A stretch of DNA of 64,000 nt from Anaerolineae bacterium (GTDB lineage: Bacteria > Chloroflexota > Anaerolineae > Aggregatilineales > J027). Positions 1 through 64,000 of the stretch are shown one piece after another (the first letter of the stretch is position 1; each line of letters starts with the position of its first letter). The notes under the pieces were generated by a model that was not told where the DNA came from, searched no databases, and saw nothing but the letters and a program-made list of their open reading frames with translations. The translations under genes and the position numbers were made by a program. The DNA lies in the NCBI GenBank assembly GCA_019913005.1, contig JAIOHL010000281.1, positions 1 to 64,000 on the forward strand. Reading direction: 5' to 3'.

Positions 1-2
1 AA

Positions 3-27
3 CCCCTCCCCAATGCTTGGAGAGGGG
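3..27. terminator. GC-rich hairpin downstream of hppD
   Basis: A CCCCTCC arm and a GGAGAGGGG arm face each other across a short A/T loop, just past the hppD stop on the minus strand. The same kind of hairpin recurs after gyrB. It probably terminates hppD and belongs to a dispersed palindrome family. Confidence 0.5.
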
Positions 28-53
28 CTTCAATACAGGGCTTTACTCTCTTT

Positions 54-1205
54 TTAGAGTGTGCCGCGTAGGGCTTGTTCGCGTTCGATGCTTTCAAACA
101 GGGCCTTAAAATTGCCGAGACCAAAACCACGACTGCCGCGCCGCTGAATAATCTCGAAAAATAGCGTCGGGCGATCCCCTACCGGACGGGTGAAAATTTG
201 CAGTAGATAACCTTCGTCATCGGCATCTACCAATATGCCCAACTTGCGGATTTCTTCGAGGTCTTCTTTGATCTTGACGTTTTTCTCCCGCAGGCGCTCA
301 ATGATGACCTCATCATAGTAGGCATTGGGGGGCGGGGTCAAAAATTCAACCCCCCGGCGGCGAAGTTCACTCACCGTGCGGATGACATCATCGGTAATCA
401 GGGCGATGTGCTGGACACCCGGCCCATGATAGAAGTCGAGATATTCTTCGATTTGCGATTTTTTCTTGCCCTGCGCGGGTTCGTTGATGGGGAATTTGAC
501 ACGGCCATTTTCCATCACTTTCGACATCAGGGCGCTGTATTCGGTGCTGATGGCTTGGTCGTCAAAGTGAATCAATTGACGGAAACCCATCACTTGATGA
601 TAGAAATTGACCCAGTAATTCATTTTGCCGAGTTCGACATTGCCGACCATATGGTCAATCGCGGCGAGTCCGACGGCATTTTTCGATTCATCGGCGTTGG
701 GGATGGTGCGGAAACCGGGCATAAACACCCCCTTATAGCCAGAGCGTTCCACAAAACGGTGAATCGTATCGCCGTAAATTTGAATGGCGCTCGTGCGAAT
801 GACCCCGTTTTCATCTTCGGTCTCTATCACCTCTTGCAGACCTGTCGCACCGCGTGTGATGGTCGCTGCATAGGCGGCGGCGGCATCCGGTACTTCCAAC
901 GCGATGACCTTTACGCCATCGCCGTGCATCATGTGATGGGCACTCAGTTCGGTGTTGGGGTGATACGCTCCGGTCAGCACCAAGCGGATTTTGCCCTGCT
1001 GCATGACATAGGCGGTGGTTTTGCGGTTGCCAGTTTCTAGGCCGGAATAGGCGACGGGGGTAAAGCCAAAAGCGTGCTGATAATAAAAAGCGGCTTGTTT
1101 TGCGTTCCCCACCCATAGTTCGACATGATCCATGCCTTTGAGGGTTAGGAAATCGGCTTCTTCGGTCATGGGACGGGTTTGAGGCGGGGCTTCTTTGATC
1201 GCCAT
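54..1205 (-). CDS. hppD: 4-hydroxyphenylpyruvate dioxygenase
   Basis: Fe(II) enzyme that converts 4-hydroxyphenylpyruvate to homogentisate in tyrosine catabolism; cytoplasmic. Two vicinal-oxygen-chelate halves are visible: an N-terminal one starting near MDHVELWVGN and a catalytic C-terminal one. The expected metal ligands are present: His in IDHMVGNV, His in GVQHIALITDD, and Glu in the FFEIIQR motif near the C-terminus. Length of about 383 residues is normal. A longer frame opens with GTG at 1226, but an AAGGAG lies between that codon and the ATG at 1205, so ATG-1205 is preferred. No other homogentisate-pathway gene is adjacent, so the gene looks monocistronic. Confidence 0.93.
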   Translation of the reverse strand: MAIKEAPPQTRPMTEEADFLTLKGMDHVELWVGNAKQAAFYYQHAFGFTPVAYSGLETGNRKTTAYVMQQGKIRLVLTGAYHPNTELSAHHMMHGDGVKVIALEVPDAAAAYAATITRGATGLQEVIETEDENGVIRTSAIQIYGDTIHRFVERSGYKGVFMPGFRTIPNADESKNAVGLAAIDHMVGNVELGKMNYWVNFYHQVMGFRQLIHFDDQAISTEYSALMSKVMENGRVKFPINEPAQGKKKSQIEEYLDFYHGPGVQHIALITDDVIRTVSELRRRGVEFLTPPPNAYYDEVIIERLREKNVKIKEDLEEIRKLGILVDADDEGYLLQIFTRPVGDRPTLFFEIIQRRGSRGFGLGNFKALFESIEREQALRGTL

Positions 1206-1252
1206 TGATGCGTACTGCTCCTTCACCAGCTTGTTTGCAGATATTTTTTTCT

Positions 1253-1280
1253 ATTGTAAGCCAAAATCTGCTTTCATCAA
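1253..1280 (-). promoter_or_regulatory. probable sigma70-type promoter of hppD
   Basis: On the minus strand TTGATG (1280-1275) is followed after 16 bp by TACAAT (1258-1253), about 50 bases upstream of the preferred hppD start. Confidence 0.5.
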
Positions 1281-1334
1281 AAAATTCAAAGCAGTGAAGG
1301 GCGGGTTTTTAAATTTTAGCGAATAGACAGGCGG

Positions 1335-2009
1335 TTATTCTTCGTCTTTTTCATTTTTGTCATTATCTTTAAGCAGTTGATAGATGAGTACCAAAATCGC
1401 AACCACCCACCCGGCAATCAGCGGCAGCATATGACTAAGCTCATTACGTTCGGCACGTGCAGGCGGTGAGGCGGCAGGCGGTGGCGGCAGTTCGGATTTA
1501 GGTGGCGACAGGGTGGGTTCATTCCATGTTTCAAAATTTTCATCTACAAGGGCTGCGACTTCGGGTGGTAATGCGACATCAGTTAGGTTTAAGACTATAA
1601 ACGACGGCGATTCATCTTCAAGGGGCGGGATAGCTTCAGTATCTATAGACATTGGTTCGGCGGTCTCATAGGCATCGGCTACCAGTGACTGTAAATCGCC
1701 TGTCAGCGGCAGGGTTTCCCCGTCTAAGTTGGCTACAGGGGGCATGTCTAATTCGAGCGGGGGGAGGGTCTGCTGTTTGGGCGCGGCGGGATGCGGTGCG
1801 GCGCTTATGGAGGCTGAGACCGCTGCCAGCAAATCCAGTTCCTCATCGGCTGTCAATTTTAGGACGGCAGGGTCGTCGGGAGTGGGTTTTGATACGGAGG
1901 TAGGCTCAAATGGCGCAACGGAATCAGTAGGTTGAGCCGATTCATCACCCAATAAGATTTTTTTGCCCAAGCCGCGCATGGAGGCTCGCTGAAAGTCGTT
2001 TTCGGCCAT
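1335..2009 (-). CDS. proline-rich C-tail-anchored protein coupled to ParA
   Basis: 224 residues, family not recognised. The first ~180 residues are acidic and proline-rich, look disordered, and have low-complexity Pro/Ala runs near the end. A single hydrophobic segment (about residues 193-212, LPLIAGWVVAILVLIYQLL) is followed by a short charged tail, suggesting a tail-anchored protein with a cytoplasmic N-terminus. Its ATG overlaps the parA stop by one base (TAATG), so translation is likely coupled to parA. A membrane tether or partner for ParA is an inference from this coupling; no ParB-like helix-turn-helix is visible. Confidence 0.75.
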   Translation of the reverse strand: MAENDFQRASMRGLGKKILLGDESAQPTDSVAPFEPTSVSKPTPDDPAVLKLTADEELDLLAAVSASISAAPHPAAPKQQTLPPLELDMPPVANLDGETLPLTGDLQSLVADAYETAEPMSIDTEAIPPLEDESPSFIVLNLTDVALPPEVAALVDENFETWNEPTLSPPKSELPPPPAASPPARAERNELSHMLPLIAGWVVAILVLIYQLLKDNDKNEKDEE

Positions 2010-2773
2010 TAGTTCCCTCGATTGATAATTTCGGTTGCTAGAGCGCGATAGGCGTGGGCGGCAGGATGGGTCGGGGCATAATCAATAATGGATTTACCCG
2101 CGACGGGGGCTTCTGCCATGATGTCGTCATAGGCAAGGACGGTCTCAAACATTCTCTGTTTAAACACGCTTCGCATTTCACCCAATGCCTCTTGGGAATG
2201 CAGGGATTCGGCTTGATAGAGGGTCGCCAATACGCCCAATAAATGCAGCGATGGGTTGACGTTTTTTTGAAGGCGCTGCATGGCCTGCATCATGGTGCGG
2301 ACGCCGCGCATAGCAAGATACTGACATTGGACAGGGATTATCAATTCGTCGGCGGCTACCAAGCCATTGGCAGTGAGGATTCCGAGCGTTGGCGGGGTAT
2401 CCATAATAATAAAATCAACGGGTGGTGGCTGACGTTCTAGGGCATCGCGCAGACGGATAACGGCATCGGTGCGGCGGGCTAATTGAATTTCGGCAACGGT
2501 TAAATGTAGACTGGCGGGCATCAGAAAAAGATTATCGCCAATGCGCTGACTCACACGGTAAATGGGTGCGGAGTCGTGCAGCAGAAAAATATGACTGCCA
2601 AATTGCACATCATAGGAATCTACCCCCAATGCCGCGCTAAGGCCGCCTTGAGGATCGAGGTCAATCAGCAAGACTTGATAGCCTTGTTCGGTAAGAGCAC
2701 GTCCAATATTCGCGGCGGTTGTAGATTTACCAATGCCACCTTTTTGGTTTGCGATCACCAGCGTGCGCGTCAT
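2009..2773 (-). CDS. ParA/Soj-family ATPase
   Basis: 254 residues, MinD/ParA P-loop family. The deviant Walker A KGGIGKSTTAAN (residues 10-21), the DLDPQGGLS motif and the Walker B region MDTPPTLGILTAN are intact, so dimerising ATPase activity is expected. Family members position chromosome origins, plasmids or protein clusters on the nucleoid. It sits divergently beside rpmH in the near-origin cluster, as soj does in many bacteria, but no parB follows; the next gene is a proline-rich membrane protein. A TATAAT on the minus strand at 2859-2854 may be its -10 box, without a clear -35. Confidence 0.88.
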   Translation of the reverse strand: MTRTLVIANQKGGIGKSTTAANIGRALTEQGYQVLLIDLDPQGGLSAALGVDSYDVQFGSHIFLLHDSAPIYRVSQRIGDNLFLMPASLHLTVAEIQLARRTDAVIRLRDALERQPPPVDFIIMDTPPTLGILTANGLVAADELIIPVQCQYLAMRGVRTMMQAMQRLQKNVNPSLHLLGVLATLYQAESLHSQEALGEMRSVFKQRMFETVLAYDDIMAEAPVAGKSIIDYAPTHPAAHAYRALATEIINRGN

Positions 2774-2888
2774 AAGTTTGAGTAACCCTTTTTTTCAGCC
2801 ACCCGACACTACCCAATTCGATACTGCTCAACACTGTTCAATACCTATTGGGGATTATAACACTAGGGGGGTGGTGTACGAAAAACGC

Positions 2889-2917
2889 TTGACCCTGCCC
2901 TCTCAGTAAGCTATACT
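2889..2917 (+). promoter_or_regulatory. promoter of the rpmH-rnpA cluster
   Basis: TTGACC (2889-2894), a 17-bp spacer and TATACT (2912-2917) form a near-consensus sigma70-type promoter about 80 bases before rpmH. Confidence 0.75.
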
Positions 2918-2998
2918 TCCCGTTTCGTTGAAACACTTGAAAAACTTGAAAACGGCGTAAAACAAACGATTCTAAAAATCTGAGGAACGAGAAATCTC

Positions 2999-3202
2999 AT
3001 GCCGAAACGTACTTGGCAACCGAAAATTCGTCGCCGCGCCCGCGTGCATGGCTTTCGTCAGCGCATGGCGACAAAAAACGGGCGAAGAGTCTTGAAGGCT
3101 CGTCGGGCACATGGCCGCCACCAACTGGCGGTGAAGGGTAATCATGTGAAGAAAGTAAACTGGAACGGCGCGAAGGGTTCTGGTAAAGAAGCGACCCGGT
3201 AA
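2999..3202 (+). CDS. rpmH: 50S ribosomal protein L34, extended
   Basis: The N-terminal part ([32 protein letters not shown]) is the whole conserved L34 fold that lines the ribosomal exit-tunnel region. The family usually ends at about 44-47 residues; this protein is 67, with an extra basic tail of about 20 residues ending GKEATR. First gene of the rpmH-rnpA-yidD cluster behind a strong promoter. No alternative upstream start is needed: the MPKRT beginning fits the family. Confidence 0.95.
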
Positions 3203-3217
3203 CACGAAAGGTTGGCA

Positions 3218-3586
3218 TTGGAAAAGCGGTTGCGGCTGCGAGGTCGGGCCGATTTTGCGCGATTACGTGCAGAGGGTCATACGCTCCAACACCGCTTGCT
3301 GATGCTCAGTTACTTGCCCAACGAGCAGGGGCATAATCGCTATGGATTGGTGGTGAGTCGGCGCATTGGCAAGGCCGTTGCCCGTAACCTGATCCGGCGA
3401 AGACTGCGCGAAATCTTGCAACACCGCGATCCATCTATCGCTTACCCCAAACAAACGTCGGATCAATCCGGTAACAAAGGGTGTGATATTGTGATTATTG
3501 CGCGTACCCCGATTGTGGATGCCAGCTATCAAGAGATAGATGAGGCCGTCGGTGATTTATTGCGACGTGCCCGTTTGTTGTTGTAG
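3218..3586 (+). CDS. rnpA: ribonuclease P protein component
   Basis: Protein subunit of RNase P, which matures tRNA 5' ends. The RNR motif region [18 protein letters not shown] is clear, preceded by the family opening [13 protein letters not shown] frame start exists at TTG 3212, but the AAAGG at 3207-3211 would abut it; TTG 3218 has 6-base spacing and matches the usual N-terminus. An insertion rich in polar residues ([10 protein letters not shown]) precedes the last strand. It follows rpmH by 15 bases, the classic arrangement. Confidence 0.92.
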
Positions 3587-3611
3587 CTGCACCAATGCCA
3601 AAAAGAGGCTT

Positions 3612-3884
3612 ATGAAATATCCTATCCTGCTGCTCATCCGCTTCTATCAGAAATACATTTCTGCGGGCTTGCCCTCGGGTTGTCGGTATGACCCCACCTG
3701 TTCACACTATACCTATCAAGCGATTGAACGTTTTGGGTTAATTCGGGGTGGCTGGATGGGCCTTCAGCGGATTGCCCGCTGTCATGGGTTAAGTCCGGGA
3801 GGCTATGACCCCGTGCCAGAAAAGAAACGCCCACATCAACATCCCAAACATTCAAAGAAAATAATGCAAGAGGAACAGCATTGA
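3612..3884 (+). CDS. yidD: membrane protein insertion efficiency factor YidD
   Basis: 90 residues with the YidD core: [24 protein letters not shown] and the [20 protein letters not shown] end. YidD is a small membrane-associated protein that assists YidC-dependent insertion. Start ATG 3612 has an AAGAGG ribosome site; the longer open frame from 3540 lies inside rnpA and is not used. The TGA stop overlaps the next gene's TTG start (ATTGA), implying coupling. Confidence 0.93.
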
Positions 3885-5041
3885 ATACCAGTCGTACAGC
3901 GCGTTTGACACCACGCTTTTGGGTGTTGACGATTTTAATTTTGGGTGCGGTACTGCTTACAGCTTGTGAGGGCGGTAACGAGAGTTGGGCCGGAATCAGT
4001 ACGGACACAAACGGCGAAACGGTTGTCGTTTCATTTGAAAAACAAGTCGTCAGTTACAGCGCGGATGGCTCGCGCAATTGGACGTATCGAGATGACGACA
4101 GTGACGCCAAATTTTATGCACCGTCCCTGATTACCGCTGATCGCGTTTATGTCGGCGATTATTCGGGCCGTGTCCATGCCATTAACCGTGCGGACGGCAA
4201 ACGCATCTGGATTTATGAACCGAAAGTCTCGAAGGTGCTCGGTTTCAGCCTCGGTGCGAATGACCGTATCCTCGGGCCAGTTGCCCAAAGTGGCGACAGC
4301 TTGTTTTTTGGGAATGAGCATGGGGTTGTGAAACTGGACATCTCAGGTGAGCAACCGCGTGAAGTATGGAAATTTGAGACTGAACACAGTATCTGGGCAC
4401 AACCGCTGTATGTCAACAACCCCGAACTGGGCGAACCCACTCTTTTTGTGGCGGCCCTTGACCAACACCTGTATGCGTTGAACCCTGACAATGGGGAAGA
4501 ACGCTGGTCGGTGGATTTGGAAGGGGCAGCCGTCAGCCATCCGGTGTTGGATGCGGTCAATGGTCGGCTGTATATCGGAACTTTGAATTACAAGCTGTAT
4601 GCGTTTGACTTTAATGATGGCGCAAAGGTCGCGGAGTTTAAGACCGAAGGCTGGATTTGGGACGCGCCTCTGTTAGAAGATCAAACCCTCTATTTTGGTG
4701 ATCTTTCCGGTTGGCTGTATGCTCTACCCATCACCTCGGATGGCTTTGGCGAAGTTTGGAAAACCAAGCTGTCAGATGCGGCATTACGCGCTGCCCCTGT
4801 TCTGATAGACGGGGTGCTTGTGGTCGCTTCCCAAGATGAAAAGGTCTATGCCATTAACCTAGATGACAAGTCACGCAAATGGGAAAAAGGCATTGGGGCA
4901 CCGGCTGTGGCGGGCTTGTTTGTGCTCGAAGGCGAAGATGGGCCACTGTTGGTCGTTGGTACCAAAGATAAAGAGAACTTGCTGGTGACTTTGCGCCTTG
5001 ATAATGGCGAAAAGGAATGGGGCAAGAAGTATGAAGATTAA
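3881..5041 (+). CDS. PQQ-repeat (beta-propeller) lipoprotein
   Basis: 386 residues. A hydrophobic signal peptide ends in the lipobox LTAC (about residues 26-29). The rest is a series of PQQ/BamB-like blades, each with an Ala/Tyr-x-(D/N)-G-(x)-W signature ([56 protein letters not shown]). Start TTG 3881 with AGAGGA upstream. It lies exactly between yidD and yidC, so a role at the outer face of the membrane in protein insertion or envelope assembly is suggested by analogy with BamB, but this is inference. Quinone binding is not implied. Confidence 0.85.
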
Positions 5042-5086
5042 GGCCGAGGCAGGCAGCATAGTGGTAGAGGTAGATAAGGGAATTTC

Positions 5087-6127
5087 ATGCTCGATATAAT
5101 CATCAACCCATTCATTACCCTCTTGCTGGTATTGTATGGTCTGCTAGGTCGGAATGTTTTCTTAGCGATTGTGGGGTTTACCATTATCGTTAGGTTCGCG
5201 TTGCTGCCATTGACCATCAAACAGCAGCGATCATTCAAGCGGATGCAAGAACTTCAGCCCAAGCAACGCATGTTGCAAGAGAAGTATAAAAATGATCGTG
5301 AACGCCTGACGCAGGAACAAATGGCGCTTTATCGGGAACACGGCGTTAACCCATTCGCGGGATGTTTGCCCTTGCTCATCCAATTACCAATTTTTCTGAG
5401 CTTGTGGCGGGCAATTTTGGCGACATTGGCCTCGACCCCTGACCAACTTTTGGAACTGCAAGACCGTATTCTCATAGGCGGCCTAGATCATTTGGTGCCA
5501 CTAAAAAACACGTTCTTGTGGATGAATTTAGCGCTGCCTGACCAGTTTTATATCTTGCCGATTTTGGTAGTCATTACCACCTATCTGCAACAAAAACTGA
5601 TTATGCCCGTCACCCCTACAACCAGCAGCAGCGGAAATGATGCCGCCGACCAAGCTGCCCGTATGAGCAAGCAAATGACCACGTTCATGCCGCTCTTATT
5701 TGGCTTTTTTGCACTGACCTATTCGTCGGGTTTGTCTATCTACTTTATTACCTCGAACATTGTGGGTATTATCCAGTATGCCATGATGGGTAAGGCAGAC
5801 GTCCGTCGGTTGATTGGCAAGGAAGCCCCTAAGAAAGAAGAAAAGGCCGTCAGCGCGATAGTGACGGGTGAAGTCGAGGCGGGTGATGTCATTGAAGCGC
5901 CTACTAAGACCCCTGCTAAACCTGCCGCACCTGTTCGACAGCCACGTATGGCAAAAGAACCAGTTGAGGCGGGCAGTGTGGTGAGCGCGACAGGACGCCC
6001 ATTGAAACCGGGGATTACAGAACGCAAACTCAGTGGTAGCAGTGCAGCGGCATCATCGGGAACGACGACTAAGAGCGCGGGTAAAACGAGTAAGACACCG
6101 CCGAGCCGTAACCGACCTAAAAAATAA
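5087..6127 (+). CDS. yidC: YidC/Oxa1-family membrane protein insertase
   Basis: 346 residues. The conserved Oxa1 core is visible: first transmembrane helix near the N-terminus, the cytoplasmic hairpin KRMQELQPKQRMLQEKYKNDRERL, then the NPFAGCLPLLIQLPIFLSLWRA segment and further helices including FMPLLFGFFALTYSSGLSIYFITSN. It lacks the large periplasmic domain of proteobacterial YidC. The last ~85 residues are a Pro/Lys/Ser-rich basic tail (ending SRNRPKK), a feature linked in other YidC proteins to ribosome contact. AAGGGA precedes the ATG. Confidence 0.95.
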   Translation: MLDIIINPFITLLLVLYGLLGRNVFLAIVGFTIIVRFALLPLTIKQQRSFKRMQELQPKQRMLQEKYKNDRERLTQEQMALYREHGVNPFAGCLPLLIQLPIFLSLWRAILATLASTPDQLLELQDRILIGGLDHLVPLKNTFLWMNLALPDQFYILPILVVITTYLQQKLIMPVTPTTSSSGNDAADQAARMSKQMTTFMPLLFGFFALTYSSGLSIYFITSNIVGIIQYAMMGKADVRRLIGKEAPKKEEKAVSAIVTGEVEAGDVIEAPTKTPAKPAAPVRQPRMAKEPVEAGSVVSATGRPLKPGITERKLSGSSAAASSGTTTKSAGKTSKTPPSRNRPKK

Positions 6128-6132
6128 AGTGT

Positions 6133-6157
6133 GCGGCTGAAAAAGTCGCCCTTTTTT
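6133..6157 (+). terminator. hairpin with T-tract between yidC and jag
   Basis: GCGGCT (6133-6138) pairs with AGTCGC (6144-6149, one G-U) and is followed by six T (6152-6157). It could reduce read-through into jag or attenuate it. Confidence 0.6.
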
Positions 6158-6194
6158 ATCAGAAGTGTTTTTGATACACCGGAGTAAGCCAATT

Positions 6195-7073
6195 ATGAGT
6201 GAGACACGGACGGTTGAAGCAACCGGGGCAGACATTGAACAGGCCATTGAAGCAGGTCTTGTTCAACTCGATGTCTCGCGTGAGAGTGTGATTGTGGAAG
6301 TGCTAGAGGAACCGAGCCGGGGCTTGTTGGGGATCGGTGCGAAGCAGGCACGGGTAAGATTGACCACCGCCGTTGCTCCCCGCAGCACCCAACCAACTTA
6401 TGCTCCACCTGCGCCACGTCCTGCTACTCCCCCGCCACCGCCGAGAAGCGAGCCACGCCCTGAACGATCTGAAAAAACAGAACGACCCAATTATTCTGCG
6501 CCGCGTACCTCAGCCCCGCAACCAGTACGCCGTGAACGTTCGGATCAGGATGATTCGTATCAGCGTGTGACCCAACTGATTGAGGACGAAAGTGAACTAC
6601 CCGAAGATGTTCGGATGGGCCTTGCGACGCTGCGCGAAATCTTGGGGCATATGCACATTGATGCCAGCGTTACGGTGGAACGGTCACTAGAAGAAACCGA
6701 TGCCGAAGCCGAGACCGCCCCGTGGATATTGCATGTACATGGCGAAGATCTCGGACTGTTGATTGGGCATCGCGGCGAAACGCTCTCATCATTGCAATAT
6801 CTTAGCCGCTTGATCGCCAGTCGAGATTTGCAGCAGCGGGCCGATTTTATTATTGATGTCGAAAACTATAAGGGCCGGCGTGAAATGCTGCTGCGGAAAT
6901 TGGCCCATCGTATGGCAAAGGACGCGGTACGCCGTCGCCGCACGGTTGAACTTGAACCCATGCCGCCTCACGAGCGCCGGATTATTCATCTCGCCCTAAA
7001 AGATCGGGACGATGTGTATACCGAAAGTGTGGGCGAAGGCAACCGTCGCAAAGTGACGATTGTACCCAAGTGA
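6195..7073 (+). CDS. jag: Jag/KhpB-type RNA-binding protein
   Basis: 292 residues. Domain order: Jag-N (residues ~1-50, with the SRGLLGIGAKQARV motif), a Pro/Arg/Glu-rich linker (~60-125), a KH-like domain with GLLIGHRGETLSSLQYLSR, and an R3H domain with RRRTVELEPMPPHERRIIH. KhpB-type proteins bind RNA and affect cell-wall synthesis and division. The gene follows yidC as in most Gram-positive-type genomes. A frame start at 6165 is possible, but ATG 6195 begins the family N-terminus. Confidence 0.93.
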   Translation: MSETRTVEATGADIEQAIEAGLVQLDVSRESVIVEVLEEPSRGLLGIGAKQARVRLTTAVAPRSTQPTYAPPAPRPATPPPPPRSEPRPERSEKTERPNYSAPRTSAPQPVRRERSDQDDSYQRVTQLIEDESELPEDVRMGLATLREILGHMHIDASVTVERSLEETDAEAETAPWILHVHGEDLGLLIGHRGETLSSLQYLSRLIASRDLQQRADFIIDVENYKGRREMLLRKLAHRMAKDAVRRRRTVELEPMPPHERRIIHLALKDRDDVYTESVGEGNRRKVTIVPK

Positions 7074-7114
7074 TAAACTGCCTTATTTAAGCCGGAAACT
7101 CGACCTACTAAAAG

Positions 7115-7144
7115 ACGCGCCTCCATTGATTTAGGGCGCGTTTT
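7115..7144 (+). terminator. rho-independent terminator after jag
   Basis: ACGCGCC (7115-7121) and GGCGCGT (7135-7141) form a perfect 7-bp stem followed by TTTT. Confidence 0.75.
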
Positions 7145-7154
7145 GTGCTATAAT
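7126..7154 (+). promoter_or_regulatory. probable gyrB promoter
   Basis: TTGATT (7126-7131), exactly 17 bp, then consensus TATAAT (7149-7154). It overlaps the jag terminator stem and leaves a leader of about 165 bases before gyrB. Confidence 0.55.
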
Positions 7155-7191
7155 TAGAACATCTGTTAAAGCAATTAAACCACCCAATAGG

Positions 7192-7295
7192 TTGTCCACA
7201 TTCATCGTTAATTTCAATACCCAAACGCTTTGTTTCCCAACTGCCTCAGTTGAAAAATCGTAATGGTTTTGTGGCGGGCTGTGGATTGTGGATTA
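7192..7295. other. DnaA-box-like cluster, candidate oriC part
   Basis: TTGTCCACA at 7192-7200 and, on the opposite strand, TGTGGATTG (7280-7288) and TGTGGATTA (7287-7295). The first and the last differ from the TTATCCACA consensus (or its complement) at one base; 7280-7288 differs at two. The 7074-7326 gap lies between jag and gyrB in a near-origin gene order. dnaA itself is not in the window, so origin function is an inference. Confidence 0.4.
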
Positions 7296-7326
7296 TAGAC
7301 TTGGATCGAAGTGATAGGAGGGCCGT

Positions 7327-9315
7327 GTGGCCGGAATAGACAGAACGACTCCCCAGCATAAAGTTGAAAATGGCGCGAATTATGATGCCTCTAGCATTCA
7401 GCATCTCGAAGGTGTTGAGCATGTCCGTAAACGCCCCGGTATGTATGTCGGTGGGACGGACATTCGTGCATTACATCATCTAGTCTATGAGGTAGTTGAT
7501 AATTCGGTGGACGAGGCACTGGCGGGGCGTGCCAGTTATGTCGAAATCACGCTGCATGATGATGGCTCGGTCAGTGTTATAGATGATGGGGCTGGGATTC
7601 CGGTTGGAATTCACCCTAAAGCGGGTATTTCGACATTGGAATTGGTGCTGACACGCTTGGGTGCAGGCGGTAAGTTCGATAACAAAGCCTATGCCGTCTC
7701 CGGTGGTCTGCACGGCGTCGGTGTGTCTGCGGTCAATGCACTTTCAAGCCATTTACGTGCGGAGGTCAAACGCGAAGGCAAAGTCTGGGTGCAAGACTTT
7801 GAACGTGGTCATCCTGTAACTGATGTAAAAGCGGTACGCAAAATGAAAGAAGGCGAAATTACAGGAACAACAATTCATTTCATGCCCGACGAGGAAATTT
7901 TCCCCGAACGCACCTTTAGTTATGAGACCCTCGTCAATCGCTTCCGCGAAATTTCATTTTTGGTCAGCGGCCTCACCATTGCAGTACGCGATGAACGTGC
8001 CAAGCCATTTTCGCACGAGATGATGTTCTATTTTGAGGGTGGTCTGCGTTCATTTGCCCAATATCTTAATCGCAACCGCCAAGCGCTCCATCCAGTTGTT
8101 TATGCCGAACGGGAAGTCTGGTTTAATGAAGACGACCCAGAGAAAGCCTATCGCGTGGGTATTGAAGTGGCGATTCAATATACGGATGGTTCGACGACAA
8201 CGGAATTGGCTTTTGCCAATACCATCAATACCCCAGATGGTGGCAGTCACCTGACGGGCTTGCGTTCGGCCATCACCCGCACGGTCAATAACTATGCGCG
8301 TAAGGCGGGTTTCCTCAAAGATAAAGAGGCCAATTTCTCTAGTAATGATACGCTGGAAGGGTTGACCGCAATTGTCAGCGTCAAACACCCTGATCCCCAA
8401 TTTGAAAGCCAGACCAAAGTCAAATTGATGAATCCCGAAGTACAGGGTGCGGTGTCGTCGGTGCTGGGGGATGTGTTTGGCGAATTTTTGGAGAACAATT
8501 CACGGGAAGCACGGCGCGTCATTGAAAAATGTATGCTGTCGAAACGGGCGCGGGATGCGGCGGCCAAAGCGCGTGATCTCGTCCGTAACAGCCGGGGGAA
8601 TTTGCTGGAAAACACGACCCTGCCCGGTAAACTGGCTGACTGCTCCAACAGCAACCCCGCCGAGACGGAATTGTTTATCGTTGAAGGGGACTCGGCAGGT
8701 GGTTCGGCGAAACAAGGGCGTGATCGTCACTTCCAAGCGATTTTGCCGCTGCGTGGGAAGATTCTCAACACCGAACGTGCTCGGCTGGATAAGATTTTGG
8801 ATAACAATGAAGTGCGGGCGTTAATTTCGGCGCTTGGCGTGGGGGTTGGTGATGATTTTGACCTCTCGAAACTGCGCTATCACCGCATTATCATTATGAC
8901 CGACGCTGACCAAGACGGTTCGCACATTACCACGCTGCTGCTGACGCTGTTCTTTCGCTATATGACCCCACTGATTCAAGGTGGGCATTTGTATATCGCA
9001 CAGCCACCGCTGTATCGTATCGCCGTCAAGAATAAGGTGCAGTATGCCTATGGGGAAGATGACCGGGATCAGATTTTGCGGGAATTGAACACCGAAAAAG
9101 CGACCCTTCAGCGGTTTAAGGGGTTGGGTGAAATGAATCCTGACCAGTTGTGGGATACCACCATGAATCCTGAAAATCGCACGCTACTTCAGGTGCATAT
9201 TGATGATCTTGCCATCGCTGACCAGACGTTTGATATGTTGATGGGCAGCAGTGTGCCACCGCGCAAACGTTTTATCCAGACCCATGCCAAGAACGTGCGG
9301 AATTTGGATATTTAA
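7327..9315 (+). CDS. gyrB: DNA gyrase subunit B
   Basis: 662 residues, type IIA topoisomerase ATPase subunit that works with GyrA to introduce negative supercoils. GHKL motifs: EVVDNSVDEAL, DDGAGIPV and GGLHGVGVSAVNALS. The transducer loop carries QTK (SQTKVKL). The Toprim region has EGDSAGGSAKQGRDR and DADQDGSHITTLL, and the tail FKGLGEMNPDQLWDTTMNP is typical. No large Gram-negative insertion is present. It starts with GTG 7327 behind AGGAGG (7316-7321). ParE is a possible alternative, but the position beside rpmH-yidC-jag favours GyrB. Confidence 0.95.
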   Translation: MAGIDRTTPQHKVENGANYDASSIQHLEGVEHVRKRPGMYVGGTDIRALHHLVYEVVDNSVDEALAGRASYVEITLHDDGSVSVIDDGAGIPVGIHPKAGISTLELVLTRLGAGGKFDNKAYAVSGGLHGVGVSAVNALSSHLRAEVKREGKVWVQDFERGHPVTDVKAVRKMKEGEITGTTIHFMPDEEIFPERTFSYETLVNRFREISFLVSGLTIAVRDERAKPFSHEMMFYFEGGLRSFAQYLNRNRQALHPVVYAEREVWFNEDDPEKAYRVGIEVAIQYTDGSTTTELAFANTINTPDGGSHLTGLRSAITRTVNNYARKAGFLKDKEANFSSNDTLEGLTAIVSVKHPDPQFESQTKVKLMNPEVQGAVSSVLGDVFGEFLENNSREARRVIEKCMLSKRARDAAAKARDLVRNSRGNLLENTTLPGKLADCSNSNPAETELFIVEGDSAGGSAKQGRDRHFQAILPLRGKILNTERARLDKILDNNEVRALISALGVGVGDDFDLSKLRYHRIIIMTDADQDGSHITTLLLTLFFRYMTPLIQGGHLYIAQPPLYRIAVKNKVQYAYGEDDRDQILRELNTEKATLQRFKGLGEMNPDQLWDTTMNPENRTLLQVHIDDLAIADQTFDMLMGSSVPPRKRFIQTHAKNVRNLDI

Positions 9316-9368
9316 AGATCATCCCCACCCTAAATCCCTCCCCATTGCATGGAGAGGGACTTTGAAAC

Positions 9369-9397
9369 ACCCCATCACTCACGAAGGGGTATTTTTA
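9369..9397 (+). terminator. terminator after gyrB
   Basis: ACCCC (9369-9373) pairs with GGGGT (9386-9390), followed by ATTTTTA. A second GC-rich hairpin (CCCTCCCC...GGAGAGGG, about 9338-9360) lies just upstream and resembles the one at the start of the window. Confidence 0.6.
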
Positions 9398-9403
9398 TTT
9401 CTT

Positions 9404-10036
9404 TTATTCCGCTTCGATATTGGGATACTCGATGAAGGCTTCTTGAATCGGCTGGCCTGTTACAATGTCGTAGACGGAAAAGCACAGTTCTGGCAGGGTG
9501 AGGATGGCATAGGTACGGCTGCCACGTTCGGAGATCGAGCCGGGATTCAACACCCAACGCCCTTCGATATGGGCACGCATGGGGATGTGGGTATGGCCTA
9601 ATATCAAAATGTCGGCGTCGGCAAGCTCGACAATGCGTTTAAAAATATAGGGCCGGGTTTGGGGGTGAAGCGTCCAGAGCGTGCCATGTGATATAACAAC
9701 GCGCTGGCCCGCCCATTCATAACGAAGGATTTCGGGCAGGTGTTGAAGATAGGTGAAGGTGTCTGGCTGTAAGAGCCGATTTTGCAGGTCTGCTGAATCG
9801 CCATTTTTTAGTAGCCATAAATGATGCCCGACAGAATATTGATCGTGATTGCCCATAACACCGGGAATGGCTAACTCTTTTAGACGGGCGACCACTTCAT
9901 CACCCCGCCCGCGCCCTATTTCAACAACATCGCCGATGCAAATGATTTGATCAACATTCTGAAACTGCAACTGGGCCAGTGCTAATTCAAGGCCATTTAA
10001 TTCAGAGTGGATGTCAGATAGGAGGCCGATTTTCAT
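9404..10036 (-). CDS. YfcE/MJ0936-type metallophosphoesterase
   Basis: 210 residues, calcineurin-like phosphoesterase. All metal-binding blocks are present in order: SDIHSE near the start, GDVVEIGRG, MGNHDQ, an ISHGTLW block and LGHTHIP. Small members hydrolyse phosphodiesters with Mn2+; the substrate cannot be read from sequence. The start overlaps the DnaJ-domain gene's end by 4 bases (ATGA), and it is the last gene of a six-gene minus-strand set. Confidence 0.88.
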   Translation of the reverse strand: MKIGLLSDIHSELNGLELALAQLQFQNVDQIICIGDVVEIGRGRGDEVVARLKELAIPGVMGNHDQYSVGHHLWLLKNGDSADLQNRLLQPDTFTYLQHLPEILRYEWAGQRVVISHGTLWTLHPQTRPYIFKRIVELADADILILGHTHIPMRAHIEGRWVLNPGSISERGSRTYAILTLPELCFSVYDIVTGQPIQEAFIEYPNIEAE

Positions 10037-11019
10037 TCTTTGTATAGGGTAACGGCACAGGCCGCCAGTGGACTACCATTTTGATGGTCAATCGTCAGAA
10101 TAATGCGATAGTAACCCGCTGGATAACGGAGCAAGGGCGAGAGGGAAGCGAGTTGGTTGTGATAGATGGGGCTTTCGGGCAAGATTTGCGGCTGGCGATT
10201 CATGGAAATAATGAGTTTGGCCTCGTTGCGTGGATTATCGCCCAAAAGCTCAACTTCTACCCGGTAGGTATAGAGGTCGGGATGGTCAACCGTACCGATT
10301 AGCTGCATCGTATCAGCGGTCAGTTTTGCACCATCGGATGGGAACTCGATTAGGGCATATTGCGTACAATTCCCCGGCATCACAATGGGGGTGACGCTGG
10401 GGGCAGGGGTGGGTGTGGAGATAAAGCCCCCCAAGCCCGCCATGAGCGTTGAAGTTGGGCCGTTTTCGGTAGCCAGCTTTTCGTCGAGCGGAGAGTCGGA
10501 TGAGGGCGAAAAAAAGCCACCAAAAATAAGTGCCCCATTACAAAGCAGGATCAGTCCCACTATCGGCATGACGTAGCGATAGGGGCCGGTCATCAATTCC
10601 ATCGCGGCCACATAAAACGGACGCAGCCAACCCATGCCCCTTTCTTCTAACCATACCCCGCGCCTTTTGACAGGTTTGTAACCGGGGCGGGTGGTGTAAT
10701 GTCGCGGTGGGGTATAAGTTGAGCGGGGGCGAACACCAGCCGATGAAAGCGGCTTGCTAAGTCCGGTACGGCTGTAATAGGCCCAGCGTAAATCATTATA
10801 TTGGCTGCGTAGCTCGGTGTCGCTCAAAATGGAGTAGGCTTCGGTCAGGCGCTGAAATTGTTCGGTGGCCCATTCCATACGATCCGGGTTGCGGTCAGGA
10901 TGGATTTCTTTGGCTTTTTGGCGATAGGCACGTTGAATGGTTTCAGTATCGGCGCTCATTTCGACACCGATAAGCTGATAAAAATCATATTGGGGATCGT
11001 AGCGAAGATTAAGACGCAT
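10033..11019 (-). CDS. J-domain membrane protein
   Basis: 328 residues. An N-terminal J domain (about 10-80) carries the HPD motif in KEIHPDRNPDR, so it should stimulate an Hsp70 ATPase. A basic linker rich in Pro/Arg/Tyr follows, then one transmembrane segment (VMPIVGLILLCNGALIFGGFF, about residues 156-176) and an extracytoplasmic ~150-residue domain with no recognised fold. It lacks the Gly/Phe and zinc-finger regions of canonical DnaJ. The type suggests a membrane-tethered J protein with unknown clients. Confidence 0.85.
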   Translation of the reverse strand: MRLNLRYDPQYDFYQLIGVEMSADTETIQRAYRQKAKEIHPDRNPDRMEWATEQFQRLTEAYSILSDTELRSQYNDLRWAYYSRTGLSKPLSSAGVRPRSTYTPPRHYTTRPGYKPVKRRGVWLEERGMGWLRPFYVAAMELMTGPYRYVMPIVGLILLCNGALIFGGFFSPSSDSPLDEKLATENGPTSTLMAGLGGFISTPTPAPSVTPIVMPGNCTQYALIEFPSDGAKLTADTMQLIGTVDHPDLYTYRVEVELLGDNPRNEAKLIISMNRQPQILPESPIYHNQLASLSPLLRYPAGYYRIILTIDHQNGSPLAACAVTLYKE

Positions 11020-11041
11020 TGGACTCTGGGACTACAACCAT

Positions 11042-11362
11042 TTAGCGGCGGCCATACCGACGTTCGGCCTCGTCAAAATCACCTGTATTGACTTCCAAAA
11101 TTACCATGCCACAGTTGCGACAGACATCCGCATCCACGCGGGTGAGATGACGAAATGGACGGAACATATTGCGTAATTTGCGAAGGGTCAAGCGGCGCGG
11201 GGCAAGATAGATATGGTCAAATTTGCCGCTGTAGTCAATCACATAGGCTGCCCCTAAATCGTTGGAACCACAGCGCGGACAGGCCCAACTCACAATAGCG
11301 GAACGCGGGCCAGTGGTTTGCGCTTCGGGCAGGGTTGGGGGCGGGGCAACAGGCATTGTCAT
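11042..11362 (-). CDS. small zinc-ribbon protein
   Basis: 106 residues. Two CxxC pairs, CPRC (about residues 28-31) and CRNC (about 81-84), are separated by a basic segment, consistent with a zinc ribbon. An acidic/basic tail ends ERRYGRR. There is no membrane segment. Family not identified. It is 15 bases upstream-adjacent to the MBL gene end and 22 bases before the J-domain gene, so probably cotranscribed. Confidence 0.75.
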   Translation of the reverse strand: MTMPVAPPPTLPEAQTTGPRSAIVSWACPRCGSNDLGAAYVIDYSGKFDHIYLAPRRLTLRKLRNMFRPFRHLTRVDADVCRNCGMVILEVNTGDFDEAERRYGRR

Positions 11363-11377
11363 CGTGCGATCACCTTT

Positions 11378-12139
11378 CTAAATATCATAAACGCTGAAAT
11401 CTGCCGCCAATTCAATCGGGCCGTTGTAGGTTTGGCGGGCTTCATCCAACAATCGGGTGGGGTCTTTTTCCCACACCTCATAATGAATCAACACCAGACG
11501 CTTGGAATTGGCTTCGGACGCGATTTCACCCGCTTGGGCCGCGCTGGAATGTCCGGCAGGGTCAGCCCCGGCGGATTCATGAAATAACAAATCGGCATCA
11601 TAACCGAGCCGCACAACATTTGGCGTTGGAGCAGTATCACAAGAATACCCCACGATTTTACCGGATGCACGGCTTTCAATTCGCATACCCATTGTAGGAA
11701 TGCCGTAATGTTTGACGGGCCAAGAGGTAATGCGGAAATCGGGGTTATCTAACACCAACTGCTCTTCGCGCTCAGGGATACGATGGAAGGCCACCGGGAA
11801 AAATTGGGGCCAGTCGTCCCATTGAAAAGCCGCCATCATATCTTCGGTGCGTTCAAGGCAGTGATGAAAACCGTAGACACGCAAGGGTTTACGACGGCCT
11901 AGCAACCACATGTGCATCAATAAAATCGGCACCCCATAGACATGATCGGGATGAAAGTGGGTCAGAATCATATCGGTGAGTTGGTTATGGTGGATGCCAA
12001 AACGTCGTAGATTGACGACTGGATTCGAGCCGCAATCTACCAGCACCACACTATGTTCGCCCTGCAATGCAAAATGTGTATTGTCGTGTTCAGCATCCGA
12101 TACGGCTGCGGCTGACCCCAACACGATTAATCGAGCCAT
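11378..12139 (-). CDS. MBL-fold hydrolase, RNase Z-like
   Basis: 253 residues. Metallo-beta-lactamase fold with THFHPDHVYG, a following His in the IPxMG region (WPVKHYGIPTMG), Asp in YSCDTAPTP, and terminal His in LIHYE. The GHSSAAQAGEIA block and overall order resemble RNase Z/ElaC and related phosphodiesterases. The long exosite arm that binds tRNA is not obvious, so a true tRNA 3'-processing role is uncertain. In an operon with the ABC genes upstream. Confidence 0.85.
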   Translation of the reverse strand: MARLIVLGSAAAVSDAEHDNTHFALQGEHSVVLVDCGSNPVVNLRRFGIHHNQLTDMILTHFHPDHVYGVPILLMHMWLLGRRKPLRVYGFHHCLERTEDMMAAFQWDDWPQFFPVAFHRIPEREEQLVLDNPDFRITSWPVKHYGIPTMGMRIESRASGKIVGYSCDTAPTPNVVRLGYDADLLFHESAGADPAGHSSAAQAGEIASEANSKRLVLIHYEVWEKDPTRLLDEARQTYNGPIELAADFSVYDI

Positions 12140-12187
12140 AAGTGTCCTTTGTGATAGGGCAGAATGTTCTATCCTATCCGATTGTTT

Positions 12188-13723
12188 TTACAGGGTGAGT
12201 GCCCACTCCACCGCCTTCGGGGTAACATGCACCTCAAAAATCCCCGCGATAATAAGAAGGGGCAGCACAACAGCAAACCCAATTTTCACCACATCTGCGA
12301 ATGCACGCAACCACGCCTCCCCCACCGTCATGTTCTGAGGGGGTTTGGTCGCCACACTGCCTAAACGCAGCGCCGCCGCCCCTGCGATGATGATGGCCGG
12401 GATTTCAAAGATGCCATGTGGGATAATTGCCACGATAAAAGGCAGTGGACTTATCCCGGCTGCGGTGACATTCCCCATTAAATACCCAAGTATCCCAAAA
12501 GGCAAGATGACCAAGAGGATCGAAGCGACACCAAAGCTGAATGCACCCAGTAAAGTCGCTACAAACAACACACGCATGTTTTGGGTGATGGCAAATGACA
12601 CCCACTGCGGGTCTTTTTGGGCGGTCTCCCAAATATCACGCATATCGTCGAGGATTTGGTTGTTATCTTTGTTCTCAAGTGGTAACTGCCATTTTTCGGA
12701 GAGTGCCCAACCGCCTGCGAAGGAGAGAATCATGGCTACGAGCAGGCACAAACTTGCACCGCGTAAATTACGAACGGAGGGGAAGACCGCCCGGCGGTAA
12801 TAGCGAATGGGGTTGGGACGGATAGGACGACCCGCAGCTTTGGCGGCGCGACGATCTTCACGGGTGACGCCTGTTAATTGCTCCCAAAAGATACGCCATG
12901 CCCAACGTAAGTTAATTTCGTCAATAGAGCGGCCTAGCAACTCCTCGCGGTTAAAAATGCCTGCCCCGGTACGTACCAGTAAGGTTGTGACGATGAGTAG
13001 CCCGCCAGCGACATACCACAAGACATAACGTTGATGGGGCTGTATCATCAGGATGCTTTCGCCCATGACCAAAATAGACATCGGCAAAATAATGGCACTC
13101 GCAAGCAGGTTGGCGGCGCGGGTCGAGGTGGTTTGGCTGGAAACAACGACAGCTCCCGTCACCATCACCAATGCTTGCACGGTGGTAAGGGTGGCAATCA
13201 AAACCACAAGACTGAAATCGGGCCGCCATTGCTGTGACCCTAAAATCATCTGCCCAATGTAAATCCCCACGCCGAGATAGGCAGCGACGAGGGGCGGAAT
13301 CATCGCGGCGAATACCTTACCCAGATATAACTCAGTATTGGTAAGAGGGGTCGAGAGCAAAGGTTCAAGGCTGCGACGTTCCTTTTCACCGACAAAAGTT
13401 TCGAGGGCGATGACCAGTGAAATGCTGACCGGGAAGAATCCCACCAACATGGGCATGAGGGGCAAAAACGCCTCAATAAACTCCTTACCGTCCGCGCCCT
13501 GTTTGTCGAAGTAATTGATAAACACGCGACTGGTGAAATTGGCAAGTGTCGGGAAAAACAGCGTTAGAAGGAATATCGGCACGACAATGCGCCAATCTCG
13601 AAAGCTGTCACGGACTTCGCGGCGGGTGATGATCCACGCATTGCGCAGGGTATGCAGCCAATTAAACCCGTTGCCGAAATAGGTCTGGACATGATCACTT
13701 GTATCACTGGACAGCGCGTTCAT
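12188..13723 (-). CDS. ABC-2 permease fused to a SpoIIM domain
   Basis: About 511 residues. The N-terminal half is an ABC-2/NatB-like permease: a cytoplasmic start, first helix (VVPIFLLTLFFPTL), an extracytoplasmic stretch, and a cluster of helices including the EKERRSLEPLLSTPLTNTE cytosolic motif typical of ABC-2 exporters. The C-terminal ~190 residues look like SpoIIM/DUF95, with NMRVLFVATLLGAFSFGV and IPHGIFEIPAIIIAGAAALRLG. The chosen ATG 13723 has AGGAGA upstream and overlaps the ATPase gene by 20 bases; a longer frame to 13774 would overlap more. Export substrate unknown. Confidence 0.85.
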   Translation of the reverse strand: MNALSSDTSDHVQTYFGNGFNWLHTLRNAWIITRREVRDSFRDWRIVVPIFLLTLFFPTLANFTSRVFINYFDKQGADGKEFIEAFLPLMPMLVGFFPVSISLVIALETFVGEKERRSLEPLLSTPLTNTELYLGKVFAAMIPPLVAAYLGVGIYIGQMILGSQQWRPDFSLVVLIATLTTVQALVMVTGAVVVSSQTTSTRAANLLASAIILPMSILVMGESILMIQPHQRYVLWYVAGGLLIVTTLLVRTGAGIFNREELLGRSIDEINLRWAWRIFWEQLTGVTREDRRAAKAAGRPIRPNPIRYYRRAVFPSVRNLRGASLCLLVAMILSFAGGWALSEKWQLPLENKDNNQILDDMRDIWETAQKDPQWVSFAITQNMRVLFVATLLGAFSFGVASILLVILPFGILGYLMGNVTAAGISPLPFIVAIIPHGIFEIPAIIIAGAAALRLGSVATKPPQNMTVGEAWLRAFADVVKIGFAVVLPLLIIAGIFEVHVTPKAVEWALTL

Positions 13724-14657
13724 GGGATTTCTTCTCCTGCCCCTCATCTTCTTCGACGATTTGTAAGTAGACATCTTCCAATGTCTGGGTTAATTGGCTG
13801 AGGGTGATGACATCAATGCCCAAACCTAACACGCGACGTAAGACCTGTGGGTTGATTTCAGTTGGATTAGAGGCCTCATAACGCAGCCAGTTTTCGCCGT
13901 TCTCGACGACTTTCACTAGTGGGGCTAAATCTTTAGCAAGGCCATTTAGTGATTGTGAGGTTTTAAGTTCCATCAGGGGCGGGCCAACAAAACGAGTGGC
14001 GAGACTTGCCATATCACCATAGGCCACAATACGACCCCGCCGAATCACGCCAATGCTATCCGCAAGGGCTTCGGCTTCGGTCAGGTTATGGGTGGTCAAA
14101 ATGATGGTGCGTTTGTCTTGGCGCAGTTCCATAATGGCGTCGCGCACCAATTTGGCACTTTGCGGATCCATCGCACTGGTGGGTTCGTCGAGCAGCAGCA
14201 CAGGCGGATCATGCAGCAGCGAACGTACAAGGGCCAGTTTTTGTTTCATGCCTTTGGAATATTCACCGACCCGTTTGTTAAAGGCATCCCCTAAGCCGAA
14301 GCGAGTCATCAACTGTTCGGCACGGGCTTGGCGGACACTGGGCGGGAGATGATAGATGCGTCCAAAAAAATCGAGATATTCCAGACCGCGCATTCGTTCA
14401 TAGAGACCGTGCTGCTCGGTCAACACGCCGACACTGGCCCGCACCCGCGCCGCATCTTTCACGACATCATAACCCGCGACTTTGGCCCAGCCGGAAGTGG
14501 GAGCGAGGATGGAGGTCAACATGCGGATGGTGGTGGTTTTGCCCGCCCCATTTGGCCCTAAGATTGCCAAGACCGTGCCGGGGGGAACGGAGAGGTTGAC
14601 GTTATGCACGGCCTCAAAATCACCAAAAAATTTGGTTAGGCCCTCGGTTTCAATCAT
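13704..14657 (-). CDS. ABC transporter ATP-binding protein (ABC-2 exporter type)
   Basis: 317 residues, CcmA/NatA-like ATPase. Walker A GPNGAGKTTTIRML, Q-loop region, signature YSKGMKQKLALVRSLL, Walker B VLLLDEPTSAMDP and switch His in LTTHNLTEAE are all intact. The C-terminal ~80 residues form a regulatory extension. It pairs with the overlapping permease downstream to form an exporter. First gene of the minus-strand set ending at 9404. Confidence 0.92.
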   Translation of the reverse strand: MIETEGLTKFFGDFEAVHNVNLSVPPGTVLAILGPNGAGKTTTIRMLTSILAPTSGWAKVAGYDVVKDAARVRASVGVLTEQHGLYERMRGLEYLDFFGRIYHLPPSVRQARAEQLMTRFGLGDAFNKRVGEYSKGMKQKLALVRSLLHDPPVLLLDEPTSAMDPQSAKLVRDAIMELRQDKRTIILTTHNLTEAEALADSIGVIRRGRIVAYGDMASLATRFVGPPLMELKTSQSLNGLAKDLAPLVKVVENGENWLRYEASNPTEINPQVLRRVLGLGIDVITLSQLTQTLEDVYLQIVEEDEGQEKKSHERAVQ

Positions 14658-14786
14658 AATTCCCTGTCCTTTTGATCGGGCGTTGTTATTTAATTGTAAG
14701 GAATTGTTAAAAGAACCTAAATAGTATTGAGGGCATGATTTGTATGAAAAATTTGTGAATGAGGGTACATGACCTCACCCCCCTGA

Positions 14787-14816
14787 CCCCCTCTCCGAAC
14801 GCTTTCAGAGAGGGGG
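14787..14816. repeat. GC-rich palindromic hairpin
   Basis: CCCCCTCTC (14787-14795) and GAGAGGGGG (14808-14816) form a perfect 9-bp stem inside a CCTCACCCCCCTGACCCC context that is seen again near 23840. It lies just upstream of the ABC ATPase gene and downstream of the lipoyl-transferase gene on the same strand, so it may also terminate the latter. Confidence 0.55.
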
Positions 14817-14854
14817 AGTAAAGCCACACACCGGCTGCCACCCCGATAAATATT

Positions 14855-15682
14855 CTAGCGGCGCAAATTCCATGAATCGTTGGCGTAGGTTTCTTTTATC
14901 AATTCGGTGGCTCGATCTTCCTCGTCTTGGCTTAAATCGGTAGCCTCTAAGTGGATATTAAACGTTGTGCTAAAGGCCTCCGCCATTGTATAAGCGGCTT
15001 TTTCCCAATCGAGTTCAATACCGAGGGCATCTTCCACCGTGCAGGCCCGCTGGCGTACCCGCTCTTTGGCGGATTCACGCTCGGTCTCGTTTTCAAACAC
15101 AAGGGCGTCACAAATTCGTGTGACATCGCCCCACAACGGAATTGATCCGTGCTGCAAGACGGCATTGGCGCGACGAACTTGGGCACTACCGATTAATTTA
15201 CGCCCCCGCCATGTAATTTCATAATTGGAGGGCACTTCAAAACAGACTGGCCCGGTGGTTTTGGGGGTCTCGTGTAAGGGCATACTTTCGGCGGCGACGC
15301 CCAACTGATGCAGACCATTGAGCAAAGCAGCACTAAGGCGGCGATAACTGGTGAGGATGTCGCCTTCGACCAGCGGGTGATCGTCGGGAAAGGCGATGCT
15401 GTAAGTAAGCTCGTCGGTGTGCAAAATCGCTTTACCACCGGTGGCCCGTCGCACCAAACTCCAACCCTGTGCGGCGATGCGTTCTTGGTCAGCTTCGCGG
15501 CTGAACTGCCCATAACCGAGCGAGAGGCAGGCAGGCCGCCACGCATAAAAACGCAGGGTGGGGCCAATCAATCGTTTGCCAATAGTCTCCATGATGGCTT
15601 GGTCAATTGCCATGTTGGTTGCGCCGTCTAAAGCAGGGTGAAAAATTACACGCCAAGTGTTTGTGGACATTTTTATACTCAC
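14855..15682 (-). CDS. lipoate/octanoyl protein transferase (LipM/LplA family)
   Basis: 275 residues, biotin/lipoate-protein ligase fold. The RRATGGKAILHTDELTYS block and GRKLIGSAQ with a catalytic-type Lys are the family hallmarks. A Cys in the PVCFEVPSNYEI segment corresponds to the acyl-enzyme Cys of LipM octanoyltransferases, and no long C-terminal LplA accessory domain is present, so LipM-type activity (octanoyl transfer to GcvH or E2 domains) is slightly favoured. GTG 15682 has AAGG upstream; ATG four codons later is an alternative. No lipA neighbour. Confidence 0.85.
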   Translation of the reverse strand: MSIKMSTNTWRVIFHPALDGATNMAIDQAIMETIGKRLIGPTLRFYAWRPACLSLGYGQFSREADQERIAAQGWSLVRRATGGKAILHTDELTYSIAFPDDHPLVEGDILTSYRRLSAALLNGLHQLGVAAESMPLHETPKTTGPVCFEVPSNYEITWRGRKLIGSAQVRRANAVLQHGSIPLWGDVTRICDALVFENETERESAKERVRQRACTVEDALGIELDWEKAAYTMAEAFSTTFNIHLEATDLSQDEEDRATELIKETYANDSWNLRR

Positions 15683-15729
15683 TTTAGCCTTGAAATTCGA
15701 AAAGTTTTTTAGCCAACTGTTCTAATTTT

Positions 15730-15747
15730 GCCAATTGGCGCTATAAT
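15730..15747 (+). promoter_or_regulatory. palindrome and -10 box before the NERD-helicase gene
   Basis: A perfect palindrome GCCAATTGGC (15730-15739) sits 2 bases before a consensus TATAAT (15742-15747), about 70 bases upstream of the start. The palindrome covers the promoter spacer, so it could be an operator; no clear -35 box is seen. Confidence 0.45.
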
Positions 15748-15816
15748 GCGAAATATTATGTACGAAATCCTAACAGGTTCAAAACGTTAGGCCAATATTG
15801 AAATTACCTTGAAACC

Positions 15817-17874
15817 ATGAGTGTCCGTACCCAGTCTGGTCAAACTGAACATAAGCGATTGCAGGCGGCTGTCCATGCGGCCAAACTGCGCGTCGTGGGT
15901 CATCAGGACATTTTTGATTTGGCGCAAATTGGCCTTATGGCGTCTATCCTCGAAATATATGGAAGCAGTGAACGCGGCTTTGTATACGCCGAACCCGCCT
16001 TGTTGGATGCCCAAGTGCCCCCGCCTGATCTAGTGTTGGCCCATCCTACACTAGGGGTGATGGTCTTTGAGGTCAAGGCATATGATCTTGATTATATCGA
16101 GGGAATGGAAGCCGGTAGCCTAAAAATTCGGCGGCATGGGCAGGTGTCGCTGGTGAATCCCTTGCGACAGGCCCAACGCGGCATGTTTGCCATCAAAGAT
16201 GCGTATGAAAAATTCGCCCCCGGTGCGCCGCGCCCACTGTTTCATTCGATGGTGGCGCTGCCGAATATTCCCGAAAGTGAATGGAATTGGCTGGGATATG
16301 ACCGCTGCATAGATGGTCGGTTGGTGTTGTTTGCCGAGCATTTCCAAGACACCGAACGGATGCAGACGAAAATCTCCACATTTATACAACAGGCCCTTCA
16401 TCGGACAGGCCGCGCCGATCCATATCCACTCAATGCCGAAGCGACCCTGCTGCGGGTTTTTGGCGACTCGGCGGTATTAAACGATGCGCGACAATTGGTG
16501 CATCAGTTGGACAGCTTGGGGGCCGAGATTGACCGGATTGAGCAGGCCCACAAACAGTTATCGGCGGAACAGCAGTACCTTTCTCGTTTGGACACGTGGG
16601 GACATCCTTTTTTGGTGCGCGGGGTAGCCGGATCGGGCAAAAGCATTGTGTTGGCAAATCAGGTGGCCCGTACCATCTACCGTCACGAGAAATTACATTC
16701 ACAGTTGGCGCTGTTTGAGGAACATCAACATCCGTTGCCTAAAATCGGGGTGATTTGTTTTAATCGCAGTTTGGTGGCACTATTGCGGGAGCGAGTGGCA
16801 CGAGCTTATCATGCCCTCACGGGTGCCGAATTACCGGATTTTGTCACGGTGATTGATCTCAACGCTCTGTTGTATCAGATTGGGGCGACGTTGGGCGAGC
16901 CGCATTTTCGATATGTGCGGGCTGGCAATTCACCCGATGCCGAAAAGCGCGCCCATAAACATGTACAGCAAATTGAAGCCCTCCATATTAACCGACCTGA
17001 CCTCTATGACCAGATCGCGTTTGATGCGCTGTTTATTGATGAAGGTCAAGATGCTCACCCCGAAGAATATGCTGTTTTACAGTCTCTGACACGCACCACG
17101 CCCCAAACGGGTGAACGCAGCTTGATGATTTTTTACGATGACGCGCAAAATGTCTATGGACATCCTCCCCCCACATGGCGCAATTTCAGTCTGAATTTGG
17201 CGGGGGGACGAGCCGCCATCATGGAGCAGTGTTATCGCAACAGCCGCGAAATTGTGGAATTGGGTCTGAATGTGCTGTTGGGGGTTCATGCCCCGCAGCA
17301 GGTTCGGGTGGCGACGCGCCGATTCGCCGATATTCACACCTTGCAAGAGAAAAAGCTGGTGGAAGAAACCGCCCAAGGCTGGCGGGTCAACTTTGCCGAA
17401 TCCTCTGGCATTGAGCCGATAGTGCGCGGTTTTGAGACACGGGTGGAGCAATTGGATTGGGTGGCGGAAGCAGTGACGGCCCTGTTGGAAGATGAACAGG
17501 TGCGCCCAGAGCATATTCTTATTCTCGCCCCCAAAGCCAATTCATTTAATCATCTCAGTCGGCGGGTTGGACAGTTGACCAAAAACAAAATCCCGCTGCG
17601 GCTGGTGGGTGGCCCTTTCCAACAGCATTTAGATGAACTGCTCATCATCCCCGATCATCTCACGCTTGCAACGATTCATGCCGCCAAAGGCTATGATGCG
17701 CCGATTGTGTTTGTAGTGGATACCGATCAAATGGAAACCAATGTGATTGGACGGGCCTTGTTTTATGTAGGAGTCACCCGCGCCAAACGGTATTTATTTG
17801 TGACAGGCACGAGTCATCCGACGTCATTGCTGACCGAGGCGATGGCGCTCCAGAATCCATCTCAATCCCGTTAA
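15817..17874 (+). CDS. NERD nuclease-domain plus UvrD-like helicase
   Basis: 685 residues. Residues ~20-130 look like a NERD nuclease-related domain: YAEPALL, PPPDLVLAHP and FEVKAY give the D...ExK pattern. A superfamily 1 helicase follows: Walker A RGVAGSGKSIVLAN, motif Ia/III region, Walker B ALFIDEGQDAHPEE, the Q/R motif MEQCYRNSREIVELG, and C-terminal motifs ATIHAAKGYDAPIVFV and FYVGVTRAKRYLFV. Such NERD-helicases may act in DNA repair or in defence against mobile DNA. It is followed after 3 bases by a membrane transferase gene, which may be incidental. Confidence 0.85.
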   Translation: MSVRTQSGQTEHKRLQAAVHAAKLRVVGHQDIFDLAQIGLMASILEIYGSSERGFVYAEPALLDAQVPPPDLVLAHPTLGVMVFEVKAYDLDYIEGMEAGSLKIRRHGQVSLVNPLRQAQRGMFAIKDAYEKFAPGAPRPLFHSMVALPNIPESEWNWLGYDRCIDGRLVLFAEHFQDTERMQTKISTFIQQALHRTGRADPYPLNAEATLLRVFGDSAVLNDARQLVHQLDSLGAEIDRIEQAHKQLSAEQQYLSRLDTWGHPFLVRGVAGSGKSIVLANQVARTIYRHEKLHSQLALFEEHQHPLPKIGVICFNRSLVALLRERVARAYHALTGAELPDFVTVIDLNALLYQIGATLGEPHFRYVRAGNSPDAEKRAHKHVQQIEALHINRPDLYDQIAFDALFIDEGQDAHPEEYAVLQSLTRTTPQTGERSLMIFYDDAQNVYGHPPPTWRNFSLNLAGGRAAIMEQCYRNSREIVELGLNVLLGVHAPQQVRVATRRFADIHTLQEKKLVEETAQGWRVNFAESSGIEPIVRGFETRVEQLDWVAEAVTALLEDEQVRPEHILILAPKANSFNHLSRRVGQLTKNKIPLRLVGGPFQQHLDELLIIPDHLTLATIHAAKGYDAPIVFVVDTDQMETNVIGRALFYVGVTRAKRYLFVTGTSHPTSLLTEAMALQNPSQSR

Positions 17875-17877
17875 TTT

Positions 17878-19053
17878 ATGCAATGGCTTATCCCCTATCG
17901 CAAAGTGTTTTGGATATGGGGCCTATTTTTAATTACCTCATTTCTGGTAGGCCGCTATATTGCCGATCATCGAGACGAATTAGCGCCCAATCTTGCCTTT
18001 TCGGATAGCTGGCATGTGCATCTATGCCGGGTGGATTGTTATTCGGAAAATCGGGTCGTGCGCGAATGGTATCATGTGCAAAACCAGTTTGTGGTCAAAT
18101 ATCCCTTGCTGGCGGGGGTAGCGCGAATCATTTCACAACAGACGGGCCTTGCCACCACATTGGCAGTGTTTGGGGTGGCAAAACTGGGAGTGCTGGTCGG
18201 GTTTGCCGAATTGTGGCGATGGATGGCAGCGGAAAAAGATGAACAAACAGCCCAACGGGTGGTGGGTTGGATGGCGTTCGGGTATCTACTGACGGGTTAT
18301 GTATGGATTGTGCCCTATCCTGAAGGCTGGCAATTAGCCTTTACGGTACTCGCCTTAAATTTTTACGGGCGAAAGCAGTATTGGCTGACTGGATTTTTTG
18401 CCAGCTTGCTGACCCTTACAAGACCGCAAGGTGTGTTAATTGTGCCCGTATTGGCGCTGGGTTTGCTGTGGCAAGGTGGTGTAACGGGGCAATCTTATCA
18501 GCAATGGCGTTTGAAATTGGCCCATATTTTGCAGGTGTGCCTTGCGCCAACGATTGCTTGGTGGGTCTGGATGTTGGAGGCAGAGCGTTTGACGGGTGTT
18601 GCTTTTGCCCCGATTAAGCTACAAGAGAAATTTGCGCGACCGATCTCATGGCCTGTGCCCGTGCTGATTAAATTTGTGGATAAGTGGGTGTTGGGCGAAA
18701 AATTCCAACACAGCATCGGTATCCCGCTCCTGACTTTGCAATTGATTTTAATCTTCGCTGGCATGGTTTGGCTGACGAAGATGGCGCTTGATAAGCAATT
18801 AGCACCGGAATGGGTCTTGCTCAGTTGGCTGACGTTATGGGTTTGCCTTAGCACCACACCGTTTTCGATCGCACGGTTTATGCTGATTAGCCCGATTGCG
18901 TGGGTGGTAATTTATCTGCCTGATCGCTGGCAGATGAAAGTTAGAAAAGCCGAACCGTTTTTGTGGGCCATCTTTTTCGACATCACGGTGATTTGGACGG
19001 TGTACATTTTCACGGATATGGGTGTTAAGTCGTGGGTTTTCTACCTCCCCTAA
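17878..19053 (+). CDS. PIG-V-like GT-C membrane glycosyltransferase
   Basis: 391 residues with about 9-10 hydrophobic segments. After an N-terminal helix comes an extracytoplasmic acidic region (FSDSWHVHLCRVDCYSE), then helices. The segment PYPEGWQLAFTVLAL followed by LLTLTRPQGVLIVPVLAL matches the pattern of GPI mannosyltransferase II (PIG-V/Gpi18) relatives, in which a bacterial GT-C enzyme uses a polyprenyl-phosphate sugar. Substrate and product unknown. Starts 3 bases after the helicase stop with no obvious separate promoter. Confidence 0.65.
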   Translation: MQWLIPYRKVFWIWGLFLITSFLVGRYIADHRDELAPNLAFSDSWHVHLCRVDCYSENRVVREWYHVQNQFVVKYPLLAGVARIISQQTGLATTLAVFGVAKLGVLVGFAELWRWMAAEKDEQTAQRVVGWMAFGYLLTGYVWIVPYPEGWQLAFTVLALNFYGRKQYWLTGFFASLLTLTRPQGVLIVPVLALGLLWQGGVTGQSYQQWRLKLAHILQVCLAPTIAWWVWMLEAERLTGVAFAPIKLQEKFARPISWPVPVLIKFVDKWVLGEKFQHSIGIPLLTLQLILIFAGMVWLTKMALDKQLAPEWVLLSWLTLWVCLSTTPFSIARFMLISPIAWVVIYLPDRWQMKVRKAEPFLWAIFFDITVIWTVYIFTDMGVKSWVFYLP

Positions 19054-19280
19054 AAATCCTCCTCCTGCTGATAGGAGACTGAAAGTTCCCCGTTAGCCGT
19101 CTTGCAAGGACGCTCTCGTATCATTGAAAACTGTATCGGGGAATTAAAACACTTGGAAAGAAAAAACAAACTTTCTGAATTTTTTGTAAAGAAACCCCGA
19201 TTGACCAACACATCTTGACTATCGTTGCCGACAGAAAGAGTGTGGTGGAACAAAAAATCAGCTTTCGGGGGAAAGTTACC

Positions 19281-20048
19281 ATGCAGATCGAAAAGTCACT
19301 CAATCAGACAGCCAATAATCAGCAAATTAAAGAACAATTCAAGACCAGCGTTCGTAACCTGCGTACCGCTACCTACTTCACCGCCAAACGTGCGATTGAT
19401 ATTGTCGTCGCCAGTTTTGTGCTGCTGGTGCTGGGTATCCCGATGCTCATTATTGCCATGTTGATCGAAATCGAAACCCCCGGCTCGGCCATTTTTGCCC
19501 AAGAACGTGTCACCGCTCGCCGCCGTCGTATTGTGAATGGCAAGGCGGAGTTTGATGTCGTGACCTTCACCTGCTACAAGTTCCGCACCATGTACAAAGA
19601 TTGTTCTAGTGAAATGCACCAAGCGTTCGTCAAAGCCTTCATCAAAAACGATACCTCGGCGATGGCTGCGATTAACGGCGCGGAAAATGCTGAGATCAAA
19701 AAGATTGTCAATGATTCCCGCGTGACGATGATTGGTAAGTTTCTACGCAAGACCAGTTTGGACGAACTGCCGCAATTCATCAACGTACTCAAGGGTGAGA
19801 TGACCCTCGTTGGCCCACGTCCCTGCATCCGCTACGAAGTGGAAGAATATCAGGCGTGGCACAAGCAGCGGCTACAGGCTGTCGCTGGAATCACTGGGCC
19901 GTGGCAGGTGAGTGCGCGGAGTGCGGCGGATTTTGATGGGATGTGCAAGTTGGACATCGAATACATCGATAGCCAATCCCTGTTGACTGACATCAAGTTG
20001 ATTCTGATGACCCCCATTGTGATGATCTTTGGACGTGGCGGGTTCTGA
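19281..20048 (+). CDS. polyprenyl-phosphate sugar-1-phosphate transferase
   Basis: About 255 residues, WcaJ/EpsL-like family. The amphipathic/transmembrane start ([17 protein letters not shown]), [32 protein letters not shown] and [12 protein letters not shown], and a DIEYID plus TDIKLILMT end are all typical. The enzyme starts exopolysaccharide or glycan synthesis by loading a sugar phosphate onto undecaprenyl phosphate. A ~45-residue insertion ([21 protein letters not shown]) lies after the FRTM motif. ATG 19281 with GGGGGAAAG upstream is chosen over the upstream frame start at 19215. No other glycan cluster genes follow. Confidence 0.88.
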
Positions 20049-20057
20049 TTCGACGAG

Positions 20058-20930
20058 ATGACTCTGAACATTCGTAATCTCCATACCCCCGATGTTGATG
20101 CCGCTAACGAAATTCTCGTGGCGGCTTTTCAGTCTTCACGCAGCTATCAAGAGGATTTGAATCTCTATCTAACCCTCGCGCCGAATGATTGGTATCTGGC
20201 GGTATGGGACGGGGTACCTGCTGGAGTGGTGGGCGTGGTGAATTATGGCCCCGTGGCCTATGTCGGGTTTATGGCGGTTCATCCTGATTTCCAGCGCAAG
20301 GGCATCGCTGAGGCCCTGATGAAACACGGCCTTGCCAAAATGGAAGCGGCGGGGTGCCCAATTGCTTTATTAGATGCCAGTGCGATGGGCGAACCGCTGT
20401 ATCGCAAATTAGGCTTTGTGGATGACGGTCAAAGCGCCCAATATTGGATTGAGGGGTCGCTGGTAAGAAAGCCAACGGATTTTCAATCTATTGATATGGA
20501 CGGCGTCACCACGCGATTGATGCACCCTGCCGACATTCCCAACCTAGTTCAATTGGATACCCCGATTTTTGGCGCAAACCGAGAACGCCTATTTCTACTG
20601 CTGATTGAGACACTACCCGAACGTTCGTTTGTGGCGGAAGATACCTCTGGTCAACTGGTAGGGTTTGTTTTTTCGCAGCCAAAACGGATCGGGCCATTGG
20701 TTGCGCTGAATCCACCAGCCGCCGAAGCCCTGCTGCAAGCCGCTTTATCTGTCCCAAGCGAAGGGCGGGTCATGATGATCGCACCTGTGATTAACCCTTT
20801 TGCCCAAGAGTTGGTGCTGAAATATGGCTTTCAACATTTCCGTACCAATGCCCATATGCGGTATGGAGGTACTCAACATCCGGGCCGGCGCGAATTAATC
20901 TACAGTCTGATGAGTTTTGCGATTGGTTAA
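20058..20930 (+). CDS. double GNAT-domain acetyltransferase
   Basis: 290 residues with two GNAT modules. The first (1-150) has the acetyl-CoA loop YVGFMAVHPDFQRKGIAEALM and the C-terminal signature MGEPLYRKLGF. The second (about 155-290) has SFVAEDTSGQLVGFVFSQ, an EALLQAALS segment and an LVLKYGFQHFRTN tail, but a degenerate acetyl-CoA loop, so it probably serves substrate binding. It begins 9 bases after the sugar transferase; a role in glycan modification is possible but unproven. Confidence 0.8.
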   Translation: MTLNIRNLHTPDVDAANEILVAAFQSSRSYQEDLNLYLTLAPNDWYLAVWDGVPAGVVGVVNYGPVAYVGFMAVHPDFQRKGIAEALMKHGLAKMEAAGCPIALLDASAMGEPLYRKLGFVDDGQSAQYWIEGSLVRKPTDFQSIDMDGVTTRLMHPADIPNLVQLDTPIFGANRERLFLLLIETLPERSFVAEDTSGQLVGFVFSQPKRIGPLVALNPPAAEALLQAALSVPSEGRVMMIAPVINPFAQELVLKYGFQHFRTNAHMRYGGTQHPGRRELIYSLMSFAIG

Positions 20931-20933
20931 GCA

Positions 20934-20963
20934 TTGACGTTGGTGAAGGCCAGTTTGTATAAT
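20934..20963 (+). promoter_or_regulatory. promoter of the rplU-rpmA cluster
   Basis: TTGACG (20934-20939), an 18-bp spacer and consensus TATAAT (20958-20963). The ~120-base leader that follows contains a short GNRA-capped hairpin CGCA-GTAA-TGCG followed by seven T, a possible attenuator. Confidence 0.7.
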
Positions 20964-21088
20964 ACCCTCCCGCAGTAATGCGCTTTTTTTCGTTAGCCAA
21001 TTTTCCCCGTTATGGTTTCACGTTCAGTCATCAGTGAAAATGTGACCCCGTAGCGGTGGCAAGTGAGAATTGGAGAAATCCTTTCAAC

Positions 21089-21409
21089 ATGAATTACGCA
21101 ATTGTTCGATCTGGTGGAAAACAATACCGCGCCGTCGTCGGTGAGATGATTGACGTGGAAAAGTTGCCTGTAGACGCAGGCGCAGAAGTGACGTTGGGCG
21201 AGGTGCTGTTGATTGCCCGTGAAAATGGCGACCCCACGATTGGTAAGCCATTGGTCAAGGGTGCAGCAGTCAAGGCCACCGTCGTAAAGCAATATCGTGG
21301 CCCCAAAATTCTGGTGTGGAAATATAAAGCCAAGCAGCGCTATCGTCGGCGTCAAGGCCATCGCCAGTATTATACCCGGCTGAAGATTGAAGCCATTGAA
21401 GGCATCTAA
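21089..21409 (+). CDS. rplU: 50S ribosomal protein L21
   Basis: 106 residues with the family pattern [24 protein letters not shown] and the basic [16 protein letters not shown] segment that contacts 23S rRNA and L20. ATG 21089 starts the conserved N-terminus; the frame extends upstream to 21056 without support. It precedes rpmA, the universal order. Confidence 0.95.
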
Positions 21410-21459
21410 TCGCTGAAGACATCCAAAAAAGTTGGTAGAGGTTTTGAGGAGAAATAGTC

Positions 21460-21741
21460 ATGGCTCATAAAAAAGGTGGTGGCTCCAGCCGCAACGGGCG
21501 TGACAGCCAGAGTAAACGTCTGGGTGTCAAGAAATATGGTGGCGAGTTCGTCATTTCCGGCAACATCATTGTGCGTCAGCGTGGCACGCAATTTCACCCC
21601 GGTGAAAATGTAGGCCTCGGCAAAGACCACACGATTTTTGCAACCGCCCCCGGTGTTGTGGTGTTTCATGAAGTGCGTGGCAAGAAATACATCCATGTTT
21701 TGCCCGTCGAAACTGAAACTGCCGAAAAGGTCGTTCAGTAA
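21460..21741 (+). CDS. rpmA: 50S ribosomal protein L27
   Basis: 93 residues. [31 protein letters not shown] is the mature-type N-terminus that reaches the peptidyl-transferase centre. There is no extra leader peptide of the Firmicutes kind that needs Prp cleavage. TGAGGAG precedes the ATG. Follows rplU by 50 bases. Confidence 0.97.
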
Positions 21742-21815
21742 ATCCCCATTTCAGGTCAGTTCGTTATCAAGCGGCGTATCATGACCGTCTTGAGTAGCGC
21801 GAGGAAGGTTTAGTT

Positions 21816-22292
21816 GTGAGAGAAAAAATCCACCCCAAGTGGTATCCCGAAGCAAAAGTCACGTGTCTGTCGTGTGGCACGGTTTGGACAGTTGGTGCAA
21901 CTCTGCCCGAGAAGAAGATTGATATTTGCTCGAACTGTCATCCGTTTTATACCGGACAGCAGCGTATCGTTGACACCGAAGGTCAGGTTGACCGCTTCTA
22001 TAAGCGTTTGCAGCAGCGTGATCAGCGCCGTGCCGAAGCAGTTGAACGCACTGGGTCGAAGGCGTCCCCGGATGTTTCGATAGAAGAACTGGGTCTAGGC
22101 AAGCGCTTCACTCAAATTTTGGCGGATGAGGGCCTGACCCTGATTAGCCAAGTGATTGACCGCCTCGACAGTGAAGGCGATGATGGCTTGTTGAAAGTTC
22201 CCGGTATTGGGCGCAAGGTACTGGCGGACATCAAGAAGGGCATCCGTGCGCGTGGCTTTGAACTCGCTGGTGAGACCGCCGAGGGAGAATAG
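21816..22292 (+). CDS. rpmE: ribosomal protein L31 with alpha-CTD-like tail
   Basis: 158 residues against the usual ~66-75. Residues 1-70 are a zinc-binding (C+) L31: IHPKWYPEAKVTC, a CxxC pair (CLSC), the second pair CSNCHPFYTG, and DTEGQVDRFYKRL. After a charged linker, residues ~86-150 look like the helix-hairpin-helix C-terminal domain of RNA polymerase alpha: SIEELGL, FTQILADEGL, then VPGIGRKVLADIKKGIRARGFEL. That fold binds DNA or RNA. The start is GTG 21816 behind GAGGAAGG. The frame is unbroken, so the fusion is real. Confidence 0.92.
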   Translation: MREKIHPKWYPEAKVTCLSCGTVWTVGATLPEKKIDICSNCHPFYTGQQRIVDTEGQVDRFYKRLQQRDQRRAEAVERTGSKASPDVSIEELGLGKRFTQILADEGLTLISQVIDRLDSEGDDGLLKVPGIGRKVLADIKKGIRARGFELAGETAEGE

Positions 22293-22325
22293 TCGCAGAT
22301 CGCGGACTATCGCATTGAATTTTGC

Positions 22326-22360
22326 AAGGCAGATGCTTATAACAAGCGATCTGCCTTTTT
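22326..22360 (+). terminator. rho-independent terminator after rpmE
   Basis: AAGGCAGAT (22326-22334) and ATCTGCCTT (22349-22357) form a perfect 9-bp stem running into TTTTT. Confidence 0.88.
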
Positions 22361-22379
22361 ATTTGAAGGAGCGATTCTC

Positions 22380-22964
22380 TTGATTCATCATGCCGGACGT
22401 ATTGAGGTGGTTTGTGGCAGCATGTTTAGTGGCAAGACAGAGGAACTCATTCGCCGTGTACGCCGTGCCCAAATCGCCCGCCAAAAAGTGCAAGTCTTTA
22501 AACCCGAAATTGATGTGCGGTATCATCAAACCCGTGTGAAGTCCCATAGTGGGCAAGATTTTGAGGCCCAACCTGTTACATCATCCGCCCAAATTTTGGA
22601 ACTGCTTGAACCGGATACGACGGTTGTTGCTATTGACGAGGGGCAGTTTTTTGATGCGGGTGTTGTTCAAATTGCCGAACAACTGGCCGATCAGCGGAAG
22701 ATTCGGGTCATTGTTTCGGGCTTGGACACCGATTTTCGCGGGGAGCCATTTGGCCCGATGCCCCATTTGATGTGTATTGCTGAGGAAGTGATAAAATTAC
22801 ATGCAATTTGTATGGTGTGTGGTGATCTGGCGACACGCACGCAGCGGTTAATTAATGGGCAGCCCGCCGCCTATGATGACCCGATTATTTTGGTTGGGGC
22901 AGCGGAGGTATATGAAGCCCGTTGCCGCACCCATCATGAAGTGCCGCGCAAATTATCGTATTGA
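22380..22964 (+). CDS. tdk: thymidine kinase
   Basis: 194 residues, type II (TK1-like). Walker [16 protein letters not shown] near the start, the AIDEGQFFD catalytic segment, the lasso-region [14 protein letters not shown] and a later Cys/His (CRTHHE) that complete a zinc site. It phosphorylates thymidine in dTMP salvage, complementing the ThyX-based synthesis encoded near 47 kb. Start TTG 22380 follows AAGGAG with 10-base spacing; the next in-frame Met is at the SMFSGKT segment, too late. Confidence 0.93.
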
Positions 22965-22971
22965 GATAACC

Positions 22972-23056
22972 AGCAATTCTCAGTTATTTGGAACATGGGG
23001 CTAAAGCCGCCGTGCTGAATCTAAATAAATTCGGGCCAATCAATATGAGGATCGCT
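22972..23056. repeat. palindromic MITE-like element, copy A
   Basis: Left end AGCAATTCTCA and right end ATGAGGATCGCT are imperfect inverted repeats; inside lie GGGGCTAAAGCCGCCGTGCTGAATC and, near the right end, GGGCCAATCAA. The same layout recurs at 31663-31758, with fragments at 24981-25020 and 56588-56649. The element ends one base before the AAGGAG of the next gene. Confidence 0.7.
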
Positions 23057-23067
23057 ACAAGGAGAGA

Positions 23068-23808
23068 ATGTGGTTGAGGCTCAAAAAATTAGTACCCATC
23101 GGCTGCATTCTTTTCTTTTTGATAACGGCTTGTGATGCCAAATCGGATGACACCGCTAATCGGGAGGACATTCGAGAGGCGGCGGTACAGGTCAATATCG
23201 TGGGCGAAATCTCGACGGCGACTGCTACGACTTTGCCACCCCCCGCTGCGACCAATACTCCATCGCCCACACCGCGCCTCTTGGCAACACTTGCTCCTAC
23301 ACCACGCAAAGTGACGGTGACCAGCTTGAATAATGCCGTTGATCCACTCCGTCCACTCGAAATCCAAATTGGGCAGCCTATCCCGCCGATCACATTGACC
23401 GATATTGAGGGAAACGACTATCTCCTGAGCGACCTCGCGGGCAAGGTGGTGGTGGTTAATTTTTGGACGGTGGGGTGCGGCTCGTGCTTTTTTGAATTTC
23501 CGGTCTTTCAAAGTGTCTATGCCCAATATGCCTATGATGATTTGTTGATTCTGGCCGTTAATGTCAGTGAACTGGTTGAAGAAACGCGGCAGTTGGGCGA
23601 GTCGCTGGGGATCACCTTTCCATTGGTGGTTGACCCGCAAGGTGAGGTGTTTAGCCATTATTTTGGTGGGGCGGTTGTCCCAACCACAGTGGTGATTGGG
23701 CGCGATAGCTTGGTGGCGGAGGTGATTATCGGCCCGGTAGATGGCCCATTGCTCACTTCTATTCTGGCAGAGGCAGGGCTAGACTTGAGCCAATCGCCGC
23801 TTGGATAG
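23068..23808 (+). CDS. thioredoxin-fold (TlpA/ResA-like) lipoprotein
   Basis: 246 residues. Signal peptide ending in lipobox ITAC (about residues 19-22), a Thr/Pro-rich spacer to ~residue 95, then a redoxin domain: IGQPIPPITLTDIEGNDYLLSDLAGKVVVVNFW, active-site CGSC, and the cis-Pro region VVPTTVVIG. This fits an extracytoplasmic thiol-disulfide oxidoreductase. The ATG follows AAGGAGAG directly after a palindromic repeat element. Confidence 0.88.
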   Translation: MWLRLKKLVPIGCILFFLITACDAKSDDTANREDIREAAVQVNIVGEISTATATTLPPPAATNTPSPTPRLLATLAPTPRKVTVTSLNNAVDPLRPLEIQIGQPIPPITLTDIEGNDYLLSDLAGKVVVVNFWTVGCGSCFFEFPVFQSVYAQYAYDDLLILAVNVSELVEETRQLGESLGITFPLVVDPQGEVFSHYFGGAVVPTTVVIGRDSLVAEVIIGPVDGPLLTSILAEAGLDLSQSPLG

Positions 23809-23848
23809 GTTTATAGGCAAAATGGCGGAAATCAACCTCACCCCCCGA

Positions 23849-23873
23849 CCCCCTCTCCGACACAGCGAGGGGG
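23849..23873. repeat. GC-rich palindromic hairpin
   Basis: CCCCCTC (23849-23855) pairs with GAGGGGG (23867-23873) in the same CCTCACCCCCCGACCCC context as near 14780. Confidence 0.5.
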
Positions 23874-23928
23874 AAGCAGGATGGCGTTGATTACCGAATG
23901 ACTTAGGCAAAAATCGAGGGCAAAAAAG

Positions 23929-24969
23929 ATGTCGTCTCAAATTCCTCACCGTCGTTATAACCCCTTAACGGATGAGTGGTTTTTAGTCAGCCCGCATCGC
24001 ACCCAGCGTCCGTGGCAGGGACAGGTCGAAAAATTGCCAGATGAATATTTGCCGGAATATGACCCGACGTGTTATCTGTGTCCCGGCAACAAACGGGCAG
24101 GCGATAAACAGAATCCTGACTACACCGAGACTTTTATTTTTGAGAATGATTTTCCGGCCTTGCTGACAGATATTGACCCGAATACACCATTGGAAACGGG
24201 TTCGCCGTTATTGGTGAAACAGGTCGAGCGCGGCTTTTGCCGGGTGATTTGTTTTACTCCCCGTCATGATTTGACGTTGGCGCGGATGTCGGTGGAGACG
24301 ATTCGGCGCGTGGTGGATGTGTGGGCCGAGCAGACGCTTGATCTAGCCCGCTATGAGTGGCTGCACTACGTCCAAATTTTTGAGAGTCGCGGGGCCATTA
24401 TGGGGGCGTCGAATCCGCATCCACACGGGCAACTATGGGCGAATGAGCGGATTCCGCAGTTCGTCGAAAAAGAAGATCGAATGCAGCGCCTCCATTACGC
24501 CAAACATGGCCGAACTCTTTTGAGTGATGTGCTGGCGGATGAGATGCGCCTGAATGAACGCATTGTTTGGCAAAATGATTCATGGGTGGTGTTAGTGCCG
24601 TTCTGGGCATTTTGGCCTTTTGAAACCCTGTTGATTTCGCGCCGTCCGGTGCAATTTGTGCATGATTTGACAGACGTAGAACGAAACGGATTAGCTGAGG
24701 CACTTTCCGCCACCACCATTCGCTATGACAATGTGTTTGAGACCAGTTTTCCATATGGGATGGGTATCCATCAAGCTCCGGTGAATACGCCAAATGTCGA
24801 ACACTGGCATTTGCATCTCCACTTTTTCCCGCCCCTGCTGCGGAGTGCGACGGTGCGTAAATTTGTGGCAAGTTATGAGCTATTTGCCAGTTTGCAGCGG
24901 GATAGCAACCCCGAAAGCGCCGCCGAACGCTTGCGCTCATTATCAGGGGTGCATTATCGTGACCGCTAG
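23929..24969 (+). CDS. galT: galactose-1-phosphate uridylyltransferase
   Basis: 346 residues, HIT superfamily. Leloir-pathway enzyme exchanging UMP between UDP-glucose and galactose-1-phosphate. The uridylylation motif NPHPHGQLWA carries the nucleophilic His. A zinc-type CYLC pair (residues ~42-45) and the later HWHLHLHFFPP motif are present. Length is typical. No galK or galE neighbour in the window. Confidence 0.93.
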   Translation: MSSQIPHRRYNPLTDEWFLVSPHRTQRPWQGQVEKLPDEYLPEYDPTCYLCPGNKRAGDKQNPDYTETFIFENDFPALLTDIDPNTPLETGSPLLVKQVERGFCRVICFTPRHDLTLARMSVETIRRVVDVWAEQTLDLARYEWLHYVQIFESRGAIMGASNPHPHGQLWANERIPQFVEKEDRMQRLHYAKHGRTLLSDVLADEMRLNERIVWQNDSWVVLVPFWAFWPFETLLISRRPVQFVHDLTDVERNGLAEALSATTIRYDNVFETSFPYGMGIHQAPVNTPNVEHWHLHLHFFPPLLRSATVRKFVASYELFASLQRDSNPESAAERLRSLSGVHYRDR

Positions 24970-24980
24970 ACTGAGGTTGA

Positions 24981-25020
24981 ATTATTCGCACGCGGGGCTA
25001 AAGCCGCCGTGCTGAATTTA
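24981..25020. repeat. partial palindromic element, copy C
   Basis: CACGCGGGGCTAAAGCCG and CCGTGCTGAATTTA match the core of the elements at 22972 and 31663; the terminal inverted repeats are missing. Confidence 0.5.
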
Positions 25021-25030
25021 GTGTCGGGGA

Positions 25031-25051
25031 GGAGGGGTCACAGACCCCTCC
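25031..25051. terminator. bidirectional hairpin between galT and GH13 gene
   Basis: GGAGGGGTC (25031-25039) and GACCCCTCC (25043-25051) form a perfect 9-bp stem with a 3-base loop, between convergent genes. There is no strong T-tract. Confidence 0.55.
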
Positions 25052-25091
25052 CTACAGGGAGATTATTCCAGTTAAGTTAACGTGAAAATCG

Positions 25092-27017
25092 CTATTTGTT
25101 ATTGACTCTGAACATCATGCTGTGACCGCCACCAAGTTCGACATGAATCGAGAGGCGTTCGCTCATACGGGTGACGCCCTCAAATCCCCATAATCCATTG
25201 GCGGTATAGTCTTGGGCAAAGATTTCGGCCTCGCCTGACTGAAAATCATAGAGGGTCATGTTAAACGCAAAAACCAAAATATAATCCTCATCAGTGCGGA
25301 AAAAGACCAAAATGCGCGGGTTATTGGAACTGCCCGCCGTCAAGGTATGAGAATTGGCGTTGCTTAAGAGGTCGCTGTGTTGGCGGCGGAGGTGCATGGC
25401 GTACCGAATTGCCCCGACCATGTTGTCCTTGCGTGCCCAGTCAAAGGCGTGTTCGCTAAAGAGCGGTAGGCGTTCGGGGGGATAAGTGCGAATGTCTTCG
25501 TGGGCAAAACCAACCCCGGTGTTAATGGGCCGATTTTCAAAGACCTCAAAACCTGTGCAGATAAAGGGCATCCCCGGCAGACCGACCATATACAAGAGGG
25601 CCTGATGACATTGGGCTAACATATTTTGCCGGGAGGCATGACGTGGGGTATTGTGGTTCTCAGCCGCTGTGAAAAAGGTAATGCCGGGGTCATGGCGTGC
25701 GATACGGTCAATAAACTGCTGCATTTTTTCAGGCTGGTGCAGATCATAAAACAAATAACCCATGACCGCGTTGTAGCCTTCTTCGCGGCTGTGGCGGCCT
25801 ATGCTGAAATCTTCGCCCCAAAAAGCAAAATCGGGGTCAAGGGAGCGGGCTTTTTGTATTACACGCTGCTTGAGGGGTTTCGGCAGGGAATGGCCCATAT
25901 CGAGCATGACCCCATCAATGCCATAGTTGATTTGATAATGCGGAATGATGCCCTCCACCGCATCCCACAGGGGGTGAACGATGTTTTCCGGCTGTGCGAT
26001 ACGGGCGTCGTACATGCGGAGGGTGTTGTAGGCCATGTAGTTAAAATCGGGATGATCGTAAAGGCGGAGGTAGGTCACGTCTGTCCACGGGGGTTGGGCA
26101 TCTTCGGGAGGCCAATCGGTGAACGCGCCGGGGATGCGAGCGACTGTACCATCCTCTAGTCGGCCATACCAACGCCCATCGTGCATTTCTATATTTTCAG
26201 GGCGGGGTGTGCTTGTGAACATCTTACGATAGCTTTCCGGCGGGGCCGGTAAATCATGCAACTGTCCACGTCCAACCCGATGATGAATCTCCTCTAGTTT
26301 GTCATGCGGCCAGATGGGACTGCCAAATGCTTTGGGGTTACGTGACCCCGCTGCACGGTCAGGAATATCGGCGTGAATCCAATAAAACCAGTCAGGATGT
26401 TCTTTGACCCAATCTGAGTCACGGGCGGCAGTGCGAAGGACAAATTCCATGACCACCCGCAAACCCAGCCGATGGGCTGCTTCCATAAACCCTTTAAACA
26501 GCGTTTCGACATCTATCCCGACTAAACCGGGTTCGGCAAGGTTCTCATCTAGTCTATAGGGATTGCGAATAGCATAGGGTGAACCCAATGTGCCCTTTTT
26601 GCCATCCTGCCCAACGGCGGTGATGGGGAGGAGATGGACAGTATTGAAATTCATGGAGCGCAGGAAAGGCAGAAACGCGATGGATTTGAGCAGTGTCCCT
26701 GTGTCGCGCCAGCCGCCCCGATTGGACCCGAATTCTAGTTTGCCAGAATTGTCGTGGTCAAAGGCGGTGGTTAGGCGTGGAAACATATTGTAGGTGATGG
26801 CATAACGAGTCCATTCCCCCCCCGGTTCTCCTTGAACAACCGGTTGACGGGGAGAGTCCAAAATATCTTGGAGGCGTTGGGCATAAAAATCATAAGGGTT
26901 CACATTTTGAGCGGCAGTCGTTTGAAAATCTATCCAGAGGCCGGGGATTAGATAGGGCGTCGTTAGGTCTCGACGCTGCACGCGCAAATGGTCAATAATT
27001 TGTTGTAGGGCGGACAT
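25092..27017 (-). CDS. GH13 alpha-amylase-family protein
   Basis: 641 residues with a (beta/alpha)8 glycosidase core. The nucleophile region GIDGVMLDMGHSLP, acid/base region FAFWGEDF and a region-I-like LGLRVVMEFVLRTA with DSDWVKEHPDWFYW are visible. The latter resembles the GlgE/maltosyltransferase group more than true amylases. The usual conserved His-Asp of region IV is replaced by His-Asn (AAENHNTPRHA), so the transition-state Asp looks changed. No signal peptide, hence cytoplasmic. Possible roles are glycogen or maltooligosaccharide metabolism. It starts about 40 bases downstream of the YdcF gene end on the same strand. Confidence 0.8.
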   Translation of the reverse strand: MSALQQIIDHLRVQRRDLTTPYLIPGLWIDFQTTAAQNVNPYDFYAQRLQDILDSPRQPVVQGEPGGEWTRYAITYNMFPRLTTAFDHDNSGKLEFGSNRGGWRDTGTLLKSIAFLPFLRSMNFNTVHLLPITAVGQDGKKGTLGSPYAIRNPYRLDENLAEPGLVGIDVETLFKGFMEAAHRLGLRVVMEFVLRTAARDSDWVKEHPDWFYWIHADIPDRAAGSRNPKAFGSPIWPHDKLEEIHHRVGRGQLHDLPAPPESYRKMFTSTPRPENIEMHDGRWYGRLEDGTVARIPGAFTDWPPEDAQPPWTDVTYLRLYDHPDFNYMAYNTLRMYDARIAQPENIVHPLWDAVEGIIPHYQINYGIDGVMLDMGHSLPKPLKQRVIQKARSLDPDFAFWGEDFSIGRHSREEGYNAVMGYLFYDLHQPEKMQQFIDRIARHDPGITFFTAAENHNTPRHASRQNMLAQCHQALLYMVGLPGMPFICTGFEVFENRPINTGVGFAHEDIRTYPPERLPLFSEHAFDWARKDNMVGAIRYAMHLRRQHSDLLSNANSHTLTAGSSNNPRILVFFRTDEDYILVFAFNMTLYDFQSGEAEIFAQDYTANGLWGFEGVTRMSERLSIHVELGGGHSMMFRVNNK

Positions 27018-27056
27018 GAATTCCTCGGTGTGGGGGTAACGAATAACGTAACGATG

Positions 27057-27644
27057 CTAAATTCCCAAAGTATATTTGGAATAAAAGTAGGTCTCGCGCA
27101 ATAAAAATGACCACTGACTGCGCCATGTGCGATAGCGGGTGGTGGGGGTGGGTGATGGATAGGCGTCGAGGCCGACATCATGCGCGAGGGACATGGCCCG
27201 TTTCATATGCAGCGGATCACTGACTAACAAAACTCGCCCCAACTGGTGTTCGTCCACAAGGCGCTTGGCCTGTGCCAAATTTTCGGCGGTGGTGGTAGAA
27301 ATTGTTTCAATCAGTATTGCGTCGTCGGGTACGCCCATCCGTAGGGCATAATTGCGGGCGGCTTCAGCTTCGGCAAGTTCATCCCGATTGCCCACCCCAC
27401 CTGTAAAAATCAGGAATTTCACGCTGCCATCCTGATAGAGGTCAATGGCATGATTTATGCGTTCGCGGAACACAGGGGAAGGACGCTCGCCATAGACCGC
27501 TGCCCCTAAGACAATCGCGGCGTCGGCGGGGCCAGTGTGACGTTCCAATGAATACCGATAGACTTGGGTCATCACATAGCCTATCCACAGAATCGGGATA
27601 AGCAGCACAACAGAAATGATCCAACGCCAACGACGTTTCAACAC
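27057..27644 (-). CDS. YdcF/SanA-like DUF218 protein
   Basis: 195 residues. N-terminal transmembrane segment (about 9-28), then a DUF218 domain with IVLGAAVYG, PSPVFRERINHAIDLYQ, FTGGVGNRDELAEAEAARNYA, TISTTTAENLAQAKRLV and LLVSDPLHMKRA. The family includes SanA and YdcF, implicated in envelope integrity and S-adenosylmethionine binding. GTG start immediately follows the LCP gene stop, indicating an operon. Confidence 0.85.
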   Translation of the reverse strand: MLKRRWRWIISVVLLIPILWIGYVMTQVYRYSLERHTGPADAAIVLGAAVYGERPSPVFRERINHAIDLYQDGSVKFLIFTGGVGNRDELAEAEAARNYALRMGVPDDAILIETISTTTAENLAQAKRLVDEHQLGRVLLVSDPLHMKRAMSLAHDVGLDAYPSPTPTTRYRTWRSQWSFLLRETYFYSKYTLGI

Positions 27645-28970
27645 CTACTGGTTATATCCCTCACCAAAAATTTCGAGCATCAAGCCGGGTAATTTGTAGC
27701 GATCTGGAATAACAAGTGATGCATTGTTTTCCGGGTTTGTCCACGACATCAAGTAGTTCCAATTAAGGACGCCACTTTTGACGTTTTCAGAAGGGACATC
27801 TTTGGCATAGACCGCGAGGGCCAACATTTGATCGAACGAGAGGCCCGTTTCGATACCCTCATCCAAATCATTCCAAATGCCGGGCGCTTCAATCAATAAA
27901 TTATCCATCATGCCCGCCGAAAGGACTTTTTCACGGACGGCCATCACGACCTGCTGCTGACGGCGGCCTCGGTCAATATCATCGGTGCTGTGGCGGCTGC
28001 GGGCATATTTGAGAGCGGTTGCACCATCTAAATGATGCTGTCCGGCGTCAATATAGAAGGGATCATAGCCATAGAACATGTCGGGATATTGATTGTCATA
28101 AATTTCTTGTTCCACGTAGACATCAATGCCACCGATGCGATCAATCAAGGAAATAAACGAGTTGAAATTGACCATCACATAATCATTGACGCGGATGCCA
28201 AAATTGTATTGGACGGTTTGCATGGCTAAACGCGGGCCGCTGCCACGCTGATACAACTCGCCATAAACGCAGGCGGTGTTGATGCGATCAAGGCCGTAGC
28301 CCGGAATTTCGACATAGGTATCACGCGGAATGCTCATCATACCGATGCTGTTGTGCTGGGGGTCAATGCTGATAATCATCATGGTGTCGGTGCGGCACGC
28401 GCCTTCTTCACCGGGGCGATTATCCAACCCCATAACCAGCACGGTAAATCTTTCCTGTCCATCCCACGGCAAAATTTCCATCGCGTTGCCTTCGAGTGCT
28501 CCCCCGACGGGTGTGCCAAGGGCTTGATCGTCCGCGCCATAAATGATAGAAGTAGGTTCGATTTGGGGGGCGGTGCTGGCACTGGCTTTTTCATTACGGT
28601 CACTGCGCAGGACGATAATCATGACCATGCTGACAATGACGGTTAACCCTAAGAGCGCGACGGCAATCACCACCCAAGCCCAGTTTTCCATGCCAATAGC
28701 TTGGCGGCGGCGGCGTTCTTCGAGCCGTACCCTTGTGGGGGTCATCTGGTCAACGGGCAGATAGGGGGCGCGGTTGGGGGTCTGCGGCGGTTGGGCTGGC
28801 TGGTGGTTTTGTAGATTATCCAGTGGATTCGCCTGCCCCGGCATACTATACCAATGCGAATTGGTCTTGGGGGTGGTGCGTGAATAATCGTATTGCAACG
28901 GCTTACGCGGCGGCACAATCTCCGGCTGACTCGGCACGGTCTCGTTATTTTCCGAAGGGTTATCTACCAT
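27645..28970 (-). CDS. LytR-CpsA-Psr (LCP) family protein
   Basis: About 441 residues. A long proline/Asn-rich cytoplasmic N-terminus (about 1-95), one transmembrane helix (AWVVIAVALLGLTVIVSMVMIIVL) and an extracytoplasmic LCP domain: DTMMIISIDPQHNSIGMMSIPRDTYV, DRINTACVYG, the FISLIDRIGGIDVYV strand and DGATALKYARSRHSTDDIDRGRRQQ. LCP enzymes attach undecaprenyl-linked glycans to peptidoglycan or cell-wall polymers. A later ATG at 28970 has GGAG at 7-base spacing and is chosen over 28985. Confidence 0.92.
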   Translation of the reverse strand: MVDNPSENNETVPSQPEIVPPRKPLQYDYSRTTPKTNSHWYSMPGQANPLDNLQNHQPAQPPQTPNRAPYLPVDQMTPTRVRLEERRRRQAIGMENWAWVVIAVALLGLTVIVSMVMIIVLRSDRNEKASASTAPQIEPTSIIYGADDQALGTPVGGALEGNAMEILPWDGQERFTVLVMGLDNRPGEEGACRTDTMMIISIDPQHNSIGMMSIPRDTYVEIPGYGLDRINTACVYGELYQRGSGPRLAMQTVQYNFGIRVNDYVMVNFNSFISLIDRIGGIDVYVEQEIYDNQYPDMFYGYDPFYIDAGQHHLDGATALKYARSRHSTDDIDRGRRQQQVVMAVREKVLSAGMMDNLLIEAPGIWNDLDEGIETGLSFDQMLALAVYAKDVPSENVKSGVLNWNYLMSWTNPENNASLVIPDRYKLPGLMLEIFGEGYNQ

Positions 28971-29050
28971 TCGCCATCTCCGCATATTGCACTAATTGAA
29001 TCATTGTAACCCTAAACGACCCGATGCTCAATTGTCGGGTTGCCGCCGTT

Positions 29051-29111
29051 TATGCGACTTTATGCGACTTATTAACCTATCATCTCGTATTTTACTATAG
29101 TTCGCTATAAT
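29051..29111 (+). promoter_or_regulatory. tandem 10-bp repeat and -10 box upstream of lprG-like gene
   Basis: TATGCGACTT occurs twice in direct tandem (29051-29070), and TATAAT lies at 29106-29111, about 37 bases before the TTG start. The tandem repeat is just upstream of a promoter-like region and may bind a regulator; a -35 box is not obvious. Confidence 0.4.
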
Positions 29112-29147
29112 TCACTTGGAAGGATGCAACTGTGGAGGCGATAGGAT

Positions 29148-29948
29148 TTGAAGCAAAAATGGTGGCGTAATCTGGCAATCGGCTGTCTGATGTTGATGAC
29201 AGGCATAGCAGCAACCGGATGTGACGGGGACAGTGATGATAAAACGGAAACCCCATCTGACCCAGTGGCTTTGATGCAACAGGCCGCTACTCAGATTGAT
29301 CAGGCCCAATCGTTCCGTTTGTTGTTAGCCCAAGAGGGTCAACCGACGGTGATTGCCAATGATCTTGACCTTGAAATCACATTTAACAGCGCGGATGCAA
29401 TTTTTGTTCAACCCGACCGGGTGCGGGCCAAAGTTAGTGTTTCAATTGAGGCGCTTACTCAGGAAGTGCAACTGATTGCGGTAGCTGAAAATCAATATAT
29501 CAACAACCGATTCTTGACCAATGAACAATGGACATTGATGACCTTTGCGCGTGATTTTTCGCCTGCCGACCTGCAATCGGCTGATCAAGGGATTGGCAAT
29601 GCGTTGCGTTCTGCCCAAAATGTACAGATGGTGGGTGAAGAAGAGGTGGAAGGCGTTCCGGTCTATCATCTTAAGGCGACAGTGGAAGCGAACAAGGTGC
29701 GCTCCGTAACGGTGGGCTTGATTGGGACGAAAGAGGGTGCGATTGAAATTGATGTGTACGTGCGTACCAGCGACAAAAATCTGGCACAAATTAAGTTGAC
29801 GGAACCACCCCAACCCGATGCCGAATCCCAAGACCCCACGATCTGGATCATCAGCTTTGCCGGGTATGGCAATTACAAAGCCGAAGAAGTTGAGGAACCA
29901 CAATCTGAGGTTATAGACAATGCAGCAGAATCTACACCCGCCAACTGA
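29148..29948 (+). CDS. LppX/LprAFG-family lipoprotein
   Basis: 266 residues. Signal peptide (MKQKWWRNLAIG...) ending in a lipobox with Cys in IAATGCDG, then a single ~210-residue antiparallel beta-rich domain: QSFRLLLAQEG, a series of alternating strands (LEITFNSADAIFVQPDRVRAKVS), VEGVPVYHLKATV and FAGYGNY. This matches the LppX_LprAFG fold, which carries acylated glycolipids or triacylglycerides between membranes in mycobacteria. It overlaps the MFS gene by 29 bases, the same gene pair as mycobacterial lprG-Rv1410c. Start TTG 29148 behind GGAGG. Confidence 0.78.
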   Translation: MKQKWWRNLAIGCLMLMTGIAATGCDGDSDDKTETPSDPVALMQQAATQIDQAQSFRLLLAQEGQPTVIANDLDLEITFNSADAIFVQPDRVRAKVSVSIEALTQEVQLIAVAENQYINNRFLTNEQWTLMTFARDFSPADLQSADQGIGNALRSAQNVQMVGEEEVEGVPVYHLKATVEANKVRSVTVGLIGTKEGAIEIDVYVRTSDKNLAQIKLTEPPQPDAESQDPTIWIISFAGYGNYKAEEVEEPQSEVIDNAAESTPAN

Positions 29949-31638
29949 GACGCGCCGGGCATGGTGGATACTGGCGGTTTTATCCCTGCCCGTATTCATC
30001 GGGGCGCTTGACCTGACCATCGTCTCGGCGATTTTGCCAGAGGTGATGAATCAGCTTAATTTGCCACCAGACACCCGTTTTGATGAGGCGTCGTGGGTGA
30101 TTAGCGCCTATCTATTGGCCTATACGATTAGCATGGCGTTTACAGGCCGCTTGTCTGACCTTTTGGGGCGCAAGTGGGTTTACATTATCTGCCTGCTGAT
30201 TTTTATGTTTGGCTCGTGGTTCATTACGATTGCCGATCAATGGCCCGCCGATAGCTATTTAGAGGTCTATCGCTGGATATATCCCAACCCCGACACCCAT
30301 ATTCCCCCCTCATTGGAAATGCGTCAGTTGTACATGATTATTTTGGGGCGTGTCATTCAGGCATTGGGAGCCGGAGCAATGGTGCCGGTCACGATGGCGC
30401 TGGTCGGTGACCTGTTCCCCAAAACGGGACGGGCGCGTCCATTGGGCGCGGTTGGTGCGATAGATACCGCTGGTTGGGTGTTGGGGCATCTCTATGGCGG
30501 GGCAATGGTCAATTTTTTTGGCAATCACGGCGACAGCATTGTGGATGCCTTCGCCAGAGTGGGTTTGAAAATTGGACATCCTGATTGGCATACTTTATTT
30601 CTCTTGAATATCCCGTTGGGCCTCATTGCGTTGGTGGGGGCATGGTTCGCGCTGCGTGGGCCACAATTTAACCGTCGGATCGAAGGTAAATTTGATTTCA
30701 TAGGCACAGGCTTGATTACGGTAGCCTTGATTGGCTTAAGTATTGGCTTAGGCGGTGCAAGTCCCGAATCGGCGGCGAGTGCCGAGAGTTTTGATGAGAT
30801 TGCGACGGAAAGTACCGATTTAACCATCCCGATGCTGCTTATGGCGGGGGTGGCATTTGTAGCGTTTCTGTTTTGGGAGTTCCGCACCAAGACACCGCTG
30901 ATTGATTTACGCCTGTTTCGCAAGGCTAATTTCAGCGTGGCGGCCTTTACCAATTTTTGTGTGGGCTTCGCACTGGCGATTGGGTTGGTCAGTGTGCCCT
31001 TGTTGGTCAATATCCGCTTGGATTCGACCAGTGAATCAGCTTTTCATGATGCGGCGCTGGTGGCAGGTTTGGTCTTGTCGGGGCTGACGGTGCCGATGGC
31101 AATCGCGGCCTTTCCCGGCGGCTGGCTGAGTGATCGCTATGGCTATCGGCGCACAACGGTCATGGGGATGGCGCTTTCCATCATCGGGTTTTTGCTGTGC
31201 AGCTTCACATGGACGGGTGATATTTCCTTCTGGATTATGGGGGCTGAAATTGCCCTAGTAGGAATTGGTCTGGGTCTCACCATTTCCCCTGTCGCAACGG
31301 CCTTGATGAATGATGCACCCGATGATGACCGAGGGGTGTCGGCGGCGTTGGTACTGGTGCTGCGTCTGGTCGGCATGACCTTGGCGATTTCTGGGCTGAC
31401 GGCATTTGCTCTCTATCGGGTAGATGCACGGGTGGCGGATATGCCGGGATTAGAGCGCCAAGACGCCTATTTTAATGCGACAGTTGACCAAATTAACGAA
31501 ATGTTCCTGATTGGGGCGGCGATTAGTTTGGTAGCGTTGTTGTTTGCGCTGCGGTTGCAGGGAGGAAAGGTTGAGCCGACACCATCCGCGATGCCTGCTA
31601 AGACCACAATCCGACGAGTGCCCGAAATTGGCGGATAA
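29920..31638 (+). CDS. DHA2-type MFS transporter (14 TM)
   Basis: 572 residues. Fourteen hydrophobic segments are visible, with the motif A loop GRLSDLLGRKWVYI after TM2 and a second motif-A-like GGWLSDRYGYRRTTV. The N-terminal LDLTIVSAILPEV resembles DHA2 motif D. A long extracytoplasmic loop (WPADSYLEVYRWIYPNP) and a C-terminal-half loop before the last helices enlarge the protein. The overlap with the LprG-like gene suggests lipid export like the mycobacterial P55 system, rather than drug export, but this is inferred from synteny. Confidence 0.85.
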   Translation: MQQNLHPPTETRRAWWILAVLSLPVFIGALDLTIVSAILPEVMNQLNLPPDTRFDEASWVISAYLLAYTISMAFTGRLSDLLGRKWVYIICLLIFMFGSWFITIADQWPADSYLEVYRWIYPNPDTHIPPSLEMRQLYMIILGRVIQALGAGAMVPVTMALVGDLFPKTGRARPLGAVGAIDTAGWVLGHLYGGAMVNFFGNHGDSIVDAFARVGLKIGHPDWHTLFLLNIPLGLIALVGAWFALRGPQFNRRIEGKFDFIGTGLITVALIGLSIGLGGASPESAASAESFDEIATESTDLTIPMLLMAGVAFVAFLFWEFRTKTPLIDLRLFRKANFSVAAFTNFCVGFALAIGLVSVPLLVNIRLDSTSESAFHDAALVAGLVLSGLTVPMAIAAFPGGWLSDRYGYRRTTVMGMALSIIGFLLCSFTWTGDISFWIMGAEIALVGIGLGLTISPVATALMNDAPDDDRGVSAALVLVLRLVGMTLAISGLTAFALYRVDARVADMPGLERQDAYFNATVDQINEMFLIGAAISLVALLFALRLQGGKVEPTPSAMPAKTTIRRVPEIGG

Positions 31639-31662
31639 GAAAGCATATAGGGAGGGCCTTAC

Positions 31663-31758
31663 AGCGATTTTCAAGTAGATTGGCCTATGATGACACAGGG
31701 CTAAACCCGTCGTGCTGAATCTGGCTGGAAACGCGGGCCAACCAACATATGAATCGCT
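31663..31758. repeat. palindromic MITE-like element, copy B
   Basis: AGCGATTTTCA at the left (31663) and ATGAATCGCT at the right end are terminal inverted repeats, and AGATTGGCC faces GGGCCAACC further in. Core: CAGGGCTAAACCCGTCGTGCTGAATC. The 96-bp element runs into the open frame of the next gene, whose false upstream ATG (31749) comes from the right end of the repeat. Confidence 0.72.
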
Positions 31759-31817
31759 ATAAAAGCCTTCCCTATTTTTATTTACATCAAAAAATTATCG
31801 CTTTGAAAGGTTTTTCT

Positions 31818-32999
31818 ATGGCCGATATAGATCAACGTTTAAAAGAGCATCTGGCTTATGCGATTGCGAATGCCCCGGCGGTCAAATCCATTTTTGATGG
31901 CGCAAGATTAACCCTCAAGGATGTGCAGACTGTCGCCGATTTACAAAAACTGCCTGTCACCAGCAAAGATCATTTTACCGAAATGCAGCAGACCCATCCG
32001 CCGTTTGGAGGTTGGTTAGCCGTGCCTATCGAGCGGTTGCAGCGCATCCATCTTTCCCCCGGCCCAATCTTCGACCCCTTCGGCGTTGATGACACGGAAT
32101 TATTTGAGGATGCTGAACTGGCCTTATCACGGGCAGGGTTTGGTAAGGGTGATATTGTGGTCAACACCTTCCTGTACCACATGGTTCCGGCGGGGCTGCT
32201 GCTGGATGAAGGACTGCGGCGCACCGGGGCAGTCGTTGTTCCGATGGGGCCGGGGAACACCGAAACCCAAATCAAGGTCATCCTTGACTTAAAAATCGTT
32301 GGTTATGTCGGTACACCCAGCTTCCTCTCTATGATTTTGGACAAAATAGTGGAGATGGGGATTCCTAAAACTGCGATTCCGCTCAAGAAGGCCTTTTTCA
32401 GCGCCGAACCTTATCCGCCTTCACTGCGGGCCAAATTTGAGGGGGAGTATGGCCTGAAGACCAGCCAAGCCTATGCCACCGCTGATCTAGGGGTCGTGGC
32501 GTATGAGGTCTATGGAGAACAGGGATTCATTCTGCCCAATAACCTGATTGTGGAGTTGGTTGATCCGCAAACCGGACAATGGGTACAAGAAGGCACACCG
32601 GGCGAGGTGGTCGTTACCAGTTTTAGCAAGACCTATCCCCTGCTGCGATTTGGCACAGGCGACATGGCGGTGATGATTCCGGGTGCGGGGCGTTTATTCG
32701 GATTGGTCGGGCGGAGCGGGGAAGCGGTCAAGGTGCGCGGCATGTTTTTGCACCCCAATCAACTGCGTTTCGCAACGGCATCGTTCGCAGGTATCGCCGG
32801 GTTGCAGGCGGTAGTGACACGCGATGGGGATTATGACCAAGTGACCCTCAAAGTCGTCTCCCAAACTGGAGCCTCGGTGGATGGAGAAGCCCTCAAAGCC
32901 GCGATTAAGCAAGTGGCCCATTTGTCCGTCAATGCGGTGGAATTCGTAGATGCGATTGAAGGCCAGCGCTTAATTGTGGATGAGCGTAAGTGGGATTAA
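31818..32999 (+). CDS. PaaK-like AMP-dependent CoA ligase
   Basis: About 393 residues, adenylate-forming phenylacetate-CoA ligase family. Visible blocks: the LPVTSKDHFTE region, FFSAEPYPPSLRAKFEGEYG, YATADLGVVAYE, PGEVVVTSF, PLLRFGTGDMA and a C-terminal GRSGEAVKVRGMFLHPNQL. The glycine-rich P-loop of phenylacetate ligases is not clear in the N-terminal half. The upstream ATG at 31749 lies inside a repeat element; ATG 31818 with GAAAGG is preferred. The substrate is unknown. Confidence 0.85.
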   Translation: MADIDQRLKEHLAYAIANAPAVKSIFDGARLTLKDVQTVADLQKLPVTSKDHFTEMQQTHPPFGGWLAVPIERLQRIHLSPGPIFDPFGVDDTELFEDAELALSRAGFGKGDIVVNTFLYHMVPAGLLLDEGLRRTGAVVVPMGPGNTETQIKVILDLKIVGYVGTPSFLSMILDKIVEMGIPKTAIPLKKAFFSAEPYPPSLRAKFEGEYGLKTSQAYATADLGVVAYEVYGEQGFILPNNLIVELVDPQTGQWVQEGTPGEVVVTSFSKTYPLLRFGTGDMAVMIPGAGRLFGLVGRSGEAVKVRGMFLHPNQLRFATASFAGIAGLQAVVTRDGDYDQVTLKVVSQTGASVDGEALKAAIKQVAHLSVNAVEFVDAIEGQRLIVDERKWD

Positions 33000-33002
33000 C
33001 CC

Positions 33003-33488
33003 TTAACCCAAACGCCGTATCTCCAAGTCGGTTTTGTTGATTTGGAGATGCCCCTCATCATCCAAAAAACGTGCGGCACTGTCGGCAGGGAAATTAATCA
33101 GGTCAAATGGAGCGTCGCGTTTGATGCCTTCGATTGCCTCCGTGACCAAAACTTCCAATGGGTCAAGTCGGGTGTGCCATTTGGCGATGGCAAAGTGAGT
33201 GCTGCGATAACGTTTTGCAAGCGCCCGCACTTTTTCCATACTGACTTGGCCTGCTTCACCCCAAAATAAAGGTTTACTCTCTTCGTCGAGCGCTACCACG
33301 TCCGGTTTGTATCTATCGCCGATACGGATTTCAACCGTCAGTGTGGGGTAATCTGGCAGATAGAGCGCCCACAAGAAGGCTTTCATCAGCACATGTTCAC
33401 TGCTTTCATTTAACCCTTTGGCAAGGATCATTTTGCGATCATGAGCATGATACATGCGCTTGCGTGGAACGAGGGGCCGATTGTTCAT
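33003..33488 (-). CDS. YaeQ-like PD-(D/E)xK-fold protein
   Basis: 161 residues. Pattern fits YaeQ: a start with MYHAHDRKMILAKG, ESSEHVLMKAFLWALYL, the nuclease-like signature KPDVVALDEESKPLFWGEAGQ (Asp and Glu positions), AKRYRSTHFAIAKW, and a C-terminal strand pair HLQINKTDLEIRRL. YaeQ proteins are structurally PD-(D/E)xK-like; catalytic activity and role are unclear. Ends 3 bases from the convergent PaaK-like gene. A hairpin (33516-33537) separates it from the next gene upstream. Confidence 0.65.
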   Translation of the reverse strand: MNNRPLVPRKRMYHAHDRKMILAKGLNESSEHVLMKAFLWALYLPDYPTLTVEIRIGDRYKPDVVALDEESKPLFWGEAGQVSMEKVRALAKRYRSTHFAIAKWHTRLDPLEVLVTEAIEGIKRDAPFDLINFPADSAARFLDDEGHLQINKTDLEIRRLG

Positions 33489-33515
33489 ATCGCAGAAATC
33501 TCGTAGAAATAAATA

Positions 33516-33537
33516 GGGCGGCTCGTGTGAACCGCCC
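33516..33537 (-). terminator. terminator after the PA14/SH3 gene
   Basis: GGGCGG (33516-33521) pairs with CCGCCC (33532-33537); on the minus strand it is followed by TATTTATTT. It ends the PA14 gene transcript before the YaeQ-like gene. Confidence 0.65.
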
Positions 33538-33561
33538 AGTCTATATGCGTTTTCGATTGTT

Positions 33562-35070
33562 TTATGACGAGAGCGTGGGTAGCTCTGGCAGTGGCAGACT
33601 AAAGTCGTTATTAAAGTACCATGCCTTCAATGACCAACCGACGACCTCGCCCTTGCGCGGATCATTATAACGAACCTTGATCCAGCGTTTGTCGTTGCTT
33701 TCACCCAATGCAATAACCTGCGTTCCCCAAGGAACATAGCTGAGGCGGGCGCAGCGGGTGCTGGGGCAAGAACGAATGCGTACATTCCCCACCGCCCGAA
33801 CTTGGACGCCACCCGGAATGGGGGTCGGGGTCGGCGTTGGGCCAGCCGTCGCTTGGGCTTGGCTTGTACCGCCATCGGTCACTGGAACGCTGTTAAAATC
33901 ACCCGTAAAGACGAGCCATTGAGACAGTGACCAGCCGATCTGACCGTTGACGTTCAATTGTGCCCATACTCCGTCAGCAGAACGCCCGACCACCGGATAG
34001 GTCGCACCTTTGGGTAGCAGGGCCAGCTTGGTCGCGGTGGTGGACGGACTTTGACGGAAGTTTAGGCCGACATTGGCATTGACCGTGCCTGTGATGCCTG
34101 TAACGCCGGGCGTGCCGCTGGTGGCTGTTCCCGAAACAGGAGTTCCTTGAGCATTCACCGCAAACCATGTGAATTGCAGATAGGCTTGGCGCTCAAAATC
34201 TGCCATTTCGATGGTCAGGGTGTGCTGTCCACCTGCGACTTGTATGGTGGCGTTGTAAAGGAATTCTTGCCAGTACGGTGTGGAGGCGATAATCGGTGTG
34301 CCATCCAATCGCACGGTGAAAATATCGTCTACCCTCCCTTCAAAGCGGAAGGTGCCACCAGCACCGAAATCAATGACTTTGGTGAAACGGGCTGACCACG
34401 CATCGGCGGGAACACCGATGGCGGGTGCAGTCACATCCCAGTTAATGTTGAGGGCATCGGTTGTTACCTGACTAAACGCGACTGCCGTACCCAACAACGA
34501 GGTGTTGTTAAAGTATTCGACATTCCAAACACTGGTGGTTGATGGGGTGGCGGTTGCGGTGCCAGTGGTGAACCAGCTTAAGGCGACGTGTGCGGCACCT
34601 GTGAGCGCTTGATACTCAAGAGTGATATTCACTGATTGGCCCGGTATGGTATTGGTATACGGACCATCATAGGTCGTTGGCGTATTCAATTCAGGGCCAA
34701 TTTGATTGATGATGGTTTGTCCTCCGACTGTCAGACGAACGCCATCTTCTACCGTTACTCTAAAGGTGTAAAGCCCTGCTGTGGGAAGAATTTGCGAACT
34801 TGTCCAGCGAATGGAGAAGTTATCTACTACGCCGGGTAGCTGTGCTGGTCCATTAGTGCCATAATTAAAGCCAATGGCGGTGTCACAAGTAGTGGTTGCA
34901 GTAGGCGATCCGATAAAATTGTTGTTGTTAAAAAATTGGCCTGCCCAACAGCCTGTCTGAGCTTCGGCTACCTGTGGTTTGCCGCCTGCATTGGGAAGTA
35001 GCGCGGCAAGACCGAGTACAATGATCCCACATAAGGCGAGAATGGATAAGCGCAAGACTTGTCGTTTCAT
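33562..35070 (-). CDS. secreted PA14/SH3-domain protein
   Basis: 502 residues. Signal peptide (MKRQVLRLSILALCGIIVLGLAAL, AEA cleavage region) then two PA14-like beta-sandwich modules: CWAGQFFNNNNFIGSP...GLYTFRVTVEDGVRL and WNVEYFNNTSLLG...FRFEGRVDDIFTVRLDG, each with the SW/TWF end. Two bacterial SH3-type modules follow (about 340-400 and 435-502): VGLNFRQSPSTTATKLALLP and VRIRSCPSTRCARLSYVP, linked by Thr/Pro. PA14 domains often bind carbohydrate; SH3b modules bind peptidoglycan. Likely a surface protein with no visible catalytic domain. Confidence 0.85.
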   Translation of the reverse strand: MKRQVLRLSILALCGIIVLGLAALLPNAGGKPQVAEAQTGCWAGQFFNNNNFIGSPTATTTCDTAIGFNYGTNGPAQLPGVVDNFSIRWTSSQILPTAGLYTFRVTVEDGVRLTVGGQTIINQIGPELNTPTTYDGPYTNTIPGQSVNITLEYQALTGAAHVALSWFTTGTATATPSTTSVWNVEYFNNTSLLGTAVAFSQVTTDALNINWDVTAPAIGVPADAWSARFTKVIDFGAGGTFRFEGRVDDIFTVRLDGTPIIASTPYWQEFLYNATIQVAGGQHTLTIEMADFERQAYLQFTWFAVNAQGTPVSGTATSGTPGVTGITGTVNANVGLNFRQSPSTTATKLALLPKGATYPVVGRSADGVWAQLNVNGQIGWSLSQWLVFTGDFNSVPVTDGGTSQAQATAGPTPTPTPIPGGVQVRAVGNVRIRSCPSTRCARLSYVPWGTQVIALGESNDKRWIKVRYNDPRKGEVVGWSLKAWYFNNDFSLPLPELPTLSS

Positions 35071-35426
35071 CTAAAATTCGGCGCGGAGACCCCAGTTTTT
35101 TAGGCTTGGGGAGGAAGCACCTTACTCCTTTCGCACTCTAAATTTAGGGATGCTAGGTGGGTGTTATGAAACTCATAAAATTTCACCCATAAGATTAAGT
35201 GAAATGGCCCAAAATGAGCCATTCATAATCAAAATTGTCAGAGGATTAAGGGTAATTTTAAGCCTCTCACAACCTATCATACCATGCTTGGGGAAAAATA
35301 CGAAAGCGACTCGGTTGGGGTTTGGTCTGAAATAGACAGGGTTTAACAGAACCCAGACAACTTAGATAAAATCGTAGGGTATAGGTATAGCAATAGTGTG
35401 GTACAACCGCCGATTCTAAAAATTAT
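35071..35426. other. 356-bp intergenic stretch, no gene
   Basis: No credible gene is seen. It contains small inverted repeats: AATGGC/GCCATT (35203-35208 and 35218-35223) and GGGTT/AACCC (35339-35343 and 35350-35354, a weak terminator for the response-regulator gene). On the minus strand the ~120 bases before the PA14 gene may form a structured leader (CCCC...GGGG arms around 35091-35117), but no known riboswitch consensus could be matched. Confidence 0.4.
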
Positions 35427-35795
35427 TTATTCTCCAAGAAAACCGCGCACCGTCTCAAGTAATTCGGTCATATTGATAGGTTTGGGTAAATATCCATCGC
35501 ACCCGGCTGCAAGAAATCGTTCCGCGTCACCACGCATGGCGTTGGCGGTCAAGGCAATGACTGGGATATGTTTGGTCTCTGTAGTTGCTTTGATAACGCC
35601 TGTTGCTTCGAGGCCGTCCATGCCGGGGATGTTGATGTCCATCAGAATTAGATCTGGCAATTCATGCTTGGTAATCTCGACCCCCGCCAAGCCATCTTCG
35701 GCCTCAAGCACCTCATAGCCTCGTGAAACAAGGATTTTGCGAACGAGGCGCTTATTTTGGGCGTTATCTTCCACATACAAAATCCGTTTAGCCAT
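35427..35795 (-). CDS. single-domain response regulator (CheY-like)
   Basis: 122 residues, one receiver domain with no output domain. Acidic residues VEDN, phospho-acceptor Asp in LILMDINIP, switch Thr in IALTANAM and Lys in LPKPINM are canonical. Its ATG overlaps the stop of the upstream enzyme-receiver fusion by one base (TAATG), so the two should be coexpressed and coupled. The final gene of the pair; a weak hairpin follows. Its kinase is not evident locally. Confidence 0.92.
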   Translation of the reverse strand: MAKRILYVEDNAQNKRLVRKILVSRGYEVLEAEDGLAGVEITKHELPDLILMDINIPGMDGLEATGVIKATTETKHIPVIALTANAMRGDAERFLAAGCDGYLPKPINMTELLETVRGFLGE

Positions 35796-37933
35796 TACTT
35801 TGCGTCCTTTTCGCTGATAATTTTATCCACGTGCGCGACTAACGCTTGTCGGTCTAATGATGGTTTTACCCAGACGCTGCAATTGTTTTCTCGGAAGATG
35901 GCCTTTTCGGCTTCAGATAGGTCTTTGGCGGTCAAAATGACAATAGGGATAGCCTTGAGACGCTCACTGGCTTTGAGTTCTCTTAACAGGGTAATCCCAT
36001 CAGTGTCGGGTAACATCATATCAAGGACAATGAGGCGTGGCAGACTCTCTTCGAGCATAGTCTTGGCATCTTTACCCGTATAGGCTTCCAAAACCTGATA
36101 GCGCCGAGTGGCCTCCAAAATGCGGCGGACTAAGCGTGCATCACGGCGATTATCGTCAATGACCAATACTTTGGTTTCGGCAACGGCCTCCAACGCATCC
36201 ACGACGCTGCTGGCAACCTCACCAACTGTCGTTTTGATAGGCTGGTCGGGCGATTTTGAATTACTACCCAAGCGCTCTACTACGTGGTCAACCAACTCAC
36301 GAGTGTTAAAGCTGCCTTTTTGCCACAACGAATCTACTTGACCTTCAAGGACGGCACGATCGCGCGGGGTCAAGGTTTTTGCCGAGACGACGACCACCGG
36401 AATATCGCGGGTATCGGGATCGGCTTTCAGGCTTTCAAGGAGGGTAAACCCATCCATTTCGGGCATGGTCAGGTCACTGACGACCAAATCGGGTTTGCGC
36501 TGGCGCACGAGATCAAGGCCATCCAGCGGATTGTTGGCCTCAAAGACGCGGTAATTTTTATGATTTTGCAGCAGGCGGCGGATGAGACGGCTGTCTTGTG
36601 GATTATCGTCAATAATCACGACTGTGGTGACTTGTTCATCTAATTTGGCAAGGGCCGCCCCCAGACCTTCCTCAATCTTATTGGTGGCCGCCATTTCGCC
36701 TTCGGGATGCCCAAGTTGGAGATCGAGCACATACTCGTCTTCCAAAACGTGTTTTTCAGCCGGGAAGGTGTGACCCGAACAATTGACGACGATAAATTCC
36801 TCTGGTTTTAGCAGGCCTTCAGCTACCAACTGCTCTAACCCAGCAAAGGCCACCGATGCGGCAGGTTCCATGCTGAGGCCTTCGCTGCGGGCCAGTCGGC
36901 GCATAGCACGAAAGGCTGCCCCATCATTGGCGGAAATCATCGTGCCGCCTGTTTCGAGACAGGCTTGACGCAAAATTTTATAGCCGCGTCCGGGGTCACC
37001 TGTGGCAAGGACGGAAATGCGGGTACGCGGGGTAACAGGTTCGGCTTCATCCTTCCCCAGTTTCCACGCCTCGACCATTGGCGCACAGCCCTCAACTTGA
37101 ATAATGCCAAGTTTGGGCATTTTATCAATCAAGCCCATGCGCATCAGTTCTTGAAAGCCCTTCCAAATTCCAATCGGGCCAATGCCGCCACTGACCGCTT
37201 GGATGTACCAATCAGGGGCACGCCATTTACCATCTGACGTGGGGGCATAACGCGCCAACTGCTCGGCGATTTCAAACGCGATGGTCTTAAGGCCTTCTTT
37301 GCCGGGAATGGCGGTGGTGCCGGGGTCAAGGTAGAGATTACGACGTTCGGCAAAATCTTGGGCGACCTTCTTGGCTTGGTCATACGTCCCAGCGATTTTG
37401 ACCACCTCTGCCCCATAGAGGCCGAGTTCACGCAGTTTTTCGTTGGGTACCATGCTGGTGAGGAAAATCCATAGGCGGATGCCGGCTCTGGCACAATAGG
37501 CCGCATATGCCGCTGCTTTATTGCCTGTTGAGGCTAGGACACATTCGTTTTTATTGGCTTGCACCAACGCCGCCGCCCCAACCGCTGCCTGACGATCTTT
37601 GAAAGAACTAGTCGGGCCTTGCCGCTCATCTTTAATGAAAATATTGGGGAGCTTGAGTTCTTTTTCAAGGTTGATGGCGTGAATCAACGGCGTCCATCCC
37701 TCACCCATTGTGATAGGACGTTCGGGGCGGGCGACGGGCAACAATTCTTCGTAGCGCCAGAGGTCGCTTTCACGGTCACGCAAACCAGCCGACCAAATTT
37801 TCTTGGCCGTCTCGAAATCATAATCGGCTTCGATCCAAGCCGAGCCGCATTTTTCACATGTTTTGGCTAGGGGGTCAGGCGGCATTGCATGACCACAATC
37901 CCGGCATACCAATTGGGTCAGCAGAGATGGCAT
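35795..37933 (-). CDS. threonine-synthase-like PLP enzyme fused to two receiver domains
   Basis: 712 residues. An N-terminal zinc ribbon (CxxC at residues 10/13 and 26/29) precedes a fold-type II PLP enzyme of the threonine synthase family: GEGWTPL, PLP lysine K112 in SSFKDRQA, LASTGNKAAAYAAY, the glycine-rich SGGIGPIGIWKGF and GDPGRGYKI. After residue ~430 come two receiver domains, REC1 (~437-555; IDDNPQDS, D487, switch S517) and REC2 (~588-706; IDDNRRDA, D638, T668, K690). All phosphorylation residues are present. Threonine synthase makes threonine from O-phosphohomoserine; whether this paralogue keeps that activity is not shown. Fusion and reading frame are unbroken. Confidence 0.88.
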   Translation of the reverse strand: MPSLLTQLVCRDCGHAMPPDPLAKTCEKCGSAWIEADYDFETAKKIWSAGLRDRESDLWRYEELLPVARPERPITMGEGWTPLIHAINLEKELKLPNIFIKDERQGPTSSFKDRQAAVGAAALVQANKNECVLASTGNKAAAYAAYCARAGIRLWIFLTSMVPNEKLRELGLYGAEVVKIAGTYDQAKKVAQDFAERRNLYLDPGTTAIPGKEGLKTIAFEIAEQLARYAPTSDGKWRAPDWYIQAVSGGIGPIGIWKGFQELMRMGLIDKMPKLGIIQVEGCAPMVEAWKLGKDEAEPVTPRTRISVLATGDPGRGYKILRQACLETGGTMISANDGAAFRAMRRLARSEGLSMEPAASVAFAGLEQLVAEGLLKPEEFIVVNCSGHTFPAEKHVLEDEYVLDLQLGHPEGEMAATNKIEEGLGAALAKLDEQVTTVVIIDDNPQDSRLIRRLLQNHKNYRVFEANNPLDGLDLVRQRKPDLVVSDLTMPEMDGFTLLESLKADPDTRDIPVVVVSAKTLTPRDRAVLEGQVDSLWQKGSFNTRELVDHVVERLGSNSKSPDQPIKTTVGEVASSVVDALEAVAETKVLVIDDNRRDARLVRRILEATRRYQVLEAYTGKDAKTMLEESLPRLIVLDMMLPDTDGITLLRELKASERLKAIPIVILTAKDLSEAEKAIFRENNCSVWVKPSLDRQALVAHVDKIISEKDAK

Positions 37934-38336
37934 TCAGTCTTAACTCCATGAGGACATTAGATAACAAACAAAAAAGCAACCTCAAACATTATTTTAGCAC
38001 AAGATATAAATTTACACAGACCCCTCTATTTATGATAAATTAATTCTTCATATTGAACAACCTAAAAATTTGTGATTTTTTAATTCTTGGTCAAAACGCT
38101 GAAATAAGCATGTTGAACTTTATAGAAAAGTATCTGGTAGTTATGTAAATGCCAAATTAATTTATGGTTGACAGCATGGAATTTGGATATACTTTTCAAT
38201 GGCAGTTTAAATCCTGCCATTGAGATGCGAAAATTAGCGCATGTCTCAAAGGAGGGGACACTCATAAACCAATTTCCGTACCTTAGCTTGCCTCACCCAT
38301 TTAAGTTAGTGCATCACTTTTCAGGAGATAAAAACA
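37934..38336 (+). promoter_or_regulatory. AT-rich 403-bp leader with promoter and two hairpins before oppA
   Basis: No gene is seen. TTGACA (38168-38173) and TATACT (38188-38193) are present, though the 14-bp spacer is short. A perfect 9-bp palindrome (CAATGGCAG 38197-38205, CTGCCATTG 38214-38222) lies immediately after the -10 box, where a repressor could sit, and a second stem (ATGCG/CGCAT, about 38225-38242) follows. AAGGAGG and a further AGGAG before the start are visible. No riboswitch was recognised. Confidence 0.5.
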
Positions 38337-39920
38337 ATGAAGCGTATTAGCCTTTTGCTGGTACTTGCACTTTTGGTCACGACCATTGGTGTTGGTATCG
38401 TCAGCGCCAATCAGCCCGTTGAGCAAAAATCAGCGGCGGCCCGTCAAGATGTAAAACGTGTGGTCATCGGTACCACCGACGACATTTCATCGCTCGACCC
38501 GGCTGAAGCCTATTCGTTCCATGACTGGGAAATTCTGCGTAACATTTCCGAAGGTCTGTTGGCGTACATCCCCGGCAGCACGGAATGTGAACCCCGTTTG
38601 GCACTTGACTTCCCAGTACGTTCTGAGGATGGGTTGACCTATACCTTCACTCTGCGTGACGATGCCATGTTCCCCGACGGTACTGTTCTGACGCCCGAAA
38701 TTTATGCTGAGTGGGTTACCCGCAGCCTGACCTTGCAAGGCAGCCCCTATGGCTTGATTTCCACCATTGAAAAAGTTGAAGCTGGTGAAAACAACACCAT
38801 CGTTTATACTCTGAAAGAAGTGTTTGACCTCTTACCAGTAGTTCTGTGTTCACAACCCCAAGTGTATCCATTCCAACCGGGCGACCTCCCAATGGATGCA
38901 TTCAACAACACGCCGCCAGCGCTGCACGGTGTTGGTGCGTATCAACTGGTGAGCTACACCATCGGCGAAAACGCGACCTTCCAAGTCAACCCCAATTACT
39001 ATGGTGAGGCCCCTGCATTTGACGAAGTCGTGTTCACCTATTATGAAGATGACGCCCAATTGGTGCTTGCCGTTGAAAATGGTGACATTGACATGGCTTG
39101 GCGTTCCCCGACCCCCACTGAAATCCCGCGTTTGGCTGACACCGAAGAATTTGAAGTTATCACGGTGCCCGGGCGTATCAACTATCTGTCGTTCAATACT
39201 CAAAGCGAACCCGTCAACAATCCACTAGTGCGTTCGGCTTTCGCCAAGGCCATTGACCGTGACGAAATCATTGACCGCGCTGTTGGTGGTTTGGCAACCC
39301 CCATCTACAGCATGGTGCCTCCGGGCTTCGTTGGGGGGACCGAAAGCTATCTTGACCTATACGACGTGCGTGACCTTGAAGGCGCAATTGCGGATTTGAC
39401 CGAAGCGGGTTATACCGCCGACAACAAGCTGGAAATTGAACTGTGGTTCCCGCCCGAACGCTATGGTGGCTGGTCAACCGACGCGATGTCCATTGTCGAG
39501 CAACAGATTGAAGAAACTGGTTTGGTGGAAATTACCCTCCAAAGCCAAGAGTGGACAAGTTATCGTCCTGCCGCAACGTCTGGTGAGTATCCCTTCTTCT
39601 TCCTCGGTTGGTTCTTTGACTACCCAGATGCTGACAATTACTTGCACCCATTTGTCTCCTGCGCTGGTTCGCCGGGGTTGGGTATCAACTATTGCGATGA
39701 GGAAATGGAAAGACTGATTGCCGAGTCGCGTGCCACCGTAGGTACGGATGGTCGAGAAGAAGCTCTAGCAAATCTGCAAGACTATTATGCTGAACAAGCC
39801 CCAACGATTCCATTGTTGGTGGGGCAAGACTACATGGTGTGGAACGTTACGCGCGTCACTAACGTGATCGTGGGCGCTCCATTAAATCTGGAATATCGTT
39901 TGCTACAACCCGTTGAATAA
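38337..39920 (+). CDS. family 5 extracellular solute-binding protein (peptide)
   Basis: 527 residues, SBP_bac_5 (OppA/DppA) fold. Signal peptide up to about residue 24 without a lipobox Cys at the cleavage region (GIVSANQP), so SPase I cleavage is expected. Blocks seen: IGTTDDISSLDPAEAYS, EGLLAYIPGST, LRDDAMFPDGTVLTPEIYAEWVTRS, TYYEDDAQLVLAVENGDIDMAW, SAFAKAIDRDEI, LAQDY-like end. It delivers peptides or related solutes to the downstream permease. Followed by a strong terminator, then separate permease genes. Confidence 0.92.
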   Translation: MKRISLLLVLALLVTTIGVGIVSANQPVEQKSAAARQDVKRVVIGTTDDISSLDPAEAYSFHDWEILRNISEGLLAYIPGSTECEPRLALDFPVRSEDGLTYTFTLRDDAMFPDGTVLTPEIYAEWVTRSLTLQGSPYGLISTIEKVEAGENNTIVYTLKEVFDLLPVVLCSQPQVYPFQPGDLPMDAFNNTPPALHGVGAYQLVSYTIGENATFQVNPNYYGEAPAFDEVVFTYYEDDAQLVLAVENGDIDMAWRSPTPTEIPRLADTEEFEVITVPGRINYLSFNTQSEPVNNPLVRSAFAKAIDRDEIIDRAVGGLATPIYSMVPPGFVGGTESYLDLYDVRDLEGAIADLTEAGYTADNKLEIELWFPPERYGGWSTDAMSIVEQQIEETGLVEITLQSQEWTSYRPAATSGEYPFFFLGWFFDYPDADNYLHPFVSCAGSPGLGINYCDEEMERLIAESRATVGTDGREEALANLQDYYAEQAPTIPLLVGQDYMVWNVTRVTNVIVGAPLNLEYRLLQPVE

Positions 39921-39951
39921 GCGTGTAGCAGTTCGTTGATCGTAGACTTGG

Positions 39952-39989
39952 GAGGGACGTGTTGGATTTTGCAGTCTGGCACGCCCCTC
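39952..39989 (+). terminator. strong terminator after the solute-binding gene
   Basis: GAGGGaCGTG (39952-39961) and CACGcCCCTC (39980-39989) form a 9-bp stem with one mismatch, followed by a T/C-rich tract. Such a terminator lets the binding protein be expressed above the membrane subunits. Confidence 0.75.
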
Positions 39990-40004
39990 TCTTTCTTGTA
40001 TAAT
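39976..40004 (+). promoter_or_regulatory. promoter of the opp permease operon
   Basis: CTGGCA (39976-39981), a 17-bp spacer and consensus TATAAT (39999-40004), about 40 bases before the first permease gene. Confidence 0.6.
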
Positions 40005-40045
40005 CTGCAAAAGTTTAATACCTTTTGAAGTAAGGCTTTGTTTCT

Positions 40046-41149
40046 ATGGAACTCACATTTGGCACGTTATGCGGGGGCGGATTGCTACTTGTCGGCCTCT
40101 TTTTGCTCTATGCCATTCTCACAGGCAGCCGTTCATTGCGGAATTATGTCATTACACGTCTTTTATTAGTGGTACCGATGATCTGGATTTTGCTTACCTT
40201 GGTGTTTGTGATGATGCGGATTTTGCCGGGTGATCCAATCTCGACACGGCTTAAACCCGGTACTGACCAAGCGACTCTTGACCGTTTGCGGGAACGGGCA
40301 GGTCTGAATCGGCCCATCTATGAGCAGTATTGGGACTATATCACAGATATTGCTCAGGGTGATTTGGGGGTCTCGAATAATGTGGAACAAGACCGCCCGG
40401 TAACAGATATTATTGGGCGACGTTTCCCGGCAACCATTGAACTCGTGATGCCTTCTATTCTCTTGATGCTCATTTTTGGCATTATCAGCGGGGCGCTTTC
40501 AGCGAATAGGCATAAGAGTACGATGGATTATTCTTTCCGTATCTCCAGTGTCGTTGCTTATGCCATCCCGATTTTTTGGCTGGGGTTAATGCTGCAAATT
40601 GTGTTTGCCCGTGAGCTGAATTTGTTACCAGTGGCACAGCGCATCAACCCCCAATACGCAAATGAATTTGAGCATCGCACCAATATCTATGTGATAGATA
40701 CCCTATTGGCGGGTAATCTGGAAGCGTTTGGTGATGTGCTGAAACATCTTGTTTTGCCCACTGTTACCTTGACCATCGCACTGGTGGGAGTATTCATCCG
40801 CTTAACCCGTTCCAACATGATCGAGATATTGCAAGAGGACTACGTGACAGCTTCACGGGCCAGAGGCGTGCCGGAACGCAAAGTCGTCTATTTCCACGCC
40901 CTGCGGAATTCTTTCATCCCCATTATGACTCTCATCGGGTTACAAGTAGCGGTGCTGCTGGCAGGGGCGGTGTTGACCGAAACCACATTCTCATGGGATG
41001 GACTGGGTAAACTGTTACGCGATGGGATCGCTCTACGTGATTACCCGGTGGTACAGGGGGCGGTAGTGGTATTTGCCATCACAGTCGGTGTCATGAGTAC
41101 CCTGACCGATATTCTCTATGCCTTTATTGACCCACGTATTCGGTTTTAG
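40046..41149 (+). CDS. peptide ABC transporter permease, DppB/OppB type
   Basis: 367 residues. After an extra N-terminal helix, the standard first helix (YVITRLLLVVPMIWILLTLVF) and a loop region with the GLNRPIYEQYW motif are followed by five more helices. The coupling motif EDYVTASRARGVPERKVVYFHALRNS and the C-terminal LTDILYAFIDPRIRF are typical. One of two membrane subunits of the importer; works with the DppC-like protein after it. Confidence 0.93.
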   Translation: MELTFGTLCGGGLLLVGLFLLYAILTGSRSLRNYVITRLLLVVPMIWILLTLVFVMMRILPGDPISTRLKPGTDQATLDRLRERAGLNRPIYEQYWDYITDIAQGDLGVSNNVEQDRPVTDIIGRRFPATIELVMPSILLMLIFGIISGALSANRHKSTMDYSFRISSVVAYAIPIFWLGLMLQIVFARELNLLPVAQRINPQYANEFEHRTNIYVIDTLLAGNLEAFGDVLKHLVLPTVTLTIALVGVFIRLTRSNMIEILQEDYVTASRARGVPERKVVYFHALRNSFIPIMTLIGLQVAVLLAGAVLTETTFSWDGLGKLLRDGIALRDYPVVQGAVVVFAITVGVMSTLTDILYAFIDPRIRF

Positions 41150-41160
41150 GAAAACAAATT

Positions 41161-42594
41161 ATGGCAACCACAACCGCAGAAATATTTGTTCAACCGCGTG
41201 CCTCCCTGATGGGCACTATCCGCAAAACGTGGCGTATATGGGGCGGGGTGAGCCTGCTGATTGCAGCCCTCCTCGCGCTTTTGTATTTTGCGCTGGATGT
41301 TGAGGGTGTCAAAGGCATCCTGCAATTTTGGGCTGTATTGAATGTCGTGGTCGTAACCAGCTTGATCTTATCTAGCCGTACCGTGCGCGAAGCCCGCCGT
41401 TGGCATGGCGCTGACTGGTGGTTGGCGATGATTAGCGGAATGATATTGGTGTTGTTTATTATTGTCGGCATTGTGCCAGAATATCTTGCTCCCTATGCCT
41501 ATGACGAAGAAGCAGGCCCAGCCCGTTTAGGTCCACGCGAAGTCCCAGCTAGTTATATCTTGATTACCCGGACTGAACTGCCGTATGAAAATTTTGCCGA
41601 TATAGGTTATGACATCAACACGGGCGAGTTGATTGAACGTACTAGCAATGCCAAGAGTGTTGCAGCAGTTGATGAAAAAGCCAATCGTATTGTGGGGCAA
41701 GAACGTGATACGGCGGGTATTCGAGTGGAAATTAACCGTGACGCAACCGGATTGGAGCCGATTGAGGCCCTTGAGTTGTTGTCCACCTCGGATGTGACGG
41801 CTGACCGAGGGCGTCCGTTGGTGGCAATCGTTGGTGACGAAACCCAATTTCGGGACCTTGTAACCGAATATCCGAATTTGCGGATTGTTGGGGCCGTTGG
41901 CCCGGCTTATCAGGGGGGGTTTCTATTTGGTACCAATCTGCTTGGACAGGATGTATTCAGTCGCTTGCTCTATGGGACGCAAAACACCTTGATGATTGGC
42001 ATTAGCGCCGCGATTTGTTCCTGCTTATTGGGGATTCCGTTGGGTCTCATCAGCGGGTATCTCGGTGGGATTTTGGATCGCGTGCTGTCACTCGTCATGG
42101 ACAGCCTGTATGCCTTCCCCGGCTTGGTGCTGGCGATTGCGATTGCCGCCGTCTTGGGGCCGGGCATTGGGAATATTATTCTTGCCATCGCCGTGATTTA
42201 TGTCCCGACATATTTCCGCTTGGTGCGTTCGCAGACATTGGCGATTCGTGAAGTGGCCTATGTTGAAGCAGCCAAGAGCTTGGGAGCCACTAATCCCATT
42301 ATTTTGATCCGCTATGTATTTCCGAATGTCGTGGCCTCGGTGGTGGTGATTTTCTCCATCAATGTTGCGGACGCGATTTTGACTGGGGCGGGTCTGGCAT
42401 TTCTCGGTCTTGGCTTGCCGGAGACGGTGCCGGATTGGGGCGTTGACTTATCCAAAGGCAGCCAATTCGTGATTGGTGGTGAATGGTGGTTGGTAACGTT
42501 CCCCGGTCTTGCGATTGCCCTACTGACCTTATGCTTTAGCATGTTGGGTGAAAGCCTCAGCGAAATTATGAACCCGCGCCTGAATCGGGCCTAG
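41161..42594 (+). CDS. peptide ABC transporter permease, DppC/OppC type
   Basis: 477 residues, longer than the usual ~300. The N-terminus has three hydrophobic segments, then an approximately 155-residue extracytoplasmic insertion (from LAPYAYDEEAG to about AYQGGFLFG) rich in charged residues. The binding-protein-dependent transport core follows: FGTNLLGQDVFSRLLYGTQNTLMIG, PLGLISGYLGG, the EAA-type coupling loop REVAYVEAAKSLGATNPII and LGLPETVPDWG. ATG starts 11 bases after the DppB gene. Confidence 0.92.
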   Translation: MATTTAEIFVQPRASLMGTIRKTWRIWGGVSLLIAALLALLYFALDVEGVKGILQFWAVLNVVVVTSLILSSRTVREARRWHGADWWLAMISGMILVLFIIVGIVPEYLAPYAYDEEAGPARLGPREVPASYILITRTELPYENFADIGYDINTGELIERTSNAKSVAAVDEKANRIVGQERDTAGIRVEINRDATGLEPIEALELLSTSDVTADRGRPLVAIVGDETQFRDLVTEYPNLRIVGAVGPAYQGGFLFGTNLLGQDVFSRLLYGTQNTLMIGISAAICSCLLGIPLGLISGYLGGILDRVLSLVMDSLYAFPGLVLAIAIAAVLGPGIGNIILAIAVIYVPTYFRLVRSQTLAIREVAYVEAAKSLGATNPIILIRYVFPNVVASVVVIFSINVADAILTGAGLAFLGLGLPETVPDWGVDLSKGSQFVIGGEWWLVTFPGLAIALLTLCFSMLGESLSEIMNPRLNRA

Positions 42595-42606
42595 GAGGGC
42601 GATGCT

Positions 42607-43680
42607 ATGTCACTTTTTCAAGTCGTGCCTGATCACAGTCAGGTCAATAAACAAGAAATTATCCTCTCCATCCGCGACCTCAGTGTGGAATATCAAACCC
42701 GACGTGGGGTCTTGAGCGCGATTGATACCTTATCGCTTGACCTGTATAAAGGGGAAGTGTTGGGACTGGTCGGTGAGTCCGGTTCGGGCAAATCCACCCT
42801 CGGCAAGGCGATTATGCGGATGATTCCATCGCCGGGTCGTATCACCAAAGGCCAGTTGATTTTCAAAAATCAAGACTTGATGGCGTATGATGAAAATCAG
42901 ATGCGTGATGTACGGGGCAAACAAATCAGTATGATTTTCCAAGACCCCATGACATCGCTCAATCCGGTGCAGCGCATTGATAATCACATCATCGAAGCCA
43001 TCCGTGTACATGAGCCAAACATCAGTAAAGATGAGGCGTTGTCCCGTTCTGAGTCGTTGATGGAGCGACTTGGCATTGGTCGGCGGCGCTTAAAAGAATA
43101 TCCCCATCAGCTTTCGGGCGGGATGCGCCAACGTGTGATGATTGGCTTGGCTCTGGCGCTCAAGGCCAATATCATCATCGCGGACGAGGCTACGACTTCG
43201 CTGGATGTGATCGTCGAAGCCCAATTTTTGGATCTGCTGCGCGAACTCAAAGACGAATTTGGCCTAACCATTTTGCTAGTGACGCATAATATCGGCATTG
43301 TGGCAGAATTGGCGGATCGGGTCGCGGTGATGTATGCCGGACGCTTGGCCGAAGTTGCCAATGTGGATGAATTGTTCCACAATCCCAAACATCCGTATAC
43401 ACAGGGCTTGCTGCGCAGTGTGCCAAATATTGCGATGGACAGCCAAGACCTGTATCGTATGGATGGGACCCCGCCGAATTTGGTGATGCCCCCCAGCGGC
43501 TGTCGTTTTCATCCGCGCTGCCCACATGTCATGGATATTTGCCATCAAAAGCAGCCATGGCTGGTGCGGGTGGATGAAATTGGCGAAGGGGATGAGCAAG
43601 TCGGCGGTTATGACAAGCATCTGGCGTCATGCTGGCTGCATCAAGAATATCAAGGCGCAACGCAGGCAAGGCGGTATTAA
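42607..43680 (+). CDS. peptide ABC transporter ATPase, DppD/OppD type
   Basis: 357 residues. Walker A GESGSGKSTLGKAIM, Q-loop FQDPMTSLNP, signature HQLSGGMRQRVMIGLAL, Walker B IIADEATTSLDV, and switch His LVTHNIG. The oligopeptide C-terminal extension with HPYTQGLLRSVP and the Cys-rich CRFHPRCPHVMDIC (iron-sulfur or metal-binding in relatives) is intact. It powers the importer with the DppF-like partner; both sit in one operon. Confidence 0.95.
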   Translation: MSLFQVVPDHSQVNKQEIILSIRDLSVEYQTRRGVLSAIDTLSLDLYKGEVLGLVGESGSGKSTLGKAIMRMIPSPGRITKGQLIFKNQDLMAYDENQMRDVRGKQISMIFQDPMTSLNPVQRIDNHIIEAIRVHEPNISKDEALSRSESLMERLGIGRRRLKEYPHQLSGGMRQRVMIGLALALKANIIIADEATTSLDVIVEAQFLDLLRELKDEFGLTILLVTHNIGIVAELADRVAVMYAGRLAEVANVDELFHNPKHPYTQGLLRSVPNIAMDSQDLYRMDGTPPNLVMPPSGCRFHPRCPHVMDICHQKQPWLVRVDEIGEGDEQVGGYDKHLASCWLHQEYQGATQARRY

Positions 43681-43690
43681 ATAGAGTGCT

Positions 43691-44773
43691 ATGAGTGACC
43701 ATAATTCTTCCAGCAGCAACAACACAATCTTGCGGCTGCAAAATGTAAAAAAATATTTCCCGGTGAAACGTGACCTGCTTCAACAAATCATGCGGGTTGG
43801 TGAGCAGCAATATGTCCATGCTGTAGACGGGGTCTCATTTGAAATCGAACAGGGCAAAGTTTTTGGCTTGGTCGGGGAATCCGGTTCGGGCAAATCCACC
43901 ACAGGCCGTATGGCAGTTGGCCTATTAGAACCAACCGAAGGCGAGGTCGTTTTTGAGGATGTCCACCTGAACAATCTCAGTGGCGAAGAGTTACGGAAAA
44001 TGCGCCGCTACATGCAGGTGATTTTCCAAGACCCGATGGCTAGTCTGAACCCGCGCATGTCGTTGGGTGAAGGCGTTGGGCACGGTCTTAAGATTCATCG
44101 TCTAGTAAACAGCCAACAGGAATTTCGTCACCACGTCAGTGAAATATTCGAAAAGGTAGGGTTAACCCCCGGCGATGCTTATTTTGATCGCTACCCCCAT
44201 CAGATTTCGGGTGGTCAGCGCCAACGTGCGGTGATTGCGCGGGCATTGGTGATGCAGCCGAAGTTGATTTTGGCGGACGAGCCGATTGCGATGGCGGATG
44301 TTTCAGTGAAGGCGATTTTGCTGGATTTGATGGTACAGCTTCAGCGCGAATTCGGCCTGACGTATCTGTTTATTACCCACGACCTTGCTACGGCCAAATA
44401 TATCTGTGACCGGATTGCGATTATGTATTTGGGTGAGATCATCGAAGTGGGTGACATCAGAACGGTTTATACCAATCCGAAGCACCCGTATACTGAGGCT
44501 TTGCTGGCGGCAGTACCTGTGCCAGACCCACGCTTCCGTCGCCCTGCCCCAATGCCACGTGGTGAAATCCCTAACGCGATTAATCCACCCAGCGGCTGCC
44601 GTTTCCACCCGCGCTGCCCGATTGCACAGGATGTTTGCAAAACCGAACATCCCCGTTTGTTGGATGTGCCGGGACAAGCTGGACACATGGCGGCCTGTCA
44701 TTTCCGCACAGGTGATTATATTCACCTCGATCCCGGCCCATTGATTAATATGAATGTGGCAATGACGGAATAA
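43691..44773 (+). CDS. peptide ABC transporter ATPase, DppF/OppF type
   Basis: 360 residues. Walker A GESGSGKSTTGRMA, FQDPMASLNPRMS, signature HQISGGQRQRAVIARALV, Walker B LILADEPIAMADVSV and FITHDLATAKYICDR. The D-loop reads AMAD instead of the usual SALD, an unusual change at the dimer interface. The C-terminal CRFHPRCPIAQDVC cluster is present. Last gene of the importer operon, followed by a hairpin. Confidence 0.95.
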   Translation: MSDHNSSSSNNTILRLQNVKKYFPVKRDLLQQIMRVGEQQYVHAVDGVSFEIEQGKVFGLVGESGSGKSTTGRMAVGLLEPTEGEVVFEDVHLNNLSGEELRKMRRYMQVIFQDPMASLNPRMSLGEGVGHGLKIHRLVNSQQEFRHHVSEIFEKVGLTPGDAYFDRYPHQISGGQRQRAVIARALVMQPKLILADEPIAMADVSVKAILLDLMVQLQREFGLTYLFITHDLATAKYICDRIAIMYLGEIIEVGDIRTVYTNPKHPYTEALLAAVPVPDPRFRRPAPMPRGEIPNAINPPSGCRFHPRCPIAQDVCKTEHPRLLDVPGQAGHMAACHFRTGDYIHLDPGPLINMNVAMTE

Positions 44774-44796
44774 CCCGAAACTGAACAGCATTTCTT

Positions 44797-44825
44797 ATTG
44801 AGCGTGGTCACTGACTGCGCTCAAT
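44797..44825. terminator. hairpin after the opp operon
   Basis: ATTGAGCG (44797-44804) and CGCTCAAT (44818-44825) form a perfect 8-bp stem between convergent genes; no strong T-tract on either strand. Confidence 0.55.
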
Positions 44826-44887
44826 CTATTTATAGGGCTAATTCACCCCGCAAAATGACCATTGCCATTCCACCGACCTTAAATATC

Positions 44888-45559
44888 CTAAAATTGTCCA
44901 GCAGTGTTATGGGCGGCACGGATGGGTTCGGGCAAGCGATAGCGGGTGGTACAGCGCAGGATCAATTCAACGGCGCTTTCGATAGTGGCATGGTTGCCCG
45001 GGGAAATGTAGACCGGTTTTACATTTTGGCGAGTGCGTAAGACCATGCCAATGATTTCGGTGTGGTCTTTGCGCTGTACCGTCAGGGGCGACATGCTGCC
45101 ACGCTCTAGGCCGGGTTCGGTATATTTGCCGTAGAGATGGGTTTTGCCACACCCCACCGTAGGCCGATCTAACCAGAGGCCTATATGCGCCGCAATGCCC
45201 AAGCGTCGGGGGTGGGCAATTCCCATACCGTCAAAAATATAGACATCGGGTGTCAGTTGGAGTTGTTGGTGCGCTTCCAAAATGACCTCCCCTTCCCGAA
45301 ATGACAACAAGCCGGGGATATAGGGGAACTTGGTCGGCATGGTAGCGGTGACGGCTTCCAAAATTTCGAAATCGGGATACCTCATCACCACCACTGCGGC
45401 GTGGCTGATATTGTTCTTGACACTGACATCCACCCCTGCTACTAGTTTTAGATGGTCAAGGTCAATCGGTGTAGTCGTATCTACCTGACCCGCCAATTCT
45501 TTTTGGAGGGCGATGGCTTGGGCAGGCATTAAATCCCAGCGATGTTGCACGGGCATCAT
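44888..45559 (-). CDS. nfi: endonuclease V
   Basis: 223 residues. Endonuclease V cuts near deoxyinosine in DNA. Catalytic Asp in VAGVDVSVK, YIPGLLSFREGEVIL (Glu), and FDGMGIAHPRRLGIAAHIGL with the DNA-wedge segment and Asp/His ligands are all present. It starts 9 bases after the upstream ATPase gene ends on the same strand, so they may be cotranscribed. Confidence 0.93.
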   Translation of the reverse strand: MMPVQHRWDLMPAQAIALQKELAGQVDTTTPIDLDHLKLVAGVDVSVKNNISHAAVVVMRYPDFEILEAVTATMPTKFPYIPGLLSFREGEVILEAHQQLQLTPDVYIFDGMGIAHPRRLGIAAHIGLWLDRPTVGCGKTHLYGKYTEPGLERGSMSPLTVQRKDHTEIIGMVLRTRQNVKPVYISPGNHATIESAVELILRCTTRYRLPEPIRAAHNTAGQF

Positions 45560-45568
45560 TTAATATCC

Positions 45569-46804
45569 TCACCAAGCCAGATTCAATAGTTGTTCGCCGT
45601 CGGTCGTTGGGTCGGCGTTCGGTGGGATAGACATAAATAGAAACCCGGAGAACACAGGCGGACGGATATCATCGTAACTCATACTATTTTGTTCCAACAA
45701 AATCCCCTTTTGAACCAAGAGATTTACCATCGGGTTGAGCATGTTGTAATCCGCGAATTTGCCCTGATGTTTCATACGGGTCATTTCAAAAAGGATGCGT
45801 CGTTCCCGATTCGACAAACTGCGCCAGATTGTGCCACATTCTTCTTGGATGGCAGGCAGGTCGAGCAGGGTAGCGACGACTTGGACATCTTTCATGCCCT
45901 CATAAATGAGTTTTTTTGGCTCCCATGCGGAAAATGCCGCACGTAATAATCCGGCATGTCCCCCTGTCGCCATCATCATTTGCTCACGAATTCCAGCAGG
46001 CGGCGGTGAATAATCTTGGCGGGTAGACATGCGCTGGAAAGTCTGTTCGGCATCCGAAGGGCGATAGGGCAGCAAAAAATGGCGGGTATCCACAAATAAA
46101 TCGAAAAACGCCTCATATTCGACATGCTGTTCCTCAGCGACCAGCAGCGGCAAAATTTGGCGGGCGGTGGTGACGTATATGATGCGGTCTTTATATTGGT
46201 CACGCAGACTGCGCAGGCTTTGGAAAAAGCGCGGAGGCAGTTCGCGCAGCATTTTTTCAAATTCGTCAAAAATGAAAATTAACCGGAAGGGCTGATTTGA
46301 CCCCGCAAAAATCCGGTGGATCAAATCTTCCAGATAGCGGAAGGCCACAATATGGGTGTTGCTGTGGGCGGTTTCGCTGGGCCAGATTTTATGATAGAGC
46401 GCATAAAGTGATTCAGGATGAGACGCATCTTTGGGATTGGTGATATGGGCCACCAACTGATTATCCATAACGGCCTGCAATAGACGCGAGGCGATGAGTT
46501 CATAGCCCGACCAACCAGAGGGCACGGTGGGGTCAAACGCGCTCGGCATCGGCTCTAATAGACTATTGGCGTCAATCCCGATAAAAATGCAGTGGGACTG
46601 CTCCTGATATAACTGATAGAGATAGCGGTCTTGCACATCTTTCCGCATCAACCGCCGGATAAAATTCGATTTGCCGACGCTCCCCAAGCCGATAATTTCC
46701 ACCGACTTGCCGGCATGGATATGCTCCATGACCACTTCTAAATCGGCCTCACGGAAATTGGTGCGCATCTGCGATTGGGCAGCAGGATTATTGGGGTAGT
46801 TCAT
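45569..46804 (-). CDS. P-loop (STAND-like) ATPase
   Basis: About 411 residues. N-terminal AAA/STAND-type NTPase: Walker A IIGLGSVGKSNFIRR, Walker B RLIFIFDEFEKML, a sensor segment IIYVTTARQ, followed by a helical module and a winged-helix-like end (LSNRERRILFEMTRM). No transmembrane or repeat sensor region is seen. Preferred start ATG 46804 has AAGGG upstream; the frame runs on to 46834. Function unknown; operon with endonuclease V and divergent to thyX. Confidence 0.7.
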   Translation of the reverse strand: MNYPNNPAAQSQMRTNFREADLEVVMEHIHAGKSVEIIGLGSVGKSNFIRRLMRKDVQDRYLYQLYQEQSHCIFIGIDANSLLEPMPSAFDPTVPSGWSGYELIASRLLQAVMDNQLVAHITNPKDASHPESLYALYHKIWPSETAHSNTHIVAFRYLEDLIHRIFAGSNQPFRLIFIFDEFEKMLRELPPRFFQSLRSLRDQYKDRIIYVTTARQILPLLVAEEQHVEYEAFFDLFVDTRHFLLPYRPSDAEQTFQRMSTRQDYSPPPAGIREQMMMATGGHAGLLRAAFSAWEPKKLIYEGMKDVQVVATLLDLPAIQEECGTIWRSLSNRERRILFEMTRMKHQGKFADYNMLNPMVNLLVQKGILLEQNSMSYDDIRPPVFSGFLFMSIPPNADPTTDGEQLLNLAW

Positions 46805-46897
46805 AGCAACCCTTCTCATTCGGAAAAATAACAACTTTCAAATCATCTCTCCAAGTATAATCAAGACTGCGAATTCTTGGAATTTTTGTGCGAAAGG

Positions 46898-47165
46898 ATG
46901 GACGATTTTCTGATGAGTGATGAGGCGAAAAAGGCGCTGATTGGGCATCAATTTCCGGTGCTGGATAAGGGCTTTGTCGAATTGCAGGATGTGATGGGCG
47001 ACGACCTTGCGATTGTGAACGCGGCCCGTGTTTCATTTTTGGGGGAAAGCAAGGGTCTCGATAAAGACAAAAAACTGCTGTTTTATCTGATGCAACATCG
47101 GCATACTAGCCCGTTTGAGATGGTCGAGTTTAAATTCCGTGTCCGTGCGCCCCTTGTAGTTTGGT
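46898..47165 (+). CDS. thyX: thyX exon 1 (flavin-dependent thymidylate synthase, N-terminal part)
   Basis: Encodes the ThyX N-terminus: VELQDVMGDDLAIVNAARVSF and QHRHTSPFEMVEFKFRVRAP. Read straight on, it reaches a TAA (47165-47167), but the first T is the last exon base and AA belongs to the intron. Spliced to exon 2 the frame reads VVWWQWVRHR, which matches the length of the family's APxFVxRQWxRHR region. ThyX makes dTMP from dUMP using FAD and methylene-tetrahydrofolate. Start is uncertain: ATG 46898 or 46913 (TTG 46877 is also open); a TATAAT lies at 46856-46861. Confidence 0.85.
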
Positions 47166-47416
47166 AAATTGGCTGCCCCCTGCTCGGTGACGGGACAGGT
47201 GTAACCTCTCGAATTCGGTGAACCCTACGTCGAAAAAGGTGATATGGGAATACCGAGCCAAGCCCCATTGAATCTCAGGGGAAGGTGTAACGACTGATGC
47301 GGGAGGGGACTCACTCGTTATTAAGTGAGTTCAAGATACAGTCTGAACTTATGGGAAACCATAAGAACCATACAGAAATGATGTGGTCGTTGATGTAATA
47401 TCAATAGTAACAATTG
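47166..47416 (+). ncRNA. group I self-splicing intron in thyX
   Basis: 251 bases with a complete group I core visible by eye: P3 CCTCTC/GGGAGG (47205-47210 with 47301-47306), P4 TCGGT/ACCGA (47215-47219, 47252-47256), P6 CCCC/GGGG (47263-47266, 47278-47281), P7 GACTG/CAGTC (47292-47296, 47339-47343), P8 ACTCAC/GTGAGT (47309-47314, 47325-47330), P9 CTTATGG/CCATAAG capped by GAAA (47348-47365). The J/Q element ACCGAGCCAAGCC is the same string type as in the cyanobacterial tRNA-Leu intron, suggesting subgroup IC3-like. The exon ends in T, the intron in G, as expected. No homing endonuclease. The internal guide is weak (GCTG, 47172-47175, with exon TGGT). Confidence 0.9.
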
Positions 47417-47883
47417 GGCAATGGGTTCGGCACAGAATGTGGTCAGCGAATGCCCAAAGTGGGAGATATACCCCCTTTGAGGAAAACGATTATTATTTTC
47501 CATCGGTATGGCGGAAACAGGCGGCCTCCAATAAGCAGGCGAGTGAGGGTGAAATTGACCCGGCTGAGGGTGAAAAATTGACCGCCCTGCTGACCGAACA
47601 TTACGAACATTCTTTTGCGCTGTATCAGCAGGCGTTGGATGCAGGCGTGGCAAAGGAATTGGCGCGATTATTTTTGCCGGGGTTCTCAGTGTATTACACA
47701 TGGGTCGTCAAAGTGGATGCCCATAATCTGATGCACTGGATTGAATTGCGGATGGCGGAGGATGCCCAATTTGAGATAAGGGTCTATGCGGAAATTATCT
47801 ACAACGAAATTTTTAAACAGGTACTGCCGTGGACAGCCGAAGCCTTTGAAAAATTCCGTTTGAGCCAACGCCGGAATTTATAG
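47417..47883 (+). CDS. thyX: thyX exon 2 (ThyX signature and C-terminal part)
   Basis: Carries the diagnostic ThyX motif RHRMWSANAQSGRY (RHRx7S), AEGEKLTALLTEHYEHSFALYQQAL, KELARLFLPGFSVYYTWVVKVDAHNLMHWIELR and a C-terminal end that fits the family, total spliced length about 240 residues, typical for ThyX. The intron sits directly in front of the RHR signature, so no active protein is made without splicing. A hairpin (47903-47934) follows as a terminator. The same window encodes thymidine kinase near 22.4 kb. Confidence 0.88.
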
Positions 47884-47902
47884 ATGGGATTTGTTACTAA
47901 AC

Positions 47903-47934
47903 GCGCTCATTGCGGGATGTGATGGGCGCATTTT
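47903..47934 (+). terminator. terminator after thyX
   Basis: GCGCTCAT (47903-47910) and ATGGGCGC (47922-47929) make an 8-bp stem with one G-U pair, then ATTTT. Confidence 0.6.
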
Positions 47935-47951
47935 CCAAAACCGCCATACGC

Positions 47952-48785
47952 TCACAGATTGTTAGTGTCAGTATCTTGGTCAATCCCTATCAGATAATAT
48001 GTTTGGGCCAGTAAATCGGTTATGCCAAAACGTTCAATTAAGGCATCATCTAAGGAAGTTTGAGGTTTGGCAGCAACCTCATATGCACCTACTTGGGACG
48101 GGATATTAGCCCCAATAAATGCGCGTAAGATACCAATGATTTGCTCATCAGTAGCAATATCACATTTGTTCAGTACAAGGCATATAGGCCTGTCATCAAA
48201 CAAGGTTTTTAGCTGTTCAATCTCAAAATCCACCACTCGGCTCGCCTGAGCATCTATCACATACCATATTACCTGAATTTTGTCGTCATTCTTGTTCAGC
48301 AAATGCTTTATAGCATCAATAAATTCGTTAGCCTTACTTTTGCCACCCTCCCAGCCGGGTGAATCATAAATCTCAATTGGCAAGCCTTCGACGGAATACG
48401 GTTGGAAATCCATCGTTATTGGTTCACCAGCGCCAGTAGGAGCTAATTCTGCTCCTAATACAGCGTTTACCAGTGTACTTTTACCAGAACCCGTGCGGCC
48501 CGCAACAAGAACACTAGGTTTCCCTTCAAAATCTTTCTCTTTGGCTCGGCGCTGAATTATCTCACGATACCGGGCCAAATTTTCTTCAAACCGCTGCCCG
48601 ATTGCCATTTCTTTCAATACTATATTTAGACGGGCGAGCGGGTTTTTGATGGTTGGCGGCTTGGCATCTCTTAGCCTCTCCGCACTTTCTTGGATGTCTT
48701 CCCGAATTTGTTGGGTAGCTTTCTTAACTTGGTTGCGGACATTTCGAAACAAATTTCGTTTGGTCTTTTCGCCATTATCTTCCAT
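47952..48785 (-). CDS. Era/YeeP-like GTPase
   Basis: 277 residues. G1 VAGRTGSGKSTLVNAVLG, G3 DSPGWEG, G4 LVLNKCD are clear, with no C-terminal KH or membrane domain. A basic, helical N-terminus (residues 1-65, KRNLFRNVRNQVKKATQQ) precedes the G domain. Its start overlaps the neighbouring GTPase gene by 11 bases. Base composition is AT-richer (about 40% GC in a hand-counted sample) than the genes on either side. Function unknown. Confidence 0.78.
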   Translation of the reverse strand: MEDNGEKTKRNLFRNVRNQVKKATQQIREDIQESAERLRDAKPPTIKNPLARLNIVLKEMAIGQRFEENLARYREIIQRRAKEKDFEGKPSVLVAGRTGSGKSTLVNAVLGAELAPTGAGEPITMDFQPYSVEGLPIEIYDSPGWEGGKSKANEFIDAIKHLLNKNDDKIQVIWYVIDAQASRVVDFEIEQLKTLFDDRPICLVLNKCDIATDEQIIGILRAFIGANIPSQVGAYEVAAKPQTSLDDALIERFGITDLLAQTYYLIGIDQDTDTNNL

Positions 48786-49995
48786 AATGCTTTAGTTCCT
48801 CATAATCATGTTTATTTTGCATATCTTTTGAGAAAATAGAAAAATTCGTTCTCAAAAACTCACCGATCCAACTTTCATCAATAGAGGCCAATTTACCATC
48901 CATTTCATATTCAACAATCGTGTGATACATAGCCCGAAACGTAAAACCCATTGTAGCCGTCAATGTAACGGCAACAGCCCCTTTAATGGTCGCTGCTAGA
49001 GCCAGACTTGCCGGATTCACCCTTGAGAGTAATTTCAATACAAGGCTTCTGCCCAAATTGGTTGCCAATGTTTCGCTTACGAATGAGCCTATAGTTTCCG
49101 ACATTTCCAAGTCAACGGCATATGTATTCGCAATTCTGCCAATCATGTTCAATTGCGTGCCAATCAATAATGCGGCATCTGTAATGGGCACGGGTACAAA
49201 TACACCCCCGGCGGAAATCGTAAATGATGTAGCTGCGGACTCTAAGACTATATTTCGGGCGTGTTTGTCTTTTAAAATGAGGTCAGCTTTTTGAGCCGCA
49301 ATAAACGTCATACGCTGGCTTTCGGGCAAAGCGCGATACGTTGCATCTACCAGCTGTTCCAATCCAATAGGGGCGGCTTTTACAACAGTGCGACCTCTTG
49401 AGCCACGGCCAGTTGAAGGCTCGGCAGCTACTGTTACTATGTCAATCATGTGCGATAGTTGGGTATCTCGCATTGCCTGCTGAAGACTTTCAATTTGCTC
49501 TTTATGGGCGATGTCGCTTTTCGTGATGACAAAAATAAACGCCCTAGTATTGAAAACGTCGCTTACGATTTGGCGATCAAATTGAGTAAAACGCGCCCCC
49601 GGTCCTTCTACCACGTACCAAATAACATCAGGTTGCGGCCCATCCAGTGATTTCAAGAACATTTTTGAATCTTGGAAAAACGCCTTCTCGTCAGTTCCGC
49701 CACCTTCCCAACCGCGTGCATCGTAAATATTGACGAGGCTATCGGGGCTGGAATAAAGCGTGTAATTTTGAGTCACGGGGCGACCTACCCCTGATTTCGC
49801 TACGGTTTTGCCAAAAACGGCATTGATGAGCGCACTTTTGCCTGAACCTGTGCGCCCAACCACCAAGACAGTTGGCTTGTTTTCTTGGAGATGTTGAAAA
49901 TCTTCTGCTTGCGCTTTATCAAGGGCTTCACCCGCAGCATTATGTAGGACTTGGTCAATAGCTTCCTGATTATTCGGTTCTGAGTTTTTGGTCAC
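48775..49995 (-). CDS. GTPase with C-terminal DUF697-like membrane domain
   Basis: 406 residues. G domain (about 40-220): G1 VVGRTGSGKSALINAVFG, G3 DARGWEG, G4 VITKSD. The C-terminal ~170 residues contain hydrophobic segments typical of DUF697/YcjF-type domains (FTISAGGVFVPVPITDAALLIGTQ and an Ala/Gly-rich stretch). It is homologous to the adjacent smaller GTPase; together they may form a heteromer at the membrane. Low GC compared with neighbours. Confidence 0.8.
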   Translation of the reverse strand: MTKNSEPNNQEAIDQVLHNAAGEALDKAQAEDFQHLQENKPTVLVVGRTGSGKSALINAVFGKTVAKSGVGRPVTQNYTLYSSPDSLVNIYDARGWEGGGTDEKAFFQDSKMFLKSLDGPQPDVIWYVVEGPGARFTQFDRQIVSDVFNTRAFIFVITKSDIAHKEQIESLQQAMRDTQLSHMIDIVTVAAEPSTGRGSRGRTVVKAAPIGLEQLVDATYRALPESQRMTFIAAQKADLILKDKHARNIVLESAATSFTISAGGVFVPVPITDAALLIGTQLNMIGRIANTYAVDLEMSETIGSFVSETLATNLGRSLVLKLLSRVNPASLALAATIKGAVAVTLTATMGFTFRAMYHTIVEYEMDGKLASIDESWIGEFLRTNFSIFSKDMQNKHDYEELKHYGR

Positions 49996-50219
49996 TGAAA
50001 TCCACCTCTTGTAGCCACTTGAGAAACCAATTCTATTTTAACTTGAACTAATGGCTTTGCATTATCATTTCCAAAGCTAGGCTGCATATTCATCAAATTC
50101 GGATGAGCGAATTTCATATTACCTTGCCACTCTATGCCCGTTCGTGGTAATCTCGCGCCACATTTCACAAACAACTAGGTACTAATTCACGGATTTTCCC
50201 GTTTGAAGGAGTTTTCCCA

Positions 50220-52016
50220 ATGTTAAAGACGCATACCTGCGGCGAATTACGCGCCGAACATGCCGGACAAGAAATTACACTGGCGGGGTGGGTTCACCGC
50301 TGGCGCGATCAAGGCGGCCTCGTGTTTTTTGACCTGCGTGACCGCTGGGGACTTACCCAATTGGTCATTAATCAAGAAACCGCACCCGATACCCACAAAA
50401 AAGCCAAAGAAGTACGGAATGAGTGGGTGATTCAAGTCAAGGGCATTGTGCGCCAACGTCCGGCGGGCATGGTCAACCCCAATATGACCACCGGGGCGAT
50501 TGAAGTCGAAGTAACCGATTTGGCGGTGCTGAATCAGGCCAAGACCCCGCCGTTCTACATCAATAAAGACGAAGAAAACCTCGATGAAGCCCTCCGCATG
50601 AAATACCGCTATTTGGATCTGCGGCGCGAACGGATGCAGAAGAATTTGATTTTGCGGCATAACGTCATCCGCTTTATTCGCAATTATTTGAGTGACCGGG
50701 GCTTCATGGAAATCGAAACGCCTGTCTTGTTCAAGACCACCCCCGAAGGCGCACGCGATTATCTTGTGCCCAGCCGTGTCCACCCCGGCAAATTTTATGC
50801 CCTGCCCCAAAGCCCCCAACAATTGAAACAACTGCTGATGGTGGCAGGGTACGAACGCTATTTCCAGATTGTGCGCTGCTTCCGGGATGAAGACCAACGC
50901 GGGGATCGCCAGCCGGAATTTACCCAACTAGACATGGAAATGAGCTTTGTGGGTCGGCATGACGTCATGGAATTGATCGAAGGCATGATGATTGCCGTCG
51001 TCAAAAACGTGACGGATCGGGAATTGGTGTTCGACCCCTTCCCGCGCATCCCGTATCAGGAAGCGATGGAAAAATACGGCTCAGATAAACCCGATATTCG
51101 TTATGACATGGCGGCGGTGGACATTAGTGACATTGCAGGGCGCAGCGGCTTTAGCGTGTTCACCTCAAATGTGGCGGCGGACAAACCCGTCAAGGTGATC
51201 CGTGTGCCGAATCTAGGGGCGGAAAGCGGTAGCCAACTTAAAAAACTGCATCAGGAATTGGAAGGACTGTGCAAAGGGGCAGGCGCAAAAGGCTTGGCGT
51301 ATATGGCAATCCCCACCGAAGAAAATGGGGAAGTGCGCGGGCCGATTGGCAAATTCTTCCCCACCGAATTGAAATTGGAATTATTTGATAAGGTCGGTGT
51401 CCAACCCGGCGATTTGCTGCTGTTTGTCTCCGATGATCGCAAGGTGGTCTATAACGTGGTGGATACCCTGCGCCGCCACTTGGCTGAGATGTTGAATCTG
51501 ACCGACTCCAAGCAAGTCGCGTTTGCATGGGTGGTAGATTTCCCATTGTTTGAATGGAACGCCGACGAGAGTCGTTGGGATCCATCGCACCATTTGTTCA
51601 CCTCACCCTATCCTGAAGATTTGCACATGCTGGAAACCGAACCCGGCAAGGTGCGCGGTCAGCAATATGACCTTGTGTGCAATGGCTACGAGGTGGCGGG
51701 TGGCAGCATCCGTATCCATGATCGGGCCGTGCAGGAAATCGTGTTCCGCTTGATTGGGCAGAATGTCGAGCAGGCCCGTCATAAATTTGGGCATATGTTG
51801 GAGGCGTTTGAATATGGAGCGCCGCCGCATGGTGGGATTGCCCCCGGCATTGACCGTCTGTTGATGATTTTGGCGGGTGAGCCGAATATCCGCGAGGTGA
51901 TTGCTTTCCCCAAGACGCAGCAAGCCGCCGATTTGATGGCAGGTGCGCCGTCGGATGTGACCCAACAGCAGTTAGACGAGTTACACATCGCTATCGTGGG
52001 TGAAGTCGAGGCCTAA
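50220..52016 (+). CDS. aspS: aspartyl-tRNA synthetase
   Basis: 598 residues, bacterial type with N-terminal OB-fold anticodon domain (LAGWVHRWRDQGGLVFFDLRDRWG), class II catalytic core motif 2 (FRDEDQRGDRQPEFTQLDMEMSF), a GAD insertion between, and motif 3 (GIAPGIDRLLMILAGEPNIREVIAFPK). Charges tRNA-Asp; whether it also mischarges tRNA-Asn cannot be told without gatCAB and asnS in view. Preceded by a 224-bp gap that divides it from the GTPases. Confidence 0.96.
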   Translation: MLKTHTCGELRAEHAGQEITLAGWVHRWRDQGGLVFFDLRDRWGLTQLVINQETAPDTHKKAKEVRNEWVIQVKGIVRQRPAGMVNPNMTTGAIEVEVTDLAVLNQAKTPPFYINKDEENLDEALRMKYRYLDLRRERMQKNLILRHNVIRFIRNYLSDRGFMEIETPVLFKTTPEGARDYLVPSRVHPGKFYALPQSPQQLKQLLMVAGYERYFQIVRCFRDEDQRGDRQPEFTQLDMEMSFVGRHDVMELIEGMMIAVVKNVTDRELVFDPFPRIPYQEAMEKYGSDKPDIRYDMAAVDISDIAGRSGFSVFTSNVAADKPVKVIRVPNLGAESGSQLKKLHQELEGLCKGAGAKGLAYMAIPTEENGEVRGPIGKFFPTELKLELFDKVGVQPGDLLLFVSDDRKVVYNVVDTLRRHLAEMLNLTDSKQVAFAWVVDFPLFEWNADESRWDPSHHLFTSPYPEDLHMLETEPGKVRGQQYDLVCNGYEVAGGSIRIHDRAVQEIVFRLIGQNVEQARHKFGHMLEAFEYGAPPHGGIAPGIDRLLMILAGEPNIREVIAFPKTQQAADLMAGAPSDVTQQQLDELHIAIVGEVEA

Positions 52017-52030
52017 TAATCCCCGCACCG

Positions 52031-52098
52031 CCTATTTCTCAGGGTAAGGGTTTGTGCTAGACTCAAGTTATACAACCAGTTGCCCTGAGAATAGGAGG
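52031..52098 (+). promoter_or_regulatory. inverted repeat around the promoter and ribosome site of the Memo-like gene
   Basis: CCTATTTCTCAGGG (52031-52044) and CCCTGAGAATAGG (52083-52095) are inverted arms with one extra base. An extended -10 box TGCTAGACT (52055-52063) lies between them. The right arm ends in the first GG of the AGGAGG ribosome site (52093-52098). It may be an operator pair or a structure affecting translation. Confidence 0.5.
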
Positions 52099-52105
52099 CA
52101 AATTT

Positions 52106-52936
52106 ATGAGTGGCTCAACATTCGTCAGGGTTCGTCCATCACCAATTGCGGGGACATGGTATCCGAGGAATGCGGATGTATTGGCCCAAATGATTGATGA
52201 GTTTTTAAATTGCCCCTCTGACCAACCTGCCGTTCCCGATTCGCCATTGCGCGGACTGCTTACCCCTCATGCTGGATTACGTTTTTCCGGTGGAGTGGCG
52301 GGGAAAGCCTTTCGTTATACACAGGGCTTGGATGTGGATACCGTCGTCGTGATTAGCCCCTCGCATCATTTTTTTGAAGCCGACCTTGTTTCGACAGCCT
52401 ATACCCATTATGAAACGCCATTGGGTCGTGTGCCTGTCGCGGTAGATATACTGGATCGGTTAGCGGCAGAAATTCCGTTGGGGCGGGTATCGAAAGACCC
52501 TGAACATGCCATAGAAATCGAACTGCCCTTTTTGCAGCGCACCCTTAACCATTTTGAACTGCTGCCACTTTCGATGCTCGATCAATCGTGGGGCTATTCG
52601 GAAAGATTGGGGCGGGTCTTGGCAGGGTTGTTGAAAAATCGTAAGGTGTTATGGGTCGCCAGTTCCGATCTCTCCCATTTTTATATTGATGAAACGGCCC
52701 GTTTGCTGGATGCCACGATTTTGAATGCCGTTGCGGATTATCACCCCGCAGAAATCATTGAAGCTGATGAGCAAGGGCGTGGATTTGCGTGTGGACGCGG
52801 GGCGATTGCGGCGGTGATGGTCGCGGCTCAAGCCCTCGGCGCAACACACGCCACAATTGTCGGTTATGCCACGTCAGGCGAAATTAATCATGATTTTAGC
52901 AAGGTCGTCGGTTATGGCGCGGCTCTATTTAACTAG
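52106..52936 (+). CDS. MEMO1-family protein (AmrB-like)
   Basis: 276 residues. The N-terminal VRPSPIAGTWYPRN, TPHAGLRFSGGVAGKAF, VVVISPSHHFFEADL, VSKDPEHAIEIELPFLQRTL, WVASSDLSHFY and FACGRGAIAAVM blocks match the MEMO/AmrB family of the AMMECR1-radical-SAM set. Conserved His and Cys residues are retained. No amrA or radical-SAM partner is in the window. Function in bacteria is not settled. Confidence 0.88.
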   Translation: MSGSTFVRVRPSPIAGTWYPRNADVLAQMIDEFLNCPSDQPAVPDSPLRGLLTPHAGLRFSGGVAGKAFRYTQGLDVDTVVVISPSHHFFEADLVSTAYTHYETPLGRVPVAVDILDRLAAEIPLGRVSKDPEHAIEIELPFLQRTLNHFELLPLSMLDQSWGYSERLGRVLAGLLKNRKVLWVASSDLSHFYIDETARLLDATILNAVADYHPAEIIEADEQGRGFACGRGAIAAVMVAAQALGATHATIVGYATSGEINHDFSKVVGYGAALFN

Positions 52937-52960
52937 GCGTCTATACGTAGTAGGAATCCC

Positions 52961-53977
52961 ATGATATTAAATCGGGCCGCGATTGAAAACGTGATGGAGA
53001 AACACGCCGGGTTTTCTGGTGTAGTCCATGTACGGCAGCAAGGTGAGGCAATCTTTGGCGAAGGGTATGGGTATGCCAATCGCGCTGACAAACTGCCAAA
53101 CACGATCAATACCCGGTTTGGCATTGCGTCGGGTACCAAACTGCTCACAGGGGTGGCAATTTGCCAGCTGGTTGAGCAGGGTAAACTCACCTTTGAAACC
53201 CGACTAAAAGATGTGGTTGATGTTATGTTCCCACATTTCGACCCTGCGGTTACGGTACGCCATCTATTGACCCATACTAGCGGCGTTCCCGATTATTTTG
53301 ATGAAGACCTGATGGATGATTTTGGGGCGTTGTGGAAAAACTATCCGACCTACACCATGCGTGCCCCACGTGATTTTTTGCCCATGTTCCAGAACCAGCT
53401 TATGAAGTTTGCCCCCGGTGAGCGCTTTAGTTATAACAACGGCGGGTTTATCCTGTTGGGCTTGATTATCGAGGCGGTCTCGGGACAGGCTTATACGGAC
53501 TATGTAACGGCAGAAGTCCTTCAGCGGGCAGGTATGGTGGATTCGGGTTTTTTCGCTATGAACCAGCTTCCAGCACGTACCGCACTTGGTTATATTGATG
53601 CGGAAGATGGCGGATGGCATACCAACATCTTCGAAGTGCCGATTATCGGGGGGGCAGATGGTGGGGTATTTGTCACCGCGCCGGATATGGGTCGCTTCTG
53701 GGATGCGCTTTTTACAAACCGCCTACTCAGCCCAGCAATGACAACACAGTTCCTGCATCCACAGGTAGAGGTTAATCCTGAAAATAACGATACCTGTGCC
53801 TATGGATATGGCATTTGGATGATACGCAATGGTGAAGGGATTCTCCGTTATTATGGCGTGGGTGGTGACCCGGGTGTGTCGTTTGTCTCGACGGTGTTTC
53901 CGAAGGGTCAGATAGAAATTACGGTGATTAGTAATGTTGATGATGGTGCGTGGCAAGTATTTGGTGATTTACTCTGA
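52961..53977 (+). CDS. serine hydrolase, beta-lactamase (class C-like) family
   Basis: 338 residues. The SxxK nucleophile motif (IASGTKLLTG, Ser within SGTK) and the YxN motif (SYNNGG) with the downstream HxG-type region are visible. No signal peptide, so a cytoplasmic or non-secreted esterase-like member is suggested, rather than a beta-lactamase. The ATG comes 24 bases after the Memo-like gene stop, so possibly in one transcript. Confidence 0.88.
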   Translation: MILNRAAIENVMEKHAGFSGVVHVRQQGEAIFGEGYGYANRADKLPNTINTRFGIASGTKLLTGVAICQLVEQGKLTFETRLKDVVDVMFPHFDPAVTVRHLLTHTSGVPDYFDEDLMDDFGALWKNYPTYTMRAPRDFLPMFQNQLMKFAPGERFSYNNGGFILLGLIIEAVSGQAYTDYVTAEVLQRAGMVDSGFFAMNQLPARTALGYIDAEDGGWHTNIFEVPIIGGADGGVFVTAPDMGRFWDALFTNRLLSPAMTTQFLHPQVEVNPENNDTCAYGYGIWMIRNGEGILRYYGVGGDPGVSFVSTVFPKGQIEITVISNVDDGAWQVFGDLL

Positions 53978-54014
53978 TGCCCCTTGACGATTAAATGAGG
54001 TATTCTGAGCCTCT

Positions 54015-56552
54015 ATGTATGCAGAAGTTGCGGTCAATCGTCCTCCAAAACAAACCTTTACCTATCATATTCCGTTAGATTTGGCCGGGCCGGGAGAGAT
54101 TGTGCCGGGTCATTTAGTTGAGGTCAGTTTTGGAACAAGTAAGGAAAGTGGCATCGTAACACATGTCCATAACGTTAAACCAGCTTTTGAAACCAAACCA
54201 ATAACCAAACGCTTCGATCAACAACCTGTGTTAACACGGAACCAATTGGAACTAGGTTGGTGGCTGGCTGAACAGACATTTTCATCAATCGGCTCATGTT
54301 TGTTTCTTATGCTACCACCGGGATTAGCAACAAAATCACAAGTTCGTTTTGAACTGATTATGGAAGAATATCCCGGCAATACAAAAGGCCAAAAACGGGT
54401 TTTAGAATTGCTGAAATCACGCGGCACAATGAGCAAGGGACAGTTAAAGAAAGCTATCCCTAACCAGACCGGCATGAATGTGGATGAAATAACAAGACAA
54501 CTAGTCCAACGTGGAGTTATTAGTCGTGTCGAATTTTTAAAGCCCCCGTCTGTAAAGCCTAAATTTGCTCGTGTTGTTGCTCTTGCCATCCAACCTCATT
54601 TACTCTCAGACATAATTCATGAACTCGGTTATGAAAATCGCCGAGCTACCACCCTAATTCGGATTCTGGAATTTTTAGCCTCTTTGCCTAATCACAGAAC
54701 CGACTCCAGCACTTTATATAGGGAAACAGGTGCATCGTTACAGCATATTGAGCAATTACTAGAGGATGAGGTGATATTTGTTGAGCAAGAGGAAGTATGG
54801 CGTGATCCTTTGGAACACATTACCTTTTCTCAAGATATCCCACCATCACTTACTGAAGGCCAAGAGAGGGTATGGAAAAGAATTAATGAGTATGGGACTT
54901 ACAATAGAGAAAGTCAAAACTCGCCTGTATTTCTCTTGCATGGCGTTACTGGCTCTGGCAAAACCGAAATTTACCTAAGAACAGTTGAGAAGATTTTGAG
55001 TCAGGGGCAACAGGCCATTGTTTTGGTCTCAGAAATCGCGCTGACTCCTCAAACTATTGATAGGTTTGGGTCGAGATTTAATGGTCAAATATCTGTAATC
55101 CATAGTCATTTGACAGAGGGAGAACGGTACGATACTTGGCGTCGCATACGGATGGGCGAAGTAAAAATTGTTATCGGTGCAAGGTCGGCAATATTTGTAC
55201 CACTAGATAATGTAGGGGTCATTATTTTGGATGAAGAGCATGACGATAGTTATAAACAGCAAGACCCTGAATATCCAACAGTACATTATCATGCCCGTGA
55301 AGTAGCGATTGAAATGATGCGGCAGAATCATGGTACGGTGATTTTGGGTAGTGCCACGCCGGATGTCACCAGCATGTTTCGGGCCGAACAGGGCGAATTT
55401 ATCTATTTGCATCTGCCAGATCGGGTATTAGCCCATCGTGCCGCTGTCGAAGAACAGGTGCAGGCACTTAAATTGCAGTCGCCGCATTACCATGAAACTG
55501 AGGTCAAAGAAGCTGTCAGTTTGGAACTTCCTCCGGTGCAAATCGTGGATATGCGCCATGAACTGAAGGCTGGGAATCGCAGTATTTTTAGTCGGGCGCT
55601 GCAATCCGCGTTGCATCAAACGCTGTCGGCGCAACAGCAGGCTATTCTGTTCCTCAATCGGCGAGGAACAGCAACGTTTGTTATGTGCCGCGATTGTGGG
55701 TATATCGCCAAGTGTCCCCGCTGTGACACCCCCCTGACCTATCACGCACCCCAAGAGGCCCTGCGCTGTCATCACTGTGGGTATCACGGCCCTAATCCGC
55801 AAAAGTGCCCTGAATGTGGCAGCACCCGCATCAAACATTTTGGGACGGGCACAGAGCAACTCGACCGCTTGATCCAAGCCGAATTTCCAGAGGCGCGGGT
55901 GGTGCGCTGGGACAAAGATACGGCCTCCGAGAAAGGGGCACATGAAAGAATTCTCAGCCAATTCATTCACCGCGAAGCCGATATTTTGGTGGGGACGCAG
56001 ATGATTGCTAAGGGCTTGGATTTGCCGCTGGTCACACTGGTGGGGATTATCTCGGCGGATACGGGTTTGGGCTTGCCAGATTACCGTGCAGGGGAACGTA
56101 CTTTTCAGGTTTTGACGCAGGTGGCAGGTCGGGCTGGACGGAGCTTGTTGGGAGGGCGGGTGATTTTGCAGACCTATCAGCCCGACAATTATGCTATCCA
56201 AGCTGCTGCTAATCATGATTTTATGACCTTTTATCGGCAGGAAATGGGCTATCGGCGGATGCTGGATTATCCGCCCTATAAACGATTGGCCCGTTTATTA
56301 TTCACGGATCGCAGTGAAGCCAATGCCCAAGAAGAAGCCGATACAGTGGCCCGACTGCTACGCCACCATCGAACCAAAGGCGATTTTTCGGCAACGGAAA
56401 TCATTGGCCCGACGCCGTGTTTTTTCACCAAACATAATTATCTGTTTCGTTGGCAGGTGTTAATTCGCAGTACAGACCCCGTGGAATTTTTGCGCGGGGT
56501 GGAATTTAAGACGACGACAATTGTCGATATAGACCCGACGGATTTGCTTTGA
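54015..56552 (+). CDS. priA: primosomal protein N' (replication restart helicase)
   Basis: 845 residues. N-terminal DNA-binding part, then SF2 helicase with Walker A GVTGSGKTEIYLR, DEEHD box, SATPDVTS, and eight zinc-binding Cys in CRDCG, CPRCD, CHHCG, CPECG. C-terminal motifs DILVGTQMIAKGLDLP and QVAGRAGRSLLGG are intact. GC differs along the gene: hand counts of three 60-base lines before ~55.3 kb gave 37-40%, and of two lines after it 55-57%. That suggests a recombined 5' part. Confidence 0.93.
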   Translation: MYAEVAVNRPPKQTFTYHIPLDLAGPGEIVPGHLVEVSFGTSKESGIVTHVHNVKPAFETKPITKRFDQQPVLTRNQLELGWWLAEQTFSSIGSCLFLMLPPGLATKSQVRFELIMEEYPGNTKGQKRVLELLKSRGTMSKGQLKKAIPNQTGMNVDEITRQLVQRGVISRVEFLKPPSVKPKFARVVALAIQPHLLSDIIHELGYENRRATTLIRILEFLASLPNHRTDSSTLYRETGASLQHIEQLLEDEVIFVEQEEVWRDPLEHITFSQDIPPSLTEGQERVWKRINEYGTYNRESQNSPVFLLHGVTGSGKTEIYLRTVEKILSQGQQAIVLVSEIALTPQTIDRFGSRFNGQISVIHSHLTEGERYDTWRRIRMGEVKIVIGARSAIFVPLDNVGVIILDEEHDDSYKQQDPEYPTVHYHAREVAIEMMRQNHGTVILGSATPDVTSMFRAEQGEFIYLHLPDRVLAHRAAVEEQVQALKLQSPHYHETEVKEAVSLELPPVQIVDMRHELKAGNRSIFSRALQSALHQTLSAQQQAILFLNRRGTATFVMCRDCGYIAKCPRCDTPLTYHAPQEALRCHHCGYHGPNPQKCPECGSTRIKHFGTGTEQLDRLIQAEFPEARVVRWDKDTASEKGAHERILSQFIHREADILVGTQMIAKGLDLPLVTLVGIISADTGLGLPDYRAGERTFQVLTQVAGRAGRSLLGGRVILQTYQPDNYAIQAAANHDFMTFYRQEMGYRRMLDYPPYKRLARLLFTDRSEANAQEEADTVARLLRHHRTKGDFSATEIIGPTPCFFTKHNYLFRWQVLIRSTDPVEFLRGVEFKTTTIVDIDPTDLL

Positions 56553-56587
56553 TTCCCCTTTTGGATGTAACACTAACCAAATACTAT

Positions 56588-56649
56588 AGCGGTTTTCAAC
56601 TGAGTTAGCCTATTCTCACACGGGGCTGAAGCCGCCGTGCTGAATCTAG
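56588..56649. repeat. partial palindromic element, copy D
   Basis: AGCGGTTTTCAACTGAGTTAGCC and the core CACACGGGGCTGAAGCCG, CCGTGCTGAATC match the left half and core of the element at 31663; the right arm is absent. Confidence 0.55.
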
Positions 56650-56666
56650 TTTATATCACAGATCAG

Positions 56667-57155
56667 TCAGATGAAAACTTCTGTAGAATTCTTCAAACGC
56701 CTGTTTTCTGTTCTTAAAAGTTGCATAAAACGAAGCGCGTTGACATAGCTCCATACGCTATATGCCAGCCACACGAGGGCAATGATCGTACCAACAACAC
56801 CTTTGGTCTGGCTTGCTTGAATAGTCATTGCCACAAAAGCATACATACAGCTAATGAGGAAAAAATCTGCTATGACTATACTGAAAAGACCCCCTATAAG
56901 AGATAGAGACTCAAAGCATTTCTCCAAATAGCCCTCAGATTCTCTATCGCTTCGGAGCGAAAAGAAACGAATGATGTAGTCATTAGCTGCTTCAAGGTGG
57001 GCATGTTCAAGAAAGCGAAGAACTTCATGAGATGATTTTTTTGTGCCGAACATATAACATTCAAAGAGGCCAATTTTGAAAAGCGGAATAAAAAACATCA
57101 TTAAGAAAGTATAAATGAGCAATCCGCTAAAAAGTACATTTAGGGCGTCAACCAA
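56667..57155 (-). CDS. small membrane protein of unknown function
   Basis: 162 residues with three to four hydrophobic segments: near the N-terminus (VLFSGLLIYTFLMMFFIPLF), two in the middle (LSLIGGLFSIVIADFFLISCMYAFVAM) and VVGTIIALVWLAYSVWSYVNALRF. A charged loop lies between the first and second. AT-richer than its neighbours (42% GC in one counted line). No family recognised; possible recent arrival. No operon partner is close. Confidence 0.5.
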   Translation of the reverse strand: MVDALNVLFSGLLIYTFLMMFFIPLFKIGLFECYMFGTKKSSHEVLRFLEHAHLEAANDYIIRFFSLRSDRESEGYLEKCFESLSLIGGLFSIVIADFFLISCMYAFVAMTIQASQTKGVVGTIIALVWLAYSVWSYVNALRFMQLLRTENRRLKNSTEVFI

Positions 57156-57194
57156 TTCTAGCCTCCGAACATAGGGAAGTTCTATGGTTTTTCA

Positions 57195-57242
57195 AGCAAG
57201 ACCAATCAAATACTATACCGAGTGTTTTTGATTGACCTTGCT
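57195..57242. repeat. 16-bp-arm inverted repeat
   Basis: AGCAAGACCAATCAAA (57195-57210) and TTTGATTGACCTTGCT (57227-57242) match at 14 of 16 positions with a 16-base loop. It lies between the end of the LysM gene and the start of the membrane-protein gene, so it may be an inefficient terminator or an operator. Confidence 0.5.
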
Positions 57243-57271
57243 CGTGATACTCATCGTATCTTCCCCGAATC

Positions 57272-58126
57272 CTACTGCGTTGGTGCGGGGATATTCAATA
57301 CATCCCCCGGATGAATAACGCTGTTTTGATTGACGAGCACCCCCGGATTAGCGGCAATCAATTCCTCAACCGTGATGCCATGATTCAACGCGATTCTAAA
57401 TAGATTATCGCCTTGCTGGACGGTGTAGGTTTGGGCGCCATTCGCTGGTGGCGGATTGGTCGCCGGAACTTCTGAATTAGTGGCCGGGGGTGGTGCATTC
57501 GGATCAACCGTAGCGGTCTCTGAAACACAATTTGGAATACGAATTTCCTGCCCAATATTGAGCGAATTGGGATTAGCCGCCAGTTCGGGATTGACCGGGT
57601 AAAATTCTTCGACGGCAATATCGAGTTCAACAGTAATGCTGTACAGCGTATCGCCAGCCTGCACGACATAGATACATTTATCTGGCGGCGGGGGTGGCGT
57701 TGGGGTGGGCATTCCCGGCTCAAGCGTCAAGGTCAAGGTTAGGCTTGGGGTGGGTGAAATGCCTGTGTCGGCAAAACCGGGCGGCGGCAAGGTGGCTTGG
57801 GCCAGATCAACAGTAGGTCGTGGTGTGAAACTAGGCAGGGTCGTAGCGACTTCTCCTCCGCTTTCACTATCTTCAGGCGTGTTGACAGGCGGGCCTCCGA
57901 CAATGAGTGTTTTGCTCGCGGCGCTTTGGGGCTGCGGCGTAAAGGTCGGCAGCGCGGGTGTATTGGAAGCCAATGGGGTACTAATCACCGGGTCAAGTTC
58001 CCGTAAGTTGACTTTGGTAGTGGAGGCGTTTTCATCGCTGGCATCTTTAAAGCAACCAGTTACCCCGAAGAGCAGCAGGCCCAACATAATTCCCAAGCGT
58101 ACCGAGGGTCGTTTTAAAAATCGCAT
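57272..58126 (-). CDS. LysM-domain lipoprotein
   Basis: 284 residues. Signal peptide and lipobox with Cys in GVTGCFKDA (about residue 25), a Thr/Pro-rich spacer (about 30-145), and two LysM motifs: YVVQAGDTLYSITVELDI (with NIGQEIRIPNC) and YTVQQGDNLFRIALNHGI (with HPGDVLNIPAP). LysM binds GlcNAc-containing peptidoglycan, so the protein probably tethers to the cell wall. No catalytic domain. Confidence 0.9.
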   Translation of the reverse strand: MRFLKRPSVRLGIMLGLLLFGVTGCFKDASDENASTTKVNLRELDPVISTPLASNTPALPTFTPQPQSAASKTLIVGGPPVNTPEDSESGGEVATTLPSFTPRPTVDLAQATLPPPGFADTGISPTPSLTLTLTLEPGMPTPTPPPPPDKCIYVVQAGDTLYSITVELDIAVEEFYPVNPELAANPNSLNIGQEIRIPNCVSETATVDPNAPPPATNSEVPATNPPPANGAQTYTVQQGDNLFRIALNHGITVEELIAANPGVLVNQNSVIHPGDVLNIPAPTQ

Positions 58127-58302
58127 TCTTAGTCCCTACCTGAAAAAATTACCGTTCGTTAACTGCCCCCAATTGTAACCATTCTACCCCAGTCTTGCAG
58201 AAGCAATGTTTGAGAATGGTTGGCGATGGTGAGTCGTTTTGCTGTAGCTAGGGCTGTTGGATAGACTACAGTAGCGTTTATTGGTTGTTAGGAAACACGA
58301 TT

Positions 58303-60252
58303 TTGAAATTAGAAAAATTAACCTCCCCTCGCTGGCTTGGTTCGTTGCTTATTTTTTGCACTGCCTTGTGGTTATACACTACTACTGCTGTACCCGGTTT
58401 GGTGGTTGGTGGCGGCGTTGAAAGCGAATCGGCGGAATTGCAGCGGGTCGCCAACCGACTCGGTATTGCCCACAGCACAGGCTACCCTGTTTATACGTTA
58501 GTTGGCTATGTGGCGGCGCGTTTGGGGGATTGGCTGAATCAGAACTCCTATACATGGATTACCTATAGTTCAGCTTTGGCAAGTGCTATCGCGCTGGTGC
58601 TGTTTTTCCAATTGGCCCTGCTGGTCGGTAGCCCGCCATCGGCATTTGGCGCGACGGGGCTGTTGATGGTCTCCAATACCCTCTGGCATATTAGCACCAT
58701 TCCAGAGACACAGGCGCTCCATGCCATTTCCCTCATCGGCTTATTCTGGTTGATGCTCCTACATTTATCCCAGCCGCAAAAATTTGGGCCACTGGTCGGG
58801 ATGGCGTTTTTGGCCGGGTTGGGCCTCGCCAATCACCGAACGATTGTGTTGGCATTTCCGGCGGTGGGGTTGGCCGTGCTGCTAAGTGGGGCATGGCGAC
58901 GCCTGAAGTTGAACCAGTGGGGTATCTTGGCAGTGGCCTTGATACTGCCGATTTTATCCTATGGGTATATCTACCTGCGTGTGAATACCGACCCACATGT
59001 GGTGTTTAGCACCCGTCCCAGTTGGTTTCCCGCCGAGATGGACAATCAGATTGCGACGGACGTTATTCGCGGCAAATTACAGACGGGCGAGGGCTTGGAA
59101 GGCAATATCCGCCTACCCAAAGGCGATTTTTCCGAACGGCTCGATTTTGTGTGGGGTAACTTGCAAGATGAACTAACCACGATTGGGGTTTGGGCCGGGA
59201 TACTGGGATTACTCCTACTGACGCTCAAAAATTGGCGGATAGGGGTGGTATTGGTGGCCTATTTGATTCCTTGGATGCTATTTTTGATGGCGTGGCGGCT
59301 GGATTGGAAAGCGGTGATTTATCAACATGCACTTGTAATGCCGCTGATTGTGGGGTTGATAGTGCTGGCATCGTGGCCGTTCTATCTAGCAAAAAATCTG
59401 GCGAAAAAATGGAAATCCCCTGTTCTGTTGGCGGTTTGCGCCCTGCCGCTGCTCTGGTTAGCGATCCATACCTATTTCCAAAATCGGCCTGAACGGGATT
59501 TGAGCCATGACCGACGCGGTGAAGAATATTTGGCCCAGATGGAATATCTTACACGGGGGGCGGTAGTTTTTGGCGGGGGCTGGTCGCCAGAGACATTTAT
59601 TTTGTTGGAGTTTTTGGATAACCATCGCCGCACTGACCTGCTGCCGCTGGATTCGCGCAACGTGGATGATGTGATTGCTGAATCCTCAAATCTCAATCGG
59701 GATACCTATATCACGCCATTTTTCCGCAGCATTTTTGGGCTGTATGCGGGTTCGACATGGATTCAAGAACGTGGGGTCGCATTTTCTGGTACACACACCG
59801 AAATTTTTTTGCAGGTGCGCCCACCCTTTGATCCACGTTTACAGGTTGAGGCGGATGGGGCGACCATTGTTCAGACACCTATCGCGCCGGGGATTGAACT
59901 TTATAGTTATGCTATTCTGCCTGACCCGAATGGTATTCGTTTGGCATTGTATTGGCGGGCAACCGAAGCTATTGATACCCGCTACTCGGTGTTTACCCAT
60001 CTGCGTCATTATGCGGCAGATGGCGGGGTGCGCTTGTTGAGCCAAGATGATGCCTATGCCCCCGTTGAAAATAGCTATCCAACGGATTTATGGGAGGCGG
60101 GCCAAATCGTGAAAGATACCTATTTTATTAAATGGCCTAACGAGCCATTACCAGCGGATGGCCTAAAAATTGTGATCGGCATGACGTTGAGTGCGACGGG
60201 GGATCGGACAGGCGAGTTAGAAATTCCATTCAACAAAAGGGACGGAAAATGA
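58303..60252 (+). CDS. DUF2723-family membrane protein (GT-C-like)
   Basis: About 649 residues with about a dozen hydrophobic segments. The DUF2723 signature is visible: an acidic ESESAELQRVANRLGIAHSTGYPVYTLVGYVAARLG segment in the first extracytoplasmic loop, then SSALASAIALVLFF. The C-terminal ~190 residues form an extracytoplasmic domain (FYLDPNG-type strands, TRYSVFTHLRHY). The family is related to protein O-mannosyltransferases, using polyprenyl-phosphate mannose. TTG 58303 with TTAGGAAA upstream is chosen over TTG 58285. Confidence 0.75.
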   Translation: MKLEKLTSPRWLGSLLIFCTALWLYTTTAVPGLVVGGGVESESAELQRVANRLGIAHSTGYPVYTLVGYVAARLGDWLNQNSYTWITYSSALASAIALVLFFQLALLVGSPPSAFGATGLLMVSNTLWHISTIPETQALHAISLIGLFWLMLLHLSQPQKFGPLVGMAFLAGLGLANHRTIVLAFPAVGLAVLLSGAWRRLKLNQWGILAVALILPILSYGYIYLRVNTDPHVVFSTRPSWFPAEMDNQIATDVIRGKLQTGEGLEGNIRLPKGDFSERLDFVWGNLQDELTTIGVWAGILGLLLLTLKNWRIGVVLVAYLIPWMLFLMAWRLDWKAVIYQHALVMPLIVGLIVLASWPFYLAKNLAKKWKSPVLLAVCALPLLWLAIHTYFQNRPERDLSHDRRGEEYLAQMEYLTRGAVVFGGGWSPETFILLEFLDNHRRTDLLPLDSRNVDDVIAESSNLNRDTYITPFFRSIFGLYAGSTWIQERGVAFSGTHTEIFLQVRPPFDPRLQVEADGATIVQTPIAPGIELYSYAILPDPNGIRLALYWRATEAIDTRYSVFTHLRHYAADGGVRLLSQDDAYAPVENSYPTDLWEAGQIVKDTYFIKWPNEPLPADGLKIVIGMTLSATGDRTGELEIPFNKRDGK

Positions 60253-60381
60253 AGAGTTAGCAAAATTAAACCGCCGTCCTACAGTATCCCTGAACTATTT
60301 GTGATAAAATCCAGTTTAAGGCCATAATGGTCTTCATTCCTACATTTGCATTCTTCAGCGTATTAGGGCGGCGTAAACACT

Positions 60382-63300
60382 ATGAAAGTGGTCTTGCCAC
60401 GACAAAACGAAGCCTATGCAGCCGAAGTTGAGGTCAAACCCGAACTTGCTGCGTCTCAAACCAATCCAGTAACACGGCGATTGAACTATGCCGTCGTCAT
60501 TGGGGCAATTGCAGTTGCCGCCATTGCCGCACTCGCGTATTTAGTGCTTGCACTCCAATTTCAAAGTCGTCCTTTCCTCGGCGTAATGCTTACCCACGAT
60601 GCCAAAGTCCAACCTGTTGGGCCATTTAGTAATGAAACATGGTCGGGCTGGGATGTGGGCATGAAATCCGGTGATCGACTTATTGGTGCGGAGAGTGGTT
60701 CCAATCAGGTAGACTTGACTCAGGTAGATGACCCACTTAAATCTCTCAACGATCTATTAAATGGCTTAGAGGTGGGAAATCGGGTATTGGTCAAAGTGGA
60801 ACGTGAGGGTAGCGGTCTTTCCCAAGTGGAACGTTCCTATCCCGGTGAAAACAATACTGTCATTTCTGAAGTGCTGCTCAAATTAACCACCTTCCCGCTG
60901 GCCGACTTGATTGCCCATTTTGGCGTTGGATTTTTCGCCGGATTGGTCATGTTGGGTGTAGGGATATTTGTGCTGTTGCGGCGCATTGAAGCACTGTCGG
61001 CCCAATTTTTGACGGGCATTTGTGCGGCTTTGGCAGTGGTGGAAATGGGTCGCCTAGATTTGATGACCACCCACGAGCTAGTTCCCTTATGGATACTCGC
61101 TGGCTCTATGTTGGGTGGTCTGCTGGTCAGTTTTGGCATGACCTTCCCCTCCAATCTGGCAGTGGTAGAACGGATTCCGGCGGTACGCTATGCCCCCCTG
61201 ATGGTCGGGTTGATTTTGACGCCGCTCATCTATCAACTCTATATCAATGACAATGAGATCGCCCTAGTGATTCCGATTATCGTGACGATGGTTGGTGCGT
61301 TTGGCATGAGCGTGATTATGCTCTCGCGGCGGCAATACACTTTGTCGCCTGTATTCCGTGAACAAGCCAGCTATGCGCTTTTAGCGACATTTTTCGGATT
61401 ATTCCCCCTCCTGCTCTGGACGATTTATCAATTAGCCAGTGGCGGTGAAGCCCCCACATGGTCAACCCCTGTGGTTCAAACATTGGCGGTGTTGTTTGTG
61501 CTAACGGTGGCCTATGCCGTTACCCAATATCATTTGCTGGAAACAGATCGCTTAATTCCAGCAACCATTGTGTATGTTGGGCTTGGAATCGCGCTGGTTG
61601 CTTCCTATTTTGTGGTGGTCAGTGGCCTCAGTTTGTTAGCTATCAATTCCTTTAATGCCGACAATCCGATACTAATTGCGCTTATCGTGTTGAGTATTGC
61701 GGTGGGGTTTGTTCCGATTCGCAACCGCCTGCGCGAACAAATTGATAACGTCTGGTTCAAGACGCGCCGCCAATATCGGGAACGCTTTGATGAAGTCATT
61801 CGTTCTATGACCAACGCGCTCAATTTGGACGACGTGGATCGCTCCATTCGCCAACCGATGCAAGAAACGCTTGCCCCCACTGATGTGTTGTTGTTTGTGC
61901 GAGACAGCGAGGCACAGGAATTTGTGGCACACGTCAACCCGGAAAGCGGACGACCCATCACCGATATGACATTCCCATTCAAGAGTGGGTTGGGTCATTA
62001 TCTCCAAACAGAGGCCAGTCTGCTCTATTTGGAGCCGGGAGCGCAATTACCGCCGATGGTCTATCAAGAACGCTCCAAATTGGCGATTTTGAATACGCCG
62101 ATTTTTGTCAGCTTGAAGGGGCGGCGACAGCTAAATGGCTTCTTGGCAGTGGGGACACGGCGCAACGGTGAGGCTTACAGCTATGAAGACCTACGCTTTA
62201 TTCAAAATATCGCCGACCAAGCGGCCCTTGCGTTGGAACGTGCCCAGATCGTGCAAGACCTTGAACGTCGTTTCAAGATTCAAGACGTGTTGAGCCAAGT
62301 CTCCCGCGCACTCAACTTTGCGATTGACTTTGACACCTTGATGGAACTGCTCTATGCCCAAACGACCCGTGTGATTGAGGCCGATATTTTCTCAATTGCG
62401 ATTGCCGACCATCTGTCGGGGCATTTGTATTATGCTTTCTTTGCTAGAGGCGATGAACGTTTGGAGCATGTCGAAGGTCGGCGCTGGACAATGGGACGCG
62501 ATTTGTTAAGCGAGGTTGTCAATACCCAGAAAATTACACTGACCCCCGATTATGCGGCGGAACTCCGCCGTATCAATCCAAATGCCGAAGTCGAACCCCT
62601 GTATCAACAAATGAAGGCGTGGATGGCCGTGCCGCTGACGGCTGATACAACGAAAGGCGCGTTGGGTGTGATGTCTGTCGGGACAAACGACCCCACCATC
62701 CGTTACAGCGACGACCAGATGCGTTTGTTTTCGGATATTGCCAACGTTGCAGCCAGCGCGATTGACAAAACCCGTTTGTTCGAGGCGACCCAAATTCGTA
62801 CTCGCCAATTGGAAGCCCTGAATCAGATTTCTAGCCAGCTATCCTTTGCGATTGAAGACCTTGACCGCTTGTTAAATATCATCACCCAAAGCGCGATGGA
62901 AATTCTCAAAGCCGAAGCGGGTAGTCTGCTGCTGTTGGATGACCCGACTGGCGACCTGCTGTTCCATGTCGCGTTAGGGCCAACCGCCGGGGCACTCGTT
63001 GGCAAGCGTATCTCCAAAGATGCCAGCAGCCTTTCCGCCGAAGCCCTCAAACGTGGTGAACCCATCATCGTAAATGACACCGCTCAAGACAGCCGTTGGC
63101 ATGGGGAAGTGGTCAAGCAGGAAGATGAAGACGAGATGACCTTCCATTCGCGGGCCATCTTGACCACACCGCTGATTTCACAAGGGTCGCCCATCGGCGT
63201 GCTGCAAATTCTGAATAAGAAAGATCGCAGCATTTTTACCGAAGAAGATGCCCAACTGTTGACCACGTTTGCGGCGCAAGCAGCCGTCGCCATTCAAAAC

Positions 63301-64000
63301 GCTAAGTTGTTTGAATCGCAAGATGCCCAATTGCTCCAACGGGTGGAAGAACTTGACCGGATGGCCGCGATTGACCAGCAGTTGAATAAGACATTGGAGT
63401 TGTACAAAGTTGCGGAAATCACCCTCAACTGGGCCATTCAACATGCCGAGGCCAAAGTAGGAGCGCTGGCGGTGGTTAAGCCCGACAGCAATATGATGCG
63501 TATGGCTGCCGTTCGAAACTATCCGATGGGATCGCTTTTCTTTGAAGGGGTCGGCAACGAGTTTTCAATTGAAGAAGGGATTTGGGGGCGTGTGATTCGC
63601 TCGGCAACCCCCGTTTTTTCACGCAGTCTCAAAACAGACCCGGATTATATTGAAACGTACCCGGATGCGGTCTCGCAAATTGTGGTGCCGATTATCAGCG
63701 CCAACGAAGCGATTGGGATTATCTTGCTGGAAAGCGATAACGAGACCGACCTCAACCTGCTAGACCTGCAATTCCTGTCACGTTTGGCTGACCATGCCAG
63801 CCCCGCTATTGCCAACGCCCAATTGTTTGACCAACTGCGGCATCAACAAGAGGCCCGCGCGGAGTTTGTGTCGTTTATTGCCCACGAACTCAAAGCCCCG
63901 ATGACCTCAATGAAAGGCTACACCGACCTGCTGATGCGTGGCGTGGTCGGGCCAATTAATGACCAGCAAGGCGACTTTTTGAAAACGATCTATAACGCGG
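60382..64000 (+). CDS. large membrane histidine kinase with multiple GAF domains (truncated at window end)
   Basis: At least 1206 residues, stop not in the window. One N-terminal helix (about 38-58), an extracytoplasmic PDZ-like segment (about 65-150; GWDVGMKSGDRLIG, GNRVLVKV), seven or eight hydrophobic helices (about 170-430), then about four GAF domains (about 480-1140; RFIQNIADQAALALE and AQLLTTFAAQAAVAIQN type repeats) and HisKA with H1168 in SFIAHELKAPMTSMKGY. The ATPase part lies beyond the edge. The ligand is unknown; it is one candidate partner for the receiver-domain proteins in this window. ATG 60382; no clear ribosome site. Confidence 0.82.
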   Translation, partial: MKVVLPRQNEAYAAEVEVKPELAASQTNPVTRRLNYAVVIGAIAVAAIAALAYLVLALQFQSRPFLGVMLTHDAKVQPVGPFSNETWSGWDVGMKSGDRLIGAESGSNQVDLTQVDDPLKSLNDLLNGLEVGNRVLVKVEREGSGLSQVERSYPGENNTVISEVLLKLTTFPLADLIAHFGVGFFAGLVMLGVGIFVLLRRIEALSAQFLTGICAALAVVEMGRLDLMTTHELVPLWILAGSMLGGLLVSFGMTFPSNLAVVERIPAVRYAPLMVGLILTPLIYQLYINDNEIALVIPIIVTMVGAFGMSVIMLSRRQYTLSPVFREQASYALLATFFGLFPLLLWTIYQLASGGEAPTWSTPVVQTLAVLFVLTVAYAVTQYHLLETDRLIPATIVYVGLGIALVASYFVVVSGLSLLAINSFNADNPILIALIVLSIAVGFVPIRNRLREQIDNVWFKTRRQYRERFDEVIRSMTNALNLDDVDRSIRQPMQETLAPTDVLLFVRDSEAQEFVAHVNPESGRPITDMTFPFKSGLGHYLQTEASLLYLEPGAQLPPMVYQERSKLAILNTPIFVSLKGRRQLNGFLAVGTRRNGEAYSYEDLRFIQNIADQAALALERAQIVQDLERRFKIQDVLSQVSRALNFAIDFDTLMELLYAQTTRVIEADIFSIAIADHLSGHLYYAFFARGDERLEHVEGRRWTMGRDLLSEVVNTQKITLTPDYAAELRRINPNAEVEPLYQQMKAWMAVPLTADTTKGALGVMSVGTNDPTIRYSDDQMRLFSDIANVAASAIDKTRLFEATQIRTRQLEALNQISSQLSFAIEDLDRLLNIITQSAMEILKAEAGSLLLLDDPTGDLLFHVALGPTAGALVGKRISKDASSLSAEALKRGEPIIVNDTAQDSRWHGEVVKQEDEDEMTFHSRAILTTPLISQGSPIGVLQILNKKDRSIFTEEDAQLLTTFAAQAAVAIQNAKLFESQDAQLLQRVEELDRMAAIDQQLNKTLELYKVAEITLNWAIQHAEAKVGALAVVKPDSNMMRMAAVRNYPMGSLFFEGVGNEFSIEEGIWGRVIRSATPVFSRSLKTDPDYIETYPDAVSQIVVPIISANEAIGIILLESDNETDLNLLDLQFLSRLADHASPAIANAQLFDQLRHQQEARAEFVSFIAHELKAPMTSMKGYTDLLMRGVVGPINDQQGDFLKTIYNA

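Follow-up and report, generated by a model that had tools for sequence, protein, structure and literature searches.

Two-component phosphorylation rarely acts directly on a metabolic enzyme, transcriptional output being far more usual. In systems of the CqsA/LqsA type, a PLP-dependent autoinducer synthase is encoded beside its hybrid kinase, CqsA being a fold type I enzyme without a receiver. Response regulators with enzymatic outputs have been described, such as receiver domains (REC) joined to a BcsA-like glycosyltransferase or to KaiC, and archaeal receiver-enzyme fusions show narrow distributions (PMC5847659). The locus analysed here lies in a window of 64,000 nucleotides of an Anaerolineae genome and has in common with these regulators the covalent attachment of receivers to an enzyme, whose activity would come under environmental control. 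In contrast to them, its output domain is a fold type II PLP enzyme (PALP) positioned N-terminal to the receivers, and the family spans two Chloroflexota classes, unlike the narrowly distributed archaeal fusions. As in the CqsA/LqsA systems, most members of the family pair the gene of a PLP enzyme with that of a histidine kinase, which may together produce and sense a small molecule; here, however, the receivers sit on the enzyme itself. With threonine synthase (ThrC; TIGR00260; PDB 2zsj and 1uim) the fusions share the fold, the PLP lysine and the STGN loop, and their zinc ribbon is shared with long forms related to ThrC; they differ in the replaced phosphate-pocket positions, the added receivers, the kinase operon and the presence of a separate canonical ThrC. 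Among NCBIfam models, the PRK08197 threonine-synthase-like family (NF006050) fits the zinc ribbon plus PALP region best, and true members of it adjoin some fusions; the fusions, however, form a separate clade and score below its 303-bit cut-off (270.2 bits for the window protein and 299.7 for its own-genome paralogue). The sequence-only reading knew of no described function for this architecture, and our search likewise found no account of a receiver joined to any PLP enzyme, threonine synthase or PALP in a literature in which subscription journals were thinly covered. Within that literature, which is weak evidence, a PLP enzyme as response-regulator output appears to be undescribed.

The fusion gene (35,795–37,933, minus strand) is a single open reading frame of 712 codons without interruption, encoding a zinc ribbon, a PALP domain and two receivers. 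The N-terminal zinc ribbon (37,847–37,906, minus strand) carries Cys10, Cys13, Cys26 and Cys29, and is followed by the PALP domain (residues 74–387; 36,773–37,714, minus strand; PF00291, E = 5.5e-63), in which the Lys112 codon (37,598–37,600, minus strand) specifies the PLP lysine equivalent to Lys61 of Thermus ThrC. Two Response_reg stretches were detected by Pfam (E = 9.4e-38). REC1 (residues 438–550; 36,284–36,622, minus strand) has its phospho-acceptor at D487 (36,473–36,475), with D442/D443, S517 and K539 intact, and REC2 (residues 587–702; 35,828–36,175, minus strand) has its own at D638 (36,020–36,022), with D593, T668 and K690 intact. The acceptor Asp and the Lys are present in all 114 fused receivers compared, including 29 of 29 second receivers. 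A lone CheY-like receiver of 122 residues with D53 follows (35,427–35,795, minus strand; Response_reg, E = 4.6e-28), its ATG overlapping the fusion's TAA (TAATG). The sequence-only reading had described the zinc ribbon and the other domains, Lys112, D487, D638 and the stop-start overlap, and all of them were found in place.

The same reading had named an assembly error as something that would refute it, noting that the frame is uninterrupted here. Against such an error, three further assemblies from the window's genus contain the fusion at full length and 99% identity, and its dN/dS within the genus is 0.013–0.031, the enzyme and the receivers both being conserved. Relative to L062, the farthest of the genus members compared, the CheY gene shows 8 non-synonymous and 50 synonymous changes. 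The next gene after it (33,562–35,070, minus strand) is separated by 350 bases and encodes a secreted PA14 plus SH3 protein of 502 residues, whose place after CheY is the same throughout the genus and also in L059 and L060, two related loci. Farther along lies a gene for an AMP-binding, phenylacetate-CoA-ligase-like protein (31,749–32,999, plus strand), with a partial Pfam match covering residues 186–290 only.

Lys112, the STGN loop and the four zinc-ribbon cysteines are kept in all 85 fusions compared, together with a family signature of KDER, FKDRQ, SGGxG and GH motifs. In the window protein, P, G, G and G occupy the positions of Thermus ThrC N154, S155, R160 and N188, which we take to be the ligands of the substrate phosphate; every fusion has them replaced, Gly at 155 and 188 being universal. 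The same genome encodes ThrB and a canonical ThrC, which scores 263 bits on TIGR00260 (cut-off 167.1) and keeps all four phosphate positions, while the window protein scores 143.9 bits, below the cut-off. The genome's one-receiver paralogue reaches 185 bits, so that family scores alone leave threonine synthase activity possible. The window protein also falls short of the cysteate synthase model (TIGR03844; 111.8 bits against a cut-off of 324.9). In the AlphaFold model (mean pLDDT 85, pTM 0.60) the domains are well formed, and a structure search with its PALP domain returned threonine synthases as the best matches (TM-score to target about 0.87) along with broader fold type II enzymes, yielding no clue to the substrate. 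The model shows disordered linkers at 389–434 and 558–584 and no defined receiver-enzyme contact, so the mode of receiver action on the enzyme is not visible there. As the PLP residues are kept and the presumed ThrC phosphate pocket is replaced, the fusion is probably an active enzyme with a specificity other than that of ThrC; a dead enzyme is unlikely given the PLP lysine and STGN loop in 85 of 85. The earlier reading had named a second, normal threonine synthase combined with loss of catalytic residues as what would count against it; the canonical ThrC is present, but the catalytic lysine is kept. Separately, another PALP, of PRK08197 type, about 400 residues long and without a receiver, was observed just downstream of some one-receiver fusions (L138, L139, L153, L084 and also L145; 577 bits in L139).

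Among about 298 genomes of the class sampled, 137 matched at E ≤ 1e-60. The fusion family accounts for 99 of these genomes, counted as matches stronger than about 1e-90 and including strong partial matches at contig ends, and the remaining matches are plain PALP enzymes. Two forms were identified, PALP-REC (about 555 residues) and PALP-REC-REC (about 710 residues), and the window genome has both, on contigs C198 and C21. In a tree of the PALP domain, the 85 distinct fusions form one clade (SH-aLRT 100) separate from the receiver-less PALPs of the class. The two-receiver form is nested inside it as a subclade, which makes a single gain of the second receiver probable. In high-GC relatives (L047, L041 and similar), long antisense open reading frames overlap the fusion genes and were treated as non-coding. 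Outside the class, the one-receiver form was found in a group of genomes of 6.0–6.8 Mb in a second Chloroflexota class. These include a cultured carrier, a genome putatively assigned to Herpetosiphon aurantiacus DSM 785 (114-95T) with a chromosome of 6,346,587 bp, in which the kinase, PALP-REC and CheY genes are consecutive (L194) and a GNAT gene lies upstream of the kinase. No close relative was detected in samples of three further phyla (those of the Alkalimonas, Acidobacteria-labelled and Spirosoma loci), which were samples without a positive control.

After open reading frames had been called by a simple method and annotated with profiles, gene order was read around 85 non-redundant fusion loci, 83 of them having readable upstream sequence, and 13 readable loci of receiver-less ThrC-like PALPs served as controls. 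The next upstream gene on the same strand encodes a histidine kinase in 60 of the 83 fusion loci and in none of the 13 controls; in the other 23 fusion loci no kinase lies directly upstream. The commonest spacing between kinase and fusion is a 4-base overlap (7 loci). The kinases are large, with dCache-HAMP-GAF-HisKA-HATPase architecture in many two-receiver loci; in many one-receiver loci they are multi-GAF hybrids bearing one or two receivers of their own. Farther upstream, periplasmic binding proteins of several families (NMT1/THI5, ABC_sub_bind, Peripla_BP_4) or a ParA-type ATPase are encoded; that the binding-protein families vary while the fusion stays constant is the pattern expected of an output. 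Downstream, most two-receiver loci (22 of 29) continue with a gene for a lone receiver, and a REC-histidine kinase is found in 19 of 53 one-receiver loci. With intact receivers, an enzyme bearing catalytic residues in the same chain and, in relatives, a linked kinase, the fusion fits a response regulator with an enzymatic output.

Two further gene arrangements recur in one-receiver loci. In one group, comprising L046, L050, L051, L055, L142, L148, L149, L156, L159, L161 and L081, the kinase gene is directly preceded by one for a ParA/AAA_31-type ATPase, which is not a usual companion of two-component operons. Additionally, a conserved opposite-strand pair encoding a REC protein and a REC-HATPase protein is recurrent beyond EamA in the one-receiver EamA group (L046, L051, L055, L140, L142, L148, L149, L156, L161 and L164).

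The earlier statement that no kinase is adjacent is true in the window but false for the family. In the window's genus and in L059 and L060, the fusion and CheY genes form a pair without a kinase, while in L041, whose fusion is 62% identical and has the same order, a kinase lies upstream. The best match of the L041 kinase in the window genome is a 2644-residue kinase on contig C48 (E = 9e-255; best elsewhere, 3e-97). Searched in return, the C48 kinase found as its best match the kinase directly upstream of a two-receiver fusion in four genomes (G232, G279, G288 and G278) and the one upstream of a one-receiver fusion in G231; in G166, G239 and G270 the search gave no link to a fusion-adjacent kinase. 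The genes preceding the C48 kinase, for a Peripla_BP_4 binding protein and for a HAMP-GAF protein, resemble in type those upstream in L041. It is thus likely an orthologue of the operonic kinases, and the simplest reading would be that the operon was split in the window's lineage, leaving the kinase elsewhere, from where it may still phosphorylate the window fusion. A kinase-less orphan as a property of the system was rejected, given this likely orthologue.

Receiver-less relatives were found in 4 of 194 genomes of the phylum of the Microcoleus locus (Cyanobacteria), two of them on chromosome-sized contigs. These enzymes are 45–52% identical to the PALP half and have the same pocket signature, and neither a receiver nor a kinase was seen in the neighbourhoods read. 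They branch basal to or beside the fusion clade, the tree leaving the exact order unsettled. The occurrence of the same enzyme type without receivers favours an enzyme to which a switch was added over a sensor part of the receiver.

Several candidate pathway partners were also observed, each in part of the loci and none universal. In 13 Anaerolineae loci, with few exceptions of the two-receiver form, the fusion is closely followed by a GNAT gene of about 295 codons, and the fusion is present in 43 of the 48 class genomes with a strong GNAT match (Fisher p = 9e-19, genomes being counted regardless of phylogeny). Against the PDB, the GNAT sequence matched generic acetyltransferases only. An EamA transporter is encoded downstream in 19 of 53 one-receiver loci (about 20 loci overall), and a Methyltransf_19 S-adenosyl methyltransferase near one-receiver fusions in five loci (L141, L151, L166, L169 and L172). 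These neighbours suggest modification and export of a product. In L172, three Methyltransf_19 genes stand in tandem.

We consider it somewhat better than an even chance that the fusion is an enzymatic response regulator, in which phosphorylation by a kinase gates the synthesis of an amino-acid-derived product by the PLP enzyme. Signals arriving through periplasmic binding proteins and through Cache and GAF domains would lead a sensor kinase to phosphorylate one or both receivers, and this would turn the activity of the threonine-synthase-fold enzyme up or down, thereby gating the synthesis of a small molecule; in many lineages, N-acylation by the GNAT protein, methylation or export through EamA may follow. 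Also taking part in this relay would be the lone CheY or, in the lineages that have it instead, the REC-histidine kinase. For the window's genus, this reading has the fusion and CheY pair separated from a kinase whose likely orthologue is still on C48. The earlier proposal that phosphorylation controls an amino-acid step is thereby kept in part: control of a PLP-enzyme step fits best with the upstream kinase in relatives, the varying sensors beside a constant fusion and the receiver-less cyanobacterial enzymes, but the step is probably not threonine synthesis. A more elaborate circuit, in which the acylated or methylated product is exported and re-sensed by the binding proteins and kinases of the same operon, seems to us rather improbable.

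Other explanations divide mainly over what the PALP domain does. It could be a metabolite sensor of the kind seen in GabR, whose aminotransferase-like domain captures an amino acid through PLP; the bound amino acid would set the phosphorylation or partner binding of the receivers and CheY, and catalysis would be incidental. The operons offer no other obvious effector, the genes that follow encode CheY or a REC-histidine kinase, and PLP- and carboxylate-binding residues are retained, all of which would suit a sensor. We nevertheless judge it unlikely, since dedicated sensors (binding proteins, dCache, GAF) are already present in the operons, the enzyme type occurs in cyanobacteria without receivers, and the GNAT, methyltransferase and EamA neighbours indicate a product. 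Distinctly doubtful is a second, phosphorylation-controlled threonine synthase adjusting threonine supply: against the nearest fold matches, the paralogue that passes the thrC cut-off and the fact that the EamA family includes RhtA, a threonine/homoserine exporter, stand the canonical ThrC and ThrB of the same genome, the four pocket positions, which that ThrC keeps and every fusion has replaced, and the sub-threshold score of the window protein. A simple threonine synthase is therefore disfavoured, even with a one-receiver member above the cut-off.

Were the PALP domain only a dimerising scaffold, the protein would be a phosphate sink or a relay node between kinase and CheY, and several receivers per operon are indeed typical of relays. 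Such a role would need neither the invariant PLP lysine and pocket nor the very low dN/dS in the enzyme half, making it very improbable. An assembly or annotation artefact might be suspected in a genome of 365 contigs, yet the same architecture recurs in independent assemblies, in many families, on large single-contig chromosomes and in a cultured type strain, and purifying selection extends over both halves. A chance or artefactual fusion was rejected on the conservation across assemblies and the dN/dS, and its probability is negligible.

Returning to the enzymatic response regulator, the fusion to one or two receivers and the usual neighbouring sensor-kinase gene make it probable that the Chloroflexota carriers tune one small-molecule-making step directly by outside signals. 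If so, many unassigned multi-GAF kinase systems of Chloroflexota would gain an output. Caution is also warranted in annotating PALP-receiver fusions as threonine synthase. Should the more elaborate circuit hold, Chloroflexota would have a signalling or communication system whose synthase doubles as its response regulator. The family is widespread and strongly conserved, and with a cultured strain, H. aurantiacus DSM 785, among its carriers, both its product and its switching are directly testable.
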